NCBI GenBank assembly: GCA_902556405.1
Contig: CACDWF010000005.1
Span: 1 to 64,000, forward strand
Direction: 5' to 3'
DNA from: an uncultured Alphaproteobacteria bacterium
GTDB lineage: Bacteria; Pseudomonadota; Alphaproteobacteria; Rhodobacterales; Rhodobacteraceae
Length of the DNA: 64,000 nucleotides
This document shows positions 1 to 64,000 of this stretch, in pieces. A program made the position numbers and the translations under genes. Within the stretch, counting starts at the first letter, position 1; every line of letters begins with the position of its first letter. The notes under the pieces are model-generated. The model searched no databases. It saw nothing but the letters and a program-made list of their open reading frames with translations, and was not told where the DNA came from.

Positions 1-711
1 GATCAATTAATAGGTGTTCAAAAAAACGATGAAAAAGTTGTTAAGGTGGTTTTTCCTGAAAATTATGGGAATAAAGAACTTTCAGGTAAAGATGCCGAAT
101 TTAAATGTAAAATAAAGGAAATCTCGAGCCCTGTTTTGCCAAAAGTGGACGATGAACTAGCAAAGAAGTTTGGCTTAGAAAGCCTAAAGCAACTTGAAGA
201 AAATCTTGAAAAACAAGTTAAAGATGAATTCCAACAGGCTTCAAGAGTTTTACTTAAAAAGCAATTAATGGACAAACTTGAGAAAGAGCTGAAATTTGAA
301 TTGCCCGAGTCTTTAGTCACAGCAGAAGCAAATTCAATAGCTACGCAGAAGAATAATGTTAATATAAAAAAGACTAAACCAGATGAAAAGCCTACTGTGA
401 CAGAGGAGGACAAAAAAATCGCGGAACGTCGTGTAAGGGTAGGTTTATTTTTCGCAGAGTTTGGAATAGACAATAAGTTAGATCTTAACGATGCAGAGTT
501 AAACGCTGCATTCGAAAATGAATCAAAAAAATATCCAGGACAGGAACAAGATTATCTTAAGTTTATTAAATCAAATCCCCAAGCTCAGCAAGCAATAAGA
601 GGGCCTCTGTTTGAGGAAAAAGTAGTTAATAGTATACTTGAAACTGTTACCCTAAAGGAGAAAAAGCTTTCTGTGGAAAAATTTAAAGAGCAGATGGAAA
701 AGCTGAACTAG
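1..711 (+). CDS. tig: Trigger factor, 3' part (5' end outside window)
   Basis: Ribosome-bound chaperone and peptidyl-prolyl isomerase that shields nascent chains. The open frame runs from the first base of the window, so the N-terminal ribosome-binding domain is missing and a GTG at 46 is internal. What remains is the end of the FKBP-like domain (FPENYGNKELSGKDAEFKCK) followed by the helical C-terminal domain, with a conserved-looking DDELAKKFG segment near residue 50. The protein ends in a helical, Lys/Glu-rich tail (MEKLN). It lies 28 bases before clpP and is followed by clpX, the classic tig-clpP-clpX order. Identification rests on the C-terminal sequence plus this gene order. Confidence 0.93.
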   Translation, partial: DQLIGVQKNDEKVVKVVFPENYGNKELSGKDAEFKCKIKEISSPVLPKVDDELAKKFGLESLKQLEENLEKQVKDEFQQASRVLLKKQLMDKLEKELKFELPESLVTAEANSIATQKNNVNIKKTKPDEKPTVTEEDKKIAERRVRVGLFFAEFGIDNKLDLNDAELNAAFENESKKYPGQEQDYLKFIKSNPQAQQAIRGPLFEEKVVNSILETVTLKEKKLSVEKFKEQMEKLN

Positions 712-739
712 ATAAGAGGCAATAATATAAGGAGTGGAA

Positions 740-1375
740 ATGGGAGACATTAATGATATCTACATGAATACATTAGTTCCAATGGTTGTGGAACAAAGTG
801 CTAGAGGTGAGCGGGCTTATGATATTTTCTCAAGGCTCCTAAAAGAGAGGATTATATTTATTTCGGGACCCATACATGATGGCATGTCAACTATTGTTGT
901 TGCTCAGTTACTGTTTTTAGAGGCAGAAAACCCAAAAAAAGAGATTTCTATGTACATTAACTCGCCCGGAGGCGTAGTTTCATCTGGACTATCTATTTAT
1001 GACACTATGCAATATATCAGGCCTAAGGTAGCTACTATGTGCGTAGGTCAAGCCGCTTCAATGGGTTCTCTTTTGCTAGCTGCTGGAGAACAAGGAATGC
1101 GTTTTTGTTTGCCAAACAGCAGGGTAATGGTTCATCAACCTTCAGGAGGCTTTCAGGGTCAAGCATCAGATATTGCTTTACACGCTCAAGAAATATTGGA
1201 TCTAAAGAAGAGATTAAATATGATTTATGTAAAACACACCAATCAAAAGATGAGTGCTGTGGAAAAAGCTCTAGATCGGGATAACTTCATGACGCCTGAA
1301 CAATCTCTTGAATGGGGTATTATCGATAAGATAATAGACCGTAGAGAAAGCGATCCCTCGAATAAAGAAGAATAA
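740..1375 (+). CDS. clpP: ATP-dependent Clp protease proteolytic subunit
   Basis: Serine protease subunit that forms a double heptameric chamber and degrades proteins unfolded by ClpX. The catalytic Ser lies in [14 protein letters not shown] (about residue 107) and the His in VMVHQPSGG (about residue 132); the third triad member is expected near DRDNF. The 211-residue length is normal for the family. I start at ATG 740 because AAGGAG sits five bases upstream; an in-frame GTG at 734 overlaps that ribosome-binding site and is less likely. It is the middle gene of tig-clpP-clpX, 59 bases before clpX. Confidence 0.96.
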
Positions 1376-1398
1376 TAATTGCTTTTTAATAAAAAAAC

Positions 1399-1426
1399 TT
1401 GGCAGAATTTATAAACCTACTAATAT
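1399..1426 (+). promoter_or_regulatory. Candidate sigma-70-type promoter for clpX
   Basis: TTGGCA at 1399-1404 and TAATAT at 1421-1426 are separated by 16 bases in the clpP-clpX gap. Transcription from it would begin at about 1433, one or two bases before the clpX ATG at 1435, giving an almost leaderless message. No strong Shine-Dalgarno sequence is seen before that ATG. AT-rich DNA gives chance matches, so this is only a candidate. Confidence 0.35.
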
Positions 1427-1434
1427 ATTGAAGT

Positions 1435-2703
1435 ATGAGCAAGTCTGGATCTACATCTAATAAAAATACACTGTTTTGTTCTTTTTGCGGTAAAAGCCAG
1501 CATGAAGTAAAGAAGCTGATAGCAGGGCCAACAGTCTTTATATGCGATGAGTGTGTAGAATTATGTATGGATATCATAAAGGAAGAAGTTAAGACAAATG
1601 AAGCAAAAGGTATTAAGTCGTCTGTTCCTGCTCCAAAAGAAATTTTCGATGTTTTGAATGATTATGTAATTGGGCAAACTTCAGCTAAGAAAATTTTATC
1701 AGTTGCAGTTCATAATCACTATAAGAGAATTGGGTACTCACCCAAAAAGGGAGACGTTGAACTACAGAAATCTAATATAATGCTAATAGGGCCTACTGGG
1801 TGTGGGAAAACCCTTTTGGCTCAAACACTAGCACGGATTTTAGACGTTCCTTTTACTATGGCAGATGCTACTACTCTCACCGAAGCAGGTTATGTGGGGG
1901 AGGATGTAGAGAATATCATTTTGAAATTGCTTCAACAGGCAGATTATAACGTGGAGAAAGCACAGAGAGGAATTGTATATATAGATGAAATTGATAAAAT
2001 AAGTCGAAAGACAGATAATCCATCAATTACAAGAGATGTATCTGGAGAGGGTGTTCAACAAGCTCTTTTAAAAATAATGGAAGGCACTGTTGCTTCTGTG
2101 CCCCCTCAGGGCGGACGGAAACATCCTCAGCAAGAATTTCTACAAGTCGATACTACAAATATTTTGTTTATTTGTGGTGGTGCATTTGCTGGACTCGAAA
2201 AGGTGATTTCTTCTAGAGGTGAATCCAAAAGTATAGGATTCGGAGCAGACGTTGGTGGACCAGATAGTCGAAAAATTGGAGATATCATAAGTGATGTAGA
2301 ACCTCAGGACCTTTTAAAGTTTGGGCTTATTCCTGAATTTGTGGGCAGGTTGCCTGTTGTAGCGACTTTGAATGACTTGAATATCGAAGCCATGATAAAG
2401 ATATTGACTGAACCAAAGAACGCCCTTGTTAAGCAATTTAAAAAATTATTTGAATTGGAAAGTGTCAAACTCACTTTCACCGAAGAAGCTCTTAAAAGAA
2501 TAGCTAATAAAGCTATAAAGCGAAAAACCGGAGCAAGAGCTTTACGTTCGATATTAGAAAAGATTTTGTTAGATTCCATGTTCGACTTACCTTCCTTGCA
2601 ATCGGTGGAAGAGGTAGTGGTAAATGAAGATTCTGTCGATAAAGACACCGAGCCATTGCTGATATATAGTGAAAGTTCTGAAGAGCCTGCTTCTGCGTCT
2701 TGA
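1435..2703 (+). CDS. clpX: ATP-dependent Clp protease ATP-binding subunit ClpX
   Basis: AAA+ unfoldase that recognises tagged substrates and feeds them into ClpP. An N-terminal C4 zinc-binding domain is formed by C15, C18, C37 and C40. The AAA+ core follows, with Walker A GPTGCGKT at 119-126, the GYVGEDVE segment, Walker [10 protein letters not shown] and the C-terminal [10 protein letters not shown] sensor region. At 422 residues it is full length and nothing is missing. It lies downstream of clpP and only 11 bases before the NDUFA12 gene. In many alphaproteobacteria lon follows clpX; here it does not. Confidence 0.97.
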
Positions 2704-2714
2704 GGTTAACATAG

Positions 2715-3107
2715 ATGATTGTTAAAAGTTTATTGAAATATTTATTTACTTGGTGGAATGGAAGTACAGTAGGGACCAACTTGTATACTTTTCTGAAGGG
2801 TAAAAAGGTAGGAGAAGATCACTTTGGTAATTCTTATTACGAAAGTAAAGATAAAAAAAATCGCTGGTGTATCTACTCTAATCAGTCTGAAGCATCAAGA
2901 ATAGGTCCTGAATGGAATGGTTGGCTCAGATTTACTTCTGATTCAGTTCCAGAAGGTAGTGATATGGTTTATAAGTGGCAAAAGGTTTTTAATGGTAACT
3001 TTACCGGTATAGAAGGCGCTTATAAGCCCAGTCTCGTTAAAGTTAGTTCTTCCAAAGAAGATTTAAACAGCTATGAATCCGACTATCAAGCATGGAAACC
3101 AGAGTAA
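2715..3107 (+). CDS. NADH:ubiquinone oxidoreductase accessory subunit, NDUFA12 family
   Basis: Small accessory subunit of respiratory complex I, found in alphaproteobacteria and mitochondria. The family hallmark is visible as TWWNGSTVGTNLYT near the N-terminus, then GEDHFGNSYYES and RIGPEWNGWLRF. No signal peptide or membrane segment, in keeping with a peripheral matrix/cytoplasm-side subunit. It starts at an ATG 11 bases after clpX and ends 7 bases before mlaD. The NDUFA12-mlaD-aat-accC-accB neighbourhood is common in alphaproteobacteria. The main complex I genes are not in this window. Confidence 0.9.
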   Translation: MIVKSLLKYLFTWWNGSTVGTNLYTFLKGKKVGEDHFGNSYYESKDKKNRWCIYSNQSEASRIGPEWNGWLRFTSDSVPEGSDMVYKWQKVFNGNFTGIEGAYKPSLVKVSSSKEDLNSYESDYQAWKPE

Positions 3108-3114
3108 ATAAAGA

Positions 3115-3558
3115 ATGAAGATTAATATCCTTGATGCTTTTCTCGGGTTTATGGTGTTGTTGATTACGGGTCTATTTCTTTTTTATGTATACATAACATT
3201 GGATACAAAGCTTTTTAAAAGTGACGGATTCCGTTTGCATGCTCGTTTTGAAAATATTGATGGTATAGTAACTGGTAGTAAGGTAAAGCTTTCTGGAGTG
3301 GATATAGGGACCGTAAAAAGTATTTCTTTAGAACCAGAGAGCTATTATGCCTTTATAACTATGAATTTTGATAAGAAATTTAGTTTTCCAGACGATACAG
3401 AAGCATCTGTACAGCTAGAAGGTTTATTAGGAGGTAGTTATATATCTATATTACCAGGAGGCTCCGATGTTATGTTATTGAATGACCAAGAAATCCTATA
3501 TACACAAGGCTCTACAAGCCTTTTAAACTTGATGCTAAAGTTCGCGAATACCAACTAG
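3115..3558 (+). CDS. mlaD: MlaD-type MCE-domain phospholipid transport protein
   Basis: Inner-membrane-anchored periplasmic subunit of the Mla system, which moves phospholipids between the outer and inner membranes. It has one N-terminal membrane segment (about residues 8-27, LDAFLGFMVLLITGLFLFYV) and then an MCE domain with the expected FENIDGIVTGSKVKLSGVDI pattern. The 147-residue length fits. MlaE and MlaF are not adjacent, which is usual where mlaD sits beside the NDUFA12 gene. Its last 24 bases overlap the end of aat on the other strand. Confidence 0.88.
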   Translation: MKINILDAFLGFMVLLITGLFLFYVYITLDTKLFKSDGFRLHARFENIDGIVTGSKVKLSGVDIGTVKSISLEPESYYAFITMNFDKKFSFPDDTEASVQLEGLLGGSYISILPGGSDVMLLNDQEILYTQGSTSLLNLMLKFANTN

Positions 3559-4209
3559 TAAATTTTTTTCTGCTTGATGTATCAAATCTTTGTCGATAGT
3601 CAAGGCGCTTGGTTTTTTAAACTGTACTTTATTTAAATGCGACCCCTTTATTAAATGCAAAAACAATGATCTTGAAATTTCTTTCGCTCCCAAAGTTTTA
3701 AGATGATCTGTCATGAATTGGACATCTAATAGTAAGAATTTATTTAAGCTCAAAATCCCCATTAACGCAATTAGTGCAATCTTTGATCCATTTGAACTTT
3801 TAGAAAACATACTTTCCGCAAAAAAAACCCTACCAATCGCTATGCCGTAAAGTCCGCCCTTTAGTTCTTTATCCTCCCAAACTTCTATTGAGTGCGCGTA
3901 CCCAAGATCGTGCAAATTATTGTAAATGGACATAATTGACTTATTTATCCATGTTTCCTCTCGATTAGCGCAATTTGATATAGTTTTTTCGAAGTCATAG
4001 TTTATAGAAAACCTAAACTCCTTTTTAACACATAATTTTTTAAGACTTCTTGAAATATGTAACTTTGAAATAGGGATTACCGCTCTTACTAGAGGGTTGC
4101 ACCAAAAAATTCTGTTATCATCATTTTGATCTCCCATTGGGAAAATACCATTTCTGTAAAGGTCAATTACCGACTCTGGATTTATTGCTGTATTATAGCG
4201 GGAAAGCAA
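3535..4209 (-). CDS. aat: Leucyl/phenylalanyl-tRNA-protein transferase
   Basis: Adds Leu or Phe to proteins beginning with Arg or Lys, making N-degrons for the ClpAP branch of the N-end rule. Family motifs seen are LYRNGIFPMGD, WCNPLVRAVIP and HISRSLKK near the N-terminus, then EVWEDKELKGGLYGIAIGRV and FAESMFSKSSNGSK. The start is a TTG placed directly after the accC stop in the same frame, with AGGTGA about 9 bases upstream inside accC, so translation is probably coupled. The 3' end overlaps mlaD by 24 bases. Length 224 residues is normal. Confidence 0.92.
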   Translation of the reverse strand: MLSRYNTAINPESVIDLYRNGIFPMGDQNDDNRIFWCNPLVRAVIPISKLHISRSLKKLCVKKEFRFSINYDFEKTISNCANREETWINKSIMSIYNNLHDLGYAHSIEVWEDKELKGGLYGIAIGRVFFAESMFSKSSNGSKIALIALMGILSLNKFLLLDVQFMTDHLKTLGAKEISRSLFLHLIKGSHLNKVQFKKPSALTIDKDLIHQAEKNLLVGIREL

Positions 4210-5556
4210 TTATTTCACCTGATCAGAAAGCCATTGCTCTAACCAATGGATATTATAATCTCCATTCTTAAAATCTGCTTGGTCAAGGATATCTTTGAAA
4301 AGATCCACTGTTGTGTAAACTCCGTCTATAATGAGTTCGTCTAGAGCTCTTGATAGCCTACCAAGAGCCATAGATCTGCTATCAGCATGTACAATCAATT
4401 TTCCAATTAAGCTATCGTAGTAGGGGGGGACCCTAAATCCATTATAAATGGCACTATCCATCCTAATCCCGATACCTCCAGGCGAATGAAATTCTTTAAT
4501 ATTGCCTGGTGAGGGAGAAAAATTTGGAAGCTTCTCCGCATTTATTCGACATTCTATTGCGTGACCTTTGGGCTCAAGATGTTCCTGGGATAGAGACATA
4601 TCGATTCCGTAAGCAACACAGATTTGTTCCTTTACTAAATCAATGCCGAAAACAGCCTCTGTTATTGGATGCTCAACTTGTAAACGCGTATTCATTTCAA
4701 TGAAGAAAAACTCATTGTTTTCGTACAAAAATTCGATGGTTCCTGCGCCTTCATATTTCATTCTACTAATTGCGTTTGCACAAATTTTCCCTATGTTTTT
4801 TATCTCTCTGGGATTAACTCCTGGACTGGGTGTCTCTTCGAGTACTTTTTGATGTCTTCGCTGGAGGGAGCAGTCTCTCTCTCCTAAGTGCACTGCTTTT
4901 CCTTTTCCATCTCCAAAAACCTGAATTTCAATATGCCTTGGTTTTTCTAAGTACTTTTCCATATATATAGTGTCGTCATTAAAGCTTTTTTTTGCCTCAG
5001 ATTTTGCTTGCAGGAATAATGTCTCTAATTGATCAATCCCTTGCACTATTTTCATTCCTATACCACCTCCGCCAGCAGCAGCTTTCAATAGTACGGGAAA
5101 TCCTATTTTTTTTGCTGAAATGTAAGCATCGTCAATATCTTTTACTTCACCATTAGAACCTGGAACACAAGGAACATTAAATGCTTCCATTTGGGTTTTT
5201 GCATTTATTTTGTCTCCCATGGTATTAATATGGGAAACTGAAGGTCCGATAAACTTTATTCCATGATCTCCTAATATTTCAGCAAAACTTGCATTTTCCG
5301 ATAAAAAGCCATAGCCAGGATGAACTGCTTCGCTTCCAGTAATCTCACAAGCAGATATAATTGAGGGAATTGAAAGATAACTTTTTGAGCTTTCTGCAGG
5401 CCCTATACATACACTTTCATCAGCCATTCTTACATGCATTGCATTTACATCGGCTTGGGAATAAACAGCTACAGTTTTAATACCCATTTCCTTACAAGTT
5501 CTTATTACTCGAAGTGCAATTTCACCTCTATTGGCGATCAGAATTTTCTTAAACAT
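4210..5556 (-). CDS. accC: Biotin carboxylase subunit of acetyl-CoA carboxylase
   Basis: Carboxylates the biotin on AccB using ATP and bicarbonate, the first half-reaction of fatty acid synthesis. All family landmarks are present: KKILIANRGEIALRVIRT at the N-terminus, HPGYGFLSENASFAE, the ATP-grasp glycine loop AAAGGGGIGMKIV, ERDCSLQRRHQKVLEE and EMNTRLQVEHP. Length 448 is typical. The ATG follows the accB stop with no spacer and in the same frame, and the accC stop is likewise followed at once by the aat start, so the three genes form one tightly coupled leftward operon. Confidence 0.97.
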   Translation of the reverse strand: MFKKILIANRGEIALRVIRTCKEMGIKTVAVYSQADVNAMHVRMADESVCIGPAESSKSYLSIPSIISACEITGSEAVHPGYGFLSENASFAEILGDHGIKFIGPSVSHINTMGDKINAKTQMEAFNVPCVPGSNGEVKDIDDAYISAKKIGFPVLLKAAAGGGGIGMKIVQGIDQLETLFLQAKSEAKKSFNDDTIYMEKYLEKPRHIEIQVFGDGKGKAVHLGERDCSLQRRHQKVLEETPSPGVNPREIKNIGKICANAISRMKYEGAGTIEFLYENNEFFFIEMNTRLQVEHPITEAVFGIDLVKEQICVAYGIDMSLSQEHLEPKGHAIECRINAEKLPNFSPSPGNIKEFHSPGGIGIRMDSAIYNGFRVPPYYDSLIGKLIVHADSRSMALGRLSRALDELIIDGVYTTVDLFKDILDQADFKNGDYNIHWLEQWLSDQVK

Positions 5557-6042
5557 TTATGATTCTATAATTACTAATGGTGTGTCAAATTCTACAGGAC
5601 CCTCATTATTCACTAATATTTCTTTAACAGTTCCTTCTAATGTTGAGGGAATTTGATTCATCGTTTTCATTGCCTCAATTATAAGAATTGTGTCACCTTT
5701 CATAATCTTTTTGCCGACATGAATAAAAGGTAACTCCTCAGGTGAAGGTGACAAATAAACCGTACCGACCATAGGAGATTTTATTATGTTTGCGTCTTTT
5801 TTTGGTGTATGGAATGTTTCTGTTGTCACAAACTCATCCTTCTTAAAAGAACTATTTTCAACTTTTTTTGTCTGAACTTCTTGGTTTGATGGAGAAGAAA
5901 CAGAGTTGTTGATTTTAATTTTAAGTTTATGTTTATCTGATAAAGTGCGTGTTACTTCTAACGAAGCTAAATTTTTATCTTTTATTGTTTTCACAAGATA
6001 ATCAATGAAATACTTTTCGGTTTCTATTTCGTTTTTTTTCAT
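5557..6042 (-). CDS. accB: Biotin carboxyl carrier protein of acetyl-CoA carboxylase
   Basis: Carries the carboxybiotin between AccC and the AccAD carboxyltransferase. The biotinylated Lys is K126 in IIEAMKTMNQ; the usual Met-flanked pattern and the FIHVGKKIMKGD thumb region are present. A Pro/Ser/Lys-rich linker (about residues 48-85) joins the N-terminal segment to the biotinyl domain. Length 161 is normal. It is the first gene of accB-accC-aat. The aroQ gene that often precedes accB is absent; a 104-base gap separates it from rne. Confidence 0.95.
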   Translation of the reverse strand: MKKNEIETEKYFIDYLVKTIKDKNLASLEVTRTLSDKHKLKIKINNSVSSPSNQEVQTKKVENSSFKKDEFVTTETFHTPKKDANIIKSPMVGTVYLSPSPEELPFIHVGKKIMKGDTILIIEAMKTMNQIPSTLEGTVKEILVNNEGPVEFDTPLVIIES

Positions 6043-6146
6043 AAGTTAAAGTCCACGGTAATATAAAGTATTGGGCGAAAATAACACGGTCATTTATATT
6101 ATCAATATAATCTTTGCCAATTGAAAGTAGCTGACTTTTCGGGCTC

Positions 6147-8390
6147 TTAACGGTCCCACCAACCTTTTTTCCCCATTTTACTATCTTTACTGATATCCGA
6201 ATTTTCAAGAGGTTTGTTTTCCTCGTTTTTAAGTCCTTCTATTGTTTTTTTTGCACTAGCTCTAGTCCGTGTTTTTGTAGTTTGTTCCTTTTTTAAAATT
6301 GTTTCGGAACCGGTAACTTTTTTTTGAGCTATATCTCCATTGATCATGGGATTTGCTTGATTTTCGGTGCTTATCGACGATGATAATTCTTCCTTTTTAC
6401 TAATTGCTGAAGATTGTGAGCCATTTATTTTACTACTAGTTTGAGTGGGGACTTCCGTATCCTTCTTATATCTTCTTTTTCTCTTCTTTTTTCTATTTTT
6501 TTGATCTTCAATATCATCTTTACTGCTTTCATTTGCCGAATTAGTGGATGCCTTTAGACCCTGTTTTCCTTCATGAATTTCTTTTTTATTTTCTCTATCT
6601 TTCTTTTTAGCTTTTGCTTTATTATTCTCTGCAATTTTCTTGTCACGTTTCTCGGTGAACGGTTTTTCTATTAAGTAATGAGGAGAAATTAAATTAGTTT
6701 CTGCATGTAATTCTATTCTAATCTGATATCGATTTTCAATCACAAGTATATGTTCTCTTTTATTATTAATTAGAAAATTAGCTGTCTGGACCGGAGCCTT
6801 AACAACCAAAGTATCTTTCATTTTTGTGGCAGACCCCTCTTTATCAAGATCTCTTAATATTTGAAGAGCTAATGACTCGTCGGAACGTGTAGAGCCAGTT
6901 CCATGGCAAAACGAGCAAGGCATAGTAGTTGACTCTAGCATTCCCGGTCTCAACCTTTGTCTTGACATTTCAAGCAGTCCAAATGATGAAATTCTGCCAA
7001 TTTGTATTCTTGCTCTATCCAGACTAATACAATCTCTTATTTTTTTTTCGACAGCAATATTGTTTTTTCTTTCCTCCATATCAATGAAGTCAATAACTAT
7101 AAGACCAGCTAGATCCCGTAATTTGAGTTGCCTAGCTATTTCAGAAGCCGCTTCAAGGTTGGTTTTCAGTGCTGTTTCTTCTATACTCCTCTCTTTGGTC
7201 GCTCTCCCAGAGTTAACATCAATGGCTACTAATGCCTCTGTTATGCCAATGACTATATATCCCCCAGACTTGAGCTGAACAATTGGATTAAACATTTCCT
7301 GAAGATAGTTTTCAACCTCATAAAATGAAAATATAGGTACCTTACCATCATATTTTTTCACGTATTTTGCATGCGAGGGCATTAATAACCTAAGATAGGC
7401 TTTCGCTTCCTTGTAAGCAGCATCTCCTTCAACTATTATCTCTTTGATATCTCTATCATATAAATCCCTAATAGCCCTTTTTATAAGATTTCCTTCAGCG
7501 TGTATAAGAGTTGGCGCAATAGAACTTAATGTTTGTTCTCTGATTGACTCCCAAGCTTTAAGCAAAAACTCGTAGTCTCTTTTGATTTCAGTTTTTGTAC
7601 GATTTCCTCCAGCTGTTCGGATAATCAAACCGCTATTTGGCTTTAAATCTAGATCTTCGATAATTTTTTTTAGTTTAATTCGATCTTTAAGTAAGGTTAT
7701 TTTTTTTGAGATCCCTCCACCCCTGGAGGTATTGGGCATTAAAACGCAATACCTTCCAGCTATTGAGAGATAAGTTGTCAAGGCTGCACCCTTGTTTCCT
7801 CTTTCTTCCTTGGTTACCTGTACCAACAATATTTGACGAACTTTTATTACTTCTTGAATTTTATATTTTCTTTGAAACGGTCTTTTTTCTGAAAAAGGAT
7901 CTTCTTCCAAAATTTCAGAAGAATTATTTTTATCCTCGTTATCGTTTGTGGGGATACTATTAGAATTTAATCCATCTCTTAAGCTGAGTTCTACTGACCC
8001 CTCTAAGCTAGTTGCTTCAACGGTCGTAGCATTGTCTGCCTCTTGAGCAGTAATTATGGTCATCTCTCTTTCACGCATACTTTCTTCTGCTGCCAACTGT
8101 TCTGCTAATAAGGCTTCCTTGTCAGCCAAAGGTATTTGATAGTAGTCTGGATGAATTTCTGAAAAGGCCAGGAATCCGTGCCTATTTCCACCATAATCTA
8201 GAAAAGCAGCTTGTAAAGAAGGCTCTACCCTAGTAACCTTTGCAAGATAAATATTCCCTGTAATCTGTGTTTTTTCGTTGTTCTCAAAGTCAAAATCGTG
8301 AGTTTGAGCAGATTGTGCAACCACAACCCTCGTTTCTTCAGGATGCGCCGCATCAATAAGTAGTTTCTTTTCCATTGTGAAATCTCGCAT
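6147..8390 (-). CDS. rne: Ribonuclease E/G family protein
   Basis: Endoribonuclease that starts mRNA decay and processes rRNA and tRNA precursors. An S1 RNA-binding region (about 38-220) is interrupted by an acidic, low-complexity insertion at about 95-180. The catalytic domain has the two metal-binding aspartates D391 (AIDVNSG) and D434 (IDFIDME). C492 and C495 (PCSFCHGTG) form the zinc link. After about residue 565 the chain is Lys/Glu/Ser-rich and likely disordered, shorter than the tail of many alphaproteobacterial RNase E proteins. ATG 8390 gives the longest form; ATG 8375 (MEKKLLIDA) matches the usual family N-terminus and may be the true start. Confidence 0.95.
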   Translation of the reverse strand: MRDFTMEKKLLIDAAHPEETRVVVAQSAQTHDFDFENNEKTQITGNIYLAKVTRVEPSLQAAFLDYGGNRHGFLAFSEIHPDYYQIPLADKEALLAEQLAAEESMREREMTIITAQEADNATTVEATSLEGSVELSLRDGLNSNSIPTNDNEDKNNSSEILEEDPFSEKRPFQRKYKIQEVIKVRQILLVQVTKEERGNKGAALTTYLSIAGRYCVLMPNTSRGGGISKKITLLKDRIKLKKIIEDLDLKPNSGLIIRTAGGNRTKTEIKRDYEFLLKAWESIREQTLSSIAPTLIHAEGNLIKRAIRDLYDRDIKEIIVEGDAAYKEAKAYLRLLMPSHAKYVKKYDGKVPIFSFYEVENYLQEMFNPIVQLKSGGYIVIGITEALVAIDVNSGRATKERSIEETALKTNLEAASEIARQLKLRDLAGLIVIDFIDMEERKNNIAVEKKIRDCISLDRARIQIGRISSFGLLEMSRQRLRPGMLESTTMPCSFCHGTGSTRSDESLALQILRDLDKEGSATKMKDTLVVKAPVQTANFLINNKREHILVIENRYQIRIELHAETNLISPHYLIEKPFTEKRDKKIAENNKAKAKKKDRENKKEIHEGKQGLKASTNSANESSKDDIEDQKNRKKKRKRRYKKDTEVPTQTSSKINGSQSSAISKKEELSSSISTENQANPMINGDIAQKKVTGSETILKKEQTTKTRTRASAKKTIEGLKNEENKPLENSDISKDSKMGKKGWWDR

Positions 8391-8717
8391 TTAAAGGAAA
8401 GAAAATAAATTTTAATTATTTTTTCCTGTTCAATCAAATTTTTATCCTCATGCCTATTTTAAACGTTTAGTAAACCACTGAATAAAAAAATAGACATTAC
8501 TTAATTCTGTATTTGTGCCAACTTATGTATTTTCATTACATTGGCTATATTTTAACGGTAAACAATCAATGCAAAATATACAAGTAATTTAGTGAAATTA
8601 ATGATTTTTGTAATTGGATATTGAGTAAGCAAAAGATAGATTTTTATACGTTTTCATTGTAAAACATTACAGTTTTGCTTTATCATTATTTTTAATTTTT
8701 GGTTACCGAGCTTATTT
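8391..8717. other. 327-base divergent gap between rne and prfB; no gene seen
   Basis: Very AT-rich, with no open frame that looks like a gene and no recognisable protein remnant or tRNA. It must hold the promoters for both flanking genes: a candidate for rne is listed separately, and a weak TTGTAA/TATCAT pair with an 18-base spacer lies near 8660-8690 ahead of prfB. In many alphaproteobacteria an amidase gene and the mrcA penicillin-binding protein gene lie between rne and prfB; I see no trace of either. Confidence 0.7.
8409..8437 (-). promoter_or_regulatory. Candidate sigma-70-type promoter for rne
   Basis: Read on the minus strand, TTGATT (8437-8432) and TAAAAT (8414-8409) are separated by 17 bases. 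The start of transcription would fall near 8402, leaving a leader of only about 12 bases to ATG 8390 or about 27 to ATG 8375. That leaves no room for the long 5' leader used for autoregulation of rne in E. coli. The match is good but unproven in AT-rich DNA. Confidence 0.35.
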
Positions 8718-9815
8718 ATGAGTGCAGAAATACATAAATATATTTCAGAGATATCGAATTCCTTAGACCTAATTTCAAGAAGGATTGAGTTTGAAACATT
8801 ACAAGATAGAATATCGAGAATGACCTCAGAGTGTGAAAATCCAGAAATATGGAAGGATCAATCTTTAGCTAAGGGATTAATGAGGGAGAGGCAAGCGTTG
8901 TTGGAGCAGTTTGAAACCTTCAGTAGACTTAGAAATGAGTTTAATGATAGCAAGGCGCTTTTCGAGATAGGGTCAGAAGAAAAAGATGAGTTGCTTTTGC
9001 TAGATTTAGAAAATTCGTTCTGCAAATTAAAAAATGAAGCCGCAGAGGTAGAATTATTATCTTTGCTTGATGGAGAAGCAGATGCAAATGATGCTTTCCT
9101 GGAAATAAACTCCGGCGCTGGAGGCACTGAAAGCTGTGACTGGGCACAAATGCTTGCTAGAATGTATTATAGGTGGGCTGAAAAGAAAAAATACAAAATT
9201 GAACTAATTTCTGAGAGTGCGGGTGATGAAGCCGGGATTAAATCATGTTGTTATAAGATTACTGGATATAATGCGTACGGATGGTTAAGGGTGGAGAGCG
9301 GAGTTCATCGACTAGTTCGTATTTCGCCTTTTGATAGTTCGTCAAGAAGACATACTTCATTCTCTTCTGTATGGGTATATCCGGTGGTAGATGACAATTT
9401 TGATATAGATATTAGTCCATCAGACCTCCGAATTGATACTTTTAGATCGTCAGGTCCAGGTGGACAGCATGCTAATAAAACAGACTCAGCTGTTAGAATA
9501 ACGCATTTGCCGACTGGTATTGTCGTGACAAGTTCTGAGAAATCTCAACATCAAAATAGAGCTAATTGCATGTCAGCATTGAAATCAAGGTTATACGAAC
9601 TTGAGATGCGCAAAAGAAATGAAAGTATTCAAGAAAGTCACAGCAAAAAAGGTGAGGCGGGTTGGGGAAATCAAATAAGATCCTACGTTTTGCACCCATA
9701 TCAAATGGTAAAAGATTTAAGAAGTGGCGCGGAAAGTAGTGATAGCCAGAAGGTTTTGGACGGTGAACTAGACAACTTTATGTCTTCAGTTCTATCATTA
9801 ACTTCCTCTAATTAG
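8718..9815 (+). CDS. prfB: Peptide chain release factor 2
   Basis: Recognises UGA and UAA stop codons and triggers peptide release on the ribosome. The stop-codon-reading SPF tripeptide is at 203-205 (VRISPFDSSS) and the catalytic GGQ at 248-250 (SSGPGGQHANKT). At 365 residues it is full length and read in one frame, so the programmed +1 frameshift at an early UGA known from E. coli prfB is absent. Its stop is one base from the stop of the convergent bactofilin gene. Confidence 0.97.
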   Translation: MSAEIHKYISEISNSLDLISRRIEFETLQDRISRMTSECENPEIWKDQSLAKGLMRERQALLEQFETFSRLRNEFNDSKALFEIGSEEKDELLLLDLENSFCKLKNEAAEVELLSLLDGEADANDAFLEINSGAGGTESCDWAQMLARMYYRWAEKKKYKIELISESAGDEAGIKSCCYKITGYNAYGWLRVESGVHRLVRISPFDSSSRRHTSFSSVWVYPVVDDNFDIDISPSDLRIDTFRSSGPGGQHANKTDSAVRITHLPTGIVVTSSEKSQHQNRANCMSALKSRLYELEMRKRNESIQESHSKKGEAGWGNQIRSYVLHPYQMVKDLRSGAESSDSQKVLDGELDNFMSSVLSLTSSN

Positions 9816-9816
9816 C

Positions 9817-10296
9817 CTACTTTTTTTTGTCTGGCAAATTTTCAAACGGATTATCTGTGCGTTGCACTGTACCTTCAAAATGTGCACCGCTTTCGATAGC
9901 AATCGCCTTATGAATTATGTCACCTTGTACCCTAGCTTTATTTGTAAGGCGCACTTTAAGTCCACGAACACAACCAATGACATTTCCATTAATTATAACA
10001 TCATCTGCTATAATTTCTCCCTTTATCTTCGATGTTTCGCCTACTGTAAGTAGGTGAGCTTGAATATCTCCTTCTATAACGCCCTCAATCTGTATATCTC
10101 CTGTTGTAAGAAGATTCCCTTTAACTTTTAGATCGCTTGATAGAACTGACGGAGCAACTTTTGTAAAAACCTTCTCTTCCGAAGACGTGCTGGCTGAACC
10201 TTTTTGGGTTACATCAGTTTCATCATCTTTCGGTGGTATTGGTACAGGAGCTACCAACATATCTTTTTTTTCAGGTTTTTTTGATTTGCTAAACAT
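9817..10296 (-). CDS. Bactofilin family (DUF583) cytoskeletal protein
   Basis: Polymer-forming protein that builds membrane-associated scaffolds for local cell wall growth or shape. The middle of the protein (about residues 45-140) has the repetitive beta-helix pattern of the family: DLKVKGNLLTTGDIQIEG, GDIQAHLLTVGE and INGNVIGCVRGLKV. The ends are charged and probably flexible. There is no M23 peptidase neighbour, which bactofilins often have. The 291 bases between its start and the bcp stop are AT-rich and show no gene, so the promoter should lie there. Confidence 0.88.
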   Translation of the reverse strand: MFSKSKKPEKKDMLVAPVPIPPKDDETDVTQKGSASTSSEEKVFTKVAPSVLSSDLKVKGNLLTTGDIQIEGVIEGDIQAHLLTVGETSKIKGEIIADDVIINGNVIGCVRGLKVRLTNKARVQGDIIHKAIAIESGAHFEGTVQRTDNPFENLPDKKK

Positions 10297-10587
10297 ATTT
10301 GAGCCTATAAGTTTAATTACTTTGTTTTAATCTCTCTGCTATTTCCAAGTCGGTCAAAAATTACAAATAACGCTGAATATAGTTTCGTACATACCAATTT
10401 TAATTACAGAATACTATATTCTACTTGTTGCATTGCTGGTTGACTTATGGCGCCCGATTGAAAATTTTAATTAAGACTAGTTTCTACAACTTAAACTATC
10501 TTTTTATCCGATACAATTTATTTTTGGGGTCAAAGTAAAATTGAAAATTTTTAAAATCACCGCTAAATAGAATGTTGATGTTGCCTT

Positions 10588-11073
10588 CTACCCCAGGCCT
10601 TCACTTAATTCTTTGTATTTATTAAATACCTGATCTACATGACCTCCAACCTTAACTTTTCGCCAAATATGCTTTATAGACAATTTTTTATCAATTAAAA
10701 ATGTCGATCTTTCTGTGCCCATATACTTTTTTCCGTACATTGACTTCTCTTTCCATGCATTGAGATTTTGAATAAGTTGCGTTTGAGGGTCGGATAACAG
10801 AGGAAATTGGAGATTAAGTTTTTTAGAGAATGAGATATGGCTAGAGATCGTATCCTTTGATAATCCAAAAATTCTGATCCCTAGAGCTTCAAAGTCCGAG
10901 TGTCTTTCATTAAATTCCTTGGTTTCTTTAGTACACCCTGAAGTATTGTCTTTTGGGTATAAAAAGAGAACGGACCAGTTCCCAAGTAAATCAGCATCAC
11001 TGCATTGATTAAGCATTGTCGCCTCTAAACTAAAACTTGGGAGCTTATCATTCAAACTTATTTCACTCAACAT
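10588..11073 (-). CDS. bcp: Bcp/PrxQ-type thiol peroxidase
   Basis: Reduces hydrogen peroxide and organic hydroperoxides. The peroxidatic Cys is C47 in KDNTSGCTKE, and the rest of the thioredoxin fold is present, including YGKKYMGTERSTFLID and KVGGHVDQV. Two departures are visible: the usual Pro before the active-site Gly is Ser, and the resolving Cys expected five residues after C47 is Lys, so it should act as a 1-Cys enzyme or use another Cys (C24). Length 161 is close to the family norm. It is divergent from the AsmA-like gene, with a 116-base shared control region. Confidence 0.92.
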   Translation of the reverse strand: MLSEISLNDKLPSFSLEATMLNQCSDADLLGNWSVLFLYPKDNTSGCTKETKEFNERHSDFEALGIRIFGLSKDTISSHISFSKKLNLQFPLLSDPQTQLIQNLNAWKEKSMYGKKYMGTERSTFLIDKKLSIKHIWRKVKVGGHVDQVFNKYKELSEGLG

Positions 11074-11189
11074 GCATATGTCCTTACTTTTTTGTAGGTT
11101 ACCTTATTTATGTATTTTATAATGAAGTATTATTTGGTAACTAATCAAGAATAAAAATAACTGAAGATTACAAGTAGGGACCTTTTATT

Positions 11190-14100
11190 TTGAAAATTTC
11201 TTTGTCGAATTCGAAAAAAAGCTTTTCTTTTCTGGTCTCTTTTGTTTTGATGATAATCTTTTCAAGCGCACTATTTTTTTCATTTTTTTTGTCCGATACT
11301 ACCCTCGAAAAAATTGCACAGTCTCATTATTTACAGAGTAAGATCACAAAAGTTTTAGAAGATAATAGCATATCCTCGGAAGGGATAAGATCAATTAAAT
11401 TTAATGAGTTTGGCAGTGCCCATATAAATATAGAAAAAGCAAAAATTGCAGGTTTAAATGACATTTTCGGATTTGATATAAATTTAAAAGTTGATTTTAT
11501 AAAATATTGGTTTGGCTCGAGTTTTATTGAAGAAGTAATTATATCGAAGGTGACCTATAGCTTGCCAAACAATTTTAAACCCGATCTAGCCAACATTAGT
11601 AGTTTTGGTTTTAAATTTTCGATACAGTCTTTAAACAATTTCTTAGAAAATACTATTGCTAAGTCGATTTACATTGCTAGCGGCGCTATTAATTTTAAAG
11701 GTCAAACATTTAATTTCAGCGATGTAAAGATATCTGAGAATGAGGACTTATTAACCGCAAACTCTTTTTTAAATATTCAGCAAAGCTCCAAAGGAGAAAC
11801 TCTTTCCACAATTGTCAATCTTTCATTAAACAAAGCAGGCATTATTGAATTTAATTTTGATATAGAAGATATTGATTATAAATACTTTTTGTACTTATTG
11901 AAAATGGAAAAAATGGTTCAAAAATATTTAGGAAGGCTTGTTGATAATGCGGCAATGACTGAGGAAGAAAGAAAAAAAATAAAATTAACAGGTTCGTATA
12001 ATTTGAACTCAATGAACCTTACTTTGGAATTAAATAGTATGTCTGATCGATTTGAGTTTGTTTCAAAAATAGAGGTAATGGACTCGTTTGAAAAAAACAA
12101 CTTAATGTTCGGAAAAACACAACTGATGCTAGATGAGTATTCTCTATCGGCATCCAGTGCACATTTTAATTTTACTAACCGAACTTTTGAGGCCAATATT
12201 TCAAATTTTTCGCTGCCCAATAAAAATTTTGCTGGTTTCCCAAACAATTTTAAAATTTATGGCGCATTTCCTATTGAAGAAGGTGTTATATCCAAAATAG
12301 ATATTTTCGAAGAAAGAACTTCCAATTTAAAGGTACGCTTAGAGGTTTTAGGGTCTACTGATAGATCAGATAATGAAGAGGTTTCTTTTGATTTTTTTGT
12401 TCAGGTAGATGCGCTACCTAAAATTAACATAGATGAAATTAGGCCCTTTTTAAGGTTTATTTCCAAAGGAGAAAAGAAAGAAATTACTTTGTCTGGAGCA
12501 AAAGCTGAATTTAATTTAAAACTAATGGATCAGTATATTGAAGTGAATTCTTTTAAAGGAAATATCAGCAAACTTATATTATTCGAAAATAATCAACCTT
12601 CGGTTGAATTAGAAGATATTAATCTTAAAGGAAATCTGAAACAGGGTTATGCTGAAATTAATTCTCTAACTAAGCTGGAGCCCTCATTAAATATGTACAG
12701 AGATATTAAATTGGAATATAGATCAAGAGACAATGTTGAGCAGGGGAGAGAACTATATCTATCTTTCAAATCAAAAATTAGCGATCTTTTTTCTTTGGCT
12801 CCAATACCAAAAAATAATTTACAATGGATAAATTTTCTTGAACGTTCCCTGCAAGAAAAAGAAATTTCGATTACATATTCTAGTGCCATTGTTCTTAATG
12901 AAATTGACAGTTTTTTACTCCCCAAAGAAAATATTTTTGAGCTTAATGTAAACGATTTATCAATACCCATCGGTTCCAAAAATAGCATTAACTTGAGAAC
13001 ACTTAATCTCAAAGTCTTGGGGCCCAGTATTTTTTTTGAAGGAGTGATGAAAGCTGACAATAGAAAAATGAGTGGTTCTATCAAAAATTTTAGTTATGAC
13101 ATTTTCAATAATAATAAAGTCGGAGATCTTACTATCTTTTTGGATGATTTTAATTCTGAAATGCTATTTCCAGATTTGAAGGCTTTTAGTGTAGTGGGTC
13201 CAGTAAAATTTAATATTTTGCCTGTCAAAAAAAATGACAATTCAATAATTAAATGCAACATTGATCTCAATCAAGCAAATGTATATATCCCAGTCTTGAA
13301 TCTCAAAAAAATTAAAGGCAGACGTAGTCAGCTGAAATTAAATTTCAATAAAGATAGTAGTGTAGATTTTAAGTACACTCAAAATGATGTTTTAGTTTCG
13401 GGAAGCGCCTCTCTTAAATCTGCTTTTGAAATAAAAAAGATAGATTATTCCAGTATTAACACCCCAGATATTCAAATTAAAAGAGCAACTTTCCAAAAAT
13501 TTGGAAAGTATGATCAATTTAGAACCAATAGAGGAACTATTAGCCTGGACTTTTTGATGCAACTGAGACTTAAAAAAAAGGACATACCATTAGATTTTAT
13601 TTTTAGTAATATTGCTGTAACTTACAAAAAGAGTAAATTTTTAATTTCTACCAAGGGTGAAATTCGATCGTTTAAAGGGCTTAGAGGATACGCTAAAGCA
13701 AAATTGTCACCTAAGTCAAATCTTGAAGTCACCATAAGTCCTAATAAAAATGATGCCATCAATCTCGTCATTTCGGGTAATGACGCTGGTGAATTATTGC
13801 GGAGAGGGAAATTTTATGAAAATGGCTATGGGGGTCTTTTCAAAGCATCAATATTTTTTAAAAATAAGACTAAAATGTCGGGATCCTTGGAAATTGAGAA
13901 TTTCAGGATAAGGAATGCTCCTGTACTGGCTCAAATTATTTCGTCCGCTAGTATTATAGGACTACTGGATAATCTTAATGGAAATGGACTGTTGTTTACA
14001 AAGATAGACGGATCATTTGACTATAAAGAGAGCAAGCTTACCTTGACAGATGGGGTGGCGGTGGGGCCATCATTAGGCCTTACGATGGGTGGATATGAAA

Positions 14101-14354
14101 AGTATGGACAAAAACAAAATACTGTAAATGTAAATGGACTCCTCTCTCCAGTTTATATCTTAAATGGCGTGATAAAAGCTATTCCGCTGATAGGTAAGGT
14201 TTTAGGTGGAGATAAAGGTGAAGGAGTATTTGGAGTTTCATATAAAGTGCAGGGTAACTCGAGTAATCCGGTTGTCTTAGTCAACCCACTCTCTATATTA
14301 ACGCCTGGAGTATTCAGAAAAATATTTAACATTGAAGAAAATGGGAATAGGTAA
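11190..14354 (+). CDS. Large AsmA-like/YhdP-type membrane-anchored protein
   Basis: 1054-residue envelope protein of the AsmA/YhdP (DUF3971) superfamily, whose members are thought to bridge the two membranes and conduct phospholipids. One N-terminal membrane segment (about residues 14-36) is followed by long beta-rich sequence without motifs and an AsmA-like C-terminal part, with NGNGLLFTKIDGSFDYKESK and DGVAVGPSLGLTMGGY near 930-980. The start is TTG with GTAGGGA nine bases upstream. Its stop overlaps the queA ATG by one base. It is divergent from bcp, a known alphaproteobacterial neighbour pair. The transport role is inferred from the family. Confidence 0.82.
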   Translation: MKISLSNSKKSFSFLVSFVLMIIFSSALFFSFFLSDTTLEKIAQSHYLQSKITKVLEDNSISSEGIRSIKFNEFGSAHINIEKAKIAGLNDIFGFDINLKVDFIKYWFGSSFIEEVIISKVTYSLPNNFKPDLANISSFGFKFSIQSLNNFLENTIAKSIYIASGAINFKGQTFNFSDVKISENEDLLTANSFLNIQQSSKGETLSTIVNLSLNKAGIIEFNFDIEDIDYKYFLYLLKMEKMVQKYLGRLVDNAAMTEEERKKIKLTGSYNLNSMNLTLELNSMSDRFEFVSKIEVMDSFEKNNLMFGKTQLMLDEYSLSASSAHFNFTNRTFEANISNFSLPNKNFAGFPNNFKIYGAFPIEEGVISKIDIFEERTSNLKVRLEVLGSTDRSDNEEVSFDFFVQVDALPKINIDEIRPFLRFISKGEKKEITLSGAKAEFNLKLMDQYIEVNSFKGNISKLILFENNQPSVELEDINLKGNLKQGYAEINSLTKLEPSLNMYRDIKLEYRSRDNVEQGRELYLSFKSKISDLFSLAPIPKNNLQWINFLERSLQEKEISITYSSAIVLNEIDSFLLPKENIFELNVNDLSIPIGSKNSINLRTLNLKVLGPSIFFEGVMKADNRKMSGSIKNFSYDIFNNNKVGDLTIFLDDFNSEMLFPDLKAFSVVGPVKFNILPVKKNDNSIIKCNIDLNQANVYIPVLNLKKIKGRRSQLKLNFNKDSSVDFKYTQNDVLVSGSASLKSAFEIKKIDYSSINTPDIQIKRATFQKFGKYDQFRTNRGTISLDFLMQLRLKKKDIPLDFIFSNIAVTYKKSKFLISTKGEIRSFKGLRGYAKAKLSPKSNLEVTISPNKNDAINLVISGNDAGELLRRGKFYENGYGGLFKASIFFKNKTKMSGSLEIENFRIRNAPVLAQIISSASIIGLLDNLNGNGLLFTKIDGSFDYKESKLTLTDGVAVGPSLGLTMGGYEKYGQKQNTVNVNGLLSPVYILNGVIKAIPLIGKVLGGDKGEGVFGVSYKVQGNSSNPVVLVNPLSILTPGVFRKIFNIEENGNR

Positions 14355-15406
14355 TGTTGGGAGATTTAGCTTCATATGACTATGATTATCCCGAAGAGCT
14401 AGTTGCCTTAAACCCTTTAGCCAAGAAAGATCAGGCTAATATGCTTGTTTTTGAAAAAAATACTTTCTCTCATAAAAAAGTATATGACTTGCTAAAATAC
14501 GTTTCTAAGAATGATTTGTTGGTTTTTAATAATACGAGAGTTATGCCGTGTAGGCTAATTGGTCAAAGGATCAGGTCATCTTCTGGAAATATAAAAACAA
14601 AAGTCAGTGTTACTCTGAATAAAGTGATTGAGGGCAATTTATGGGAGACATTTTGCAAACCACTTAAAAAACTTAAAGAAGGTGATCACATAATTTTTTC
14701 AAAAGATTTGTCTTCTGAAGTAGTTTCTTTTGGGTCTGGACAATGTGTAATGAACTTTGAATCTGGAAGTAAGGAATTTATATCTTGCTTAGAAAAAATA
14801 GGACATATGCCACTACCACCATATATAACGAAAAAACGTGGCCCAAAAAAAGCTGACTTTAGAAATTACCAAACTCCCTTTGCTGACATTTATGGGTCAG
14901 TTGCTGCGCCAACAGCGTCATTGCATTTTTCTGAGGATTACATAACAAGATTAAAGAAAAGAAATATACCCCATTGTTTTATAACATTGCATGTTAGTGG
15001 AGGGACTTTTTTGCCAGTCCGCGAGAAAAAAATAGATAAACACAAAATGCATTCTGAATATGCAAATGTTGATGAAAATACAGCGTTGCAAATTCGAAAA
15101 ACACTGAAAAAGGGAGGAAGGGTAATTGCTGTGGGCACAACGGTAATGAGAGTTTTAGAGAGTTCTTGTTTTGTTGATAACAGCTGTCAGGCATTTAAGG
15201 GGTCTATTAATACGTTTATTAAGCCGGGTCACAATTTTAAAGTGTGCTCGGGATTGTTTACTAATTTTCACCTACCTAAATCTACCCTTTTCATTTTGGT
15301 TAATGCTTTTATAGGTAATAAACATGCTAATGAGCTTTACCAGTTGGCGATTAATAGGAGATATAGGCTGTTTTCATATGGTGACTGTTGTCTCTTGTTT
15401 ATTTAA
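14354..15406 (+). CDS. queA: S-adenosylmethionine:tRNA ribosyltransferase-isomerase
   Basis: Transfers and isomerises the ribosyl part of SAM onto 7-aminomethyl-7-deazaguanine in tRNA, making epoxyqueuosine. Conserved stretches include YDYPEELVALNPL, LLVFNNTRVMPCRLIG, GHMPLPPYI, GSVAAPTASLHFSE and ITLHVSGGTFLPVRE, then TNFHLPKSTLFILVNAF. The start ATG overlaps the preceding stop by one base (TAATG), implying coupling. Length 350 is normal. The tgt gene that follows queA in many relatives is not here; lpdA follows after 55 bases. Confidence 0.95.
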   Translation: MLGDLASYDYDYPEELVALNPLAKKDQANMLVFEKNTFSHKKVYDLLKYVSKNDLLVFNNTRVMPCRLIGQRIRSSSGNIKTKVSVTLNKVIEGNLWETFCKPLKKLKEGDHIIFSKDLSSEVVSFGSGQCVMNFESGSKEFISCLEKIGHMPLPPYITKKRGPKKADFRNYQTPFADIYGSVAAPTASLHFSEDYITRLKKRNIPHCFITLHVSGGTFLPVREKKIDKHKMHSEYANVDENTALQIRKTLKKGGRVIAVGTTVMRVLESSCFVDNSCQAFKGSINTFIKPGHNFKVCSGLFTNFHLPKSTLFILVNAFIGNKHANELYQLAINRRYRLFSYGDCCLLFI

Positions 15407-15461
15407 AGTTTTAATTTAAATTCATGAATGAAGTGTTATATATATAACTCGGGGGATACTG

Positions 15462-16847
15462 ATGGATTTCGACTTACTAATAATTGGTTCTGGACCTGGA
15501 GGTTATGTAGCTGCAATCAGGGGAGCTCAATTAGGGCTAAAAGTTGCTATAATCGAAAAAGAGGCTTTAGGAGGCGTTTGCTTAAATTGGGGATGTATTC
15601 CTACAAAGTCTTTTTTAAGGTCTGCCGAGGTTCTTAAGCTGATAAAAGCGTCAGAAAAGTATGGGATAAAAAGCGAGGTAGGCAACATAGATATAAGCGA
15701 GGTTGTAAAAAGATCTCGATCAATCGCTAAGAGATTATCGTCTGGCGTCGAGTATCTTTTGAAAAAAAACAAGGTTGAGATATTCATTGGTGAAGCCTCA
15801 TTCAAATCATCTAAATCCATTCAAATTAAATCCCGTAATAGCTCAATTAAAGAAATAGCCAGTAAAAATATATGTATTGCAACTGGTGGAAGACCTCGAA
15901 TTATCAGCGGAGTTCCTAATTCTAGCAATATTTGGTTCTACAAAGAGGCTCTTCAAGTTGACAAGATACCTAGAAGGCTCCTCGTAGTTGGTTCAGGCGC
16001 GATTGGTGTGGAATTTGCTAGTTTTTTCTCGCAAATGGGATCAGATGTTTCTCTATTAGAGGCGAAACCTAATATTCTCCCTAATGAAGACCTGGAAATA
16101 TCTAATTTTGTGGAAAAACAGTTCTTAAATAGGGGTATGAAGGTTTTCAAGAACCATTCACTTGAATCTCTTAAAGAAAAAGAAGGTGTGGTCGAGGCTG
16201 AATTAAAAAGTAAAGACAGAACGCTTAATTTTGAATTTGAAAAAGTTATTCTAGCGGTAGGGATTGTTGGAAATATAGAAAATTTAAATCTGGAGGGTAT
16301 AAATATTAATTGTTCGAATGGTAGCATTGTAGTCGATGAATATTGTAAAACAAATGTAGATAATATTTATGCGATAGGAGATGTAGCGAGCCCGCCTTGG
16401 CTAGCCCATAAGGCAAGTCATGAGGGCATATCTGTGGCAGAGCAAGTTGCCGGATTGAATGTTCATTCCATTAAGAAAGACCGAATACCTTCCTGTACTT
16501 ATTGTGATCCAGAAGTAGCTAGTATAGGCCTTACCGAAAAGGAAGCGATTGAAAAGGGTCTTGAGTTTAAGGTAGGTTTATTTCCTTTTAGTGCTAATGG
16601 TAAAGCATTAGCTATGGGATATGAGAATGGTTTTATTAAGACCATAATTCAGAAAGATACTGGGGAGTTTTTGGGCGTGCATATGGTTGGAATGGGTGTT
16701 ACCGAATTAATTCATAATTACGCTTTGGCTAAGGAAGCTGAGATCATACAAGAAAATATTGAAAACACTATTTTCCCTCATCCTACATTATCTGAAGCAA
16801 TTCATGAAAGTGTTTTAAAGGCATCCGATAAAGAGATACATATATAA
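15462..16847 (+). CDS. lpdA: Dihydrolipoyl dehydrogenase
   Basis: FAD enzyme that reoxidises dihydrolipoamide in 2-oxoacid dehydrogenase complexes. The N-terminal FAD motif is IIGSGPGGYVAAIRGAQLG, the redox disulfide is C40-C45 (GGVCLNWGCIPTKS), the NAD motif is VVGSGAIGVEFASFF, and the C-terminal catalytic His lies in ENTIFPHPTLSEAIHE. A GGGGGA ribosome-binding site precedes ATG 15462. A 14-base perfect palindrome (15435-15448) sits just upstream. lipA follows after 12 bases, so a lipoate-using enzyme and the lipoate-making enzyme are paired. Confidence 0.96.
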   Translation: MDFDLLIIGSGPGGYVAAIRGAQLGLKVAIIEKEALGGVCLNWGCIPTKSFLRSAEVLKLIKASEKYGIKSEVGNIDISEVVKRSRSIAKRLSSGVEYLLKKNKVEIFIGEASFKSSKSIQIKSRNSSIKEIASKNICIATGGRPRIISGVPNSSNIWFYKEALQVDKIPRRLLVVGSGAIGVEFASFFSQMGSDVSLLEAKPNILPNEDLEISNFVEKQFLNRGMKVFKNHSLESLKEKEGVVEAELKSKDRTLNFEFEKVILAVGIVGNIENLNLEGININCSNGSIVVDEYCKTNVDNIYAIGDVASPPWLAHKASHEGISVAEQVAGLNVHSIKKDRIPSCTYCDPEVASIGLTEKEAIEKGLEFKVGLFPFSANGKALAMGYENGFIKTIIQKDTGEFLGVHMVGMGVTELIHNYALAKEAEIIQENIENTIFPHPTLSEAIHESVLKASDKEIHI

Positions 16848-16859
16848 TTTTGGGAAAAG

Positions 16860-17828
16860 ATGAATAAAAGATTTGAAATAAGGCACCCCGAAAAGCTTAA
16901 AAACCAATCCGTACCTATGCCAAAAAAACCTTCATGGATAAAGGTTAAAGCACCATTATCCGAAGGATATAAACAGACCAAGAAACTTGTAAAAGAAAAT
17001 AACCTAAAAACAATCTGTGAAGAGGCTAGTTGCCCTAATATTGGGGAATGTTGGTCTAGGGGCCATGCGACGTTTTTAATAATGGGAGACATATGCACGA
17101 GAGGCTGCGCATTTTGTAACGTCAAAACAGGCATGCCCTTCAAACTTGATATGTTGGAGCCAGACCGAATAGGGCTTTCAGTTCAGAAAATGAATCTTAG
17201 ACACGTTGTCATTACTAGTGTCGATAGAGACGATCTCCCAGATGGTGGAGCCCATCACTATGTAAAAACAATAAAAGCTATTAAAAGGTATTCTCCTTCG
17301 ACAACTATTGAGATTTTGACACCAGATTTTTTGAAATGTGATGATGACGTTCTATTTCCAATTTTAAACTCCGAACCGGATGTGTTTAATCACAATTTAG
17401 AAACCGTACCAAGCCTTTATCCAGTAGTGCGCCCTGGTGCTAGATATTTCACCTCATTAAGACTATTAAATAGGGTTAAAGAAGAAAATCAGTCAATCTT
17501 CACAAAATCTGGCATAATGGTAGGGATGGGTGAGACAAGAATTGAAGTTGGTCAAATAATGGATGACTTGAGAGCAGCGAAGGTAGATTTTTTAACTATT
17601 GGTCAATATTTACAACCAACGCCTAAGCATTTTCCAGTAAAAGAGTTTGTAGCACCCGAAACATTTGAACATTATAAAAAATTGGCATTTGGAAAAGGGT
17701 TCTTGCTAGTCTCATCAACGCCGTTAACCAGATCGTCTTTTCATGCTGATGATGATTTTATAAAATTAAAAGAAGCTAGAAGAAAAGTTTTGGATGCTCA
17801 AAAAAACGTTAACAAAAGTCGTATTTGA
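16860..17828 (+). CDS. lipA: Lipoyl synthase
   Basis: Radical SAM enzyme that inserts two sulfur atoms into octanoyl-protein to make lipoyl cofactor. The auxiliary iron-sulfur cluster ligands are C53, C58 and C64 ([12 protein letters not shown]), and the radical SAM cluster ligands are C79, C83 and C86 (CTRGCAFC). The C-terminal RSSFHAD segment carries the conserved Ser that also binds the auxiliary cluster. Length 322 is typical. Its last 35 bases overlap the next gene, as often seen for lipA and ratA-like genes in alphaproteobacteria. Confidence 0.97.
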
Positions 17829-18231
17829 TTGTAAAGCTAGTGATCTACTCAATGTAGTAGCTGATGTAAAATCATATTCAGACTTTATCCCTTTTTGTTC
17901 AAATGTTGATGTTTATGAGAGGTCTTTTAAACGAGAGCAAGAGCATTTTTCTGCGAGCTTATCGATCAATTTCAAATTCACTATCGAAAATTTTGAAACT
18001 AAGGTAGCGGTTGATAGGAAGTTGAATACTATATCTATTTCTGGAAACTCTAAACCATTTAAATCTTTAAACGCTGAATGGTCATTTATTGAAAAGGACA
18101 ATTTTTGTAAAGTTACTTTTTCTTTAGAGGTATCGTTCAGTTCATTTATAAAAGAGAAGTTAGTTTCGCTTAGTTTTGAAAAAGTTGCATTAAATGTTAT
18201 ACAGGCTTTTGAAAATAGAGCTAAAGGATAA
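17794..18231 (+). CDS. RatA/COQ10-type START-domain protein
   Basis: Small polyketide-cyclase/START fold protein. Relatives are COQ10, which binds ubiquinone and supports respiration, and E. coli RatA. The family start is visible: [18 protein letters not shown], then [16 protein letters not shown], and a C-terminal amphipathic helix ending AFENRAKG. Length 145 fits. ATG 17794 lies inside the end of lipA (35-base overlap), and its end overlaps cinA on the other strand by 11 bases. A toxin role is not implied here; the ubiquinone role is the better guess from the alphaproteobacterial context. Confidence 0.85.
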
Positions 18232-18730
18232 ATTCTTTTACATTTTTTAAAATATCAAGGCTCATTTTAAGTGCTTCATGCACACTTTTTTGTTGAATTT
18301 TATTTCTTTCGAGATTTCCAAAGTTGTATTCAGTAATTACCTCAGTCTCATGAGATGATATTTTTACTCCAATAAAAACTAATCCTACTGGTTTAGACTC
18401 TGATCCACTTGGTCCAGCAACTCCAGATATGGCTATAGTTAAAGTTTTTGACTTTGCCTGGTTACATAACCCGGTCAACATTTGTTTTACCGTTTCATAA
18501 CTCACTGCACCAAAGGAGTTTATAGTTTTATCACTTACATTTAAGAATTTCCTCTTTGACTCATTAGAGTAGCAAATGAAGCCATATGAAAAAACAGATG
18601 AAGATCCTGCTACTTGGGTAATATTTGCGCTTAATAGCCCGCCTGTACAACTTTCTGCAGTCATAATTTTGATATTTTTCCTAAAACAAACCTCCAAGAG
18701 GTTCTTAGATATTTTTTGGAATTTCAGCAT
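18221..18730 (-). CDS. pncC: CinA C-terminal-type nicotinamide-nucleotide amidohydrolase
   Basis: Single-domain CinA-family protein; members with this domain deamidate NMN to NaMN in pyridine nucleotide salvage. The signature is AESCTGGLLSANITQVAGSS followed by YSNESKRKFLNV and VSYETVKQM, and then ISGVAGPSGSESKPVGLVFI. The N-terminal MoCF-like domain of full CinA is absent, as in the stand-alone form (169 residues). Its ATG directly follows the pgpA stop in the same frame. It is the last gene of the leftward ispD-ispF-pgpA-cinA operon. Confidence 0.92.
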   Translation of the reverse strand: MLKFQKISKNLLEVCFRKNIKIMTAESCTGGLLSANITQVAGSSSVFSYGFICYSNESKRKFLNVSDKTINSFGAVSYETVKQMLTGLCNQAKSKTLTIAISGVAGPSGSESKPVGLVFIGVKISSHETEVITEYNFGNLERNKIQQKSVHEALKMSLDILKNVKEFIL

Positions 18731-19195
18731 TTATAGATTTAAAATTAATGTTAATAAAATGGCTGAAAAGATACCTGCTAAAATATCGTCAAATATTACA
18801 CCAAAAGTATTATTCATTTTATCAAATTTATTTATTGGATAGGGTTTAACGATGTCAAAAAATCTAAAAAAAAGCAATGAAATTATACACATAAAAAAAT
18901 CTGGAGAAGTAGTTTCTGAAAAAAATAATAAAGGCAATAAAGAAATTGACTGTCCTATGACCTCATCAATTACGATTTCACTTCTGTCTTTTTCTGGCAA
19001 GTTGTATGTATAGATGCTAATCGAAAAAAAGGCCATTAAAGTTGTTACCAAAATAACAATTATAAAAATGTGATAGATAAAATTCTTTGCAAAAACATAA
19101 AAAAGCAAACTGGTAACTAAGCTTGCAACTGTTCCTGGTGCTATCTTTGCATGTCCTATAAAAAAAAATGTTACTATTAATTTAGTCAGTCTCAT
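18731..19195 (-). CDS. pgpA: Phosphatidylglycerophosphatase A
   Basis: Inner-membrane enzyme that dephosphorylates phosphatidylglycerol phosphate in the last step of phosphatidylglycerol synthesis. The N-terminal GHAKIAPGTVASLVTS, IVIDEVIGQSISLLP and FFRFFDIVKPYPINKFD segments are the family hallmarks, with hydrophobic segments between. Length 154 is normal. ATG 19195 overlaps the 3' end of ispF by 14 bases, and its stop abuts the cinA start. Confidence 0.93.
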   Translation of the reverse strand: MRLTKLIVTFFFIGHAKIAPGTVASLVTSLLFYVFAKNFIYHIFIIVILVTTLMAFFSISIYTYNLPEKDRSEIVIDEVIGQSISLLPLLFFSETTSPDFFMCIISLLFFRFFDIVKPYPINKFDKMNNTFGVIFDDILAGIFSAILLTLILNL

Positions 19196-19661
19196 GTAAT
19201 AAAATGGAACATATTGATGCTATCCCTTCCTCTCGTCCAGTAAACCCCAATCTTTCAGTAGTAGTAGCTTTCACATTAATTTTATCATATTCCAGTGGGC
19301 ATAATTTTGAGAGATTTTGTTTCATTTGCTCTCTATAAATACTTATTTTTGGTTTCTCGCATATAATAGTCAAATCGATATTTGATAGTTCTAAATTTCT
19401 TTTTTTAACTTGCTCCATAGACCAATTTAAAAATATTGCAGAGTCCGCTTCTTTCCATTTCATATCTGAATCCGGGAAATGAAGTCCTATATCACCAAGA
19501 GCTAAGGCACCCAGTATGGCATCAGTGAGCGCGTGTAGAGCGACATCAGCGTCTGAGTGCCCAGCTAGACTTCTATGGAATGGTATTTTCACTCCACACA
19601 ATTTGACGCTATTTCCTGCTTTGAATGCATGAACATCAAATCCTGTGCCTATTCTAAACAT
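19182..19661 (-). CDS. ispF: 2-C-methyl-D-erythritol 2,4-cyclodiphosphate synthase
   Basis: Cyclises CDP-ME 2-phosphate to MEcPP in the non-mevalonate isoprenoid pathway. Zinc and active-site segments are plain: RIGTGFDVHAF (Asp and His), GHSDADVALHALTDAILGA and GDIGLHFPDSD, then KATTTERLGFTGREEGI at the C-terminus. Length 159 is that of a free-standing IspF. The ATG comes directly after the ispD TGA in the same frame. In many alphaproteobacteria the two enzymes are one polypeptide. Confidence 0.96.
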   Translation of the reverse strand: MFRIGTGFDVHAFKAGNSVKLCGVKIPFHRSLAGHSDADVALHALTDAILGALALGDIGLHFPDSDMKWKEADSAIFLNWSMEQVKKRNLELSNIDLTIICEKPKISIYREQMKQNLSKLCPLEYDKINVKATTTERLGFTGREEGIASICSILLHETD

Positions 19662-20351
19662 TCAAATAAGTTTCTCCGCAATTTTAATGTCCTCTGGCGT
19701 TGTTATTTTAAAGTTATACTCGCTACCAGAAATAATTTCGATTTTTTTCTTATCTAAAAATGCTAATTTTACATCGTCTGTATAGTGTTTTTCACTTTTT
19801 AAATATTTTTGATAAATATAGTCAAAGTGAAAGGCTTGAGGAGTTTGTGCTCTGATAAGGGTTTCACGAGCAGGACCTAGTTTATCGATTGTTTTTCTAT
19901 TATTTTCTATCTTTTGAATATAAAGAGTGTCTGGAATTTTAATTCCAGGAAAAACAACATCGAACTTATCGAGGCCATTTATACAACTTTTTATAATATT
20001 ATTGCTTGTAAAAGGTCTTGCTCCATCTTGAATGAGTATTTTGCTGCAACCTATGTTCGCTATTGCTTTAAGACCATTCTTAACAGACTTTGATCTGGTA
20101 TCGCCGCCAAAACATTTCGGTAATAGTTTTGAGGAATGAATTTTAGCTATTGCTTTTTCGTATAACTCTACATGCTCTTTATTTATCGCCACGATAACAA
20201 AATCAATCAAAGGCTCATATATGAAATTCTCAATATTCTTTTGTAAAAAAGTTTTATGCCCAAAATGAATATATTGTTTAGGTATTGTTGATTTTGACCT
20301 TACCCCTTCCCCTGCTGCAACGATAAGCGCGCCTGTAAATTTTTTTTCCAT
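19662..20351 (-). CDS. ispD: 2-C-methyl-D-erythritol 4-phosphate cytidylyltransferase
   Basis: Joins CTP and MEP to give CDP-ME in isoprenoid synthesis. Landmarks are ALIVAAGEGVRSKSTIPKQY for nucleotide binding, ILIQDGARPF, and RAQTPQAFHFDYI, then YTDDVKLAF and KITTPEDIKIAEKL. I start at ATG 20351 (MEKKFTGALIV), giving 229 residues; a TTG at 20381 would add ten residues with no family match. It is the first gene of the leftward operon, divergent from ntrB. Confidence 0.95.
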   Translation of the reverse strand: MEKKFTGALIVAAGEGVRSKSTIPKQYIHFGHKTFLQKNIENFIYEPLIDFVIVAINKEHVELYEKAIAKIHSSKLLPKCFGGDTRSKSVKNGLKAIANIGCSKILIQDGARPFTSNNIIKSCINGLDKFDVVFPGIKIPDTLYIQKIENNRKTIDKLGPARETLIRAQTPQAFHFDYIYQKYLKSEKHYTDDVKLAFLDKKKIEIISGSEYNFKITTPEDIKIAEKLI

Positions 20352-20461
20352 AAAGAATTTATTGTAATTAGTGTAGTTCAAGTTTAAATTGATTAACCTA
20401 ACAAATGCAATAATTATTAAGCTTTTATTTGATTTATGATATTAACGGCTGAGTAGCGACA

Positions 20462-21535
20462 ATGGATTTTAAAGACTTATGGGAATCTGTGCCATATCCT
20501 GCATTTGTATTAGATTTTAAAAACGAAATTAAGTTAGCTAATCCTTTATCACAACAGTATTGTGAGACCTCTCTTTATCGCTTGGTAGGAAAAAAGCTAA
20601 GCAGCTACATTGGCACAAACAGCGCAGTATTCGAGGTGCTAGAAAAAATAAGCAGTAACTCCTCTGCAATTGTAAAATTTGATGTGCCAATAAATTGGAA
20701 AAACAAAGGAAACCAAGTTTTTGATATGTACGTTGTGAGTGTTGAGATGGGTTTGAGCAATCTTATTTTCTTTCATCCAAAACGCCTCAAGGGTAAAATG
20801 GAACAAGCTTTACTAAATCAAAATTCCATTAAATCGGTTAGTGCTATGGGCTCGGTTCTCTCTCATGAAATCAAAAATCCTCTCGCTAGTATCATTGGCG
20901 CAGCACAACTACTGGAAAATTCAAACGTAAAAAACCATAAGACGCTCACCCAAATTATTCATGAAGAGGCAAAGAGAATTGAGAGCATTGTTGACAGGGT
21001 CCAATTGCTAGCGGAAGTTAATAAAATTGGATTTGGCGCGGTAAATATTCATGACGTACTCGATAAAGTAAAAAGAAGTGCTTTGCAAGGATACGGCTCA
21101 CACGTACAATTTGAAGAAAACTATGACCCATCAATCCCTGACGTTAATGGAGACTTTGAGCTGCTTACACAGGCATTTCACAACGTTATAAAAAATTCTT
21201 GCGAGGCTGTTGGTAAGAAGGGTGGCAGGATTAATATAAAGACATCTTTCTATTCTGGATTGGCTCTAGGATCCCTTGGAGAAAAAAATAAAAAATTGCA
21301 GTTGATGATCACCGTATCCGATAATGGACCAGGGGTTACAAAAAATATCATAGCGGATATTTTTGATCCATTTAGCACTACAAAAATAGGAGGTTCTGGT
21401 CTTGGACTTCCTTTGGTGGCTAAAATAATCTCAGAGCACGGTGGCTTCGTTGAACTTGATGATATGAAAGATGGAGCGTGCTTTAATATTTATCTGCCTG
21501 CCCAAGAGGTCTCTTCTTCTGAAAGGGCACAATAG
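20462..21535 (+). CDS. ntrB: Nitrogen regulation sensor histidine kinase NtrB
   Basis: Cytoplasmic kinase/phosphatase that, under PII control, sets the phosphorylation of NtrC according to nitrogen state. An N-terminal PAS domain (about 1-110) precedes the phospho-accepting H135 in SHEIKNPLASIIGAAQLLE; then the N box NVIKNSCEAV, DNGPGV and GGSGLGLPLV ATP-binding motifs. No membrane segment. Its TAG overlaps the ntrC GTG by one base. The dusB gene that usually sits upstream of ntrB in alphaproteobacteria is missing; ispD diverges instead. Confidence 0.94.
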   Translation: MDFKDLWESVPYPAFVLDFKNEIKLANPLSQQYCETSLYRLVGKKLSSYIGTNSAVFEVLEKISSNSSAIVKFDVPINWKNKGNQVFDMYVVSVEMGLSNLIFFHPKRLKGKMEQALLNQNSIKSVSAMGSVLSHEIKNPLASIIGAAQLLENSNVKNHKTLTQIIHEEAKRIESIVDRVQLLAEVNKIGFGAVNIHDVLDKVKRSALQGYGSHVQFEENYDPSIPDVNGDFELLTQAFHNVIKNSCEAVGKKGGRINIKTSFYSGLALGSLGEKNKKLQLMITVSDNGPGVTKNIIADIFDPFSTTKIGGSGLGLPLVAKIISEHGGFVELDDMKDGACFNIYLPAQEVSSSERAQ

Positions 21536-22947
21536 TGGAAGGGAATGTAATAATTGCAGATGATGACAGATCGCTTCGAATGATACTAGCTCAAGCACTA
21601 TCGCGTGCTGGCTGTAAAGTAAGGGCAACAGGTAGTCTGAGTACTTTATGGCGTTGGCTTGAAGATGGTGAGGGCGAAGTATTGGTAACGGATGTTATGA
21701 TGCCCGATGGAGATACTATAGAGCTTATACCAAGAATTAAAAAAAAGCGGCCAGATATGCCTATAATTGTAATGTCGGCAAAGAATAATATTAATACCGC
21801 TATGCGGGCAAATCAATTTGGTGCTTATCAATATTTGCCAAAGCCTTTTGATTTAAAAGATTTAGTGTCCTCTGTGAACACAGCTATTAAGTTAAGATCA
21901 AGCTCTTCTCCAAACTTAAAGGATAATTTGTCAAATAACGACAGTCATTTAGAGGATAATTTGCCAATAGTTGGTAGTTCACCAGTAATGCAAAATGTTT
22001 ACCGTGTATTGTCAAAAGTAATTAATACAGATTTTAATATACTCATTGAGGGTAAATCAGGGACTGGAAAAAATTTAATAGCCAGGGTTCTGCATGACTT
22101 TGGTGCTAGAAAGGACAAAGAATTTTTAAGCGTTAGTCTATCTCTTACGTCGATAGCAGAGTTACAAGAGATTTTTACAAAAAATTTTGGAAGGCAAAGT
22201 GAAACAATAGTTGGCACCCTATTTTTAGATGAAATAAGTAATTCTCATTTGGATGTACAAAATTTTATTCTCTCTGTTCTTAATAAAAAAGAGTCCGGTG
22301 AAAAGGGTTACAAAGATGTAAAAATCGTAAGCTCTTCCAGACAAGATCTTAAGGAAGCGATAGAAGATGGCCGTTTTCGAGAAGACTTATATTATAGATT
22401 AAATGAGGTTTCACTTGCGATCCCACTGCTCGAGGAAAGATTGGGAGATATCCCAGAGCTTGCTACCCATTTTTTAAAGGAGTTTTCAGGAAATGATATG
22501 GAGCCTAAATCTCTTTCAAAAAATTCTGTAGAACTAATCAAAAAGAAAAAATGGTCAGGTAATGTTAGGGAATTAAAAAATTTTATTGCTCGACTTTCAT
22601 TGGTTTCTAATAGTGACATAATTGATGAAAAAGTAACAAAGGCTGAACTTTCAATGGTTACACCAGAAGATACTGATTTAAACACAATAGAGGGATCAAA
22701 AATATCGAAGTCACTCGAAATGCATTTATCTCATTATTTTCGTTCGCTGGGAGACAGTTTACCGGCTCCGGGTCTATACCATACTGTTTTAAAGGAAGTA
22801 GAAATACCTTTAATAAATTTGACGCTTTCTCTATGTGATGGCAATCAAATAAAAGCAGCTAATCTTCTTGGAATTAATAGAAATACATTGAGAAAAAAAA
22901 TTAAAGACTATGATTTAGTTGTTACACGTGGTAAAAAATTGATGTAA
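21535..22947 (+). CDS. ntrC: Nitrogen regulation response regulator NtrC lacking the GAFTGA loop
   Basis: Response regulator partner of NtrB. Receiver domain 1-120 with phospho-acceptor D53 (VTDVMMPDGD). AAA+ domain with Walker A GKSGTGKN at 173-180, Walker B LFLDEI at 229-234, arginine finger region GRFREDLYYRLN, and sensor II WSGNVRELKN. The C-terminal Fis-type helix-turn-helix reads GNQIKAANLLGINRNTLRKK. The segment that should carry GAFTGA, the sigma-54 contact loop, is shortened and replaced by KNFGRQSETIVGT. A similar loss is known in Rhodobacter capsulatus NtrC, which works with the housekeeping polymerase; I infer the same here. Start is GTG, coupled to ntrB. Confidence 0.92.
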   Translation: MEGNVIIADDDRSLRMILAQALSRAGCKVRATGSLSTLWRWLEDGEGEVLVTDVMMPDGDTIELIPRIKKKRPDMPIIVMSAKNNINTAMRANQFGAYQYLPKPFDLKDLVSSVNTAIKLRSSSSPNLKDNLSNNDSHLEDNLPIVGSSPVMQNVYRVLSKVINTDFNILIEGKSGTGKNLIARVLHDFGARKDKEFLSVSLSLTSIAELQEIFTKNFGRQSETIVGTLFLDEISNSHLDVQNFILSVLNKKESGEKGYKDVKIVSSSRQDLKEAIEDGRFREDLYYRLNEVSLAIPLLEERLGDIPELATHFLKEFSGNDMEPKSLSKNSVELIKKKKWSGNVRELKNFIARLSLVSNSDIIDEKVTKAELSMVTPEDTDLNTIEGSKISKSLEMHLSHYFRSLGDSLPAPGLYHTVLKEVEIPLINLTLSLCDGNQIKAANLLGINRNTLRKKIKDYDLVVTRGKKLM

Positions 22948-23021
22948 ATTTACAACAAAAGGATAAAAAAATTGTAAATACAAAAAAAAATAGAGATGTT
23001 TTTAGTAATATTTTAGACAAA

Positions 23022-25229
23022 TTGTTATTTTCTAACTTGATAACTTTCATTGTTGTCTTCTTAGGCCCGCTTTTATCAATAATAACATTTCTAGCCTTCA
23101 GTATCATAGAAGAGTCTTCTAGGCCCGAGTTATTGTCAGCGATTATCGTATTGGATTTCCTGTATATTGTTATTGTAGGGACACTAATCTTGTTTAAGGT
23201 CTCAAAAATATTCTCAAACCAAAAGTCTAGAGGAGGAGGGTCTACACTTCATCTAAGGATTACCTCGGTTTTTTCAATTCTAGCGTTATCTCCCGCGATA
23301 ATTGTAGCCGTCTTCGCAACCATTTCTCTGAATTTTGGGCTAGAGGATTGGTTTTCTGAGAAAGTCCAAAGAGTTGTAGGAAATTCATTGGAGTCTGCTC
23401 GTGCATACAAAATGGAACACACACAAAGTTTAAAAAATGATGCCTTCTGGCTGTCAAAAGTTTTGAATGCTGAGAAGCAATTCAGACCCTTTTTGAGTGA
23501 TGCTGATTTACGAAAAATTCTCAATGTAAACCAGAAAAAGGGTATATCTAAATCATTTTTAATTAGCTATTCCGGTATACTAAAAGTTAGAGGTGATAGG
23601 AGTTATTTGTTCGATTTTAAGCCAGTATCTGATTATGACATATTGGTAGCAAAGAATGAGGGAATAGCAGTTATTGAGGATCTTGAGAATAATGAATTTA
23701 GGGCAATTGTTTTTATGGAAGCGTATCCTGATAGATTGCTTTATGTCACAAGAAATGTTGATGGAGAGGTTTTAGCTTTACTTGATCAAACAAAAGAAAC
23801 CGTTATCTTGTATGATAAAATTGAGAAAGAAAGAGGCCAGTTGCTATTTGAATTTGGTCAGCTTTATTTAGGTTTTTCAATTGTATTAATCCTATCTGCA
23901 GTATGGTTTGCTCTTTGGATTGCTGAAAGATTAACAAAGCCTGTAAGCAATTTAGTGACTGCTGTTGCAAAAGTGGCGGATGGAGATCTGACAGTAGAGG
24001 TTTCTGAAGAAAGAGGCAGAGATGAGGTGGCTATTCTCGGTAAAGTATTCAATAAAATGACAAGGCAGATAAAAAAGCAAAGGGACTCACTACTATCAAT
24101 CAACAGTAAAACGGAAGAAAAAAAACGTCAATTTGAAGCTGTTCTAGATGGTGCTTCAGGCGGGATAATTGGAACCAATGCAAGTGGAACAATAGAAGTC
24201 ATAAACGTCGCGGCTGAAAAAATATTAGGATTATCTCAGAAGGAAGGGTTGTCTAACGATTTGAAAATCATCGTGCCCGAGTTCATTCCTTTATTTAACA
24301 AGACAGTGTTTCTAGATAGTGGATCGTTGGAAGAAGAAGTTGAAATTTTTAGAGACAATATTAAAGAAAAGATATTTTTAAAAATTTCCATTATCAAGTC
24401 TGATGATGGACATCTAGAAGGTTATGTATTTACCTTTGATGACTTAACCGATTTAGTTGCTGCTCAGCGTTCAGCAGCATGGGGAGATGTTGCTAGAAGA
24501 GTTGCCCATGAGGTAAAGAATCCACTCACTCCTATAAAATTGGCAGCTGATAGATTAAAAAAATATTTCGGCACCTTAAATGAAAAGGACAAAAATTCAG
24601 CTTCTGAGTATGCAAATATGATTATTAGACAAACGGAGAGTTTAAACCGGTTAGTCACTGAGTTTAGTAATTTTTCGAGATTACCATTACCTAAAAAAAT
24701 TGAATTAGACTTATGTAAATTAACTGAGAGTGTAATACTGTTACAGAAAGTTGCATATAAAGATATTATTTTCAAATTTAAAAAGAATGAAGATTGCATT
24801 CTTATTATGGGAGATGGTCAAATGCTTAATCAAGCGTTTCTAAATCTTATAAAAAACTCTATTGAATCAATTAATTCCGCTACGGAAAATGGATTGCTAG
24901 ATAAAAATAAGTCTTATGGTCAGGTACAAGTAGATATCAAAACCCAAAATAATGAAGTTTGTGTGACTATTTTGGATAATGGAGTTGGGTTGCCAAAAAA
25001 TGTCAATCGCTTGTTTGAACCATATGTTACGATAAAAAAAGAGGGTACTGGATTGGGTTTGCCAATTGTGAAAAGAATAATCGAAGATCATTTGGGTAGT
25101 TTATTGCTTTTGCCGGGTCAGAAAATGAAGGGTTATGATCATTCGGGAGCGGAAGCAAAAATCATTCTCCCTACTATAAATTCTAAAAAGCTCAAAATAG
25201 ATGCTAAATTAGATCTCAAAGGAGAGTAA
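23022..25229 (+). CDS. ntrY: NtrY-type membrane sensor histidine kinase
   Basis: Membrane kinase partner of NtrX, linked in alphaproteobacteria to nitrogen, redox and envelope control. Order: membrane segments near the N-terminus (at least two within residues 1-110), a periplasmic region to about 275, another membrane segment, HAMP (about 300-355), PAS (about 370-470), then VAHEVKNPLTPIKLAADRL with the phospho-accepting His, and N/G boxes (NLIKNSIES, DNGVGLP, GTGLGLPIV). TTG 23022 is the first ordinary start but puts the membrane helix at residue 1 and has no ribosome-binding site. The frame is open upstream, and ATT 22971, seven bases after AAAGGA, would add 17 polar residues; I think this is a plausible true start. 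Confidence 0.93.
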   Translation: MLFSNLITFIVVFLGPLLSIITFLAFSIIEESSRPELLSAIIVLDFLYIVIVGTLILFKVSKIFSNQKSRGGGSTLHLRITSVFSILALSPAIIVAVFATISLNFGLEDWFSEKVQRVVGNSLESARAYKMEHTQSLKNDAFWLSKVLNAEKQFRPFLSDADLRKILNVNQKKGISKSFLISYSGILKVRGDRSYLFDFKPVSDYDILVAKNEGIAVIEDLENNEFRAIVFMEAYPDRLLYVTRNVDGEVLALLDQTKETVILYDKIEKERGQLLFEFGQLYLGFSIVLILSAVWFALWIAERLTKPVSNLVTAVAKVADGDLTVEVSEERGRDEVAILGKVFNKMTRQIKKQRDSLLSINSKTEEKKRQFEAVLDGASGGIIGTNASGTIEVINVAAEKILGLSQKEGLSNDLKIIVPEFIPLFNKTVFLDSGSLEEEVEIFRDNIKEKIFLKISIIKSDDGHLEGYVFTFDDLTDLVAAQRSAAWGDVARRVAHEVKNPLTPIKLAADRLKKYFGTLNEKDKNSASEYANMIIRQTESLNRLVTEFSNFSRLPLPKKIELDLCKLTESVILLQKVAYKDIIFKFKKNEDCILIMGDGQMLNQAFLNLIKNSIESINSATENGLLDKNKSYGQVQVDIKTQNNEVCVTILDNGVGLPKNVNRLFEPYVTIKKEGTGLGLPIVKRIIEDHLGSLLLLPGQKMKGYDHSGAEAKIILPTINSKKLKIDAKLDLKGE

Positions 25230-25234
25230 ATAAA

Positions 25235-26617
25235 ATGAGTTATATACTCGTAGTGGACGATGAAAAAGATATCAGGGATTTAATAAGTCAAATTTTATTT
25301 GAAGAGGGTCATACGGTAAAGCTCGCGCATAACTCTATGTCTGCTATGGATTACATAAATAATAAGGAACCAGATCTAATTATATTGGATATTTGGCTAA
25401 AAGACAGCGAGATGGATGGTATTGAAATTCTCAAGTCGGTAAAACAAAATAACCCTTTATGTCCTGTAGTGGTTATATCAGGCCATGGAAATATAGAAAT
25501 TGCTGTTGCGGCCGTTAAACAAGGTGCCTACGATTTTATAGAAAAACCATTTAACACTGATCAGCTTCTCCTAGTGATAAATAGAGCTCTTGAAGCATCA
25601 AGTTTAAGGAAAGAGGTCTTTTCTTTACAGAATAAAGAGATGAATGAAAGTAAAATGGTTGGAGGAACAGGTGCTTTTAAGATATTGAAACAAAAGCTGG
25701 ATAAGTTAATGAATTCTAACGGACGAATACTTATTACTGGACCATCTGGGTCTGGAAAGGAAATTGCTGCAAGGTATATTCATCAAAATTCTCCAAGAGC
25801 AAATAATAGGTTTTTAACGATTGCATGTGCATCTATCCAATCTGAAAAAATGGAAGAGCTTCTATTTGGTCAAGAGGTTGAGGGTAAAATCAGTCCCGGG
25901 CTTTTTGAAAGAGCGCATGGAGGAACACTGTTTTTTGATGAAGTAGCAGAGCTACCTATAGGTACACAAGCAAAAATTTTGAGAGTTCTAGTTGATCAAG
26001 TTTTTACGCGGGTAGGTGGTAAAAATATTGTGAGAGTGAATTGTAGAATAATTTCTTCTACCTCTAAGGATTTGGCAATGGAGATAGAAAAAGGTTATTT
26101 TAAAGAAGAACTTTTTCATAGATTCAATGTAGTCCCAATAAAAATTCCGTCTCTCGAGGAGAGAATTCTTGATATTTCCTTATTATCCACTTACTTCATT
26201 GAGTGGCTGTCTAAAAGTGAAGGTTTGCCAAATAAACAGTTAACCGAAGCTAGTATAAGAAAATTGCAAAATATGAGCTGGCCGGGAAACATAAGGCAAT
26301 TAAAAAATACAATTGAAAGAGCCCTTATCCTGGGTTCTAGTAAAACTGTGATAAATCCTGAAGATATTTTTGAGTTCATAGAAACTGAAAAAAAAGATAA
26401 TTTTCAGAGCAATATGTTAGATTTCAACAGTGAGTTTTTTGCTGATAAATCACTAAGATCAGCAAGAGAAGAATTTGAAAGAGCTTATTTGAAATACCAA
26501 ATTAGTAAGTTCGGTGGAAATGTTTCTAAAACTGCTAGTTACGTTGGAATGGAAAGATCTGCACTTCATAGAAAAATGAAAATATTAAATATTGAAAGCA
26601 CATTAAAAGAAAAATGA
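25235..26617 (+). CDS. ntrX: NtrX-type response regulator lacking the GAFTGA loop
   Basis: Response regulator of the NtrYX pair. Receiver with phospho-acceptor D52 (LILDIWLKD); AAA+ domain with Walker A GPSGSGKE, Walker B LFFDEVAELP, and sensor II WPGNIRQLKN; C-terminal Fis-type helix-turn-helix GNVSKTASYVGMERSALHRK. Between LLFG and GLFERAHGGTLF only about nine residues (QEVEGKISP) remain, so the GAFTGA loop for sigma-54 contact is absent, as is usual for alphaproteobacterial NtrX. Five bases separate it from ntrY and 22 from trkA. Confidence 0.94.
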   Translation: MSYILVVDDEKDIRDLISQILFEEGHTVKLAHNSMSAMDYINNKEPDLIILDIWLKDSEMDGIEILKSVKQNNPLCPVVVISGHGNIEIAVAAVKQGAYDFIEKPFNTDQLLLVINRALEASSLRKEVFSLQNKEMNESKMVGGTGAFKILKQKLDKLMNSNGRILITGPSGSGKEIAARYIHQNSPRANNRFLTIACASIQSEKMEELLFGQEVEGKISPGLFERAHGGTLFFDEVAELPIGTQAKILRVLVDQVFTRVGGKNIVRVNCRIISSTSKDLAMEIEKGYFKEELFHRFNVVPIKIPSLEERILDISLLSTYFIEWLSKSEGLPNKQLTEASIRKLQNMSWPGNIRQLKNTIERALILGSSKTVINPEDIFEFIETEKKDNFQSNMLDFNSEFFADKSLRSAREEFERAYLKYQISKFGGNVSKTASYVGMERSALHRKMKILNIESTLKEK

Positions 26618-26639
26618 CCAACTTCTTAGGAAAATTTTA

Positions 26640-28019
26640 ATGAAAATCATAGTTTGTGGTGCAGGTCAGGTTGGATTGCAAATTGCAAAACATCTTTCTG
26701 ATGAAAGAATGGATGTAATAGTTATTGATAAATCGTCAGATCTAATCAAAAAAGTTGTTGATGAGCTTGATGTTTCTGCTGTTTGTGGCTACGCCTCTTA
26801 CCCTAATGTTTTGGAGCGTGCGGGAGCTCACGATGCAGATATGATTATAGCGGCTACTTTATCTGATGAAGTTAATATGATTACATGTCAAATTGCACAT
26901 TCGATATTCTCCATACCAAGAAAAATTGCTAGAATTAGGTCAAATTTTTATCTCGAGGAAAATTATTCTAGTTTTTATCGTTCTGATCATCTACCGATAG
27001 ATGAGATAATTTCTCCTGAGAGAGAAATAGCTGAAGGTTTGCTAAAACGACTAGAAGTTCCAGTTGCTTTTGAAGCTACAGAGTTTTTGGATGGATCTGC
27101 TATTCTTATTGGTCTCACGTTGAAAGAGGAATGTGCAGTCCTGTCAACACCTTTGAGACAATTGTCCGAGCTTTTTTCTACACTAAATGCAATTGTTGTT
27201 GGTATAAGGAGAGGTAATAAACTTTTCGTACCAAACCCGGAAGATGAATTGCAACCTAACGACAGTATTTATATTTTTAGTGATAAAAAAGACCTTGATC
27301 GTACCATCGAGATTTTTGATAAGAAAAGTTTTATTGGGAAGTCAATCGTGATCCTTGGAATGGGCGCTATAGGATTGAATGTCGCGAAGATGTTAGAAAA
27401 TAAGAAACATGAGGGTATAAACGTTAAAGTTATTGAGAAATCAAAGGATAGGGCAATAGATGCAGCTGATTTACTAGAGAAAACGGTTGTTTTGAATGGG
27501 GACGGACTTGATAAAGAGACACTAGATGAGGCAAATGTGGGCTTGGCAGATTTTTTTGTTGCGTTAACTGATGATGATAAAACAAATTTAATTGCTTGTT
27601 CAAAAGCAAAGTTGTTTGGTTGTAAATTTACTATGGCATTAATTAATGATCCCTCATTAGATAAAATGATTGCAACAATGGGTATAGATTCTTTTATTAG
27701 CCCAAAGTCTATTACTGTCTCATCAATTTTAAGAAATATAAGGCATGGTATGGTAAGATCTGTTTACTCTATAGGTGATGGAGAAGCCGAAGTTTTGGAG
27801 TTTCGTGTTCTTGAATCCTCACCTATTGCAGGTAAGACCCTAAAAGATGTAGATTGGCCAAAGGACTCCTTGGCTGGGTTGTTAAAGAAAGATACCGAGG
27901 TTTTGGTACCAAGAGGAAATACGAAATTCGAAAAAGGAGATGTCTTAACTGTGTTTTGTTTAAGAGACGATATTGGAAAAGTTGAAAATTTGTTTCAAGT
28001 GGGCGTGGACTTTTTTTAA
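26640..28019 (+). CDS. trkA: Trk potassium uptake system NAD-binding component TrkA
   Basis: Cytoplasmic gating subunit of Trk potassium uptake. It has the duplicated layout of the family: RCK/NAD-binding domain 1 beginning KIIVCGAGQVGLQIAKHL, a TrkA-C domain near 140-220, a second NAD domain beginning SIVILGMGAIGLNVAKML near 235, and a second TrkA-C domain at the end. Length 459 is standard. The membrane subunit TrkH is not in the window. ntrX-trkA-hfq-hflX is the usual alphaproteobacterial order. Confidence 0.95.
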   Translation: MKIIVCGAGQVGLQIAKHLSDERMDVIVIDKSSDLIKKVVDELDVSAVCGYASYPNVLERAGAHDADMIIAATLSDEVNMITCQIAHSIFSIPRKIARIRSNFYLEENYSSFYRSDHLPIDEIISPEREIAEGLLKRLEVPVAFEATEFLDGSAILIGLTLKEECAVLSTPLRQLSELFSTLNAIVVGIRRGNKLFVPNPEDELQPNDSIYIFSDKKDLDRTIEIFDKKSFIGKSIVILGMGAIGLNVAKMLENKKHEGINVKVIEKSKDRAIDAADLLEKTVVLNGDGLDKETLDEANVGLADFFVALTDDDKTNLIACSKAKLFGCKFTMALINDPSLDKMIATMGIDSFISPKSITVSSILRNIRHGMVRSVYSIGDGEAEVLEFRVLESSPIAGKTLKDVDWPKDSLAGLLKKDTEVLVPRGNTKFEKGDVLTVFCLRDDIGKVENLFQVGVDFF

Positions 28020-28059
28020 AAAAGTGTTAATTTACTAATATTCACTAGGGCTGCAGAAA

Positions 28060-28302
28060 ATGGCATCATCGCAATCAAACCTTCAAGATACGTTTCTCAA
28101 CTCTGTCAGAAAGAGTAAAAATCCCGTAACTCTCTTTTTGGTTAATGGAGTAAAACTACAAGGTATTATAACCTGGTTTGATAATTTTTCTGTTCTTTTA
28201 AGAAGAGAAGGGACAGTGCAGCTTGTTTACAAACATGCAATTTCAACTATTATGCCGTCCCTTCCCCTTGATTTAATAGGTGAAGATGCTGAAGAAAAGT
28301 AG
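28060..28302 (+). CDS. hfq: RNA-binding protein Hfq
   Basis: Ring-forming RNA chaperone that pairs small RNAs with mRNAs. The 80-residue protein contains both Sm motifs: [20 protein letters not shown] and [11 protein letters not shown], the latter with the proximal-face KHAIS. The N-terminal [15 protein letters not shown] is typical and the C-terminal tail is short, as in alphaproteobacteria. A 40-base gap separates it from trkA and 10 bases separate it from hflX. Confidence 0.97.
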
Positions 28303-28312
28303 AAGTTAGGGT

Positions 28313-29572
28313 TTGCGTACATTTGTCATTTCTATAAGTCTTCAGGGCGAACAGAATAAGAATTACAATCAAGACGAATTTTTACAGTTAGCGTGCTCGC
28401 TAAGTGCTTTACGCATAAAAAGAAACCTTGCTTTACGTTTGGTAAAAAGTGATCCTGCTTTTTTTATTTCGAAGGGGCATCTGCATGATATTAGAAATTT
28501 TATATCAGATAATGACATTGGACTCCTATTAATAGATAATATACTGACGCCAATTCAACAAAGAAACCTTGAAAAAAAGCTTATGGCAAAAGTTTTAGAT
28601 AGAACAGGTTTGGTTTTAGAGATATTTGGAAGTAGAGCGCAATCCAAAGAGGGTAAGCTTCAAGTAGAACTTGCACATCTTATACACCAAAAATCTCGAT
28701 TGGTAAGAAGCTGGACTCATTTAGAAAGGCAAAGAGGAGGAAAAGGTTTTTTGGGTGGACCTGGAGAAACTCAGATTGAATCTGATAAAAGGAGCCTGGC
28801 ATCTAAAATAACTAATATTCGCAAATCTATAAATAAAGTTAGAAGGTCAAGAAGTGTACAAAGAAACTTAAGGCTAAATAATAACATACCCTTGGTATCC
28901 TTTGTGGGTTATACCAATGCAGGGAAATCAACTCTTTTCAATGCTTTCCCAAACAAGAAAACTAAGTCAGAAAATATGTTGTTTTCGACCCTTGATCCTT
29001 ATTTAAAAAAATGTGGGTTGCCCAAAAAAGAATATATAATTTCAGATACTGTAGGTTTTATAAGGAATTTACCTACCTCATTGGTAATAGCATTTAGAGC
29101 AACATTAGAAGAAATAAGTTTTTCAGATCTCATCGTTCATGTGGTGGATGTTTCGGACGAATATGCAGATAAAAAATCCGAGGTCGTATATAGTACTTTA
29201 GAGGCTTTGGGCATAGATACTGGAAGTGAAAATAAAATCATTGAGGTTCATAACAAAATTGATATAAGTCGTCAGCAGAAGTTTCCTCCTTTTTTAAAAG
29301 ATTTACCTAAAAAAAAGATTTTTTCTATTTCTGCTGAAAAAAAACAAGGTTTAGAACAGCTTTTTGTAGGAATTGAAGATATTTTATTTAAGCATAAGGT
29401 TCAGGAAAATGTTATTTTGAATGCATGTGAAACAGAAAAAATACAGTGGCTTTATGAAAATCAATTGGTTAAATCCTCTGAGTTGAGTGATGACAATATA
29501 AAGCTTGAGTTAATTTGGGATGGTGATGAACAACAGAGGTTTAAAGAAAATTTTATCGCGCCGGTTTTATAA
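28313..29572 (+). CDS. hflX: GTPase HflX
   Basis: Ribosome-associated GTPase that splits stalled 70S ribosomes. An N-terminal HflX domain with RQRGGKGFLGGPGETQIESD (about 139-158) leads into the G domain: G1 GYTNAGKSTLFN at 199-210, G3 DTVGFIRNLPTSL and G4 HNKID. Start is TTG 28313 with AGTTAGG upstream; no ATG fits the family N-terminus. Length 419 is normal. The last 20 bases overlap the broken YiiX-like gene on the opposite strand. Confidence 0.94.
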   Translation: MRTFVISISLQGEQNKNYNQDEFLQLACSLSALRIKRNLALRLVKSDPAFFISKGHLHDIRNFISDNDIGLLLIDNILTPIQQRNLEKKLMAKVLDRTGLVLEIFGSRAQSKEGKLQVELAHLIHQKSRLVRSWTHLERQRGGKGFLGGPGETQIESDKRSLASKITNIRKSINKVRRSRSVQRNLRLNNNIPLVSFVGYTNAGKSTLFNAFPNKKTKSENMLFSTLDPYLKKCGLPKKEYIISDTVGFIRNLPTSLVIAFRATLEEISFSDLIVHVVDVSDEYADKKSEVVYSTLEALGIDTGSENKIIEVHNKIDISRQQKFPPFLKDLPKKKIFSISAEKKQGLEQLFVGIEDILFKHKVQENVILNACETEKIQWLYENQLVKSSELSDDNIKLELIWDGDEQQRFKENFIAPVL

Positions 29573-30163
29573 TTTGAAGGAAAAGAGAAATATCAAAATC
29601 CTTAGGTAATCAATATGTGGGATGAAGCAATATTATAGCATTAAACTCATCTGCAATTAGAGAGGAGCAAATTGATTTAGTTGGGTCCCCAGCACCAATT
29701 CCAATCAATTTCGTCTAAATTTTTTTCGAATGTGTGGATTTGGGTAAACCTATATAATTAGGTCCAAAATATTTCTTAAACTATACTTAGACCCGCTTTT
29801 TTTTCAAATGTTTAATAATAATTGTACTTTTTTTCATTTACAAATATAGGTCTACAATTCTTAAGTTATGATGCTTATACGCATTAATGTCGGTATATTT
29901 GTACCCTTCAACCGCTCTAAATTCAATTAAACAGTGATCAAAAGACTTTGCTTTACCAATAACAATCGCTGCATGAGACCAATTAGATCCAGTAATGAAT
30001 TGAATTGCACTGCTCGCTCTACTTGCCCCTCTACCAAAACCACATCTCCTGGTTTGGAGGTTGATTTTATATTTTCAATACTAACTCTGTAGTAAGCACT
30101 CTTTTATACATGCTCTTTTGTAAGAAACTTCGCTAATTGCGTTCCAATAAATTGTAATAGCAT
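29553..30163 (-). pseudogene. Frameshifted YiiX/lipo-like permuted-papain cysteine hydrolase
   Basis: No intact frame spans this gap, but on the minus strand pieces of one family appear in order in different frames. From 30163: MLLQFIGTQLAKFLTKEH; at about 30055-30027 KPGDVVLVEG; at about 30015-29955 SAIQFITGSNWSHAAIVIGK with the active-site His; then LIEFRAVEGY; at about 29696-29653 GAGDPTKSICSSLIA with the expected catalytic Cys; and finally KDFDISLFLQIIKPAR ending in TAA at 29555-29553. The total of about 203 codons equals the usual family length. At least four frame changes separate the pieces, so it cannot make the full protein. The 3' end overlaps hflX by 20 bases. The family role is unknown (NlpC/P60-like fold). 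Confidence 0.82.
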
Positions 30164-30171
30164 TGATTTTT

Positions 30172-30750
30172 TTAGCTCTCCATTAACTGTCGCCAGTGTA
30201 CTCGACATAGAGATTCATATAAATCATTTCCTCCAATCTGTATTTGAGAGCCATCTTTAATAGGTTTGTTATTTGCAGATTTTCTAACTACCATGGTGGC
30301 TTTTTTCCCACAATGGCATATTGTTTTAATTTCCTTTAATTCATCGGCCAAACCAAGAAGTGCAGATGATCCTGGAAATAAATTGCCTTGAAAGTCAACT
30401 CTCAGTCCATAACATAAAACTGGAAGAAAAAGATCGTCAACTGCTCTTGCTAGTTGCCAAACTTGTTCTTTAGTTAAGAATTGAGCTTCGTCAATTAACA
30501 CACATGCGATTGGAGATCTTTTTTGTTTTAATTTCAATAGGTTATACAAGTTTAATCTATCATTGAAAGTATCAGCTCGCTTCTCTATTCCAATCCGACT
30601 AGCTATTTTTCCTTCGCCGGATCTATTATCAATTTCTGCTGTTAAAAGGTAAGGCACCATACCTCTTTCTTCATAGTTATGCGCAGCTTGTAACAGAATT
30701 GTTGATTTCCCTGCATTCATAGTTGAATAATTGAAAAATAACTTAGCCAT
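30172..30750 (-). CDS. tdk: Thymidine kinase
   Basis: Phosphorylates thymidine in pyrimidine salvage. The nucleotide-binding loop is NYSTMNAGKSTILL near residue 8; the DEAQFL motif holds the Walker B Asp; zinc ligands are CHCG near 145 and C-x2-H (SLCRVHW) at the C-terminus; the lasso segment has YESLCR. Length 192 fits type II kinases. It starts three bases after the stop of the BKACE gene, so the two form a leftward pair. Confidence 0.95.
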   Translation of the reverse strand: MAKLFFNYSTMNAGKSTILLQAAHNYEERGMVPYLLTAEIDNRSGEGKIASRIGIEKRADTFNDRLNLYNLLKLKQKRSPIACVLIDEAQFLTKEQVWQLARAVDDLFLPVLCYGLRVDFQGNLFPGSSALLGLADELKEIKTICHCGKKATMVVRKSANNKPIKDGSQIQIGGNDLYESLCRVHWRQLMES

Positions 30751-30753
30751 AAA

Positions 30754-31578
30754 TTATCCTAGCTCTAAAATTTCCCGTGCTTTTTTCCAAGAGGCTACAG
30801 GTCTATTGTACTGTTCGCAAATTTCTTTAGCAATTTTTACTAAGCTAGCGTTCGAAGGTGCCAATGTTTCTTTATCAATTCTGATGTTGTCTTCCAGGCC
30901 AGTTCTGACATGTCCCCCCAATTTTATGCACCATTCATTCAATATCCTTTGATTTTTGCCAATCCCTGCACCACACCATAAAGCTTTTGGGAGAAGTCGA
31001 TTAACAGTCTTAATATAGTATTCGAAAACATCAAAGTCGGCCGGCATTGCGTTTTTTACTCCCATAACAAATTGAATGTATAAATTTCCTCGTAATTTAT
31101 TTTGTTTAACTAAGCTAGCAGCTTGATGAATATGAGATAGATCAAATATTTCTATTTCTGGCTTAATAGAATTTCTAATCATTTCTTCTGCAAGCCAATC
31201 AACAAGATCCGGAGGATTTTCATAAACTCTTGTTGGAAAATTATTTGAGCCAACAGTCAACGAAGCCATATCCGGTTTTAGAGTCAGCATTTTTCCCCGG
31301 TCAAATCCATGACCTGAGCGGCCACCAGTAGAAAGTTGTATTATCATCCCAGGGCAATACTTTTCAATACCTTCTTTCAATCTTCTATATTTATCAGGGT
31401 CGATGCTGGGTGTTCCATCATCATTACGAACATGACAATGCGCTATGCTGGCGCCTAATTCAAAGCATTCTTGAGTGCTTTCTATCTGTTCCCATATGCT
31501 TATTGGAACTGCGGGGTTGTCTTTCTTCGTGGGTACAGAGCCCGTAATTGCAACACATATGATACACGGATCATTCAT
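30754..31578 (-). CDS. BKACE-family (DUF849) beta-keto acid cleavage enzyme
   Basis: Family of zinc enzymes that condense beta-keto acids with acetyl-CoA, giving an acetoacetate-like product and a CoA ester; the founder acts on 3-keto-5-aminohexanoate in lysine fermentation. Features seen: CVAITGSVPTKKDNPAVP at the N-terminus, zinc-binding His pair in IAHCHVRNDDG, IIQLSTGGRSG, MASLTVGSNNFP and a C-terminal GGHVRTGLEDN. Length 274 fits. The substrate cannot be read from sequence; its position opposite an aromatic-type catabolic cluster suggests a keto acid from that pathway. It diverges from the VOC gene across 81 bases. Confidence 0.9.
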   Translation of the reverse strand: MNDPCIICVAITGSVPTKKDNPAVPISIWEQIESTQECFELGASIAHCHVRNDDGTPSIDPDKYRRLKEGIEKYCPGMIIQLSTGGRSGHGFDRGKMLTLKPDMASLTVGSNNFPTRVYENPPDLVDWLAEEMIRNSIKPEIEIFDLSHIHQAASLVKQNKLRGNLYIQFVMGVKNAMPADFDVFEYYIKTVNRLLPKALWCGAGIGKNQRILNEWCIKLGGHVRTGLEDNIRIDKETLAPSNASLVKIAKEICEQYNRPVASWKKAREILELG

Positions 31579-31659
31579 CTTTATAATATAGATAGAAATA
31601 ACGTTAATTAAAAATAAAATATCGGTGGATTATATGTTCTTATCTTATTAAAGTAAATC

Positions 31660-32496
31660 ATGGGTCATGCTGCTTTTAATTCTAATGCCTATCTTCATCA
31701 TATTGCTTTGAACACTACCCAGCCTTTGGAGTTGGCTAAGTTTTATGAAAAGGCATTATCTATAGAACGGAAACCAATTAAAGGTGGATGGGTTTTATCC
31801 GGGGGCAGAAGAAAAGTTCTTATATTAACTAATAAACAAAATAGCCTGAGATTTGTAGGTTTTGCCTGCCAAGATAGCAACTCTTTCAAAGCTTTAAAAA
31901 GGGATTTCATGGAAAAGGGTTTAAAAACAGTTCAAGATGATAAATCTCTTTTTGATCATGAAAATTTTTATGTTATAGACTGCGACGGAAATAAAATTTA
32001 TTTTGGGCTGACCAGAAATAAAAAGGATCAGAATTCTAATCTTTATGCCCCACTACAGCATATTACTTTCACTTCAGAAAACTTAGATAACTTTGTTGAC
32101 TTTTATGTGAATAAACTGGGGTTTAAAATTTCAGATAAGGTTATTAATAAAAAAGGAGAGCTCACAACTTGCTTTATGAGATCAAACCAAGAGCATCATA
32201 CTGTTGCCTGTTTTTTAAGCGACAAATCAGGCTTAGATCATTATAGTTTTGAAGCAGGAACATGGGAATGGATTAAGAATTGGTGTGATCATTTTTCCAA
32301 GCAAAATATTCAATTAATTTGGGGGCCGGGTCGACACGGTCCAGGGAATAATCTTTTTGCATTTATAGAAGATCTTGACGGGAATAAAATTGAGATTTCT
32401 GCTGAGTTAGAAATAGTTCACGATAGGCAACCTAAAAAATGGCCTCACGAACCGAAAACGTTAAATTTATGGGGTAATGCAATAATGCGCTCTTAA
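31660..32496 (+). CDS. Two-domain VOC protein, extradiol-dioxygenase-like
   Basis: Vicinal-oxygen-chelate protein with two modules (about 10-118 and 130-250), the architecture of type I extradiol ring-cleavage dioxygenases such as BphC. In the second module H134 (LQHITF), H194 (LDHYSF) and E245 (KIEISAE) fit the two-His-one-Glu iron site, and the DLDGNKIEIS motif is standard. Extra His residues at 179-180 and 226 may belong to the pocket. Length 278 is close to the family. It starts a rightward run: FAH, monooxygenase, TRAP transporter, second VOC, second monooxygenase. Ring cleavage of a catechol is the likely role; substrate unknown. Confidence 0.8.
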   Translation: MGHAAFNSNAYLHHIALNTTQPLELAKFYEKALSIERKPIKGGWVLSGGRRKVLILTNKQNSLRFVGFACQDSNSFKALKRDFMEKGLKTVQDDKSLFDHENFYVIDCDGNKIYFGLTRNKKDQNSNLYAPLQHITFTSENLDNFVDFYVNKLGFKISDKVINKKGELTTCFMRSNQEHHTVACFLSDKSGLDHYSFEAGTWEWIKNWCDHFSKQNIQLIWGPGRHGPGNNLFAFIEDLDGNKIEISAELEIVHDRQPKKWPHEPKTLNLWGNAIMRS

Positions 32497-32508
32497 TGGA
32501 GGAAATTT

Positions 32509-33378
32509 ATGAAATATGTAAGTTTTGTAAAACTAGGTGAAACCTGTTTTGGAGTTTTCCATCAGGGTAAAATTTTTGACCTGACCTATCAATTAGCTGG
32601 GGGTTCTTCAAGCTTGAAGGAAGCTATTCATTTTGGAAGCATTCCAGATAATATACAAGAGTTGGAAAGCTATTTAGCTAATGTTACTGCTTACGAACCT
32701 GCGGATATAACATTTCTACCTGTTATACCAGATCCAGGAAAAATTTTTTGTATTGGTCTGAATTATGAAAAGCATAGGAAAGAAACGGAAAGACCAGAGG
32801 TTCAATATCCAACTATTTTTACTCGATTCGCAGAAAGCCAAGTGGCACATCGAGAAGCGGTTATTAAGCCTACCTTGTCTGATAGAGTGGACTTTGAAGG
32901 AGAGTTGGCTGTAGTAATTGGAAAAGGAGGTAAAAACATCTCTTCAGAAGAAGCTTTGCAGAGTATTGCTGGATATACTTGTTATAACGATGTATCTATC
33001 AGGGATTACCAGAGACATACCAGTCAGTTCGTACCAGGGAAAAACTTCTCAAAAACAGGTGGTTGCGGACCATTTTTAAAATTAGCATCGTCGATAAAAA
33101 ATTACCAAAGCTTAACTATTAAAACAATATTGAATGGCGAGGTTATGCAAGAAGCAAAGCTCGATCAATTGATTTTCAAAATACCTGAGATAATCTCCTA
33201 TATCTCTTCTTTTACGCCTTTAGTCGCAGGAGACATCATAGTCACGGGAACGCCTGGTGGAGTTGGGGATAGGCGAGATCCACCTTTATATATGAAAAAT
33301 GGTGACATTGTAGAAGTTGAAATTTCGCAAGTTGGTAAGCTCGTTAACCCAGTGCTAGACGAAAATATAATTCTTTAA
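32509..33378 (+). CDS. Fumarylacetoacetate hydrolase family protein
   Basis: Metal-dependent hydrolase, hydratase or decarboxylase of the FAH superfamily, often the step after ring cleavage. The C-terminal domain holds the metal ligands E130 and E132 (DFEGELAVVIGKGG) and D161 (CYNDVSIRD), the entry motif IFCIGLNYEKHRKE and the closing TPGGVGDRRDPP. Length 289 fits. AATGGAGGAAATTTATG provides a strong ribosome-binding site. Twelve bases after the VOC gene and 17 before the monooxygenase. Exact reaction unknown. Confidence 0.9.
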   Translation: MKYVSFVKLGETCFGVFHQGKIFDLTYQLAGGSSSLKEAIHFGSIPDNIQELESYLANVTAYEPADITFLPVIPDPGKIFCIGLNYEKHRKETERPEVQYPTIFTRFAESQVAHREAVIKPTLSDRVDFEGELAVVIGKGGKNISSEEALQSIAGYTCYNDVSIRDYQRHTSQFVPGKNFSKTGGCGPFLKLASSIKNYQSLTIKTILNGEVMQEAKLDQLIFKIPEIISYISSFTPLVAGDIIVTGTPGGVGDRRDPPLYMKNGDIVEVEISQVGKLVNPVLDENIIL

Positions 33379-33395
33379 ATGCCTCTCAAATTATT

Positions 33396-34988
33396 TTGAC
33401 AAAAAATTTCGATGTAATTATTGTTGGAATGGGTCCATCTGGTCTCGTTTTAGCTGGCTTGCTTGCCAACTATGGCGTTAAGGTTGGTCTTTTTGAAAGG
33501 AATGAAAGTACTGTCCAAGAACCACGAGCGGTTTCTATTGATGATGAGTCTCTCCGAATTCTTCAAAGCTTTTCGTTGCATCAAGCTGTATTAAAAAATG
33601 TTTCTCAAAATTATGGATCTTATTACTACGATGCAAAAGGTAAGCTATTTTTGAAAGTTGAACCGAATTCATGTGAGAATGGCTTTTTTAAACGAAATGC
33701 ATTTGATCAACCGACTTTTGAAAGCACATTGAGGAAACATCTAGAGGGTAAAAAAAATGTCAACATCAATTTTTCACATACACTAGTTTCTATAAAAAAC
33801 GAGACTAACCGTATCATTGCGAATTTTGAGGATAGCAAAGGGATAAAAAAAAGCTTTTTAGCACGGTATCTCGTAGGTTGTGATGGTGGACAGTCGACTG
33901 TCCGAGACCTCATTGGCGTGATTTTGAAAGGCAGTACTTTTAATCAAAAATGGTTGGTTGTTGATATATATAATACCAAAAATTACTTTAGGCATACGCA
34001 AGTTTATTGTAACCCTAAGCGTCCATCTATAACGTTACCTGGGCCCAAAGGTATAAGGAGATATGAGTTTAAATTAAATGACGGAGAGAGATCTGAAAAG
34101 TTAAGTGAAGATTTCATAAGAAACCTTTTAGCAAGTGTCGGAGTAGATGGACAAGCAAAGATTAGAAGATCACAGGTATATCAATTTCATGCATTAATTT
34201 CATCAGTATGGAGAAAAAAATCTGTTTTTATTGCAGGTGATGCAGCGCATTTGTCTCCGCCCTTTGCTGGGCAGGGAATGAATAGTGGAATAAGAGATGT
34301 GGGGAACTTGGGTTGGAAGTTAGCGTTAGCTATAAAAAGACCAAAATCAAAAAAAATACTAGAAACCTACTTTCTGGAAAGAAAGGATCATTGCTGGGCT
34401 CTAATTAATTTGGCGATACGGATGGGTAAAATAATGATGCCAAAAAACAGCTTGTATTCCTTTTTTAATGCATCTTTTTTTAGGCTGATCAAGTTAAATA
34501 AAACACTGCTTAGTTATATGTCTCAAATGAAATATCGACCCAAACCTAAATTGAAAACGGGTCTTATTTTTTTTCATGGGAAAGAGACAAGGGGTGATAA
34601 GAAATTAATTGGAACGCTCTTTCCACAACCCTTAGTGCAAGATAAAGCAGGAATTTTGTCTAACTTGGATGAGGTTTTGGGTAATAAATTTTCTTTAGTT
34701 TGTTATATCAAAAATCACGAGACTTACATCAGTCTGGAAAAACATCTTAATAATTTTTCAAAAACTTGTAGGGTTGTTGTTTTATTGAACCAATCATGCA
34801 TGATTTTCCCGAGTAGGCATAAGGTTGTTCGAGATTTTAATAACCTTTTAGAAAAAATGGAGACAAGGGTGCCAGAGAATAGTGTTCTTTTACTCCGACC
34901 TGATAAATTAGTATCTGCAATCTATAAAAAAAATAATCTTCATTATTTATCAAATTTATTAAATAATAACGAGATATTTAGTTTTTAA
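33396..34988 (+). CDS. MhpA-type FAD-dependent aromatic monooxygenase
   Basis: Class A flavin hydroxylase resembling 3-(3-hydroxyphenyl)propionate hydroxylase. FAD/NADPH-binding order: IIVGMGPSGLVLAGLLANYG (about 7-26), the mid-protein DG-type motif VGCDGGQSTVRDLIG, and FIAGDAAHLSPPFAGQGMNS. The C-terminal thioredoxin-like part found in phenol hydroxylase relatives is present from about 400. Length 530 is in range. Start is TTG 33396 without a clear ribosome-binding site; no better start precedes the flavin motif. It is expected to hydroxylate a phenolic acid ahead of ring cleavage. Confidence 0.87.
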   Translation: MTKNFDVIIVGMGPSGLVLAGLLANYGVKVGLFERNESTVQEPRAVSIDDESLRILQSFSLHQAVLKNVSQNYGSYYYDAKGKLFLKVEPNSCENGFFKRNAFDQPTFESTLRKHLEGKKNVNINFSHTLVSIKNETNRIIANFEDSKGIKKSFLARYLVGCDGGQSTVRDLIGVILKGSTFNQKWLVVDIYNTKNYFRHTQVYCNPKRPSITLPGPKGIRRYEFKLNDGERSEKLSEDFIRNLLASVGVDGQAKIRRSQVYQFHALISSVWRKKSVFIAGDAAHLSPPFAGQGMNSGIRDVGNLGWKLALAIKRPKSKKILETYFLERKDHCWALINLAIRMGKIMMPKNSLYSFFNASFFRLIKLNKTLLSYMSQMKYRPKPKLKTGLIFFHGKETRGDKKLIGTLFPQPLVQDKAGILSNLDEVLGNKFSLVCYIKNHETYISLEKHLNNFSKTCRVVVLLNQSCMIFPSRHKVVRDFNNLLEKMETRVPENSVLLLRPDKLVSAIYKKNNLHYLSNLLNNNEIFSF

Positions 34989-35041
34989 AGTGTATAGTTA
35001 CTACAAATTTAAAAATTATCAACATCTGGGGAGGAAGTTTA

Positions 35042-36070
35042 ATGAAATTATTTTTAAGATTTTTAGTCGCATCTGCTTCTGCGCTGTTTCTTTCAATATC
35101 TGCATACGCAGGAGAAGTGGTGCTAAAGTTCCATTCATTTCCGCCAATGCCTGCAAATTCTAATGCAAAATTTGTTAAGCCGTGGAGTGAAAAAGTATTA
35201 GCGGAGTCAAATGGGGAAATAAAAGTTGAGATATATCCTGCGATGCAGCTTGGAGGAAAACCACCTCAACTTGTTGATCAAGTAAGAGACGGTGTAGTAG
35301 ACATTGTTTGGACTGTTGCTGGTTATACACCAGGGAGATTTCCACACTTAGAGGCGTTCGAGTTGCCATTTATGCCTGCGTCTGCTGAGGCGACATCTCA
35401 AGCACTACAAGAATACGTGGACACTGTAGCTTCCTCTGATCTTAAAGATTATAAAGTTTTAGCCGTATTTTGTCATGCTCCTGGAAAAATTCATACTAAA
35501 GAAAAAGTTATTAAGTCTGCAGCTGATTTAAATGGTATGAAGATGCGTGGTCCTACAAGAGTGATAACCAAAATGTTGGAAGGCTTAGGGGCAACGCCGG
35601 TGGGAATGCCTGTCCCTGCAGTTGCAGGAGCACTCTCAAAGGGTGTGATCGATGGCATGGTTGTGCCTTGGGAAATTATGCCGTCATTTAAACTTCATGA
35701 GCTTACAAAAGCACATACTACAGTTTCGGGATCAAGAGGTTTATACACAACCCCGTTTTTGTTCTTGATGAATAAAGCGAAATACGAGTCTTTAAGTGAT
35801 GAGCATAGAAAGGTTATTGATAATAATGCTGGTCTTGCCCTGGCAAAACTTGCTGGACAGCTTTGGGACGGTTTCGAAGTTCCAGCTAGGAAGTTAGCAT
35901 TAGATGCCGGTGGAACAATACATTCTCTATCGGGAGCTCCTCTTGCAGAAATGAAGGCAGCTGGTGAAGGCCTTGAGAAGGATTGGATTAAATCAGCTAA
36001 TGATCGTGGCCTAGATGGTGCAATGCTTGTTAAAACAGCGAAAGACTTAATTTCAAAATATGACAAGTAA
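35042..36070 (+). CDS. dctP: TRAP transporter solute-binding protein (DctP family)
   Basis: Periplasmic binding protein of a TRAP carboxylate importer. A Sec signal peptide (residues 1-23, cut after AYA) leads into the DctP fold, with GMKMRGPTRVITKML holding the conserved Arg that binds the ligand carboxylate, then GALSKGVIDGMVVPW. A strong GGGGAGGAAG site precedes the ATG. It overlaps dctQ by 11 bases, and a terminator-like hairpin sits 30 bases past its stop, inside dctQ. The neighbours suggest an aromatic or aryl-chain carboxylate as ligand; sequence alone does not settle this. Confidence 0.93.
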   Translation: MKLFLRFLVASASALFLSISAYAGEVVLKFHSFPPMPANSNAKFVKPWSEKVLAESNGEIKVEIYPAMQLGGKPPQLVDQVRDGVVDIVWTVAGYTPGRFPHLEAFELPFMPASAEATSQALQEYVDTVASSDLKDYKVLAVFCHAPGKIHTKEKVIKSAADLNGMKMRGPTRVITKMLEGLGATPVGMPVPAVAGALSKGVIDGMVVPWEIMPSFKLHELTKAHTTVSGSRGLYTTPFLFLMNKAKYESLSDEHRKVIDNNAGLALAKLAGQLWDGFEVPARKLALDAGGTIHSLSGAPLAEMKAAGEGLEKDWIKSANDRGLDGAMLVKTAKDLISKYDK

Positions 36071-36593
36071 AAATACCTCGTTAGATATTGAAGAAACAGA
36101 GCGCCCAAACGATATTTTTGGGCGCTTTTTACTTAAGATTGTAACTTATCTAGCGATTTGTGGAGGTATAGTACTTGTTGTGATAGTACTTATAAATTTC
36201 ATTTCTATCGCAGGTAGAACAATGTTTGGCAAGCCTCTCACAGGAGACTTTGAACTTGTTGAAATGGGATGTGCGGTTGCGATGTTTTCATTTTTACCAC
36301 TTTGTCAATTTAAGAATGGGAACGTTATTGTAGATTTCTTTACAATAAACCTTTCGAACAAAATTAAAAACAGCTTGAATGGGCTTGGAGCTTTTTTATT
36401 TTTTTTAGTAGCCTCTTTTTTTACATGGAGAATGATTTACGGAGCCTTAGACATGTACAAGTATAATGAGCAAACGATGTTGCTTCAAATTCCCGTTTGG
36501 ATTCCATTTATTCCAGCGGTTATTTCTTTTGGTATTCTATCGATAACCTGCATTTATACATCAATAATATTTTTCAAATCGGCTTTTAAATAG
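36060..36593 (+). CDS. dctQ: TRAP transporter small permease subunit (DctQ family)
   Basis: Small membrane subunit that scaffolds the DctM transporter. Four hydrophobic segments are visible (about residues 27-50, 70-88, 107-128 and 143-170), typical for DctQ, after a 25-residue polar N-terminus. ATG 36060 overlaps the end of dctP by 11 bases. Codons 14-24 lie in a perfect 10-base-pair stem followed by T5, listed as a terminator. A start downstream of the hairpin would remove the polar N-terminus and part of the first helix, so the hairpin really does lie in coding sequence. Confidence 0.9.
   Translation: MTSKNTSLDIEETERPNDIFGRFLLKIVTYLAICGGIVLVVIVLINFISIAGRTMFGKPLTGDFELVEMGCAVAMFSFLPLCQFKNGNVIVDFFTINLSNKIKNSLNGLGAFLFFLVASFFTWRMIYGALDMYKYNEQTMLLQIPVWIPFIPAVISFGILSITCIYTSIIFFKSAFK
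36100..36130 (+). terminator. Intrinsic-terminator-like hairpin inside dctQ
   Basis: AGCGCCCAAA (36100-36109) pairs perfectly with 36117-36126 around a 7-base loop, and T5 follows (36126-36130). This ten-base-pair, GC-rich stem with a T tail is the strongest terminator-like structure I found in the window. It begins 30 bases after the dctP stop but within dctQ codons. Likely effect: partial termination, so that the binding protein is made in excess over the membrane subunits, or protection of the dctP message 3' end. Translation of dctQ could melt it. Confidence 0.7.
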
Positions 36594-36605
36594 AAAATAT
36601 TTATC

Positions 36606-37925
36606 ATGGATAGACTCTACCTCGGCATAATAGCTTTCCCAATTCTTTTTTCTTTATTGGCTGTTAGAGTTCCCATTGGTTTAGCAATGTTGGTCGTTGG
36701 CTGTTCAGGAACAATTTTTATAGCTGGTTGGTTGCCCATTATGTCCCAAGTAAAGACAAGTGCATGGCATCTTTTTTCTAATTATTCATTTACTGTTATT
36801 CCTTTATTTTTACTGATGGGAAACTTTGCATCTAAGGCAGGGATGAGTGAATCTCTATTTCGGTTTGCTGGTGCTTGTCTTGGACACAGACGAGGTGGGG
36901 TGGCTATGGCAGCGGTCGGTGCATGTGCTGGTTTTGGCGCCATATGTGGTTCATCTCTTGCTACAGCCGCTACCATGGGTCGTGTGGCTCTTCCTGAGCT
37001 ACGTAGAATGGGTTATTCTGGTTCTTTAAGCACTGGGGCTTTGGCCGCTGGTGGAACGTTAGGTATTTTGATACCACCATCAGTTATATTGATAATCTAT
37101 TCAATTTTAACCGAACAGAATATCGCAAAAATGTTTTTAGCAGCTTTTGTACCTGGGATTTTAGCGGCAATTGGATATCTAATAGCAATAGCTATTTTCG
37201 TAAGGATAAAACCAGATTCGGGTCCACCCACAAGCTATGTGGGATGGAGGCAAAGACTTAATTTATTTGGGCAAGTGTGGCAAATACTTGTAATATTTTT
37301 TCTTGTAATTGGAGGTATTTATCTTGGGTGGTTTACGCCAACCGAGGGTGCTTCAATAGGTGCAGCCGGTACAGGTATTATGGCACTTTTTACAAAAGGC
37401 TTCAATTTTAGTGATTTAATTGATGTTATTCAGGATACAGCTGTCACGTCCGCTATGATTTTTTTAGTATTATTAGGGGCTGAGTTCTTTAATTCTTTTA
37501 TTGCACTTACACAAATAACTAATGAATTGGCAACATTTGTTATTAGCAATGAGCTCTCTCCATATCTAGTCGTGTTTTTTATATTAGTTCTATACATTCT
37601 TTTAGGGTGTCTAATGGATAGCTTAGCTATGATACTGCTAACTATACCTGTATTTTATCCCATCATTATTGAGTTAGATTTTGGAATGAGTATTGACGAG
37701 GTTGCAATCTGGTTTGGTATCCTTACTCTTATCGTTGTTGAAGTCGGGCTAATAACCCCACCAGTGGGCTTGAATGTTTTTATAATTAATAAAATGGCAA
37801 AAAATGTTCCAATTTCAGATACCTTTATTGGAGTCTTGCCATTTTTAATAAGCGACCTTATTAGGGTCGGCATTCTGTTTATCTTCCCTGGTATCAGCTT
37901 GTTTTTAATTCGGCTTTTAGGGTGA
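36606..37925 (+). CDS. dctM: TRAP transporter large permease subunit (DctM family)
   Basis: Sodium-coupled transport subunit of the TRAP system, about 12 membrane segments over 439 residues. Family features include VRVPIGLAMLVVGCSG near the N-terminus, GFGAICGSSLATAATMGRVALPE, the GTLGILIPPSVILIIYS hairpin region, and VEVGLITPPVGLNVFII near the end. It follows dctQ by 12 bases and precedes the second VOC gene by 20, so the transporter is embedded in the catabolic operon. Confidence 0.95.
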   Translation: MDRLYLGIIAFPILFSLLAVRVPIGLAMLVVGCSGTIFIAGWLPIMSQVKTSAWHLFSNYSFTVIPLFLLMGNFASKAGMSESLFRFAGACLGHRRGGVAMAAVGACAGFGAICGSSLATAATMGRVALPELRRMGYSGSLSTGALAAGGTLGILIPPSVILIIYSILTEQNIAKMFLAAFVPGILAAIGYLIAIAIFVRIKPDSGPPTSYVGWRQRLNLFGQVWQILVIFFLVIGGIYLGWFTPTEGASIGAAGTGIMALFTKGFNFSDLIDVIQDTAVTSAMIFLVLLGAEFFNSFIALTQITNELATFVISNELSPYLVVFFILVLYILLGCLMDSLAMILLTIPVFYPIIIELDFGMSIDEVAIWFGILTLIVVEVGLITPPVGLNVFIINKMAKNVPISDTFIGVLPFLISDLIRVGILFIFPGISLFLIRLLG

Positions 37926-37945
37926 AGTAATTTGGAGGTTTTGTA

Positions 37946-38494
37946 ATGAAAAATGAAGAAATAGTGGACTTATTGAAGGTCATAAAGTGTCAACATGTTT
38001 CTCTTGAAGTTAGTAATGTTGATGTTTCTCTAAAGTTTTATAGAGACTTTCTAGGATTAAAGCTCTCAGAAAGGCATCATGCCAATGAAAATCCTGCCAT
38101 ACCTTTCGAGATGGCGTTTATGAGACTTGGTAAGCAACATCATGATCTTGTGCTAACGCATGATCCAAAGAGAGACTATCCGGAAAAAATATTTAATTCT
38201 GGTCCTGCTGGAATTCATCATTATGCATTTGAATGTCCAAATAAAAAAAGTTTCGACATGTATTTGGAAAGGGCAAAGGAAATGTCCTTAGAAATTGTAA
38301 GGGGACCCGTTCTTCATAGTGCGTATCAATCTAAAGGTGATGGAACGTGGGGAGAAAATTGGAGTTTTTACGTTTTAGATCCAGATAAGCACCGAATAGA
38401 AATTTTTTGTGAAATGGCGGAGATAGACAATGCTGGTTGCTATATAATGGAAAATGGTAAAAAAGTACCTGATAAAAAGGCAGAAGAAATTTAA
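37946..38494 (+). CDS. VOC-family protein, catechol-dioxygenase-like
   Basis: Single vicinal-oxygen-chelate unit of 182 residues, made of two beta-alpha-beta-beta-beta modules. H17 (KCQHVSLEV), H91 (AGIHHYAFE) and E152 (HRIEIFCEM) are placed like a two-His-one-Glu metal site, and FYRDFLGLKLSERH is typical. It may be a ring-cleavage dioxygenase, an isomerase or a lyase of this versatile superfamily. It sits between the TRAP genes and the second monooxygenase, with GGAGG 6-10 bases ahead of the ATG. Confidence 0.8.
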   Translation: MKNEEIVDLLKVIKCQHVSLEVSNVDVSLKFYRDFLGLKLSERHHANENPAIPFEMAFMRLGKQHHDLVLTHDPKRDYPEKIFNSGPAGIHHYAFECPNKKSFDMYLERAKEMSLEIVRGPVLHSAYQSKGDGTWGENWSFYVLDPDKHRIEIFCEMAEIDNAGCYIMENGKKVPDKKAEEI

Positions 38495-38503
38495 TTAAAA
38501 TAC

Positions 38504-39973
38504 ATGATGAAAAAGAATTTTGATTGCATAGTTATTGGTTACGGTCCTGTTGGCGCTTTACTCTCAATATTTCTATCAAAATTAGGATTGAGTGTTGCTG
38601 TAATTGATAAAAATTTAGATGTTTACCCATTACCACGAGCAATACATTTTGACGAAGAGGTGATGCGTATTTTCCAAATGGTTAATCTTAGCAAGCAGAT
38701 TTTTAATATATCAAGAATAGGTACTAAGGGGATGCATTTTGTCGATGAAGAAGACAATATTTTAATGGAAAGAAAAGGATCAGGCTCCATCGGGGAGTTT
38801 GGTTGGCAAAAAAGCTGGTATTTTCACCAACCTCAGCTTGAAAGACTGTTGAGGAGTAACGCAGAGAAGGAGGAAAACTTCGTAAGCTTTTTGGGGTATG
38901 AAACCCAAAAAATAGACCAGGATAGTGATTTAGTAACTGTTACATCATACAGCAAGAGTTTTAAAAAAGAGCTTGTGCTAAAAAGCAAATACCTAGTTGG
39001 TTGCGATGGAGCAAACTCAAATACGAGCGACTTTATAGGGCAAGGAGTAAAAGATTATGGATTAAAAGAAAAGTTTTTAGTCCTCGATCTAATAGTCGAT
39101 AATAGATACCAAAACATTAAAAACCTGCCAGACTACACTGTTCAACACTGTGATAAGCTTAGGCCAATCACACGTTGTTATATAAATAAAAAACGAAGAA
39201 GATGGGAAGTCAAAATATTGCCTAGCGATAATGAAGACGAGTTCTTAAAAAGTAAAACTATATGGAAATTCCTAAGCAAATGGATAGAAAAGAAAAGTGC
39301 AAAAATCGAGCGTTGCCAATTATATACATTTAGATCAATACTTAAGAAGAAATGGTTTAACAATAGGGTAATTTTAGCAGGAGACAGCGCACACCTTTCT
39401 CCTCCCTTTCTTGGACAAGGAATGTGCGCAGGTATTCGTGACGTTGCGACCTTAGCTTGGCGCTTAAAAGGATATGCCAGCAATAAACTGTCGGCTGATG
39501 ATTTAGTAAACTACCAAGCAGAAAGGTTTCCGCATGTATCTGCTTTTATTAAGTTGGCTGCCGAAGTAGGCAAGATAATGTCTAACCCAGGCTTACTTAA
39601 GAAGTCTGAAAAGTCAGAAAGCTTGCGATTATTTGATTTTCCAAAACCGAGATTAAAAAAAGGTTTTTTTTATAAATGTCCTTTATCTGGGACACTATTT
39701 CCACAATTTATTGAGGGTAGTAGAAAAAGCGATGATACCCTTGGGTATAAATTTATTTTACTAGTTTTAGAAAATAATGCGTGTTTCGACGTTAATATGG
39801 ATTCAAACATATTAACTAAAAAAGTCGCTAAAGGATCTTTAAGAAATTGGATTATTAAAAGCAAAAAAGAAGCGGTGATTATTCGACCAGATAAATATAT
39901 TTTTGGCAGCGCGTCCTCAAAAAAAGAGGTAAAGTCGCTACTTAATTGTTTTAGCCATATGTACCGAATTTAA
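38504..39973 (+). CDS. Second MhpA-type FAD-dependent monooxygenase
   Basis: Class A flavin hydroxylase related to the one at 33.4 kb. FAD-binding VIGYGPVGALLSIFLSKLG near the start, VGCDGANSNTSDFIG in the middle and LAGDSAHLSPPFLGQGMCAG near residue 290. Length 489 is a little shorter than the first copy. ATG 38504 or ATG 38507 can start it. Sequences around the motifs differ enough that the two are old paralogues, not a recent duplication, so they may act on different rings or in successive hydroxylations. Confidence 0.87.
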   Translation: MMKKNFDCIVIGYGPVGALLSIFLSKLGLSVAVIDKNLDVYPLPRAIHFDEEVMRIFQMVNLSKQIFNISRIGTKGMHFVDEEDNILMERKGSGSIGEFGWQKSWYFHQPQLERLLRSNAEKEENFVSFLGYETQKIDQDSDLVTVTSYSKSFKKELVLKSKYLVGCDGANSNTSDFIGQGVKDYGLKEKFLVLDLIVDNRYQNIKNLPDYTVQHCDKLRPITRCYINKKRRRWEVKILPSDNEDEFLKSKTIWKFLSKWIEKKSAKIERCQLYTFRSILKKKWFNNRVILAGDSAHLSPPFLGQGMCAGIRDVATLAWRLKGYASNKLSADDLVNYQAERFPHVSAFIKLAAEVGKIMSNPGLLKKSEKSESLRLFDFPKPRLKKGFFYKCPLSGTLFPQFIEGSRKSDDTLGYKFILLVLENNACFDVNMDSNILTKKVAKGSLRNWIIKSKKEAVIIRPDKYIFGSASSKKEVKSLLNCFSHMYRI

Positions 39974-40007
39974 TATTTCTTTAGCATAAAAATTTAAGGT
40001 GTTGATT

Positions 40008-40424
40008 TTATTTATATTTTATGATTTCGTTTCCCTCTGAAAGCCACTCTTTTATTCCTTTAGTATTATAGATATTGGGAAAATCTTTTGTTTTTTCTAA
40101 CGCCTTCGCAATTGCAGTAGTTCTTCTGCCCGTTCTACAAAAAAGAATTATTCCCTTTTCAGAGTTTGTAATATTTTTAACTCTGTTAATAAATCCTTTG
40201 AAATCGTAAGTTCCATCTTTTTCAAAAAATGTATGGTGATAGCTGTTTTCAATTACTCCAGTTGAAACCCATTCATCTTTACGTCTCACATCGATAAGTG
40301 GAATGCCTAGCGACATTAACCTCTTAATTTCATCATTTCCTATATTTTTTGTCTCAGCATAACTGTTACTGGTTAAGATGAAGATAAATAAAAGTATTAA
40401 GGTTATGATGTGTTTAAGTTTCAT
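40008..40424 (-). CDS. Exported rhodanese-like domain protein
   Basis: Periplasmic single-domain rhodanese. A signal peptide (1-23, cut after SYA) precedes the domain: IPLIDVRRKDEW, then the active-site loop CRTGRRTTA with C96. Such proteins may move sulfane sulfur or act in cell envelope stress; this cannot be told from sequence. It stands alone on the minus strand, convergent with the second monooxygenase and divergent from yejA. Confidence 0.85.
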   Translation of the reverse strand: MKLKHIITLILLFIFILTSNSYAETKNIGNDEIKRLMSLGIPLIDVRRKDEWVSTGVIENSYHHTFFEKDGTYDFKGFINRVKNITNSEKGIILFCRTGRRTTAIAKALEKTKDFPNIYNTKGIKEWLSEGNEIIKYK

Positions 40425-40439
40425 TTGAATAGGAACAGT

Positions 40440-40468
40440 TGGAATCCAATTACAATACGACTATATTC
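40440..40468 (+). promoter_or_regulatory. Candidate sigma-70-type promoter for the yejABEF operon
   Basis: TTGGAA (40440-40445) and TATATT (40463-40468) are separated by 17 bases in the gap between the divergent rhodanese gene and yejA. The implied start near 40475 leaves a leader of about 40 bases to the yejA ATG. The -35 region overlaps an imperfect palindrome (TTGGAATCCAA). Match quality is good but chance hits are common in this base composition. Confidence 0.4.
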
Positions 40469-40513
40469 TAAAGTAGTCACTGAACACAAGATATCTATAC
40501 AGGAAATATTCAA

Positions 40514-42358
40514 ATGGATAAACTCAAATCTTTTATAACTGCGCTATGTTTCTTTCTCACCATAAGTGTTTGTATGGCGCAAAGCGAAATTATATCTCAC
40601 GGTATTTCAACTTTTGGAGATTTGAAGTACGAAAAAGACTTTAAGCATTTATCTTACGTGAATCCTGATGCGCCAAAAGGAGGTGAAATTTCTTTTTGGG
40701 CGTTTGGATCATTTGACTCAATGAATCCGTACACGAGGAAAGGAAGAGCAGGAGCATACTCATCAATATTTTTTGAAAGCCTATTAGAGGGTACGTCTGA
40801 TGAAATAGACTCAGCATACGGATTGATTGCAAAAGAGATTGAATATCCAGAGGACCGTTCATGGGTTATTTTTACGCTAAGGAGTGAAGTATTATTCTCT
40901 GATGGATCGCCTTTAACCGCTAAAGATGTGCTTTTTTCGTTTAAATTACTAAAAGAAAAAGGTCTTCCTTCTTTTAGAGCAGTGTTGGAAAAAGATATTC
41001 AATCGGCACAACTTATTTCTGATCGTAAAATAAAATTTATTTTCAATGACGATGTGCCAAAAAGAGATTTAATTGATACGGTCGGTGGATTGCCGATTTT
41101 TTCAGAGAAATACTTTAAAGATAATAAAGTAGATTTTGAAGCATCAACCTTAACTCCTGCTTTAGGTTCAGGGCCATATATTTTGGATAAAGTAGATGTA
41201 GGTAAGCAGATTATATACAAAAAAAATCCAAACTATTGGGGTAATAATCTCCCAATTAATAAAGGTAGATACAACTTCGATAAATTTAGAATTGAATACT
41301 TCGCAGATTATAATTCTGCATTCGAAGGTTTTAAAGCTGGTACATATACTTTCAGAAATGAAGCATCCTCAAAAATATGGGCTACAGGTTATGATTTTCC
41401 TGCATTGGAAAAGAATTGGGTTAAGAAAACGACACTTCCCGATGGAAATTTATCTTCGGGGCAATCATTTGTCCTCAATTTGAGACGAGAAAAATTTCAA
41501 GACATAAAGGTTAGAAAAGCTATAGGATTAATGTTTAATTTTGAATGGTCGAATAGCACACTTTTTTATGGTCTTTATGAACGCATAAATTCTTTTTGGG
41601 ACAATAGTGATCTCAAGGCTTCAGGAATGCCAATAGAACAAGAGCTATTAATTCTTAATAAATACAAGGATATCCTGGATGAGAATAACTTTAGCGATGA
41701 AGTCTTTTCATTCCCTAAATCGTCATTAAAACAACTTGATCGAAAAAACTTAAGGCAAGCATCCAAATTATTGGATGATGCAGGTTGGGAGGTTGGTGAC
41801 GATGGTTTGCGAAGAAACGCCGACGGTAAAACACTTGATGTTGAGATACTGAACGATAGTCAGGCATTTGACCGCATAATTAACCCCTATATCGAAAACT
41901 TAAAAAAGCTAGGTATCAATGCTGCAAATATAAAAATTGACAATGCGCAGATGACTGACAGGCGTAGGAAATTTGATTTTGATATGCTAGTTGGTTTCTT
42001 GAGTACCCAATTGACACCAGGGTCCGAGCTAGAGCAATATTTCGGATCTGAGTCTGCCGATTTTTCTATCTTTAACTTAACCGGCGTTAAAGATCAGGGT
42101 GTTGATGCAATAATTAAAGAAGTAAGAGCGGCAAAGTCTAGAGAAGAATTGGGATTCGCAATAAGGGCATTAGATAGGGTTTTAAGAAATAAAGTCATCT
42201 GGGTACCTCAGTGGTTTAAGAATAAACACACAATTGCTTATTTTGATATGTATGAGCATCCTAAAAAATTACCACCATATGATATTGGTGTTCTTGATAC
42301 CTGGTGGATGAATTCTGATAAATATAATGATTTAAAGGATCAGGGTGCCTTAAAATAA
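40514..42358 (+). CDS. yejA: Peptide ABC transporter substrate-binding protein, YejA type
   Basis: Periplasmic binding protein (SBP family 5) that presents oligopeptides to the YejBEF importer. A signal peptide (about 1-21, cut near CMA) is followed by HGISTFGDLKYEKDFKHLSY, typical of YejA, and YVNPDAPKGGEISFWAFGSFDSMNP. Length 614 is standard for the Yej subgroup. Ten bases separate it from yejB, and yejB, yejE and yejF then overlap one another by four bases each, so the four genes form one operon. Confidence 0.93.
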   Translation: MDKLKSFITALCFFLTISVCMAQSEIISHGISTFGDLKYEKDFKHLSYVNPDAPKGGEISFWAFGSFDSMNPYTRKGRAGAYSSIFFESLLEGTSDEIDSAYGLIAKEIEYPEDRSWVIFTLRSEVLFSDGSPLTAKDVLFSFKLLKEKGLPSFRAVLEKDIQSAQLISDRKIKFIFNDDVPKRDLIDTVGGLPIFSEKYFKDNKVDFEASTLTPALGSGPYILDKVDVGKQIIYKKNPNYWGNNLPINKGRYNFDKFRIEYFADYNSAFEGFKAGTYTFRNEASSKIWATGYDFPALEKNWVKKTTLPDGNLSSGQSFVLNLRREKFQDIKVRKAIGLMFNFEWSNSTLFYGLYERINSFWDNSDLKASGMPIEQELLILNKYKDILDENNFSDEVFSFPKSSLKQLDRKNLRQASKLLDDAGWEVGDDGLRRNADGKTLDVEILNDSQAFDRIINPYIENLKKLGINAANIKIDNAQMTDRRRKFDFDMLVGFLSTQLTPGSELEQYFGSESADFSIFNLTGVKDQGVDAIIKEVRAAKSREELGFAIRALDRVLRNKVIWVPQWFKNKHTIAYFDMYEHPKKLPPYDIGVLDTWWMNSDKYNDLKDQGALK

Positions 42359-42367
42359 TCATTAAAA

Positions 42368-43447
42368 ATGCTCAGTTATATCTTTAGAAGATTAATTCTT
42401 ATTGTACCTACATTAGTTGGGATAATGTGTATAAATTTTTTCTTGGTACAGTTTGTTCCTGGTGGTCCTATCGAACAAATAATAAGTGACTTAGAAAAAA
42501 ATAGCACTTTTCTTGATAGTATTGGCGGAGGCTCTCAAGAAGTAAGAACAAGCAATGGACTTGAATCGTATAAAGGTTCGGTTGGGTTGCCAAAAGATTT
42601 TATTGATGAACTGGAAGCACAATTTGGTTTTGATAAGCCACTTTGGGAACGGTTTTTTTCAATGATGTACGACTATCTTACTTTTGACTTCGGGGATAGT
42701 TATTTTCGATCAATTTCAGTTATAGAACTTATAATAGAAAAGATGCCCGTTTCTATATCATTAGGCTTATGGACAACCCTCTTGGCGTACATGATATCTA
42801 TTCCCTTAGGAATAAGAAAAGCTTTATTGGATGGTTCAAGTTTTGACAATTGGACATCGACGCTCATTATAATTGGATACTCTATTCCTGGATTTTTATT
42901 TGCAATTTTTCTTTTAGTTCTTTTTGCAGGAGGTTCCTATCTTCAATTGTTTCCTATCAGAGGACTAGTATCCTCAGATTTTGGAAATATGTCCTTTTTC
43001 GGGCAAATAAAAGATTATTTCTGGCATATTGCTCTTCCAGTCATAGCATCCACAGTTTCAGCTTTCGCTACATTGACATTACTAACGAAAAACTCGTTTT
43101 TAGATGAGATAAAGAAACAATATGTAATTACCGCAAGATCAAAAGGCTTGAGTGATCAAAGAGTTTTATATGGCCATGTTTTTAGAAATGCTATGTTGAT
43201 TATAATAGCTGGGTTTCCTGGGCTTTTTATTTCAGTTTTTTTTGGATCCTCTTTAATTATAGAAACTATTTTTTCTCTAGATGGATTGGGTCGTTTGGGA
43301 TTTGAGGCTGCAGTATCAAGAGACTATCCCGTGGTATTTGGTACTCTTTATATTTTCGGCTTATTAGGATTGGTGGTAGGGCTACTCTCAGACTTAATGT
43401 ACGTCTGGGTTGACCCAAGAATTGATTTTGAAAAGAGACAATCTTGA
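42368..43447 (+). CDS. yejB: Peptide ABC transporter permease, YejB type
   Basis: Inner-membrane permease of the peptide importer. N-terminal LSYIFRRLILIVPTLVGIMC is the family start, then a periplasmic stretch with the Yej-specific long insertion (about residues 45-90), and six membrane segments with the coupling motif EIKKQYVITARSKGLSDQRV. Length 359 fits. Its TGA overlaps the TTG start of yejE by four bases. Confidence 0.94.
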   Translation: MLSYIFRRLILIVPTLVGIMCINFFLVQFVPGGPIEQIISDLEKNSTFLDSIGGGSQEVRTSNGLESYKGSVGLPKDFIDELEAQFGFDKPLWERFFSMMYDYLTFDFGDSYFRSISVIELIIEKMPVSISLGLWTTLLAYMISIPLGIRKALLDGSSFDNWTSTLIIIGYSIPGFLFAIFLLVLFAGGSYLQLFPIRGLVSSDFGNMSFFGQIKDYFWHIALPVIASTVSAFATLTLLTKNSFLDEIKKQYVITARSKGLSDQRVLYGHVFRNAMLIIIAGFPGLFISVFFGSSLIIETIFSLDGLGRLGFEAAVSRDYPVVFGTLYIFGLLGLVVGLLSDLMYVWVDPRIDFEKRQS

Positions 43448-44532
43448 GCAAACAACTTAATTGGAAAAGATGGGAAAATTTTAAAAAAAATAGGCGTGCC
43501 TTTTATTCGGCGATTATTTTTGGAATGTTTTTTTCTCTTTCTTTATTTGCAGATTTCATAGCTAACGATAAGCCGTTATATATTAAGTCTCAAGACAAGG
43601 TATATTTCCCTATATTTAATTTTTATTCTGAGGTCGAGTTTGGGGGTGACTTGAAAACCGAGGCAATATACGCTGATAGAGAAATACAATGTCTTATTTT
43701 AACAGAAGGCAATGATGATTGTTGGGACTCTCCTGAAACTGTTATATCTGAAGGATATAAAAATAAAACAAATAAAGGAGTAATAATTTGGCCCCTTATT
43801 CGGTTCAACCACAATACTATTGCCGATTTAAATGTACCAGCACCATCTCCACCGGATAGTGAGCATTGGCTCGGGACGGATGATACTGCAAGAGATGTTT
43901 TAGCAAGAATAATTTATGGGTTTCGTATCTCTGTGATATTTGGGTTAACAGTTACTTTTTTTGCAAGTATCGTTGGTATTTTTGCAGGTGCAATTCAAGG
44001 CTATTTTGGTGGGAAAACGGATTTATTCACTCAGCGTTTTATAGAAATATGGAATTCTGTACCCTCCCTTTACGTTATAATTATTTTATCAGCCTTTTTG
44101 AGAATAGATTTTTTGATATTAATGCTATTGATAACTTTATTTAGCTGGACGGCGTTGGTAGGTGTCGTCCGAGCTGAATTTTTAAGAGCTAGAAACTTTG
44201 AGTATGTAATGGCAGCGAAGGCTCTCGGTGTATCAACGGGTTCAATTATTTTTAAGCATTTATTGCCCAATGCGATGGTTGCAACGCTAACTTTAGTACC
44301 GTTTATTCTAACAGGATCTATAGGATCATTAGCAGCGCTTGATTTTTTAGGTTTTGGTTTGCCCGCTTCGTATCCATCGCTCGGTGAACTTACGATGCAA
44401 GCAAAGCAAAATCTTCAGGCACCTTGGTTGGGCTTAAGTGCGTTTTTTGTATTTTCTATAATGCTGGCACTACTAGTTTTTATTTTTGAAGGCATAAGAG
44501 ATGCTTTTGATCCAAGAAAGACTTTTGTATGA
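43444..44532 (+). CDS. yejE: Peptide ABC transporter permease, YejE type
   Basis: Second permease of the importer. It carries the long N-terminal periplasmic region of YejE (about 40-140) with the DKPLYIKSQDKVYFP segment, then HWLGTDDTARDVLARIIYGF and the EAA-type loop NFEYVMAAKALGVSTGSI. The TTG start overlaps the yejB stop by four bases, and its own stop overlaps the yejF ATG by four bases, implying strict translational coupling. Length 362. Confidence 0.94.
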   Translation: MSKQLNWKRWENFKKNRRAFYSAIIFGMFFSLSLFADFIANDKPLYIKSQDKVYFPIFNFYSEVEFGGDLKTEAIYADREIQCLILTEGNDDCWDSPETVISEGYKNKTNKGVIIWPLIRFNHNTIADLNVPAPSPPDSEHWLGTDDTARDVLARIIYGFRISVIFGLTVTFFASIVGIFAGAIQGYFGGKTDLFTQRFIEIWNSVPSLYVIIILSAFLRIDFLILMLLITLFSWTALVGVVRAEFLRARNFEYVMAAKALGVSTGSIIFKHLLPNAMVATLTLVPFILTGSIGSLAALDFLGFGLPASYPSLGELTMQAKQNLQAPWLGLSAFFVFSIMLALLVFIFEGIRDAFDPRKTFV

Positions 44533-46115
44533 GAACACATCTATTAAGCTTAGAGAACTTATCTATTTATTTAAATGGGTTTAAGGGTGACACTAAAAAG
44601 TTAGTTTCTAATATAAATATTAATATCCATAGAGGGGAATTTGTTGCATTAATAGGAGAGTCTGGCTCAGGAAAGTCTTTATCCGCACTTTCTACTGTTG
44701 GTTTGTTACCCTCTGCTATCAAAGCCTCAGGTACAGGAAAGTGGCTAAATCTGAACTATGATTTGGCAGATCATAATTCTTTGAAAATGTTTCGTGGAAA
44801 AGAAATAGGCTTTATATTTCAAGAGCCTTTAGTGTCTCTGAATCCTCTTCACACTATAGGCAAACAAGTTGGTGAGTGTATAACAACACATGCACACATT
44901 CCAAACGCAGATCTTAAGGATAAAGTTATAGCTTTATTGAAAGATGTAAAACTTGATGATCCAGAGAGACGCTTTTATCATTATCCACATCAATTATCAG
45001 GTGGCCAACGTCAAAGAGTGATGATTGCAATGGCGCTTTCAAATAAACCAAAGCTTCTAATTGCAGATGAGCCTACTACCGCTTTAGATGTAACTATCCA
45101 AAAAGAGATCCTTGATTTGTTACACTCCCTAAGAGCCTCTTATGATCTTTCAATATTATTCATAACGCACAATTTAAAGATTGTTAAAAATTTGGCTGAT
45201 CGTTTATATATTATGAAAGAAGGGGAAATAATTGAAAGTGGTAAAACCGAAGATGTTTTTAAAAAACCAACTCATGCATACACAAAAGACTTAATCGAGC
45301 CCAAGATTAAAATTATAAAATCAAGATTAAATACTCCAAAGATTCTACTATCAGCTGAAAACTTATCAGTTAAGTATAAAGGCCCTAGAAGCTTATTTAG
45401 AAGCTCATCTAAAGACTTTTGTGCCTTAAATAACGTTTTTTTAAATATTAAATTTGGCGAGACGCTTGGAGTTGTAGGCGAAAGCGGTAGTGGTAAAACA
45501 AGCTTAGCTCTATCAATACTTAAGTTGATAGATTATCATGGAGATATAAAATTGCATCTTCCGGAACCTCGTCTCAGAAAAAAGGAAAGACTTAAAAGTT
45601 ACAGACGGAATGTTCAAATTGTTTTCCAAGACCCTTTTTCTTCACTCTCACCGAGACTTTCAATTCGTGATATAATCGGTGAGGGTGTTATTTTACACCG
45701 TATATTTTCTAAAGAACAGGTAGAAGAAAAAATACTATTAGCTCTGAGCAGAGTAGACCTTGACAGAGATACTCTCGAAAGGTATCCCCATGAGTTTTCT
45801 GGTGGACAACGACAGCGTATCGCAATTGCAAGAGCGATAATTATGGAACCGAAGCTCCTAATTTTAGACGAACCAACTTCGTCATTGGATGCGGCTGTTC
45901 AAAAACAAATAATTAAGTTATTAATTGATTTGCAAAAAGACCTTAATTTATCTTATTTATTTATAAGTCACGATTTAGAGTTAGTTTCAACTATTTCTCA
46001 TAGAATGGTTGTAATGAAAGATGGAATGATTGTGGACGAGGGATCTCCGGCAAAACTATTGAGGTCGTCAAAAAACGAATATACAAAAAGGTTAGTAGAA
46101 AGTTCAATTTTTTAA
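44529..46115 (+). CDS. yejF: Peptide ABC transporter ATPase with two ABC domains, YejF type
   Basis: Double ATPase that powers the YejABE importer. First half: Walker A GESGSGKS near residue 41, Q-loop FQEPLVSLNP, signature LSGGQRQRVMIAMA, Walker B LLIADEPTTALD. Second half repeats the set: GESGSGKT, FQDPFSSLSP, FSGGQRQRIAIARA and LLILDEPTSSLD. Both halves look competent for ATP hydrolysis. Length 528 is standard. The HIT gene follows 14 bases later. Confidence 0.96.
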   Translation: MRTHLLSLENLSIYLNGFKGDTKKLVSNININIHRGEFVALIGESGSGKSLSALSTVGLLPSAIKASGTGKWLNLNYDLADHNSLKMFRGKEIGFIFQEPLVSLNPLHTIGKQVGECITTHAHIPNADLKDKVIALLKDVKLDDPERRFYHYPHQLSGGQRQRVMIAMALSNKPKLLIADEPTTALDVTIQKEILDLLHSLRASYDLSILFITHNLKIVKNLADRLYIMKEGEIIESGKTEDVFKKPTHAYTKDLIEPKIKIIKSRLNTPKILLSAENLSVKYKGPRSLFRSSSKDFCALNNVFLNIKFGETLGVVGESGSGKTSLALSILKLIDYHGDIKLHLPEPRLRKKERLKSYRRNVQIVFQDPFSSLSPRLSIRDIIGEGVILHRIFSKEQVEEKILLALSRVDLDRDTLERYPHEFSGGQRQRIAIARAIIMEPKLLILDEPTSSLDAAVQKQIIKLLIDLQKDLNLSYLFISHDLELVSTISHRMVVMKDGMIVDEGSPAKLLRSSKNEYTKRLVESSIF

Positions 46116-46129
46116 AAAAGGATTTTGAG

Positions 46130-46552
46130 ATGAACTATGATGAACAAAATATTTTTGCAAAAATTATAAGGGGTGAATTGCCTGCTGAGAAAATTTATGA
46201 GGACGAAAAGGTCTTGGCTTTTATGGATATAATGCCCAGGGCACCAGGTCATTTTCTTGTTATACCTAAGGCAAGCGTACGGAATATTCTTGATATTGAT
46301 AATGAAAGTCTATGTGCAGTTATGAAAGTAGTGAAAAAGCTTGCAGTAGCATCTAAGAAAGCAATGAATGCAACTGGTATAACTATCCAGCAATTTAGTG
46401 AGGCTGATGGAGGTCAAGAGGTCTTTCACTTGCATTTTCATGTTATTCCTAGATATGAAGGCAAACCCATGGATAGACCTGGTCAAATGGTAAAAGACAT
46501 GTCGGTTTTATCGTTGCAGGCAAACAAAATAAAGGCCGAATTATGGGCTTAG
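46130..46552 (+). CDS. HIT-family nucleotide hydrolase or transferase
   Basis: Small histidine-triad protein of the HINT/HIT group, which cleaves nucleotide phosphoramidates or dinucleoside polyphosphates. The triad is HLHFHVIPRY near residue 105; other landmarks are IFAKIIRGELPAEKIYED and MDIMPRAPGHFLVIPK. Length 140 fits. AAAAGGATTTTGAGATG gives a ribosome-binding site. It is downstream of yejF and upstream of an SDR gene by 10 bases. Confidence 0.93.
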   Translation: MNYDEQNIFAKIIRGELPAEKIYEDEKVLAFMDIMPRAPGHFLVIPKASVRNILDIDNESLCAVMKVVKKLAVASKKAMNATGITIQQFSEADGGQEVFHLHFHVIPRYEGKPMDRPGQMVKDMSVLSLQANKIKAELWA

Positions 46553-46562
46553 TTAGATAGTC

Positions 46563-47246
46563 ATGTACGAATATAGTGGAAGAGCTTTAGTATTTGGTGC
46601 TAGTGGGGGTATAGGTCAAGCGTTTAGCAGGTTCTTGGAGAATAAGCTCGGTTCGGAAAATGTGGTAAAAATAAGCCGATCCATTGATGGGTTCGAGATT
46701 TCAGATGAAGAAAAAATATTAAAATTTTCTCTATCAATAGAAGGTTCATTCAATTTGATTATCAATGCAACAGGGGTTTTGCAAACTACTGAAGAGGGGC
46801 CTGAGAAAACGATAAATGTGGTTAAACAAAAATCAATGATTGATATGATGACGATTAATGCAATAGGACCTGCCTTATTATTGAAAAATTTTTCCAAAAA
46901 ATTGGATAAGACAAAATTTAGTGTATTCGTTAATTTATCTGCCCGAGTGGGTTCCATAACGGATAATAGACTTGGGGGTTGGATTTCGTATAGGTCATCT
47001 AAAGCTGCTCTAAATCAAATCATTAAAACTTCTTCTATAGAGATAAATAGGAGAAATAAAAATGCTATTTGTGTGGGCCTTCATCCAGGTACAGTTAAAA
47101 CAAGGTTTACAGAAAAATTTCAAAATACTACTGAAACAATTTCGCCAGACGAGTCTGTTAAGATGATGATGAAAGTTGTTGAAAACCTTTCTGTGGATGA
47201 CAATGGGTATTGTTTTGCCTATGATGGGAAAGCAATTTCTGCGTGA
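46563..47246 (+). CDS. Short-chain dehydrogenase/reductase, CsgA-like
   Basis: Rossmann-fold SDR of 227 residues. Cofactor-binding VFGASGGIGQAFSRFL at the N-terminus, NATGV in place of NNAG, and the catalytic Tyr/Lys pair in YRSSKAALNQ. The substrate is unknown; the compact size and NATGV are like C-factor (CsgA)-type SDRs. It follows the HIT gene by 10 bases; a 68-base gap separates it from the next gene. Confidence 0.88.
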   Translation: MYEYSGRALVFGASGGIGQAFSRFLENKLGSENVVKISRSIDGFEISDEEKILKFSLSIEGSFNLIINATGVLQTTEEGPEKTINVVKQKSMIDMMTINAIGPALLLKNFSKKLDKTKFSVFVNLSARVGSITDNRLGGWISYRSSKAALNQIIKTSSIEINRRNKNAICVGLHPGTVKTRFTEKFQNTTETISPDESVKMMMKVVENLSVDDNGYCFAYDGKAISA

Positions 47247-47314
47247 ACTCTCCTTTCTAACTTTCAGTTTAAGGACTTGCACCGCTTCTTTGTTAATTGA
47301 AAGGTTGTTTATAG

Positions 47315-48184
47315 TTGATAAGTGAAAATACTAAGGGAGCATTTTTGATCTCTTTAGCGGCAGCTTGTTATGTAATGAGTGATATTTTCATGAAATTTCT
47401 TTCATCTGAAATCTCAATGTTTCAAATAACTTTTTTACGAGGACTGTTAGTAACCTTTTTTCTTTTTTCTTACTGTTATATGAGTGAAGCATCTTTTTTT
47501 ATAAAAGAATGGAGAGACCGAATTGTAATAACAATTAGATCAATTTTAGAAGTTATCATGACATATGCATTTCTGGCCGCTCTATTCAACATGAATGTAG
47601 CCAATGCTAATGCTATTCTTCAATTAATTCCTCTCATTGTTCTTTTGGGATCATTCATTTTTTTACGACAATCACCAAAGACACACGAATGGATTGCTGT
47701 CTTGGTTGGATGTTTTGGTGCAGTTATAATTATTCGCCCAGGAGCATCGGATTTTAACTTCTTCACAATGCATGCATTAGTTGCGGTTTTTTGTTTGTCA
47801 GCACGTGATCTATTAACTGTAAGATTGAATAGAAATATACCATCAAATATAGTTGCTTTTTATAGTGCACTAATGCTGACCATGGTTAGCTTTTTATTAA
47901 GTGAAGACACTAATCTTTTTGGAAAAGTAGATAATTCTTTATTCATAGTTTATACAGCTATATTCGTTTCTATCGGTTATACAGCCTCGGTTTCTGCCAT
48001 GAGATATGGTGAAGTAACATTTGTTTCGCCATTTAGATACACCGCCTTACTATGGGCTACTGTAATGGGGTTTATTTTTTTTGGTGAGATCCCTAAATTT
48101 AGTACACTCTTTGGAGGATCTCTTATAATCCTTGCTGGGATCTATATTTTTTACAAATCGAAAGATAATAAGAAAACTTTATAG
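47315..48184 (+). CDS. EamA/DMT-superfamily transporter
   Basis: Membrane exporter with two EamA repeats and about ten membrane segments in 289 residues. The first repeat begins at the N-terminus (KGAFLISLAAACYVMSDIFM); the second begins near residue 150. The usual end-of-repeat motif LGSFIFLRQSPKTHEWI is present. Start is TTG 47315. These proteins export metabolites such as amino acids or purines, but the substrate cannot be read from the sequence. Confidence 0.87.
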   Translation: MISENTKGAFLISLAAACYVMSDIFMKFLSSEISMFQITFLRGLLVTFFLFSYCYMSEASFFIKEWRDRIVITIRSILEVIMTYAFLAALFNMNVANANAILQLIPLIVLLGSFIFLRQSPKTHEWIAVLVGCFGAVIIIRPGASDFNFFTMHALVAVFCLSARDLLTVRLNRNIPSNIVAFYSALMLTMVSFLLSEDTNLFGKVDNSLFIVYTAIFVSIGYTASVSAMRYGEVTFVSPFRYTALLWATVMGFIFFGEIPKFSTLFGGSLIILAGIYIFYKSKDNKKTL

Positions 48185-48205
48185 AAACTATTTATGAAAC
48201 TTTAG

Positions 48206-48553
48206 ATGTCAAACCGGGAAACTCTTGAACATATTTTGGATCTTTTAGATGAAGAAGAAGGCATTTCATTTAAAAGAATGTTTGGTGGGTATGGACTATT
48301 TAAAAATGAGCTAGCCGTTGCACTGATCCTACGCTCAGAAATTTTCATGAAAGTTGATCAATCAAATATTAATGATTATAAGTCTACTTTCTCGAAACCA
48401 TTTACATACAGGAAAAATGGGAAAGATATAACTCTGTCAAATTGGTCAATTCCCTCTGAAATTTTAGAAGATAAAGATTTATTTATTGAATGGTTTTTGA
48501 AGTCCTATAGGGTTGCTCTTAATAAAAAAATAGGAAAAAAAGTTGAGTATTGA
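48206..48553 (+). CDS. TfoX N-terminal domain protein
   Basis: Stand-alone TfoX N-terminal domain (115 residues). The family opening is clear: FKRMFGGYGLFKNELAVALI followed by EIFMKVD and FTYRKNGKDITLSNWSIP. The C-terminal domain of the competence regulator TfoX/Sxy is absent, as in many alphaproteobacterial stand-alone versions of unknown role. Its end overlaps the LysE-type gene by 11 bases. Confidence 0.87.
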   Translation: MSNRETLEHILDLLDEEEGISFKRMFGGYGLFKNELAVALILRSEIFMKVDQSNINDYKSTFSKPFTYRKNGKDITLSNWSIPSEILEDKDLFIEWFLKSYRVALNKKIGKKVEY

Positions 48554-49193
48554 AAGCTGGTTATACCTTATTTTAATTTGCCTTACGGGTGCTTTTTCTC
48601 CAGGTCCTAGCTTGATAGTGATTTTACGTCACGCAGTTGCTGATGGTAGAAGTGCAGGCGTTAACGCGGCGGCAGGTCATGGCTTAGGCATCTTTATATA
48701 TGCACTTGTCTCAGCGATCGGCTTAAGTTTTATATTAATTAGTTCTCCAAAGATATTTTCGTTTGTCCAAATTTTAGGAGCATTATTCTTGTTGTGGATA
48801 GGCTTTCAAATTCTCCGGGGAGGGCTATTAAAAAAAGACTTATCAAATTTTGGGGAATATAAAACACCGTCATCAGGCACTTCATTAAATCATTTTAGAG
48901 ATGGTTTTGGTATAGCAATACTAAATCCAAAAATACTGGCTTTTTTCTCTTCTTTATTTAGTCAGTTTTTGTCTCCAGAGCAAAACTTTTCTGTTCACAT
49001 GTTTATGGCAATTATCGCTGGGTTTATTGATGTAAGTGTCTACGTTATCATTGTTTTTCTAGTAACTTTAAAAAGCTTCCTTAAATTTTACAGAGATAAG
49101 ATATATTTTATGGAGATTGCATTTGGGTTGTTGTTAATCCTCTTGGGTTTTTCCATATTTGTAGTAAGCTTTAATCCTACTTATTTTGGTTAA
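48543..49193 (+). CDS. LysE/RhtB-family amino acid exporter
   Basis: Six-segment membrane exporter, 216 residues. The family start is plain: LTGAFSPGPSLIVILRHAVA, then GRSAGVNAAAGHGLGIF, LGALFLLWIGFQILRGG and GFGIAILNPKILAFF. The TTG start lies within the TfoX gene (11-base overlap). It probably exports an amino acid or a homoserine-like compound. The cyclase gene follows after five bases. Confidence 0.91.
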   Translation: MSIESWLYLILICLTGAFSPGPSLIVILRHAVADGRSAGVNAAAGHGLGIFIYALVSAIGLSFILISSPKIFSFVQILGALFLLWIGFQILRGGLLKKDLSNFGEYKTPSSGTSLNHFRDGFGIAILNPKILAFFSSLFSQFLSPEQNFSVHMFMAIIAGFIDVSVYVIIVFLVTLKSFLKFYRDKIYFMEIAFGLLLILLGFSIFVVSFNPTYFG

Positions 49194-49198
49194 ATAGA

Positions 49199-50962
49199 AT
49201 GAATGAAAATAAAATTGATAGAAAAATTGCTGTTATTTTCGTAACGGATGTTGTTGGTTTCAGTAAGCTTATGGAGAAGAATGAGGACCAAACTCTTAAA
49301 AGTTTTCGGTCATGCAGAGAAATTCTAGATAATTTATTTAAAGAGCATGGTGGCCGAATTTTCAATACAGCCGGGGACTCGGTCCTTGCAGAATTTCAAA
49401 GTGCCGTTTCCGCAGTGGTGTGTGCATCTGAGTTTCAAAAGTTAATTTCTGAAAGAAATTCCAGTGTATCCGAAGATAGCGAAATGCATTTTCGAATTGG
49501 TATAAATATGGGTGACGTTATAGTAGAAGGCGATAATCTTTATGGCGACGGAGTAAATGTTGCAGCGCGTTTAGAGGCACTTTCGCAACCTGGTGGGGTA
49601 TGTTTATCAAAAAGCATACATGATTTTGTGAATCAAAAGACTGAGTTTTTATTCAATGATATTGGCGAGCAACGAGTAAAAAATACAGATGTTCATGCAT
49701 TTGATTTAGCGCTTAATAATCTTGAAAAAAGAGAGGCGAAAAAAGAAGAGAAACTTGATGACATAGATGATGGCGGCAAACCCCCAGCCATTGCCGTTCT
49801 CCCATTCAAAAATTTGAGTAATGATGAAGAGCAGGAGTATTTCGCGGATGGGATTACAGAGGATATAATTGCCAATCTTTCATTATGGAAAACATTTCCT
49901 GTTATCTCGCGGAATTCTAGTTTTTCCTTTAAAAACTCCACTGAGAAATCGGATGTTATATCGAAAGCACTGGGAGCGAGGTATTTAGTTGAAGGGAGTG
50001 TAAGAAAAGCCGGAAACAAAGTTCGAATTTCTGCACAGTTAACTTCAGCAGATGATGATAAACAAATTTGGTCAAAAAGATGGGATAGGTCGCTTGAAGA
50101 CATTTTTGAAGTTCAAGATGAAGTGTCACGAGATGTAGCCGCACTAATTTCTCCTGCTTTAAAGGATCAGGAGCAGGTAAAGCTAAGCACTAAAGGGAAG
50201 AAAAACTTTGGTGCTTGGGATGAGTATCTTCAAGGTCTTAACATATATAATACCCAAGATTTTGTTGGAACAACATTAGGTGATAAAGTTATTCAACATT
50301 GTAAGAGAGCAATAGAGCTTGATGCAAATTTTTGTGACGCCTACGTTCTTTATTGTAATGTGTTGCAAGGAAAGATTTATAGTCATGAGCATCAAGATAA
50401 ACGAGAAGAAAACACTAAGCTCTTTCATCAAATGGCGCAAAAAGCAGTTGATACCGACCCTGAAAATCCCGACGCCATGTCATCATTAAGCATGTCTTAT
50501 AGCATAAAAAAAGATCTGAATAAAAGGCTCGAGACAGCTGAAAAAGCATTAGAATTGAATCCGAGCCACCCACGCTCCAATTTTTCCTATGGTCAAGCCT
50601 TAACAAATTTTGGAAGGAACGAAGAAGCCTTGTCCTATGTCAATAAAGCAATTGAGCTAGATCCTCAATCCAAAAGAAATTATGAAGGTTTTTTCCCTCT
50701 TTTGTATATAGCTCTCAAAGACTGGGAAAATGCAATTACATGGCTGAACACAGCTCATGAGCGAAGTCCACATTCCAGATACTTTGGCTGGAAGGCTGCA
50801 GTGTATGGAAAAATGAATGACTTAGAGTCCGCTAAAGAAAATCTAAACTCTTTCCTTAAAGAACGACCTGAGATTAAGACATTAGAGGATTATGAAAAGG
50901 TTGCACCAACTATAATAAAAGATACGCTACTAGAAGGCTTGAAAATAGCTGGATTAAAATAA
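49199..50962 (+). CDS. Class III adenylate/guanylate cyclase with TolB-like and TPR regions
   Basis: Cytoplasmic cyclic-nucleotide-making protein of 587 residues. Cyclase domain 1-190: metal-binding Asp in IFVTDVVGFSKLM and in NTAGDSVLAEF, then GINMGDVIVEG and DGVNVAARLEAL. Next comes a TolB-like segment (about 195-320) beginning PPAIAVLPFKNLSNDEEQEY with FADGITEDIIANLS, and then TPR helices (about 330-580). This layout is common in alphaproteobacteria. The catalytic residues look intact, so cAMP production is likely; the signal is unknown. Confidence 0.9.
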   Translation: MNENKIDRKIAVIFVTDVVGFSKLMEKNEDQTLKSFRSCREILDNLFKEHGGRIFNTAGDSVLAEFQSAVSAVVCASEFQKLISERNSSVSEDSEMHFRIGINMGDVIVEGDNLYGDGVNVAARLEALSQPGGVCLSKSIHDFVNQKTEFLFNDIGEQRVKNTDVHAFDLALNNLEKREAKKEEKLDDIDDGGKPPAIAVLPFKNLSNDEEQEYFADGITEDIIANLSLWKTFPVISRNSSFSFKNSTEKSDVISKALGARYLVEGSVRKAGNKVRISAQLTSADDDKQIWSKRWDRSLEDIFEVQDEVSRDVAALISPALKDQEQVKLSTKGKKNFGAWDEYLQGLNIYNTQDFVGTTLGDKVIQHCKRAIELDANFCDAYVLYCNVLQGKIYSHEHQDKREENTKLFHQMAQKAVDTDPENPDAMSSLSMSYSIKKDLNKRLETAEKALELNPSHPRSNFSYGQALTNFGRNEEALSYVNKAIELDPQSKRNYEGFFPLLYIALKDWENAITWLNTAHERSPHSRYFGWKAAVYGKMNDLESAKENLNSFLKERPEIKTLEDYEKVAPTIIKDTLLEGLKIAGLK

Positions 50963-50996
50963 GATCTATCTTTTAACTGAAAATGAGGAGAAGGTG

Positions 50997-52106
50997 ATGA
51001 AAACTAAAGCCGCTGTTGCATTTGAAGCTTCTAAGCCTTTAGAAATAGTAGAATTAGATTTAGAGGGCCCAAAAGAGGGTGAAGTTCTCGTAGAGATAAA
51101 GGCATCTGGCATTTGCCATACTGATGATTACACTTTATCTGGAGCAGATCCCGAAGGAATATTTCCATCGGTATTAGGACACGAAGGAGCTGGTGTTGTT
51201 GTTGATGTTGGAAAAAATGTTACCTCCGTATCTGTTGGTGATCACGTCATTCCCTTGTATACTCCCGAGTGTAGAGAATGTGAATATTGCCTTAATCCTA
51301 AAACAAATCTTTGTCAGGCAATACGGACCACCCAAGGTCAGGGATTAATGCCCGACGGAACAAGCCGCTTTAGTCATAAAGGTAAGCCTATTTTTCATTA
51401 TATGGGTACTTCTACTTTTTCTCAGTTTACAGTTATGCCCGATATTGCGGTTGCTAAAATTTCTAAAAGTGCCCCTTTTGAGAAAGTTTGTTACGTAGGC
51501 TGTGGTGTTACAACTGGAATTGGTGCAGTAATTAATACCGCGAAAGCTGAAGCTGGATGTAGAGCAGTGGTGTTCGGTCTAGGAGGTATTGGTCTAAATG
51601 TAATCCAGGGTCTGAAAATGATCGGCGCCGAGATGATAGTCGGTGTAGATATTAATGCTTCTAAAGAGGGGTGGGGAAAACGTTTTGGAATGACACACTT
51701 TGTCAATCCTTCCGAAGTAAAAGGTGATTTAGTCTCGTACCTAGTCGATCTGACCAAAGGAGGCGCCGATTACTCATTTGAGTGTATTGGTAATGTTAAT
51801 ATTATGAGAACAGCACTTGAATGTGCACATAAAGGTTGGGGAGAAAGCATAATAATTGGGGTTGCAGGCTCAGGAGAGGAAATAAGCACGAGACCGTTCC
51901 AATTAGTTACTGGGAGAAGTTGGAGAGGGTCAGCATTCGGTGGGGCGAGAGGCCGAACAGATGTACCGAAAATAGTTGATTGGTATATGGATGGAAAAAT
52001 TGAGATTGATCCAATGATTACGCACGTTATTGACTTTGAAAGAATTAACGAGGGTTTTGATCTATTGCACGAGGGAAAATCTATAAGATCTGTGGTTACT
52101 TATTAA
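50997..52106 (+). CDS. frmA: Class III alcohol dehydrogenase, S-(hydroxymethyl)glutathione dehydrogenase
   Basis: Oxidises the glutathione adduct of formaldehyde with NAD; class III members also reduce S-nitrosoglutathione. Catalytic zinc ligands C40 and H62 (GICHTDDYTL, LGHEGAG) and a Cys near 170 (VGCGVTTG); the structural zinc loop has C92, C95, C98 and C106. The NAD motif is FGLGGIGLNVI. Start ATG 50997 has AGGAG seven bases upstream; a GTG at 50994 is less likely. No S-formylglutathione hydrolase gene follows; the stop abuts the convergent EamA gene. Confidence 0.94.
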   Translation: MKTKAAVAFEASKPLEIVELDLEGPKEGEVLVEIKASGICHTDDYTLSGADPEGIFPSVLGHEGAGVVVDVGKNVTSVSVGDHVIPLYTPECRECEYCLNPKTNLCQAIRTTQGQGLMPDGTSRFSHKGKPIFHYMGTSTFSQFTVMPDIAVAKISKSAPFEKVCYVGCGVTTGIGAVINTAKAEAGCRAVVFGLGGIGLNVIQGLKMIGAEMIVGVDINASKEGWGKRFGMTHFVNPSEVKGDLVSYLVDLTKGGADYSFECIGNVNIMRTALECAHKGWGESIIIGVAGSGEEISTRPFQLVTGRSWRGSAFGGARGRTDVPKIVDWYMDGKIEIDPMITHVIDFERINEGFDLLHEGKSIRSVVTY

Positions 52107-53000
52107 CTAGTTTTGTATGTCTGATATTTTTATATAAGCAATGATGGAAATCGTTACAATTAGAGCACCGATAATCATCTGAAGAGATGGCTGCTCATCA
52201 ATTACCAGCCATACCCAAAATGATCCCAAAACCAACTCTAGGAGCATTATTAAGCTAACGATAGAAGCTCTAGTATATTTTGGCGCTATGAGTAATAAAG
52301 CGAAGGAAAAGGGTAAAATGATTATCCCCATCGCTATAACACTGAAGGGTGCCGAGAAGTTTAAATTCGGTTCGTTTGATAGGTAAAAACAAAAGACACC
52401 ACTTATTATACACCCAATAGCCGTTGCAGGCATGACAGATAAATTTGGATATTTTCTGACTATTGTAAACGTGCAAGAAACACCCAAAGCAGAAATTAAT
52501 CCATATGAAGCGCCTAGAATGACGGAACCATCAGGTGCATTTTCAGCAGTATCTGATCCACTAACGGCAAGAGAAATGCCACACACAGCAAAAATCAATA
52601 TTAACCATGAAATTAGGTTTTGTTGCTCATTCAAAAAGAAAACTGATAACAAGGCTGTTAAAAGGGGCATCGTTGCTAGCGCAGTCAAAACAACAATGAC
52701 AGAAGTTTCACTTATACCAAGAGTAAAACTTACTGAATTAACGGCCATCGCTGCAATAATTAGTACCCCAGGAATAGAAAATGTTGTTAGTATCTCACTT
52801 TTCTGTCCTTTTCTTCTTGAAAAAAACCAGATGAAAAAGAGAGTAGTGCCCATCAGTACACCTCTCCATCCTCCTAATTGCCATTTTTCAAGTTCTGATA
52901 GTCTCATAAATAGAGTATCTGGTGTTAACAAGAGAACACCGAAAACGGCAAGTGCTATGCCTTTATATTTATCGTCTAAAATATTGAATTTGTAAATCAT
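52107..53000 (-). CDS. EamA/DMT-superfamily transporter
   Basis: Second ten-segment EamA-type exporter of the window. Two EamA repeats are seen, one near the N-terminus (KGIALAVFGVLLLTPDTLFM), the other starting near residue 155 (GASYGLISALGVSCTFTIV). I use ATG 53000, giving 297 residues; a GTG at 53054 would add 18 polar residues and would intrude into the control region shared with the divergent photolyase-like gene. Substrate unknown. Confidence 0.88.
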   Translation of the reverse strand: MIYKFNILDDKYKGIALAVFGVLLLTPDTLFMRLSELEKWQLGGWRGVLMGTTLFFIWFFSRRKGQKSEILTTFSIPGVLIIAAMAVNSVSFTLGISETSVIVVLTALATMPLLTALLSVFFLNEQQNLISWLILIFAVCGISLAVSGSDTAENAPDGSVILGASYGLISALGVSCTFTIVRKYPNLSVMPATAIGCIISGVFCFYLSNEPNLNFSAPFSVIAMGIIILPFSFALLLIAPKYTRASIVSLIMLLELVLGSFWVWLVIDEQPSLQMIIGALIVTISIIAYIKISDIQN

Positions 53001-53105
53001 TAATAATTTTTGAGAAAAAATGTAAAATTCTCTGCTTATCCTAATCCCCACCAAAAACGATTAAGAAAAACTTTAAAACAAGCATTAACAGACTATTTCT
53101 CCAAT

Positions 53106-54602
53106 ATGAAGAATTTATTTGTGATTTTAGGCAATCAGCTTTTTCATCCAAAATTGTTGAAGGAAAAAGATTGCACCGATGTATTTATGGCTGAGGACTT
53201 TGGTTTGTGCACATATGTGAAGCACCATAAGTTAAAGATCTATTTTTTTCTATGCTCCATGAGAGAATATGCAGATGAACTGAGGGAAGCTGGTATCAAC
53301 GTTCATTATTTTAAATTGAGTGAAAGGGATGAAAACCAGACCTACGCAGAATTGCTTTGTTCTTTTTTGAGAGAGAAGAAGGTAGCTAATTTAAATCTAT
53401 TTGAGATAGAGGATAAGTCATTCGAGTTGCCTTTTCTTAAAGTACTCGCTAAAGCAGGCATTACGTACTCTATAATGGACTCACCTATGTTTATGTTTTC
53501 AAGAAAGGATTTTTCTGATTTTCATAAAGGATTGAAACAATTTAGGATGAATTCGTTTTATATATTTGGAAGGAAAAAATTTAATATATTACTGGATAAT
53601 GATCAGAAACCAGTAGGTGGTAAGTGGTCATATGATGCTGAAAATAGAAAAAAAATTCCAACAAATACGGTAATTCCTGAGCTCCCCAAATACAAAATCT
53701 CTGCGTATCATAAAAGTGTCTCTATGTTAATAAAACAACACTTTCCCCATCATCCAGGAGAACTTAATGAAATTTGGTTTCCTGTTCGAAGAGAAGATGC
53801 TACCAATCAACTTGAAACATTTTTACAAGAAAGATTAAATTGTTTTGGAGTGTATGAAGATGCATTAGTTGAAGGTAAAAATTTTCTGTTCCATAGCTGT
53901 TTAAGTTTGTTGCTCAATGCTGGATTAATTAATCCTGACGAAATTGTGAAAAAAACCTTGGAAATTTATGAAAAAAATGATCTTCCCTTAAATTCAGTCG
54001 AAGGTTTTTTAAGGCAAATTATTGGATGGAGAGAGTTTATTAGAGGGATTTATCAGGAAAAAGGAAATGTTCAAGCTAAATCAAACTTTTTTGATCATAG
54101 AAGATCATTAGCCTCTAGCTGGTATGAGGGAACAACAGGAATACTTCCTTTAGATGACTCTATCAAAAAAGCGATCAGAAATGGCTATAATCATCATATA
54201 CCACGCCTAATGGTAATCAGTAACATTATGAATCTATGCGAAATAAATCCAACAAAAATTTATAACTGGTTTATGGAAATGTATGTTGATTCGTCTGATT
54301 GGGTAATGGTGCCAAACGTGTTTGGAATGGCTACATACTCAGATGGTGGTTTGATGTCGACTAAACCTTATACATGCGGGTCCAACTATATTTTAAAAAT
54401 GAGTAATTATAAAAGGGGCGATTGGTGTGATACTTTAGACGGCTTATACTGGCGCTTCATCGAAAAGCATATTGATTTTTACAAATTGAATCCAAGATTG
54501 TCTTTTATTCATAAAATGTTAGAAAGAATGTCTTCCGAAAGAAAACTCCATATATTTGAGAAGGCAAAATTATTTATTGAGAATAATACCCATGAAGGAT
54601 GA
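53106..54602 (+). CDS. Photolyase/cryptochrome-related protein (DPRP/PhrB-like family)
   Basis: Photolyase superfamily member of the 'deoxyribodipyrimidine photolyase-related' branch, the branch that includes iron-sulfur (6-4) photolyases. Seen are the N-terminal domain start [11 protein letters not shown], the FAD region with [29 protein letters not shown] and [20 protein letters not shown], then [20 protein letters not shown]. Several Cys near 385-460 could hold an iron-sulfur cluster but I cannot map all four ligands. ATG 53106 ([11 protein letters not shown]) fits the family start, giving 498 residues; an upstream TTG at 53010 would add sequence without match. Its end overlaps the DUF2256 gene. 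Confidence 0.9.
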
Positions 54603-54720
54603 GAAAGTTTGTAAAGTTTGCAAAAAACCTTTTACCTGGCGAAAAAAATGGAAGAAAGATTGGGAGCAAGTGCTTTATTGTAGTGAGCGCTGTAGAAGAA
54701 ATAAAAATAAAGTGAAATGA
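54592..54720 (+). CDS. DUF2256 small zinc-finger-like protein
   Basis: A 42-residue gene overlapping the end of the photolyase-related gene by 11 bases. It has four Cys in a CxxC...CxxxC arrangement: [15 protein letters not shown] and YCSERCRRN. This is the full DUF2256 pattern, and DUF2256 genes are often beside photolyase-related genes, so a joint role in light-dependent DNA repair or in metal cluster handling is a fair inference. ATG 54592, TGA 54718-54720. Confidence 0.85.
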
Positions 54721-54752
54721 AATATTTCCTATACTCTTTGGCGAGCCCTTAT

Positions 54753-55988
54753 TTATTTTTTTTCATATAGTTTTTGTGTAAACAAGAGGAAAAAGGTAAA
54801 AATAGCGCATATAGAAAGAGTGAAAATTACCACGGTTGGTGTTCCGTCAAAAAATGTTGATGCTGAGCCACTAACTATCAGTGCGATAAATGTGGATAAT
54901 GCCCCAATAACAGATGACGCATACCCAGCAATGTGTCCAAAGGGATTTATAGCTAAAGCATTTAAATTGCCAAAAATAAATCCAAAAAAAGAAAAACTCA
55001 CCATTATAAAGATAGAGAACCACGTTAAGTTAAACGAAAGGTTATTGATCTGGTTTATAAGATTAATTGACGTCCAGATCATTAATAGTAAAGAAAAAGT
55101 TTTAGCGAGCTTAACTGCACTAAATTGCCCTACATATCTTGAGTTTAAATATGACGATAGACCTAGCATGGAAGCAATAAGTGCAAAATATAAGGGAAAT
55201 CTAGGTCCAACGTCAAAATAATTAAAATAGAGCGGTTGGCATATGTTTATAAAAGTTAGTAAGCCTCCTAGGAGAAGGCCTAAACATGTTATATAAATCA
55301 TTGAAGTTAAATTGCTCAAAACCTCTTTAAAGTGTTTTATAATAGCAAAAAGACTTATCCTCCTCTTTTCCTTCAAGGTTTCTTCAACATTAACTAAAAG
55401 AAAGCTTGTTGTTATAAGCGAAAACAAGATAAAAAACACGATAATATATTTCCAATGAAAGAAAAATAAAATGCCTTGGCCCAATAGCGGTGCAACAATA
55501 GGAACTAAGATAAAAATACTCATAATAAATGAGTTGATGCTTGCCAACCTATTCCCACTGAATAAATCTCGGCATATAGCTTGCGAAACAACTCTAGGTC
55601 CGCCGATTCCAAAGCCTTGAATAAATCGTCCCAACACGAATATCGTATATGTGTTGCTTAAAAGGCAAATAAAACACCCAAGCCAGTAAATACTTACTCC
55701 TAGTAGTACTGAGTTTTTTCTACCTATACGGTCTGAAACAGGTCCAAATAGGATCTGACCTAATGAAAAGCCAAGAAATAAAGCTGTTATAATCCAATGC
55801 AATTCACGGTCATTAATTAGAAATTTATTTTTAATTTCTGTGTATGCAGGTAGTAAGGTATCTATTGAAAGAGCAACAAACGAAATCATTCCGGCAATAA
55901 TAAAGCAAAAGAAAGTATTAGAAATTTTCAGAGTTTGCCTCCAGTAGATTAAAGAAAATGTTGTAGGAATATCTTTAGCGGAATACAC
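54753..55988 (-). CDS. Bcr/CflA-type MFS multidrug exporter
   Basis: Twelve-segment MFS drug/proton antiporter, 411 residues. Landmarks are the TM1 region with SIDTLLPAYTEI, the FSLGQILFGPVSDRIGRKN loop between TM2 and TM3 and FGIGGPRVVSQAICRDLF. Start is GTG 55988 with AAGGA six bases upstream. The gene diverges from the thioesterase gene across 33 bases. It probably exports a small drug-like compound. Confidence 0.9.
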   Translation of the reverse strand: MYSAKDIPTTFSLIYWRQTLKISNTFFCFIIAGMISFVALSIDTLLPAYTEIKNKFLINDRELHWIITALFLGFSLGQILFGPVSDRIGRKNSVLLGVSIYWLGCFICLLSNTYTIFVLGRFIQGFGIGGPRVVSQAICRDLFSGNRLASINSFIMSIFILVPIVAPLLGQGILFFFHWKYIIVFFILFSLITTSFLLVNVEETLKEKRRISLFAIIKHFKEVLSNLTSMIYITCLGLLLGGLLTFINICQPLYFNYFDVGPRFPLYFALIASMLGLSSYLNSRYVGQFSAVKLAKTFSLLLMIWTSINLINQINNLSFNLTWFSIFIMVSFSFFGFIFGNLNALAINPFGHIAGYASSVIGALSTFIALIVSGSASTFFDGTPTVVIFTLSICAIFTFFLLFTQKLYEKK

Positions 55989-56021
55989 TTATTTCCTTAT
56001 TAAGACAAGAGTTTCTAGCAA

Positions 56022-56423
56022 ATGATTGAAAAAGCCCAAAATGATCAAAGTAACGCCGCTGATTTCTTTAGTCTTAAATTAATTAAAGAGACTAAGGAGA
56101 TGTATGTTTTTTCGGTAATTTTTCCTCAAGCTTCAAAAAATATTTATGGTGGAGTGCAAGGAGGAATGATTTCTGCTGCGATGGATGAAGCAACTTTTGT
56201 TAGTATTTTGCGAAGCCAAGAAAATATTAAAAAAGTAAGCAGCACAAACCATCACGTGTTATTCCATAAACCAGTGTTGCTTGGTGAAAATAGAATCGAA
56301 ACTAAATTTAAAAAAGTTGGCAAAAGAGTTATTAATATTGAAGGAAATATTTATAGTGCTGATGGCGAGTTAGCCGCTACACTTATACATTCTACTTCAA
56401 TTATTAGATCAAGTGAGGGATAA
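56022..56423 (+). CDS. PaaI-like hotdog-fold thioesterase
   Basis: Small acyl-CoA thioesterase family protein of 133 residues. The hotdog signature is visible: NIYGGVQGGMISAAMDEATF, followed by TNHHVLFHKPVLLGENRIE and a last strand with LIHSTSIIR. It leads a rightward run with an SDR, a fused acyl-CoA carboxylase and an APH-type phosphotransferase, so it may release or proofread CoA esters in that pathway. Confidence 0.87.
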   Translation: MIEKAQNDQSNAADFFSLKLIKETKEMYVFSVIFPQASKNIYGGVQGGMISAAMDEATFVSILRSQENIKKVSSTNHHVLFHKPVLLGENRIETKFKKVGKRVINIEGNIYSADGELAATLIHSTSIIRSSEG

Positions 56424-56424
56424 A

Positions 56425-57291
56425 ATGAACTTTAAGGAGAAAACTGTTTTTATAACCGGAGGAAGTAGGGGCATAGGGCTAGAAGTAGTAAAAAAATTGG
56501 CGATTGACGGTGCAAACATAATTATAGCCGCAAAAACAACAGAACCTCATCCAAAACTACCTGGAACAATATTTACTGCCGCACAAGAGATTGAAGAATT
56601 AGGTGGTAATTGCCTTCCTTTAGCGTGCGATATTCGTTTCGAAGATAATGTCGTTACTGCAGTAGAGAAAGGTGTGAAGCAATTTGGTGGAATTGATATT
56701 TGTATAAATAATGCGAGTGCAATAGTTCCTTTTCCAACCGGATCCGTTGATATGAAGAAATATGATCTGATGCAAGATATCAATACTCGAGGAACTTTTT
56801 TAGTATCGAAAACGTGTTTGCCTTATCTAAGGAAAAGTAATCATGCACACATATTAACTTTTTCTCCTCCTTTGGATCTAGATGACAAGTGGTTCGCGCC
56901 CCATGTTGCTTATACTATTTCTAAGATGGGGATGAGTTTGCTTACACTTGGGCATGCACGAGAGTTTAAAAAATTCAGCATTGGAGTAAACTCGCTTTGG
57001 CCTTTAACCGCTATTGATACTGCGGCTGTAAGAAATGTTTTAGGTGGAGAAAATACTGCAAAAAGTAGTAGAGATGTTAGTATAATGGCCGATGCAGCAT
57101 ATGAGATTTTAAGCAAAGATCCGAAATCTTGTACAGGTAACTTTTTCATTGATGAGCTTGTTTTGAGAAATGCGGGTCAAACTGATTTTGAAAAATATCG
57201 TATATCAGATAACGAATTAATTAGAGATTTTTTTGTTCCTGATGATGTCGCAAACCAATTGCCCACAAAAACAGTTACCATCTACAAATGA
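56425..57291 (+). CDS. Short-chain dehydrogenase/reductase, HSDL2-like
   Basis: SDR of 288 residues resembling hydroxysteroid dehydrogenase-like protein 2. Seen are FITGGSRGIGLEVVKKLAID, the HSDL2-typical AAKTTEPHPKLPGTIFTAA insertion, INNASAI in place of NNAG, and the Tyr/Lys pair in YTISKMGMS. I use ATG 56425, which follows GAGGGA by five bases; a GTG at 56413 would overlap the thioesterase gene. HSDL2-type enzymes act on fatty acyl compounds, fitting the neighbours. Confidence 0.87.
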   Translation: MNFKEKTVFITGGSRGIGLEVVKKLAIDGANIIIAAKTTEPHPKLPGTIFTAAQEIEELGGNCLPLACDIRFEDNVVTAVEKGVKQFGGIDICINNASAIVPFPTGSVDMKKYDLMQDINTRGTFLVSKTCLPYLRKSNHAHILTFSPPLDLDDKWFAPHVAYTISKMGMSLLTLGHAREFKKFSIGVNSLWPLTAIDTAAVRNVLGGENTAKSSRDVSIMADAAYEILSKDPKSCTGNFFIDELVLRNAGQTDFEKYRISDNELIRDFFVPDDVANQLPTKTVTIYK

Positions 57292-57321
57292 GTAAATATT
57301 TAATCTTATAAAGAGTGTTCT

Positions 57322-60300
57322 ATGACTATTATAAATTCAGTTTTAATCGCTAATAGAGGAGAAATAGCAATTAGGATTTCTAAGACCTTGAACGAGATGG
57401 GGATAAAGGCTTATGGGATTTATAGTAAAGATGATAGTTCAAGTGCACATCTTTCGTATTGCTCTGAAGTATTTGAATTAAACGGTACAGGACCTTCTGC
57501 GTACCTAAATATTGACGAGATCATATCTCTCGCAAAAAGTAAAAAAATTAAGGCTGTGCATCCGGGATATGGGTTTTTGAGTGAAAACCATGCATTTGCC
57601 GCTAGTTGTGCGAAGAATGACATCATTTTTATAGGCCCAAATGAAAAAATATTAAAAAATTTTGGTAATAAAGAAAAAGCAAAAAAATTAGCTCAAAAAT
57701 TAGGGATACCTATATGTTCGTCATCGGGGCCAATACAAAAAAAATCAGATATCCTGAGTTTTTTTAATGAGATAAAAAAAAATAAAATAATCTTAAAAGC
57801 AAATTTTGGTGGTGGGGGAAGAGGATCAAGAATAATTCATAAAAAAGATGATTTTTCTGAAGTATTATCTTTAGTAAAAGAAGAAGCAAAGTCATTTTCT
57901 GGCTCTAATTTGATTTTTGCAGAGGAGGTAATTGAAGAGGCTAGACATATTGAGGTTCAAATTTTGGGTGATGGACAATCGTGCATTCATCTCTTCGAAA
58001 GAGATTGTTCCTTTCAAAGAAGTTTCCAAAAATTTATCGAATTTTGTCCCGCACCAAATCTTTCAAGCCAAGCTAAAGATAAGCTATATAATTATGCAAT
58101 TAGTTTGTGCGAAAGTGTTGCTTACAAAGGTTTGGGCACAGTTGAATTTTTGATCGATAAAAATGAAAAAATCTATTTCATGGAAGTTAATCCAAGGGTG
58201 CAGGTAGAGCATACTATTACAGAAGAACTTACTGGAATTGATCTCATACGATCCCAGATCAGCGTTTTCAATGGAAAATCTCTTAAGGATCAGAATATTA
58301 AAGCGGGAATTGTATTAGGAAAGCGTGCTTCAATACAGGCTAGGCTTAATATGGAAAGCTATGACAACAAAAACCAACTTGTTCCAACAACCGGAACTAT
58401 AAAAGAGTATGATATTGTTTCCGGTCCTGGAATACGGATTGATGGTGCAGGAAAAGTTGGCTATATAAATAATGGTCTTTACGACTCATTGCTTGCTAAA
58501 GTTATTGCTACTAGCGAATTTGGTTTGGGTGAAGCTGTAAGAAAGCTAGCTTTTACTTTAAGAATGTCTAATGTTTCAGGGGTAGAGACAAATAAAAATT
58601 TAATTATCGAGATATTGCGACAAGAAGTCCCTCAAAACGGATCGGTGAATATTTCTACAATTGATAATAATATCGAAGTTTATCTTCAAAAACTGAATAG
58701 AGATACCCAAACAGGCGTTAAAGAGAATAATAAAAATGAAATTCCTACCAGGTTTCTAATAGATAGCGCTTTAACAGAGAACACAATTCAATCTGAACTT
58801 GTTGGTACAGTAATAGACATAAAGGTATTGCCAAATAAAAAGATTAAGCAAGGAGATACTGTCCTAGTTCAGGAATCTATGAAAATGCATCATCCTATTA
58901 AAGCCAACGCAAATGGATTCATATCAAACTTTTTTGTTGATATTGGAGATACTGTTTCAACAGGATCACCTCTTTTTGAATTCATTCCTGAAAAAGAAAG
59001 TAGCAAAAAAAAGTTGACGAAAGGCAAGTCAAAAAAGTCAAAAAAAATGAGAGGAGATCTCGAAAATCTTATGGAAAGAAGGAAGCTTACATTAGATAAA
59101 AGTAGGCCCATAGCAGTTAAAAAAAGGAAAAAAATTGGGAAAAGAACTGCTAGAGAGAATATAAAGTCTTTAATTGGCACTAATGACTTTTTTGAGTATG
59201 GGGATCTAGTTTATGCGGCACAACGATCGAGAAGATCGCTTGATGATCTGATAAAAAATACTCCCGCAGATGGATTAATAACAGGTTTGAGCTATGTAAA
59301 CTCGGATTTGTTTGCCAAGGAACAAACTAAGACTGCAATTATGCACTACGACTATATGGTTCTAGCAGGAACACAGGGTATAAATAATCATAAGAAGCTA
59401 GATAGAATGATTGATGTTATTAGAGGTTTAAAAGTTCCTTTGATATTTTTCTGTGAAGGGGGGGGAGGGAGACCAGGAGATGTTGATGCGGGAGATCAAA
59501 ATATCGCTGGTTTGAACATTCCTTCCTTCCATGATTTTGCGCGTCTTTCTGGAGAAGTGCCATTAGTTGGAATTGGTTCAGGTAGGCTTTTTGCGGGTAA
59601 TGCTGCTTTATTGGGTTGCTGTGATGTAATAATTGGCACAAGAGATCTTAATCTGGGTATGGGTGGCCCAGCAATGATTGAGGGAGGAGGGTTAGGAGTA
59701 TACAAACCCGAAGAGGTTGGTCCAACAAGCGTTCAATATCCCAATGGTGTTATTGATATTTTAGTTGATAACGAGGATGATGCTATTGTAATAGCAAAAA
59801 AATATTTATCATATTTTCAGGGAAACCTAGGTTCTTGGGAAGCTCCTGAAGTAGAAAATTTAAGGTACGTTATTCCTGAAAATAGGTTGGAGGTTTATGA
59901 TATTCGGGAGGTTATTGATAATATTGCTGATGTAGGCTCTGTATTGGAAATAAAGGCTGGTTTTGCAAAGGGTATGTTCACAGGCTTTATAAGAGTTAAA
60001 GGTAAGCCGTTGGGATTAATTGCAAATAATCCACTATTTTTGGCTGGGGCGATAGACAGTGATGGAGCGGATAAGGCTTCCAGATTTATTAAATTATGTG
60101 AAAATTATAATATTCCGATATTAAGTCTTTGTGATACTCCCGGCATGATGGTGGGCCCGGAAATTGAAGAGACTGGCCTTGTACGCCACTGTTGTCGTTT
60201 ATTTCTAGCGGGAGCTAATGTAACGGTACCAATGATGACCATTGTCTTAAGAAAAGCTTATGGCCTTGGAGCACAAGCAATGGCTGGTGGCAGTTTTATG

Positions 60301-60606
60301 GCACCACAATTTGTTGTGGGTTGGCCAACCGCTGAGATTGGAGCTATGGGTTTGGAAGGTGCTGTTAAGTTAGGGTACAGAAAAGAGTTAGAAGCAGAAA
60401 GTGACGTAGAGAAGAAAGAAAAGCTTTTTAAAAAATTAGTTGATGACCTTTATGAAAAAGGAAAGGCAATTAATGCCGCAAGCTTGTTAGAATTTGATAC
60501 AGTTCTAGATCCTATAGAATCTCGTGATTGGATATCTATGGTAGCAGAGAGTCCTATTGATAGTTCTGAAAAAGTCCCAAAAAACAGGTATATAGACTCC
60601 TGGTAA
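57322..60606 (+). CDS. Single-chain acyl-CoA carboxylase (biotin carboxylase, BCCP and carboxyltransferase fused)
   Basis: A 1094-residue biotin enzyme with all three activities. Biotin carboxylase 1-450: SVLIANRGEIAIRISKTL, HPGYGFLSENHAFAA, KANFGGGGRGSRI, ERDCSFQRSFQK and EVNPRVQVEHT. Biotinyl domain about 485-555 with K521 in QESMKMHHPI. A Lys-rich linker (about 555-600) leads to the carboxyltransferase (about 600-1094), with IMHYDYMVLAGTQG, CEGGGGRPGD, GMGGPAMIEGGGLG and CDTPGMMVGPEIE. Such single-chain forms act on acetyl-, propionyl- or long-chain acyl-CoA in other bacteria; the substrate here is unknown. An 8-G run at 59458-59465 encodes part of EGGGGR. Confidence 0.93.
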   Translation: MTIINSVLIANRGEIAIRISKTLNEMGIKAYGIYSKDDSSSAHLSYCSEVFELNGTGPSAYLNIDEIISLAKSKKIKAVHPGYGFLSENHAFAASCAKNDIIFIGPNEKILKNFGNKEKAKKLAQKLGIPICSSSGPIQKKSDILSFFNEIKKNKIILKANFGGGGRGSRIIHKKDDFSEVLSLVKEEAKSFSGSNLIFAEEVIEEARHIEVQILGDGQSCIHLFERDCSFQRSFQKFIEFCPAPNLSSQAKDKLYNYAISLCESVAYKGLGTVEFLIDKNEKIYFMEVNPRVQVEHTITEELTGIDLIRSQISVFNGKSLKDQNIKAGIVLGKRASIQARLNMESYDNKNQLVPTTGTIKEYDIVSGPGIRIDGAGKVGYINNGLYDSLLAKVIATSEFGLGEAVRKLAFTLRMSNVSGVETNKNLIIEILRQEVPQNGSVNISTIDNNIEVYLQKLNRDTQTGVKENNKNEIPTRFLIDSALTENTIQSELVGTVIDIKVLPNKKIKQGDTVLVQESMKMHHPIKANANGFISNFFVDIGDTVSTGSPLFEFIPEKESSKKKLTKGKSKKSKKMRGDLENLMERRKLTLDKSRPIAVKKRKKIGKRTARENIKSLIGTNDFFEYGDLVYAAQRSRRSLDDLIKNTPADGLITGLSYVNSDLFAKEQTKTAIMHYDYMVLAGTQGINNHKKLDRMIDVIRGLKVPLIFFCEGGGGRPGDVDAGDQNIAGLNIPSFHDFARLSGEVPLVGIGSGRLFAGNAALLGCCDVIIGTRDLNLGMGGPAMIEGGGLGVYKPEEVGPTSVQYPNGVIDILVDNEDDAIVIAKKYLSYFQGNLGSWEAPEVENLRYVIPENRLEVYDIREVIDNIADVGSVLEIKAGFAKGMFTGFIRVKGKPLGLIANNPLFLAGAIDSDGADKASRFIKLCENYNIPILSLCDTPGMMVGPEIEETGLVRHCCRLFLAGANVTVPMMTIVLRKAYGLGAQAMAGGSFMAPQFVVGWPTAEIGAMGLEGAVKLGYRKELEAESDVEKKEKLFKKLVDDLYEKGKAINAASLLEFDTVLDPIESRDWISMVAESPIDSSEKVPKNRYIDSW

Positions 60607-60635
60607 ATTAGGTTTTACATATTGGAAAGAGAAAA

Positions 60636-61685
60636 ATGAGCAGAAATGATCAAGAATTAATAGCTCCTTTGGAAAAACATAAATTCAACACCGATAATCT
60701 AGTGACATGGATGGAGTCCAATGAGATAGAGAGCACAGGGTTAAAGGTAAAGCAGTTTCAAGGAGGAATGTCTAACCCGACTTTTTTTCTTGAGAGTGAA
60801 AACAATAAATATGTCTTAAGGAAAAAACCTCCAGGAAAGTTGTTGCCAAAGGCACATGCGGTTGACAGAGAATTTAAAGTAATGAACGCTCTTGGAAAAA
60901 TAGATTTCCCTGTGCCTAAGATGCTTGGTTTTTGTGATAACCCGAGTGTGATAGGTACTGAATTTTTTATAATGGACTACATAGACGGCAGAATAATTAC
61001 AACTCCTGAAATAAATGGATTCTCAAAAAATGAAAGAAACACCATCTGCGTATCTTTAGCAGAGACGCTAGCCAAACTGCACAGTGTAGATTACAAATTA
61101 ATCGGCCTCGACTCTTTTGGAAGACCAGAAGGCTACATCCAGCGTCAAATAAAATTATGGTCTGATCAATTCCAAAGATCAAAAGAAGATATTACTGTAA
61201 AGGCCAACTTTAAAGAAATGGATTCACTTAGTATATGGCTTAAAGAAAATTCTATCATTGAGGATGAATTTGCTATTGCCCACGGTGACTACCGATTAGG
61301 TAATACGATAATTGATAAAAATAACTCGACAGTGATTGGTGTACTTGATTGGGAATTATCAACATTGGGCCACCCCTTAGCTGATCTGGGTTATTATTGT
61401 ATCCCCTACCGATATGGGTTTGAAGACTTAAATCTAAAACAACTGGGTATACCCTCTGAAGAAGAATTTCTTCAACTATATATGAAGTTTTCAGGTAGGA
61501 CCTCAATTCCCAATTGGCCCTTATTTTTATCATTCGCTCTTTTTCGTAGTGCGGCGATTATTTTTGGAGTAGCTGCTAGAACCCTGCTTGGAAATGTCAG
61601 CTCAGAAAGCTCTAATGTCTTTGAGCAAATAAAAAGAGCAGAAGATATGGCTCGAATTGGCTATGGTATTTGCTCCAACTCTTAA
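60636..61685 (+). CDS. APH-family phosphotransferase, ACAD10/11-like kinase
   Basis: Aminoglycoside-phosphotransferase-fold kinase of the group fused to acyl-CoA dehydrogenases in animal ACAD10/11, where it phosphorylates 4-hydroxyacyl-CoA. Seen are QGGMSNPTFFLESENNKYVL, ATP-binding VLRKKPPGKLLPKAHAVDRE, the catalytic HGDYRLGNTIID, and the metal-binding DWELSTLGHPLADLGYY. Length 349 fits. No acyl-CoA dehydrogenase is adjacent. The 94 bases after its stop, before the broken transglycosylase, show no gene. Confidence 0.88.
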   Translation: MSRNDQELIAPLEKHKFNTDNLVTWMESNEIESTGLKVKQFQGGMSNPTFFLESENNKYVLRKKPPGKLLPKAHAVDREFKVMNALGKIDFPVPKMLGFCDNPSVIGTEFFIMDYIDGRIITTPEINGFSKNERNTICVSLAETLAKLHSVDYKLIGLDSFGRPEGYIQRQIKLWSDQFQRSKEDITVKANFKEMDSLSIWLKENSIIEDEFAIAHGDYRLGNTIIDKNNSTVIGVLDWELSTLGHPLADLGYYCIPYRYGFEDLNLKQLGIPSEEEFLQLYMKFSGRTSIPNWPLFLSFALFRSAAIIFGVAARTLLGNVSSESSNVFEQIKRAEDMARIGYGICSNS

Positions 61686-61779
61686 AATATTTTAATAACT
61701 CAAAGTAGTGGCCAACAAGTTTGTTTTAGGTTATTGTCTCTTTGGTACAGGCCTATTGCACGCGTTGTTTTGTGCCCGA

Positions 61780-62881
61780 TTAGACCGTATATGCCACCTG
61801 TGTAATATTTCCAGATAGCTTTTCCTGTATACTTATTATTTCATTTTTTGTTAAATTTTCAGTTGTTTCCCAATTTTTAAAAAAGTTGTGGCTGTTATAT
61901 TTAATTTTGTCTGCAATGAACCCAACAGATAAAGCATATAAATCGGAGTTATTGTATTCTTTAAGTGTATGAAAGTTCTTGCTTACTAAATAAATAGGTC
62001 CGTGTATTCCAGCCGGAAACATCAAACTGTATGACTCATTAAGATCATCTTGAGGAAATTTTTCTCCTTTAAATCTGGATTCTCCTAGCTTTTTCCACTG
62101 GCTCAAGCTTCTTGAATGATCTGGTCCCTCTAGGTAGCAACTAATGCTGTTTGACAGTTGAACTTCATATCCCCATTCTAAGTTATTATCCCATCCAAAC
62201 TGATTTAAATCGTTTGCAATGGAAGCCAATATATCTGGCTGACTGTTCCAAATGTCTTTATTTCCGTCATTATCATAATCTACAGCGAATTTAACGAGAG
62301 TGGAAGATAGGAACTGAGGTTGTCCAAGAGCACCCGCTTTCGAAGCTTTTAAATATTTATTTCATTTTCTATCGCAAAATCAATTAGATAAATAAGCTCA
62401 TTCAAGTAATCTAGTCTATTTGATGATGAAAAGCTGAGTAGAGATAGTACTTGAAGACTGTCTAGCCTTGGCCTTACTCTTCCAAAGAATGTCTCGTTAA
62501 CCCATATAGCAAGCAAAAAATGTCTATCTACTTCATATAAATTTTCGATATTTTCTAATATTTTTTGAAGGCTTTTTTTATATTTTTTGCCTACTTTGGT
62601 TTTTTGTAAAATTATTTTTTAATTGAAATACTTTGCAGGATCAGAAAACTCAGCCTGCTCCTTTTTATTGAGTAACCTTTTTAATTTTATCACAGAGCCT
62701 AAGTTGTCTTTGAGATGCTTTTCAATTTCACCAATAATTTCATGGCTATTAAATTTTGCTGGAGTTTTGGTAGCAAAAGCTTATCCAGCCAGTATTCATA
62801 CACTTTTGTACTCTGTGAAAAAATAGGTGCCGGTAAGGATATGAAAATTATACACAAAGTAATTTTGTAAGTGTTTTTCAA
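61780..62881 (-). pseudogene. Frameshifted MltB-type lytic murein transglycosylase
   Basis: On the minus strand pieces of one SLT_2/MltB protein follow in order in different frames. From TTG 62881: a signal peptide (start MKNTYKITLCIIFISLPAP) and VYEYWLDKLL; then in another frame IKLKRLLNKKEQAEFSDPA; then YEVDRHFLLAIWVNETFFG with the expected catalytic Glu; then KASKAGALGQPQFLSSTLVK, FAVDYDNDGNKDIW and, down to 61780, NDLNQFGWDNNLEWGYEV and YNNSDLYALSVGFIADKI. At least two frame changes and a TGA break the gene. Fragment 62229-61780 is open but lacks the active site. The intact gene would cleave peptidoglycan in the periplasm. Confidence 0.85.
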
Positions 62882-63720
62882 GACAAAAATCTATTTATTA
62901 ATTTAGTGCTTTCTTGCCATAAACGATCTGCAATATCCGATTTTAAAGCCTCTTTTGAGGGGGTTGATTCACCTCTCTTTATGAAATACTTACCAGAAAC
63001 GTTTTGCACGGTCTCGTTCGTTGCTAGATAGACAAGAGTGTCTGCGCCTTCCTCAGGTGATATGCCTCTGTATTTTAAAACTAACCTAATAATAAACTGT
63101 AAAAGTCCTTTATGATCTTGACCTATGTTCGTATTTACGATTCCTGGATGTACACAATTTACAGATATATTTTTTTCGGTAAGATTTTCCGATAACTTTA
63201 GTGTAAATAACAAATTACATAACTTAGACCTTGAATAACGTTCGTACCAACTTTTCGAATTGCTACTATCTAAATTATTAAAATCTAGAACTGCGGTTTT
63301 ATGAGCGCTACTCCCTACGTTAATTATTCTGCCGCCTTCATGTATCAAATTTTTTTCAAGAAGCCTATTTGTAAGATAAAAGGGACCTAGATGGTTTGTT
63401 GCAAAGACTTTTTCAATTCCCACACTATTATACGATTTCTTAAACAAAATAGTTCCTGCGTTATTGATCAGACAATTTAGTTGTATCTTAGATTTGCTAA
63501 ATACATTCACAATTTCATTAATATCATCAGGCTCAGACAAATCACATCTTAAGAAACTTACCTGTTTGTCGTCACAAAATGACTTAAGTTCATATTTTAC
63601 AGCATCTAATTTATTTTTATTTCGATATGTAATAAAAAGCCGATGGTTCATCGCTAATAAGGACCTCGCAGCGGAAAGTCCAATCCCATCAGTTCCTCCA
63701 GTAAGAAATATATTTTGCAT
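62878..63720 (-). CDS. Short-chain dehydrogenase/reductase, retinol-dehydrogenase-like
   Basis: SDR of 280 residues. Cofactor motif FLTGGTDGIGLSAARSLL, INNAGTI, the catalytic Ser in INVGSSAH, and the Tyr/Lys pair in YSRSKLCNLLF; a C-terminal tail SGKYFIKRGESTPSKEA is like that of retinol dehydrogenase-type SDRs. ATG 63720 has AGGGAAGG just upstream, so I prefer it to ATG 63750. Its stop overlaps the start of the broken transglycosylase by four bases, so the two were once co-translated. Confidence 0.88.
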   Translation of the reverse strand: MQNIFLTGGTDGIGLSAARSLLAMNHRLFITYRNKNKLDAVKYELKSFCDDKQVSFLRCDLSEPDDINEIVNVFSKSKIQLNCLINNAGTILFKKSYNSVGIEKVFATNHLGPFYLTNRLLEKNLIHEGGRIINVGSSAHKTAVLDFNNLDSSNSKSWYERYSRSKLCNLLFTLKLSENLTEKNISVNCVHPGIVNTNIGQDHKGLLQFIIRLVLKYRGISPEEGADTLVYLATNETVQNVSGKYFIKRGESTPSKEALKSDIADRLWQESTKLINRFLS

Positions 63721-63889
63721 AAACCTTCCCTGTAGAAATCTTCCATCCAAGCAATGGCATTCTTTTATACAATAATTATTATTTTAGCCCCTTTTCTATT
63801 AATACTGAATAGATAATAAAATTACGCAACGTAAGCCTTGTATTAAATAACTCAATGCATTATTTCACGTTCATCGGAGGAAAGGTTTT

Positions 63890-64000
63890 ATGATAGAGGC
63901 TTGGTCAAATCAAGTAATTAAGAATAGAATTTTCATACTTATTATAACAGTTTTACTGATTTTAGTGTCAGTTTTTTCTATCTCAAAAAACCCTATAGGG
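63890..64000 (+). CDS. Start of a membrane protein, probably RND/MMPL type (3' end outside window)
   Basis: ATG 63890 follows GGAGGAAAGG, the best ribosome-binding site at this end. The 37 visible codons give a short polar N-terminus (MIEAWSNQVIKNR), then a strongly hydrophobic helix (IFILIITVLLILVSVFS). An N-terminus of this form followed at once by a helix is typical of RND/MMPL-type transporters, but only the first helix is visible. The 139 bases between it and the divergent SDR gene contain no gene. Confidence 0.55.
   Translation, partial: MIEAWSNQVIKNRIFILIITVLLILVSVFSISKNPIG

Follow-up and report, generated by a model that had tools for sequence, protein, structure and literature searches.

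A conserved RNA hairpin past the dctP stop codon of TRAP transporter operons as a candidate determinant of binding-protein excess

We analysed a 64-kb stretch of DNA (64,000 nucleotides, hereafter the window; 35% GC) from an uncultured member of the Rhodobacteraceae and found that its TRAP transporter operon carries a stable hairpin in the early codons of dctQ. Sequence comparison showed the stem to be conserved as sense-strand RNA beyond what the protein would need, and most of the related TRAP operons examined have a strong stem shortly past the dctP stop, whether in coding sequence or not. We propose, with a probability of about 0.7, that the hairpin is an RNA element under selection, which would define the 3' end of dctP mRNA and keep the binding protein above DctQM. 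To our knowledge, how TRAP systems come to have more binding protein than permease is not settled. The hairpin is a single, easily mutated candidate for this excess, with a clean comparative signal, and marine bacteria are rich in TRAP transporters (PMC5812351).

The operon lies on the + strand and consists of dctP (substrate-binding protein, 342 aa, 35042..36070; Pfam PF03480, E 1.3e-44), dctQ (small permease, 177 aa, 36060..36593; PF04290, E 1.1e-18) and dctM (large permease, 439 aa, 36606..37925; PF06808, E 2.5e-87). A strong Shine-Dalgarno-like sequence, GGGGAGG, precedes dctP at 35028-35034. The dctQ start is ATG 36060, within the end of dctP, and a Shine-Dalgarno sequence is not evident there. 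Ahead of the first membrane stretch we found no alternative in-frame start codon (ATG, GTG or TTG); because ATG 36060 is the only dctQ start found, we read the hairpin as coding, at dctQ codons 14-23. The operon neighbourhood (31660-39973) contains genes with FAD-monooxygenase, FAA-hydrolase and glyoxalase/dioxygenase domains (Pfam), and two plasmid-borne relatives adjoin pobA and pcaQ, so the substrate may be an aromatic acid. In a further genome of the same genus (G009), a match to dctQ at 25% identity (L046) is interrupted by two stop codons; it may be a paralogue in decay or a frame arising by chance.

The conserved hairpin, identified from sequence, RNA folding, conservation and covariation, occupies 36098..36128 on the + strand. 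Its core (36100-36126) consists of a 5' arm AGCGCCCAAA (36100-36109), the loop CGATATT (36110-36116) and a 3' arm TTTGGGCGCT (36117-36126), followed by TTTTACTTAA. The original prediction, a 10-bp stem with a 7-nt loop that starts 30 bases past the dctP stop (which ends at 36070) and is itself coding, holds as described. The T5 that it placed behind the stem is present at 36126-36130, but the first of these five T still belongs to the stem, as its last base. RNA folding lengthens the stem to 12 bp (36098-36128), and the fold of 36095-36135 reaches -18.0 kcal/mol (z -5.9), with none of 200 dinucleotide shuffles as stable.

When uninterrupted stems with loops of 3-9 nt were ranked on both strands of the window, the hairpin came first at -17.4 kcal/mol, and the next unrelated stem reached -13.7. 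That second stem (38801-38832, minus strand, 12 bp, no T-tail) sits inside the FAD-monooxygenase gene at 38504-39973. The GC core of the hairpin (AGCGCCC, 5-20 nt, GGGCGCT) has a single occurrence in the window and a single one in the source genome, and none in the shuffles. The shuffles, the window-wide rank and these counts led us to reject a chance stem, and the single copy in the source genome (2.19 Mb, about 80% complete) excluded a repeated element. A known Rfam element was likewise rejected, as 34800-38400 gave no match at gathering score; the two matches up to E 1 both fell far under it (MicC, 26.6 bits against 90). A consensus scan of the window found 41 promoter-like sites (39.9 expected) and 4 terminator-like sites (8.7 expected). 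It did not call the hairpin as a + strand terminator and called the same stem on the minus strand; the + strand miss is probably due to the stem extension consuming the T-run.

Within the genus, a dctQ orthologue was present in 14 of the 22 genomes, the window's included and several of them incomplete, and the stem was kept in 14/14. The stem codons CGC, GGG and CGC account for 4, 15 and 4% of the codons for their amino acids in 49 window ORFs, and these rare codons are kept in 13, 14 and 13 of the 14 sequences. In the set of 13 close sequences, the run of 12 codons beginning at codon 14 had the highest synonymous identity among 165 stretches of that length (0.917 versus 0.809 overall), and the same stretch ranked second with all 14. 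In the comparison of the window with L032 alone, the synonymous identity of the hairpin region was unremarkable (rank 73/165). Conservation within the genus extends to the encoded peptide, ERPNDIFGRF, as would be expected if the stem were a by-product of a conserved DctQ N-terminal peptide, or chance. Against this, synonymous recoding of the window's dctQ almost never yields such a stem (p=0.0005).

The original prediction had named as its test an alignment of related dctQ genes, in which the stem should persist while codons vary, with compensatory changes; this is what the alignment showed. The stem was kept in 29 of 31 orthologues at about 50% identity or more. Beyond the genus, at ~50-61% protein identity, it was present in 15 of 17 (L049, L050, L051, L053 and L190-L200; L200 is a second copy in one genome), and L052 and L189, two genomes of one genus, had lost both motif and stem. 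In L050, CCA became CCG and TTT became TTC, silent changes on the two sides of the stem. In L053, KYPNDLFGYF replaces ERPNDIFGRF, with both arms of the stem changed and Arg15 and Arg22 both replaced by Tyr. Double compensatory changes relative to the window were found in each of four other genera.

For covariation we used 22 of the 29 stem-keeping orthologues, leaving out six genus rows that were identical across the aligned stretch and L200, which has two masked bases. Over these 22 distinct aligned stretches, 96.2% of the pair cells were paired (shuffles 88.5). Changes on both sides occurred in 6 of 12 pairs (shuffles 3.4; 4/500 as high) and in 22 cells (shuffles 7.2 +/- 1.8; 0/500 as high), where cells count sequences and not evolutionary events. 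Further pair types were no more numerous than in shuffles (16 versus 15.4; 234/500). Slid controls gave at most 61% paired and at most 7 cells with both-sided changes. All ten pairing breaks fell at helix ends, and the ten core pairs held 15 G-U cells versus 1 A-C cell, which favours RNA of the sense (+) strand. On the basis of the synonymous nulls and the covariation, we rejected a stem that merely follows from the protein.

We next turned to the dctP-dctQ (P-Q) junctions of related TRAP operons, which came from a protein search of 394 genomes of the family, 203 of them with a match, together with other loci and fetched stretches. Seventeen loci were excluded as duplicates or other TRAP loci and 21 for want of a usable upstream DctP match, and 117 distinct usable junctions were retained, 115 of them from the family (L018 and L041 lie outside it). 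Across the 117, the mean folding energy of 36-nt segments was -14.9 kcal/mol for the segment that begins 18 nt after the dctP stop; away from this peak it stayed between about -5.8 and -10.1 kcal/mol. The stem was more stable than dinucleotide shuffles at p<=0.05 in 91/117 junctions, and in 77/103 without the genus. After removal of 12 near-identical genus rows, a stem of -14 kcal/mol or better was found at 82 of 105 P-Q junctions, the other 23 having no strong stem, versus 1 of 105 dctQ-dctM (Q-M) junctions; at six other offsets the count was 0 to 4 of 105. The scarcity at Q-M junctions rules out a feature of every operon junction.

The position of the stem varies between operons: some have it between the genes and others within dctQ codons, where the encoded peptides are unrelated, and its median distance from the dctP stop is 24.5 nt at coding-type and 10 nt at intergenic junctions. 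Very long stems occur in L129 (20 bp, -37.6) and L205 (18 bp, -26.9), 54-56 nt past the dctP stop, in dctQ codons for a similar peptide (IGAWIV...). Among the 105 junctions, 44 were eligible for a synonymous-codon null (dctQ starting no further than 12 nt beyond the stop, with no in-frame ATG after that start), which gave p<=0.05 in 31/44 versus 2/44 control segments of the same genes. The same null on 56 loci already significant by shuffles gave 55/56, not an unbiased count, because only such loci were used. These controls, the double changes that keep pairing, Arg15/Arg22 to Tyr/Tyr among them, and stems at this position that encode unrelated peptides or lie between the genes make chance or a protein by-product extremely improbable.

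The hairpin sits a little ahead of DctQ's first hydrophobic stretch and forms an inverted repeat in DNA. It might thus serve DctQ itself, by slowing translation before the first membrane helix, or be a DNA-binding palindrome. Stems in relatives often precede dctQ, in the intergenic gap (outside the window's clade, 27 of 73 significant stems were classed as intergenic, 17 of them provisionally), and the excess of G-U over A-C cells favours sense-strand RNA; we consider either role very improbable. Since the stem follows the dctP stop in the gap and in dctQ alike, a role at the 3' end of dctP mRNA is favoured.

Partial intrinsic termination was the mechanism originally predicted: some RNA polymerases would stop at about 36130, setting the dctP to dctQM ratio, and ribosomes translating dctQ would melt the hairpin and relieve the stop, a form of relief that is plausible. 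The stem is followed directly by TTTTACTT, so that a GC-rich stem adjoins a U-tract immediately, and its terminator score is above 0. The T-rich tail as a whole, TTTTTACTT (36126..36134, + strand), which we assessed by sequence, T content and terminator score, comprises the end of the stem and Phe-Leu-Leu codons. With this score, values above 0 were obtained for 16/18 clade loci, 3/38 other coding-type hairpins, 6/27 intergenic and 1/8 ambiguous ones; on the opposite strand the counts were 0/18, 4/38, 4/27 and 3/8, respectively. Internal terminators after ABC binding-protein genes of Clostridia (PMC9045158) provide a precedent.

The T content of the tail argues against this mechanism in several respects. 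In the genus, the T fraction over the first 8 nt of the tail was 0.53, close to that of two upstream bins (0.50 and 0.47; range of neighbouring bins 0.04-0.50). It was 0.62 in four related loci (neighbouring bins 0.25-0.44) and 0.25 in other coding-type hairpins (bins 0.11-0.27), of which 2/38 had at least 5 T in 8; intergenic hairpins showed a slight excess, 0.30 (bins 0.16-0.24). Clade tails were not richer in T than their amino acids and codon usage predict (0/17 rows below 0.05). The lowest P values, 0.08 each, belonged to L049 and L199, two GC-rich relatives with tails somewhat T-rich for their amino acids, a point in favour of termination. Selection for the U-tract was thus not detected in the 17 clade rows, and the tract was not kept in the wider survey, where hairpins at the same place mostly have no T-tail. 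As T content follows the codons and the U-tract is mostly absent outside the clade, we take the stem to be what is conserved; the tail is present here, with no selection on it detected. The part of the original prediction that assigns the hairpin a role in the dctP to dctQM ratio fits the recurrence of the stem past the dctP stop in related operons, and its terminator mechanism is less well supported; as an account of the hairpin, we view an intrinsic terminator as possible but rather doubtful.

In other TRAP subfamilies the pattern was less frequent. A significant stem was found at 9 of 24 distinct junctions and was absent from 15; these comprised three in the window's own genome and 21 scored from a class-wide draw of 29 loci, 8 of which had no upstream DctP by profile (L139 and L159 are one place, counted once). 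Two of the three in the own genome had a significant stem: L138 (contig C1), an unrelated TRAP operon, has a 14-bp stem of -21.1 located 18 nt past the dctP stop with no T-tail, and the stem of L139, a third TRAP operon on contig C2, is 8 bp long (-12.7), located 16 nt past the stop and followed by TCTTTCTTT. The stem was absent from all six class-wide junctions in which the dctQ frame opens before the dctP stop (L161, L163, L165, L168, L172 and L176), so the embedded form is not general. Among five annotated plasmid-borne operons, a count that leaves out the unannotated Paracoccus denitrificans stretch (L202), -14 was reached in Sulfitobacter (-26.9) and Limimaricola (-14.0), and three had no strong stem.

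A decay-blocking hairpin fits this wider pattern better than an intrinsic terminator. We rate a block to decay as the probable general function, with partial termination possible in the window's clade. After cleavage or a premature end within the dctQM part of the transcript, 3'-5' exonucleases would halt at the hairpin, and a dctP-only mRNA would persist. With a dctQ start that overlaps dctP and has no evident Shine-Dalgarno sequence, the hairpin would be able to fold unhindered on many transcripts. In the window's clade, the T-rich tail may contribute partial intrinsic termination there as well. The features of this start, together with a precedent in galE-galT (PMC9239205), would also suit Rho-dependent termination further downstream whenever translation of dctQ fails to start, followed by trimming back to the hairpin; we regard this route as unlikely. 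The odds of these alternatives overlap, because the mechanisms can act together.

A broader reading, which we put forward only tentatively, joins these elements. Many TRAP operons of the family would share a general stoichiometry hairpin, located shortly past the dctP stop, which would have shifted into and out of the dctQ frame. The RNA stem would shape the N-terminal peptides of many DctQ proteins (ERPNDIFGRF, RTGWTGAA, RPGLAGAA, GAGRFRPAR), with residue pairs such as Arg15/Arg22 to Tyr/Tyr coevolving because their codons pair, and in the window's clade it would double as a translation-sensitive terminator. Caution is warranted in reading conservation here, as conserved-looking N-terminal residues of DctQ may be kept for RNA reasons.

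No report of a hairpin in a TRAP operon appeared among the literature matches listed, which is weak evidence of absence, subscription literature being outside the scope of the search. The class of protective hairpins is already known; the wider TRAP survey would be the new part, if confirmed. Control of binding-protein stoichiometry by intra-operon hairpins, known for ABC operons, would then gain a second transporter class.

The dctP-dctQ hairpin matches the class of protective intra-operon hairpins. Stable and placed at the boundary that follows the favoured gene, it also shows RNA-level conservation inside coding sequence, lost in one genus; these are marks of that class. Dar and Sorek describe stable intra-operon hairpins in E. 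coli that protect the upstream mRNA and have no uridine tract; 17/26 lie within the next coding sequence, with raised wobble-position conservation, and in the five ABC operons of that set the stabilised gene is always the binding-protein gene (PMC5927463). Like the malE-malF type in that report, the window's hairpin is stable, lies just past a transporter binding-protein gene and within the next coding sequence, as is often the case there, is conserved at wobble positions and would not need a uridine tract. It differs in that the operon is TRAP and not ABC, the clade has a T-rich tail, and the hairpin lies 30 nt past the dctP stop, whereas the E. coli mean is about 107 nt into the next gene (PMC5927463). 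In cellulolytic Clostridia, stem-loops after ABC importer binding-protein genes are reported as internal transcription terminators that set transporter stoichiometry, and in many of them the U-tract is weak or paired (PMC9045158). They resemble our hairpin in lying right behind the binding-protein gene; unlike it, they occupy long intergenic regions of ABC operons in Gram-positive bacteria, whereas the window's hairpin, a putative terminator, is inside the next gene. In galE-galT of E. coli, the E-hairpin is described as blocking trimming after Rho-dependent termination, so that it sets the mRNA 3' end by blocking 3'-5' digestion (PMC9239205). It too lies past the stop of the upstream gene; unlike the window's hairpin, it belongs to a non-transporter operon, is tied to Rho and has its 3' end about 130 nt past the stop.
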